A stretch of DNA of 6,701 bases from Candidatus Latescibacterota bacterium (GTDB lineage: Bacteria; JAAXHH01; JACQVL01): the NCBI GenBank assembly GCA_016209865.1, contig JACQVL010000142.1:1-6701 (forward strand), written 5' to 3'. Each line of letters starts with the position of its first letter. Positions within the stretch are counted from its first letter, which is position 1. The notes beneath the pieces are model-generated. The model worked only from the letters and a program-made list of their open reading frames with translations. It had not been told where the DNA came from and did no database searches. The position numbers and the translations under genes were made by a program. Shown piece by piece: positions 1-6,701 of the stretch.

Positions 1-6
1 CTAAGC

Positions 7-66
7 GGACAGGGATTGTCCCCTTTCGCGGCAAGAGTGAAAATTCTTTTCAGTAAGTCCTGCCGC
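7..66. repeat. Weak nested inverted repeats in the 3' flank of the outer-membrane protein gene
   Basis: Three short dyads lie downstream (on the minus strand) of the DUF5916 gene stop. GGACA at 7-11 pairs with TGTCC at 17-21. TGAAAA at 38-43 pairs with TTTTCA at 47-52. GCGGCA at 28-33 pairs with TGCCGC at 61-66 and encloses the second dyad. No clear U-tract follows on the minus strand, so a classical intrinsic terminator is not supported. The first dyad resembles GGGGACA...TGTCCCC palindromes that are dispersed in many bacterial genomes. The remaining flank up to 118 shows no gene. Confidence 0.3.
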
Positions 67-118
67 TTCAGACCAGATCGCTCTTCCCTTATTCTCACGG
101 ACGACTCACGCCGCGCGC

Positions 119-2560
119 TCAAATGTTGAACAGATACTGAAATTTCGCCACGACCGCGGCCCCGGCTATCTTAAACGGGGTCTTCCCGCTTATCGGACTG
201 ACCCCCATCGCGCCATAATCATCGTCCGACACCTGGTTGTACGCGATATAGAACGAGTGGCCGACCTGCATCTGATAGGCGATCAGAAGGTTGCTGACCA
301 GCGCCGTCGTCGTCCCGGTCTGTCCGTTCTGGGCGGTCTTCTTGCTGTGGTTGAGTTGGACGAACGAGCTGATGTAGAATTCTGGGGTAAAGGAATAGTT
401 GAACCGGAGGCGATTGATGAGCGTCTGGTCCCGTTTGAATTGCGTGGCGGTCGTCCCGGTCGGGCTTGTCCGATCCAGATGATTGAACGTGGTATTCAGG
501 TTTAAGAGCAGCCGGGGGATGGGCTTCAGGACGATGTCCGTTCCAATGTTACGGATATCCCCATCGTAGAATTTCCCCTGGGAGTAATTGCCGCTGACGA
601 CCAGCGCTTTGCCGGGGTCAGTGTTCAACCCGCCGGAGAAGCGATCATACGTGTACTCGCCCTTCGGGAAATGGACACCGGCGATCTGGACCGGGTTGGG
701 ACCGGTGAGCGTATCGAAGTCGCGGGTCCAGCTTCCGAACACCGAGGCGCCGTTCTCTAACTGGAAAAACGGCCTTATGCTGACATCCCAGCTTTCCGGG
801 TTGTCGAAGAAATTGCCGTTCTGGTCATCGGTGTAGTTCACGCGGATCGAACTGTTCGTCTCCCGGATTCCGCTTTGACGAATCAGTTTCCGGATGGAAC
901 CGGTCCATGAGGCCTGACGGACGCCGCGCCGCTGGATGAACCCCATATCCGCGTAGAACCCCTCGCGGATGTCGGTGTAACTCGACGTGACATTAAAGTA
1001 CTGGTTCCGCCACCGGTGCGCGATGCTCCCGGCCCAGGTGTTTCCAGACTGAGGACTCTGCACGAGGGCGGCCATCCGGGGGTCGGTGTCCGACAGCCAG
1101 CTCCTGGCCGCCAACAGTTCCAGCCGGTGGTTGGTCTTGCCGAATCGGATCAGGTTATCAACCCCCAGGACCCGGTTGTACGATCGATCGGCGAACCCCA
1201 CGAACGACTCGCCGGGTTCTTTGAACAGTGCCATCACCCCGATGCTGCTCTCCCGGCCCAGGTTCTGGCGCACGCGCATCACCTGCCAGTTGGTCTTGCG
1301 GACGGGAGCGCCGACCGAGGGGGTGATACCGCCCGTTTGCGCGTTGAAGTACGCAAAGCTCGTCCGCTCCACTTTTCCCGTCAGCTTCGTGGCAAAGTCG
1401 ATGGGCGTCACCGACCCATCGAGGTTTTGGGTGCCGATCCGGCGACTGAAGAATAACGGGAGCGAGGAGGATGAGGAAAACCCGCTCATCCCTGTTCCAC
1501 CCCCTGAGGTGGACTGACCGAAGCTGAACAGGTCGACTCCCTCTAAGAAGAACGGGCGCTTCTCGTCAAAACGGAACTCAAACCGGCTCAAGTTCACGAC
1601 TTCCTGATCCGACTCGATGTTGGCGAAATCCGGGTTCACGGTCGCGTCGGCCGTGATGTTGGGCGTGACGCCCCACTTGAGGTCTCCGCCGATATCCCGT
1701 TTCGAGTCGAAATTCACGGACGTCTGGCTCGGCGTGAGGGCGGAACTGCGCTTCCCGATCGTGCCCAGGACCGAGTAGGGCAGGAGTTCCAACGCCCGTC
1801 CCGGTTGAACCTGTTCGAGTCCGACCAGCCGTCCGCTCCGCTCGAACCTGTACATCGCGTTGAACCCATCCGCCCGGTTCTTCGGCGGCCAGTGCGACTC
1901 TTCACGTTTCCGGCGGACCTGGCGACGGAAATTCACCCCCCACGTTTGCACCTCGCTGGGCGGGAACCGGAACGTCTTGAACGGGATCACCACCTCAACC
2001 GACCAGCCCTGAGGATTCCGCTTCGCTCGCACCCGCCAGATGCCGTCCCAGTCGTCGTTGAACGACTCGCCAAAATTCCCGACGAACGCATCCCGCTGCG
2101 CGCCCAGCGGGCTGGTGTTGAAGAAGTACGCATTGCTACGATCGGGGAATGGGCTGATGGCAAAGGCGAACGTGTCGTCCGTCGTGAAGATGTTCGCATC
2201 CCGCCGGGTCTCCCGTCCGACTACTTTGTCCGGTTCGCTGTCGTAGCACATCGCGCTGATGTACAGGTTCTCCTCGTCGTAGAGCGCCCGGACCTCGGTC
2301 CGTTCCGTGGATGGCGCCAGATAATCGGGATCCCATTGAATAAACCCGGTGGCGACCGGAGATCGTTGCCAGACCTCGTCGTCCAGCACTCCATCGAGGC
2401 GCGGGCCCTGTTCGACTTTGACCATCTGGATCGTGTACTGGTTGAAATCGACCTTGCTCAGGTCGATCCGCCGTGGTGTGGCCTCCTGCGCCCATCCGTT
2501 CATGTTGACAGCACCCATCAGGAACAGTCCGGTCAACGTGAGCACGTTCACGGTTGTCAT
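119..2560 (-). CDS. DUF5916-type outer-membrane beta-barrel protein with N-terminal CBM9-like domain
   Basis: An 813-aa protein predicted in the outer membrane. The chosen start is the ATG at 2558-2560: it gives a clean Sec signal peptide (MTTVNVLTLTGLFLMG..., likely cut after GWA at residue 24) and has a GAGAGGA-type ribosome site a few bases upstream. An in-frame ATG at 2632 adds 24 residues that run towards palindromic repeat DNA and spoil the signal, so it is rejected. Residues about 55-230 (LDGVLDDEVW at 55-64, then an alternating beta pattern rich in D, W and F) look like the CBM9/DOMON-like sugar-binding fold usual at the N-terminus of this family. From about 294 come the DUF5916 hallmarks: KWGVTPN (295-301), TVNPDFANIESD, and FDEKRPFFLEG from 331. 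A Gly/Ser-rich insert follows, then many amphipathic strands ending FQYLFNI, a plausible C-terminal beta-signal. The family's substrate is unknown; uptake or binding of a glycan or peptide is only a guess. The gene is divergent from the nxr operon and need not share its function. Confidence 0.88.
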   Translation of the reverse strand: MTTVNVLTLTGLFLMGAVNMNGWAQEATPRRIDLSKVDFNQYTIQMVKVEQGPRLDGVLDDEVWQRSPVATGFIQWDPDYLAPSTERTEVRALYDEENLYISAMCYDSEPDKVVGRETRRDANIFTTDDTFAFAISPFPDRSNAYFFNTSPLGAQRDAFVGNFGESFNDDWDGIWRVRAKRNPQGWSVEVVIPFKTFRFPPSEVQTWGVNFRRQVRRKREESHWPPKNRADGFNAMYRFERSGRLVGLEQVQPGRALELLPYSVLGTIGKRSSALTPSQTSVNFDSKRDIGGDLKWGVTPNITADATVNPDFANIESDQEVVNLSRFEFRFDEKRPFFLEGVDLFSFGQSTSGGGTGMSGFSSSSSLPLFFSRRIGTQNLDGSVTPIDFATKLTGKVERTSFAYFNAQTGGITPSVGAPVRKTNWQVMRVRQNLGRESSIGVMALFKEPGESFVGFADRSYNRVLGVDNLIRFGKTNHRLELLAARSWLSDTDPRMAALVQSPQSGNTWAGSIAHRWRNQYFNVTSSYTDIREGFYADMGFIQRRGVRQASWTGSIRKLIRQSGIRETNSSIRVNYTDDQNGNFFDNPESWDVSIRPFFQLENGASVFGSWTRDFDTLTGPNPVQIAGVHFPKGEYTYDRFSGGLNTDPGKALVVSGNYSQGKFYDGDIRNIGTDIVLKPIPRLLLNLNTTFNHLDRTSPTGTTATQFKRDQTLINRLRFNYSFTPEFYISSFVQLNHSKKTAQNGQTGTTTALVSNLLIAYQMQVGHSFYIAYNQVSDDDYGAMGVSPISGKTPFKIAGAAVVAKFQYLFNI

Positions 2561-2644
2561 AAGATTCCTCTCGCTTCGGGACGCTGTGAGATAGGTTGTG
2601 AATAGCAGCAGAACTCCTACGATTGACCTCACCCCTACCTCCAG

Positions 2645-2680
2645 CCCCTTCCCCTCTCCGCATGCGGAGAGGGGAAGGGG
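2645..2680. repeat. Perfect 36-bp palindrome inside a longer imperfect inverted repeat
   Basis: Positions 2645-2680 are a perfect inverted repeat with 18-bp arms centred on CCGCATGCGG. The outer flanks also pair imperfectly: CTCACCCCTAC on the left (about 2628-2638) matches GTAGGGG...GTGAGG on the right (2682-2699). This type of CTCACCCC...CCTCTCC/GGAGAGG...GGGTGAGG element is widely dispersed in bacterial genomes and is best called a REP-like or MITE-like repeat. It lies 85 bp upstream of the DUF5916 start and would form a strong hairpin if transcribed. It has no U-tract on either side, so a terminator role is not claimed. Confidence 0.8.
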
Positions 2681-2802
2681 AGTAGGGGATGAGGTGAGGT
2701 TTCACGTCTTCATCAATCCGTCCTCTAAGTATTCCTACCACAATACAACTACGAAACGATTCCCTTCATCAAAACGCTTCCGATCCTCTCGGTGTCTTTT
2801 CG

Positions 2803-2855
2803 ACGTTGCACGTTGCGCAACCTTCCGTTGCACAAACGTTGCATGTGCAACATGT
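2803..2855. promoter_or_regulatory. Cluster of GTTGC/GCAAC palindromic sites, candidate upstream activator sequence
   Basis: Within about 50 bp there are four GTTGC pentamers (starting at 2805, 2812, 2827 and 2838) and two GCAAC pentamers (2817 and 2847). They form two clear dyads: GTTGCGCAAC at 2812-2821 (perfect, 10 bp) and GTTGCA-TG-TGCAAC at 2838-2851 (6-bp arms). The cluster lies about 125-170 bp upstream of the start site inferred from the sigma-54-type element at 2950-2965. That is the usual distance for a bacterial enhancer-binding protein. The repeated palindromes point to cooperative binding of a dimeric regulator. The regulator is not in this window, and the motif does not match a consensus I can name with confidence. 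Confidence 0.5.
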
Positions 2856-2949
2856 TTCTTCCTTCCGGCCCTATCATTCCGTCCGCAACATCCCTCAAGA
2901 TCCCCATCCCACGGGCATCTGACCGCCAATCAGGCGTCTGTTTCATCGC

Positions 2950-2965
2950 TGGCATCCTGCTTGCT
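2950..2965 (+). promoter_or_regulatory. Sigma-54 (RpoN) type -24/-12 promoter for the cupin-nxrA operon
   Basis: The sequence TGGCATCCTGCTTGCT, preceded by C, matches the sigma-54 consensus YTGGCACG-N4-TTGCW. The invariant GG (2951-2952) and GC (2963-2964) have the required 12-bp phasing, and TGGCA and TTGCT are exact; only the C and G of the ACG part differ. Transcription would start near 2976. This leaves a leader of about 23 nt that contains the GGAGG ribosome site (2985-2989) of the cupin gene. The palindromic cluster at 2803-2855 would be its enhancer. A chance match is possible, but phasing, orientation and distance to the first gene all agree. Confidence 0.6.
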
Positions 2966-2998
2966 TGAAGAAAAAGCAACGCACGGAGGGCGACAGGG

Positions 2999-3385
2999 AT
3001 GATGGCGATCGACTCTTCCATACTCTACTCCTTCTCCACCACCGGGCCGACGATCAACGTCCTGCACAGCTCGGACCGGATGCAGGTCATGGTGGTGTGC
3101 CTGGACGATGGCCAGGAGATCCCGCCGCACAACGGGCCGTGCGATGTCCTCCTGTACGTCCTCGCCGGCCGTGGCGTGCTGACGATCGGCGGGGAAGAAG
3201 TGATCGCCCAGACCGGGACGGCGCTGGTCGTCCCGTCGATGGTCGTCCGGGGCATCCGGAGTCGAGGACGGTTTGCGGTGTTGTGCGTGACGAACAACTG
3301 TGGGGTGTGTGCGCTGGACTTACAAGCAGTGACGAGTGAGACTGCAGTGGTCGGTGGTCAGTGGTCAGGGGTCGGTAAAAATTAA
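2999..3385 (+). CDS. Small cupin-fold protein with eroded metal site
   Basis: A 128-aa single-domain protein, first gene of the plus-strand operon. GGAGG at 2985-2989 lies 9 nt before the ATG at 2999; an adjacent ATG at 3002 is also possible. Residues about 25-95 read as a cupin beta-barrel: G38-QEIPP-H44 begins motif 1, followed by LLYVLAGRGVLTIGGEE, and G73-TALVV-P79 is motif 2. Of the four usual cupin metal ligands only H44 is kept. The second His is G46, the Glu position is V50 (with D49 next to it), and the motif-2 His is R84. It is therefore probably not a normal metal-dependent enzyme. A Cys group C96-x4-C101-x2-C104 follows and could bind metal or be redox-active. The last 19 or so residues (from AVTS) are encoded by a heptamer repeat array and look like an appended tail. 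The role beside nxrA is unknown; sensing or an accessory function is inference. Confidence 0.8.
   Translation: MMAIDSSILYSFSTTGPTINVLHSSDRMQVMVVCLDDGQEIPPHNGPCDVLLYVLAGRGVLTIGGEEVIAQTGTALVVPSMVVRGIRSRGRFAVLCVTNNCGVCALDLQAVTSETAVVGGQWSGVGKN
3329..3374 (+). repeat. Heptanucleotide tandem repeat array at the cupin 3' end
   Basis: Two related blocks of 7-nt units are visible. GTGACGA and GTGAGAC cover 3329-3342. After TGCA come GTGGTCG, GTGGTCA, GTGGTCA and GGGGTCG (3347-3374). The array lies inside the cupin reading frame and encodes its C-terminal tail. The motif GCAGTGACGAGTGA (3326-3339) recurs exactly at 4632-4645. Heptamer arrays of this kind recall the short tandemly repeated repetitive (STRR) sequences described in cyanobacteria. 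Confidence 0.75.
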
Positions 3386-3399
3386 CAGAAACAGGGATC

Positions 3400-4362
3400 A
3401 TGAAGATGGTCATTCATTATACTCCAGCATTAGTCGAAGGCGTGGTGCTCGAAGCCATCCGGCGTCAGGAGGCGATGGGGCACTCTGCGCTGTCCGCCGA
3501 GTACCACCGGCTCGTTGACCCGATCTATGAGCGGCCGGCCGTCGAGCGGGACGCCCTCTTCCACGCAGTCCATGTTCGACTGTTCGAGGGGTTGAAGTTC
3601 AGCGAGATCGTCTGGCAGGCGTTAGGCGAGTACCCCGACCTGACCGGGCGCGTCGAGGCCGTCGTCGTGACGACCGCGACCCGGCGGGACGAAGGGGCAG
3701 ACCTGAGCCGGGAGAGCCTGCACCCTTCCTCAGCCCCGACGATCGTGATCAAGGTCAGGCCGGAGCGGTTCTTCGACCCGTCCCGGTTCCGGCGATTCCT
3801 CCGGCATGAGTTGATGCACATCCAGGATATGCTCGACCCGGCGTTCGGGCTGACCCCGGAGAGCCGATTGCCGGACGGTTCGCCGACGGAGATCACGATG
3901 CTCAAAGACCGGTACCGGATGCTCTGGGACCTGAGCATCGACGCCCGGCTCGTTCGGATCGGCAAAGAGACCGTCTCAGGCCGTGACGAACGGTACGTGG
4001 AATTCAGGGTGCTCTACCGGAAACTCGACCCGACGCAGGTGGAGACGGTGTTCGCATGGTTGTGGCAGACTGACCGGCCGTCCCATGAAGAATTAGTGGG
4101 GATGGCGCGTGATGTGCGCACCCTGTTAGAACGGATCGGGTGTCCGGCCGAGGACCCGCGTTCCGGGCCGCGCACCCCGATGCCTGGCGCGTCGTGCCCG
4201 CTTTGCCGGTTTTCCACATTCGACTGGGCGGAGGATGTGGAGACGCTCCCCGAGGAGGCCCTGGACGCCATCCTGGCCGATTACCCGGAGTGGACGCCGG
4301 ACGAGGGCGCGTGCGAGCGGTGCATCGAAGCGTACCGGGCGAGGGTAGGACTGTGGCTATGA
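3400..4362 (+). CDS. Unrecognised HExxH metalloprotein with C-terminal CxxC/CxxC zinc-ribbon-like tail
   Basis: A 320-aa cytoplasmic protein (no signal peptide or membrane segment) that I cannot assign to a family. It starts 14 nt after the cupin stop. The ATG at 3406 is an alternative start, better spaced from the weak AGGG at 3393-3396. Residues 1-90 are mostly helical. Residues 120-146 carry a helix with H136-E-L-M-H140 followed by IQDMLD, the layout of a zincin active site. Possible third ligands lie downstream, for example D146 or acidic residues in WDLSIDARL. The C-terminus has C248, then C266-x2-C269 and C305-x2-C308, the last two pairs forming a likely zinc ribbon or similar metal site. 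HExxH followed by a C-terminal four-Cys ribbon recalls SprT-like proteins, but the rest shows no clear resemblance. The ferredoxin gene overlaps its stop by 4 bp, so the two are probably translationally coupled. It could be a processing or maturation factor for the NxrA metalloenzyme (inference). Confidence 0.85.
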   Translation: MKMVIHYTPALVEGVVLEAIRRQEAMGHSALSAEYHRLVDPIYERPAVERDALFHAVHVRLFEGLKFSEIVWQALGEYPDLTGRVEAVVVTTATRRDEGADLSRESLHPSSAPTIVIKVRPERFFDPSRFRRFLRHELMHIQDMLDPAFGLTPESRLPDGSPTEITMLKDRYRMLWDLSIDARLVRIGKETVSGRDERYVEFRVLYRKLDPTQVETVFAWLWQTDRPSHEELVGMARDVRTLLERIGCPAEDPRSGPRTPMPGASCPLCRFSTFDWAEDVETLPEEALDAILADYPEWTPDEGACERCIEAYRARVGLWL

Positions 4363-4652
4363 ACCGGCGCGCGTTCTTCAGTACGATCGTGGGGAAGGGT
4401 GGGAGAGGGGCCGGGGGTGAGGGGCAGGTTGCCGTCATCGACCACCGCCTCTGCCTCGCCTGGGACGGCGGGGATTGTCAGCTTTGTTTCATTCAGTGCC
4501 CGTTGCAAGAGACGGCCATCCAGTTGGAGGATTTCAAACCGGTGATCAACGCGATCGCCTGTGACGGGTGCGGACTCTGCCGCCTCGCCTGCGCGACGGT
4601 CAACGATCCGGGAGCGATCCGGATGACAACTGCAGTGACGAGTGACCAGTGA
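4359..4652 (+). CDS. NapF-like ferredoxin with two [4Fe-4S] motifs
   Basis: A 97-aa protein whose ATG overlaps the previous stop codon (ATGA, 4359-4362). An upstream in-frame start at 4140 would lie deep inside the preceding gene and is rejected. The first cluster motif is C32-x7-C40-x2-C43-x3-C47-P, beginning CLAW. The second is C68-x2-C71-x2-C74-x3-C78 in CDGCGLCRLAC. The C-x7-C spacing and CLAW start match the C-terminal half of NapF, and the N-terminal NRRAFF recalls the SRRG start of NapF. The first cluster domain of NapF is absent. There is no hydrophobic stretch after the twin Arg, so it is probably cytoplasmic. NapF is known to interact with NapA and help its maturation before Tat export; a similar job for NxrA is inferred. 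A direct electron-transfer role is the alternative. Residues 12-22 (GKGGRGAGGEG) and the final AVTSDQ are encoded by repeat DNA. Confidence 0.87.
   Translation: MNRRAFFSTIVGKGGRGAGGEGQVAVIDHRLCLAWDGGDCQLCFIQCPLQETAIQLEDFKPVINAIACDGCGLCRLACATVNDPGAIRMTTAVTSDQ
4391..4426 (+). repeat. G-rich repeat arm inside the ferredoxin gene
   Basis: An almost pure purine, G-rich stretch containing GGGAGAGGGG (4401-4410) and GGGGGTGAGGGG (4413-4424). It resembles the right arm of the palindromic repeat at 2645-2699, which also has GGAGAGGGG followed by GGGG and GTGAGG. It stays in frame and encodes the Gly-rich segment of the ferredoxin. The matching left arm is not seen here, so it may be a half-copy or simply a low-complexity linker. 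Confidence 0.5.
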
Positions 4653-4750
4653 CGAGTGACGAGGAAAAGCAAGGACTTATCTCAGGCAGACCAGACTATC
4701 CACACTCATCGTTTGTTTCTTTAACTTGTCACTCGTCACTCGTCACTGCT
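4632..4750. repeat. Heptamer repeats forming a 17-bp inverted repeat before nxrA
   Basis: The left arm has four heptamers, GTGACGA, GTGACCA, GTGACGA and GTGACGA (4635-4662). It covers the ferredoxin stop codon (4650-4652). The right arm (4728-4748) carries GTCACTC, GTCACTC and GTCACTG. Positions 4647-4663 and 4732-4748 are perfectly complementary (17 bp, 68-nt loop). An alternative 15-bp pairing joins 4632-4646 with 4735-4749. The right arm ends 6 nt before the AAGGAG of nxrA, so folding could affect its translation or stabilise the mRNA. There is no U-tract. The loop shows no gene or clear promoter. Confidence 0.8.
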
Positions 4751-4767
4751 CTTCAAGGAGACTCTCA

Positions 4768-6701
4768 ATGGACCTCACTCGAAGGGCGTTCCTGAAAGCG
4801 GCCGGGGCAGCAGGAACTGCCGTCATGTTCTCCGAGCACGCATTCGCCCTGAAGACCCTCCAGCCGGTAGTGGACGTGGCCAACCCGCTGGACGCGTATC
4901 CCGACCGTGACTGGGAAGCGATCTACCGGGATCAGTACCGGTATGACAAGAGTTTCACCTGGGTCTGCTCCCCCAACTGCACGCACGCCTGCCGGCTGCG
5001 CGCGTTCATGCGCAACGGCGTGGTCATCCGGAGCGAGCAGAACTACGACGGGAGCCGGATCGCGGACCTGTACGGCAACACGTCGACCGCCCACTGGAAC
5101 CCGCGCGGTTGTTCCAACGGGTTCACGTTCCAGCGCCGGCTCTACGGCCCGTACCGCCTGCGGTATCCGATGATCCGCAAGGGCTGGAAACAATGGGCGG
5201 ACGACGGGTTCCCGGAACTGACGCCTGAGAACAAGACGAAGTATCTATTCGACGCCCGCGGTCAGGACGAATTGCTCCGGACGACCTGGGAGGAGGCGTT
5301 TACGTACGTCTCCAAAGGTATGATCCACATCGCCACGACGTACAGCGGAGAGGAAGGCAAGCAACGACTCCTGGCGCAAGGCTACCCGCCGGAGATGCTC
5401 GAACACTGGGAAGGGTCGGGGGTGCGCACGTTCAAACTGCGTGGCGGGATGGGCCTCTTGGGCGTCATCGGCAAGTATGGACTGTACCGGTTCGCCAACA
5501 TGCTCGCCCTCCTCGACGTCCACGTCCGCGGGGTCAAGCCGGACGAGGCGCAAGGCGGACGGCTCTGGTCGAACTACACCTGGCACGGCGACCAGGCGCC
5601 CGGCCATCCGTTCGTCCACGGCCTGCAGGCGTCAGATACCGATCTCAACGAAATGCGGTTCACGAAACTCCACATCCAGATGGGGAAGAACCTCGTCGAG
5701 AATAAACGAGCGGACAACCATTTCTTCATCGAGACGATGGAGCGCGGGGCGAAGATCGTCGTCATCACCCCGGAGTACAGCCCGCCCGCCACGAAGGCGG
5801 ACTACTGGATTCCGGTCCGGCCGCAGAGCGACGCCGCCCTGCTGTTAGGCATCACGAAGATCCTGATGGATGAGAAACTCTACGACGCGGCGTTCGTCAA
5901 ACAATACACCGATTTCCCGTTCCTCGTCCGCACTGACACCCTGAAGCGACTGCGGGCCGCCGACGTGTTCCCCGGCTACAAGGGCGGGCTGGCGAAGGAC
6001 GGGGCGAGCTTCAAGGAGCAGGGGCTGACCGACGAGCAGTACGCGAAGGTCGGGGATTTCGTCGTCTGGGACGCGAAGACGAATAGTCCGAAGGCGATCA
6101 CCCGTGACGACGTCGGGGAGAAACTCACCGCGAAGGGCCTCGACCCGGCGCTCGAAGGCCGGTACCGGGTGAAGACGACGGACGGAAAGACGGTCGAGGT
6201 CATGCCCCTGTTCGAGATGTACAAGCTGCATCTGAAGGATTACGACCTCGACGCGGTGCACGAGATGACGCAAGCGCCGAAAGACCTGATCGTCCGGCTC
6301 GCCCACGACATCGCCTCCATCAAGCCGTGCGCCATCCATATCGGGGAAGGGATCAACCACTGGTTCCACGCGACGGAGATCAACCGGGCGACCTACCTCC
6401 CGCTGATACTGACGGGCAACATCGGCAAGCCGGGGGCCGGGTCGCACACGTGGGCGGGGAACTACAAAGCGGCGCTGTTCCAGGGTTCGTCCTGGTCGGG
6501 CCCCGGCTTCAAGGGCTGGATCGGCGAAGACCCGTTCCATCCGAACCTCGACCCGAACGCGGACGGGAAGGATATCCACGCGCACAGCTACACCTACGAC
6601 GAAGAGCCGGGCTACTGGAATTACGGAGAAAAACCCCTGATCGTCAACACCCCGAAGTACGGCCGGAAAGTGTTCACCGGCAAGACGCACCTCCCCTCGC
6701 C
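4768..6701 (+). CDS. nxrA: Nitrite oxidoreductase / nitrate reductase alpha subunit, periplasmic type (partial, 3' end beyond window)
   Basis: The first 644 codons of a type II DMSO-reductase-family catalytic subunit; the full protein in this clade is about 1,100-1,200 aa. It oxidises nitrite to nitrate (or the reverse) at Mo-bis-MGD and passes electrons through [4Fe-4S] clusters to a beta subunit, expected just downstream. AAGGAG at 4755-4760 sits 7 nt before the ATG. A Tat leader (LTRRAFLKAAG, likely cut after AFA at 25-27) indicates periplasmic export. The proximal Fe-S motif is C67-x3-C71-x3-C75-x39-C115; the first ligand is Cys where E. coli NarG has His. NYTWHGDQAPG holds D275, the expected Asp ligand of Mo (equivalent to NarG D222). 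MGKN (305-308), YWIPVRPQSDAA (346-357) and GKPGAG (553-558) are cofactor-binding segments. DYPDRDWE/YRDQYRYD-like text (44-60) and RKGWKQWADDGFPELTPENK are typical of Nitrospira and anammox NxrA. The call cannot separate an oxidase from a reductase working in reverse. No frameshift is seen. Confidence 0.9.
   Translation, partial: MDLTRRAFLKAAGAAGTAVMFSEHAFALKTLQPVVDVANPLDAYPDRDWEAIYRDQYRYDKSFTWVCSPNCTHACRLRAFMRNGVVIRSEQNYDGSRIADLYGNTSTAHWNPRGCSNGFTFQRRLYGPYRLRYPMIRKGWKQWADDGFPELTPENKTKYLFDARGQDELLRTTWEEAFTYVSKGMIHIATTYSGEEGKQRLLAQGYPPEMLEHWEGSGVRTFKLRGGMGLLGVIGKYGLYRFANMLALLDVHVRGVKPDEAQGGRLWSNYTWHGDQAPGHPFVHGLQASDTDLNEMRFTKLHIQMGKNLVENKRADNHFFIETMERGAKIVVITPEYSPPATKADYWIPVRPQSDAALLLGITKILMDEKLYDAAFVKQYTDFPFLVRTDTLKRLRAADVFPGYKGGLAKDGASFKEQGLTDEQYAKVGDFVVWDAKTNSPKAITRDDVGEKLTAKGLDPALEGRYRVKTTDGKTVEVMPLFEMYKLHLKDYDLDAVHEMTQAPKDLIVRLAHDIASIKPCAIHIGEGINHWFHATEINRATYLPLILTGNIGKPGAGSHTWAGNYKAALFQGSSWSGPGFKGWIGEDPFHPNLDPNADGKDIHAHSYTYDEEPGYWNYGEKPLIVNTPKYGRKVFTGKTHLPS

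Follow-up and report, generated by a model that had tools for sequence, protein, structure and literature searches.

The second of four consecutive genes in the window, a whole contig of 6,701 nucleotides from a Candidatus Latescibacterota bacterium, encodes a member of a family, here called HEX, that is widespread and goes with periplasmic NXR. We infer from its linkage to, and co-occurrence with, true NxrA that HEX and the neighbouring ferredoxin FD are probably dedicated to the biogenesis of periplasmic NXR in the cytoplasm, where they would act together with the TorD of the operon. The layout described in the initial annotation, namely cupin, HEX, FD and nxrA, all on the + strand and separated by a 14-nt gap, a 4-nt ATGA overlap and a 115-nt gap, respectively, was confirmed (Table 1). 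The association of these genes is far beyond chance, with homologues sharing the same context across many phyla.

Table 1 Positions of the genes and motifs identified in the window.
Feature	Position	Strand	Remarks
Cupin gene	2999-3385	+	128 aa; Pfam Cupin_2, 2.4e-10
HEX gene (320-aa predicted zincin-like/Cys4 protein; proposed NXR biogenesis factor)	3400-4362	+	
HExxH motif codons of HEX (residues 136-140)	3805-3819	+	
Cys4 region of HEX (C266, C269, C305, C308)	4195-4323	+	
FD gene (97-aa NapG/NapF-like ferredoxin, shortened form, two 4Fe-4S motifs)	4359-4652	+	
Two 4Fe-4S cysteine motifs of FD (C32, C40, C43, C47; C68, C71, C74, C78)	4452-4592	+	Direct reading and alignment with four-cluster homologues
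Long inverted repeat, FD-nxrA gap (may be an attenuator or a mobile repeat)	4632-4749	+	
nxrA, first 644 codons with Tat signal	4768-6701	+	Start ATG at 4768; continues on contig C287

In a sample of 384 genomes, the 18 encoding HEX all fell among the 22 with a true NxrA (identity of at least 56%), and HEX was found in none of the 12 with NxrA-like enzymes only (40-48%) and in none of the 350 with neither. Among 80 named HEX loci, mostly from Nitrospira, torD, nxrA or nxrB was located no more than 6 kb away on the same strand in 75, the remaining five having less than 1 kb of contig downstream, and the order HEX-FD-torD was found in 69. The possibility that homologues lie mostly away from molybdoenzyme genes was also tested and the opposite was observed, all HEX genes followed by at least about 1 kb of contig being part of an nxr/torD cluster. 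The survey of co-occurrence and gene order proposed earlier placed HEX only in true-NxrA genomes and inside nxr/torD clusters. Two main operon orders were recognized, plus a split arrangement in Nitrospira where HEX-FD-torD forms a unit apart from nxrAB, and HEX stays by torD or nxrA in each of them. Because HEX was found only with NXR, and in its cluster wherever the contig allowed, it is probably a dedicated NXR helper. An intact nxr-torD cluster without HEX was detected in two genomes (G241 and G139), many nxr clusters do not include FD, and Rrf2 regulators precede HEX in several operons.

nxr operons appear to move horizontally, neither nxrA nor HEX having been found in the 15 relatives from the same phylum. 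HEX distances correlated best with those of TorD (r 0.86), the correlation between TorD and NxrB being higher (0.90), and the covariation of HEX with TorD may only mirror a shared operon history. A search of the NxrA genomes for hydrazine-synthase domains gave two matches, neither of them clearly anammox, and no HEX was found in the class around one of these (2 genomes); no anammox genome was identifiable among the samples searched for HEX. The cupin scores 40 bits against Pfam Cupin_2 (cut-off 27) and had been counted in the accessory cassette, a placement that did not hold, as its profile matched no copy beyond the window among the nxr loci tested. It is a neighbour in this genome, outside the conserved module.

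Residues 1-644 of NxrA align end to end with Kuenenia NXR-A (PDB 7b04; 1042 bits) and begin with a Tat signal (start MDLTRRAFLKAAG), in agreement with its annotation as a Tat-signal-bearing periplasmic NXR, the activity itself being predicted from sequence. The contig ends inside nxrA and for this reason torD was invisible to the initial annotation, which saw no TorD/NarJ-type chaperone gene there; the gene is present elsewhere in the genome. Contig C287 of the same genome carries the 3' end of nxrA (about 270 codons of which fall in the gap between the window and C287), nxrB, torD and nxrC, completing the downstream check for nxrB, nxrC and torD, and the TorD encoded in the operon matches PF02613. 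With torD found on C287, and adjoining HEX in the majority of relatives, a substitution of TorD by HEX and FD was rejected. Co-transcription into nxrA is uncertain because the gap between FD and nxrA contains the long inverted repeat (26-nt arms, 92% complementary; RNA fold z -4.95), and a direct sequence comparison revealed shared repeats.

HEX had no match in Pfam or NCBIfam. Pfam scans of 53 family members (HEX and 52 relatives) were also negative, with no match to PF02613 and none to the FdhE family at E up to 1, and PDB sequence searches with HEX and with the HEX profile gave nothing significant. Neither an export signal with a hydrophobic core nor a transmembrane helix was found on HEX when looked for. 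The HExxH motif is unchanged across 53 aligned homologues, and a face comprising Y43, R50, D143, F149, W176 and R183 is likewise invariant. In a set of 118 homologues, H136 is kept in 104, E137 in 117 and H140 in 114, most retain these three residues together with D181, and all four cysteines of the Cys4 region are present in 117. H136 is absent in 14 of them, together with H140 in four and alone in ten, and the genes devoid of these histidines still sit in the nxr operon. A phylum search around the other of the two genomes with a hydrazine-synthase-domain match pointed to no anammox organism but revealed a short HEX without Cys4 in one phylum. The loss of either metal site in some lineages, with the gene staying in the operon, speaks against an obligatory protease. 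D181 was considered as a third metal ligand, given its loss jointly with both histidines in L003, an idea countered by two homologues with intact HExxH (L154 and L157) that also lack D181.

The AlphaFold2 model of HEX (pLDDT 86.6) suggests a zincin-like domain together with a four-cysteine domain, and HExxH would lie in a helix that follows a small sheet. The best VIA rows for this model were HExxH metalloenzymes with Z of 4.0-4.9 (under 5, hence weak). Foldseek gave no significant match, to peptidases or others, with either the full model or the Cys4 part alone, and FdhE was absent among the structural matches listed, which tells neither for nor against an FdhE fold.

FD contains two 4Fe-4S motifs (8 cysteines), and no hydrophobic-core export signal was found on it. 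Among NCBIfam families it matched NapG best, in the C-terminal portion of that family (1.8e-9), ahead of NapF (0.0025); its 37 bits lie below the curated NapG cut-off of 269. Homologues with four 4Fe-4S motifs are present in Nitrospira and G277; these match NapG/NapF and score 106-121 bits, also below the curated cut-off, and their alignment with FD indicated that FD retains only the C-terminal pair of clusters. The half-NapF of the earlier annotation is a shortened NapG/NapF-like protein.

In the mechanism that we propose, TorD would hold apo-NxrA, shield its Tat signal and aid insertion of the Mo cofactor, while the NapF/NapG-like FD would deliver or protect the Fe-S clusters of NxrA/NxrB before export, NapF having been implicated in the Fe-S loading of NapA (review PMC10609526). 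HEX might be an adaptor, stabilised by metal and built of a zincin-like scaffold and a Cys4 domain, that would bind the TorD-NxrA intermediate and help decide the hand-over to the Tat translocon, with peptidase activity possible in some lineages. The binding partners, metal content and order of events in this scheme are those that we infer. The undescribed Nxr maturation module put forward from the window is well supported as regards HEX and FD, and fails for the cupin and for the substitution of TorD.

For the same module quality control had been named as an alternative; in this reading HEX would be an active zinc metallopeptidase that, ahead of export, trims or breaks down NxrA that is misfolded or lacks its cofactor. 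The invariant HExxH of the 53 aligned homologues, the retention of H136, E137, H140 and D181 by most of the 118 and the resemblance of the model to HExxH metalloenzymes agree with such an enzyme, which we nevertheless consider unlikely: Foldseek gave no significant peptidase match and Pfam none, and the loss of HExxH histidines in several lineages whose gene persists in the nxr operon weakens the metalloprotease version.

Operon linkage by itself could also fit an electron-transfer or regulatory role in nitrite oxidation for FD and perhaps HEX, with FD, for instance, as a soluble electron carrier of NXR. The 4Fe-4S motifs of FD are intact, its kinship is to NapG as much as to NapF, and nxr clusters contain many electron carriers (PMC3578206). 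Such a role is rather improbable, however, as FD and HEX lack an export signal with a hydrophobic core and NxrA is periplasmic by its Tat signal, and as the HEX-FD-torD unit of Nitrospira is separate from nxrAB. That HEX merely hitch-hikes on horizontally transferred nxr operons, with no role in NXR, is true of the cupin, absent from the other loci tested, and would be in line with the seeming mobility of these operons and the 15 phylum relatives devoid of nxrA and HEX. For HEX this explanation is already contradicted by the co-occurrence and linkage surveys and seems very improbable, its position being maintained across many phyla and in several operon orders, as well as where the operon is split in Nitrospira, and its sequence being under strong constraint.

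As proposed biogenesis factors, HEX and FD have counterparts in known systems. Like HEX, the chaperones TorD, NarJ and DmsD (PF02613; TIGR03482 for the type II DMSO-reductase chaperone) are cytoplasmic, system-specific and encoded in molybdoenzyme operons, but HEX accompanies a true TorD in the same operons rather than replacing it, has no PF02613 match, carries metal-site motifs and is predicted to adopt another fold. FdhE, an accessory protein of periplasmic formate dehydrogenase, resembles HEX in size (~300 aa), in its CxxC metal motifs and in being tied solely to the exported version of its enzyme (PMC10609526); it has, however, four CxxC motifs binding iron, whereas HEX combines two with HExxH and does not match FdhE in Pfam. 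With zincin metallopeptidases (M1, YbeY, minigluzincins) HEX shares, in its model, a helix that carries HExxH and is preceded by a small sheet, and differs in the lack of a sequence match, the weak structural Z and the histidines lost in some lineages. FD keeps the RR-F N-terminus of NapF/NapG of periplasmic nitrate reductase and has four-cluster homologues in Nitrospira and G277, but in the window it consists of the C-terminal cluster pair only, scores below the family cut-offs and accompanies NxrA, NapF/NapG going with NapA. A putative zinc finger protein beside a TorD-like chaperone was reported in the nxr set common to Nitrospina, Nitrospira and Kuenenia (Lucker et al. 2013, PMC3578206) and, matched by description, is probably of the same family as HEX, although the text of that paper gives it neither a HExxH site nor a function.

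There is about an even chance, in our assessment, that HEX founds a new class of molybdoenzyme biogenesis factors, built of a zincin-derived scaffold and a zinc finger, catalytically dead in some lineages, acting alongside TorD and a NapF-like ferredoxin, and specific to periplasmic NXR across nitrite-oxidizing phyla. Nearly all natural nitrate is produced by NXR (PMC8387239), and our literature search retrieved no paper on the pre-export assembly of this Mo/Fe-S enzyme. HEX, ferredoxin and TorD form a conserved helper set that offers concrete targets for studying NXR assembly, and co-expressing it might aid the production of active NXR in other hosts. Since HEX accompanies NxrA of at least 56% identity and was not found with the 40-48% look-alikes, its presence could also serve as a marker in metagenomes, helping to annotate nitrite oxidizers and to part true NXR from look-alikes.

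The host genome (3.75 Mb, 83% complete), whose contig C91 is the entire window, carries the cassette with exactly the spacing described in the initial annotation: 14 nt between the cupin gene and that of the 320-aa HExxH/Cys4 protein (HEX), a 4-nt overlap of the latter with the gene of the small ferredoxin (FD), and 115 nt between FD and nxrA. The encoded NxrA aligned with Kuenenia NXR-A along its entire available length (1042 bits). A query with the C-terminal portion of the NxrA of a relative recovered a second contig of the host genome, 4,815 bp long (C287, also L205). The downstream genes proposed for checking, nxrB, nxrC and torD, were all present on C287, and the earlier claim that a chaperone was absent was therefore wrong. 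The gene content of both contigs makes cupin-HEX-FD-nxrA-X-nxrB-torD-nxrC the most likely order of the operon, the join being drawn from gene order and not from assembly; the two nxrA pieces do not overlap and ~270 codons fall in the gap.

Features of the window (C91), of C287 and of loci with HEX homologues
Feature	Location	Strand	Basis or remark
DUF5916/CBM9-like protein, 837 aa	window 119-2632	-	
118-nt dispersed repeat	window 2614-2731		
Cupin gene	window 2999-3385	+	ORF reading
HEX, 320 aa	window 3400-4362	+	ORF reading
FD, small ferredoxin	window 4359-4652	+	ORF reading
Inverted repeat, FD-nxrA interval	window 4632-4749		26-nt arms, 92%
nxrA, first 644 codons	window 4768 to end	+	ORF reading
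nxrA 3' end	C287 2-709		
118-nt repeat, second copy	L205:680-797		92% identity, inverted
Conserved protein X, 107 aa	C287 804-1127 (L205)		
nxrB	C287 1281-2561		
TorD-type chaperone	C287 2646-3416		PF02613 1.1e-24, TIGR03482 4.2e-32
NxrC, cytochrome-c/EB_dh	C287 3401 to contig end		
Rrf2-type regulator	L034:9222-9668		Pfam-confirmed
Rrf2-type regulator	L047:3499-3939		by resemblance
Rrf2-type regulator	L049:5318-5746		by resemblance
B12-binding radical SAM protein	L193:1429-3261		
B12-binding radical SAM protein	L044:14133-15911		

The FS0 Fe-S motif of the window's NxrA reads CSPNCTHAC (about 4966-4992), with Cys replacing the Asp of CSPNDTHAC, the form found in Kuenenia and most other NxrA compared; the Cys is shared by genome G241 (L117). 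In most non-Nitrospira clusters, nxrA and nxrB are separated by protein X (~82-124 aa), and it and its homologues had no match in Pfam or NCBIfam. The DUF5916/CBM9-like gene is divergent from the cassette, with no nxr link seen. The long inverted repeat before nxrA (RNA fold z -4.95) is built of GTGACGAGTGAC-type repeats, into which the cupin and FD C-termini also extend; such repeats recur at 3326-3339 and, on C287, ahead of nxrB. The 118-nt repeat contains a perfect 18-bp palindromic arm pair, and its C287 copy follows nxrA.

HEX is a real family without a name: Pfam and NCBIfam scans of the window's protein, Pfam scans of 53 family members and PDB sequence searches for relatives gave no significant match, and a search of the available literature found no paper on its function. 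Scanning 84,980 species genomes yielded 244 relatives. The 80 best, which were retained, came mainly from Nitrospira (among them Ca. N. defluvii and N. moscoviensis), with others from Methylomirabilota, one Acidobacteria MAG, Tectomicrobia, Poribacteria and a RIFCSP Nitrospinae MAG. Same-strand torD, nxrA or nxrB lay within 6 kb in 75 of these best 80 loci, and in the remaining five the contig ends 579-936 bp past HEX; the order HEX-FD-torD occurred in 69/80. The phylum of genome G020, which gene content suggests is Nitrospinota, had HEX in 51 of 77 genomes, with nxrA, nxrB or torD after every HEX followed by more than ~430 bp of sequence. Two main orders were found in whole-genome neighbourhoods, HEX-(FD)-nxrA-X-nxrB-torD-nxrC and nxrC-nxrA-X-nxrB-torD-HEX-(FD), along with nxrC-HEX-nxrA in family f32, HEX-nxrB-torD in a Nitrospina-like genome (G105) and HEX ~1.4 kb beyond torD in two genomes (G189, G453).

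Co-occurrence was surveyed in 384 genomes searched for NxrA and HEX in a loose first look. NxrA matches formed two groups, one of 56-100% identity (22 genomes) and one solely of 40-48% (12 genomes). HEX was present in 18 genomes, all among the former 22, and was found in 0/12 of the latter and 0/350 of the others (Fisher tests, 2e-27 overall and 3e-6 when restricted to genomes holding NxrA or NxrA-like proteins; these values are descriptive, the genomes being non-independent and the look loose). True NxrA was found without HEX in four genomes, two with cut contigs (G208, G148) and two with intact nxr-torD clusters (G241, G139); because of the latter two, HEX is not indispensable. Neither HEX nor NxrA was found in 15 phylum relatives of the host, consistent with their joint acquisition.

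The cupin, initially counted as part of the module, did not hold up, its profile matching the window alone among the loci tested, and is best left out. Genes upstream at other loci include those for Rrf2 regulators, TPR and radical-SAM proteins. Immediately before HEX, nxr clusters of Methylomirabilota and Acidobacteria encode Rrf2-type regulators, which often sense Fe-S. B12-binding radical SAM proteins are encoded near HEX in Nitrospinota-like and Nitrospira clusters, the two tabulated sharing only 25% identity. FD homologues of Nitrospira and G277 carry four 4Fe-4S motifs, with matches to NapG (1.9e-30, 4.1e-35) and NapF; the FD of the window, L039 and G445 retains the second pair only, after the same RR-F N-terminus. 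The spacing of the first cluster, C-x7-C-x2-C-x3-C, is unusual. NapF of nitrate reductase offers the closest functional analogy for FD: in E. coli it binds to NapA, and in R. sphaeroides the NapA Fe-S cluster requires it (review, PMC10609526).

Across 15 operons having all five genes, HEX distances correlated with those of TorD (r 0.86), NxrB (0.79), NxrC (0.66) and NxrA (0.53), and nothing positive remained of the HEX-NxrA correlation once TorD was accounted for. This hints at a partnership of HEX with TorD but is no proof of it, because the TorD-NxrB correlation is higher (0.90) and the genes share one common operon history.

The AlphaFold2 model of HEX (53 sequences, pLDDT 86.6) begins at the N terminus with helices and then strands, continues with the HExxH helix and a second, long one, and ends in the Cys4 region; hydropathy indicated neither a signal peptide nor a transmembrane segment. 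In VIA-align, HExxH metalloenzymes made up most of the best rows (M1 aminopeptidases, YbeY, a DPC-repair protease, selecase; Z 4.0-4.9), beside which Foldseek returned no significant match, so that a zincin-like fold is probable and not established. The Cys4 part modelled alone (pLDDT 78.9) weakly resembled a ZAD domain (Z 2.8, 53 residues). Among 118 homologues, Y43, R50, D143, F149, W176 and R183 were invariant, Cys4 was kept in 117, H136 in 104 and H140 in 114, with a QExxH variant in seven and both His gone in four. Five genes of another phylum (L183, L211-L214), directly after torD, keep HExxH and lack Cys4, whereas HEX of f32 and G240 shows the opposite: the losses at the two metal sites are complementary. 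Either site can be dispensed with while the gene remains in the operon, which favours a scaffold or adaptor role as what the family has in common, any peptidase activity being at most optional.

Lucker et al. 2013 (PMC3578206) give an nxr gene set common to Nitrospina, Nitrospira and Kuenenia that includes, besides a TorD-like chaperone, one putative zinc finger protein, which is probably HEX; in the published Kuenenia cluster table, hypothetical or unknown proteins flank nxrAB (kustd1699-1713; PMC6423088). The core proposal of an accessory module for NXR, the periplasmic nitrite oxidoreductase, is borne out through the linkage of HEX and its co-occurrence with true NxrA. HEX is solidly placed as an accessory family of periplasmic NXR, and it likely serves in the biogenesis of this enzyme.
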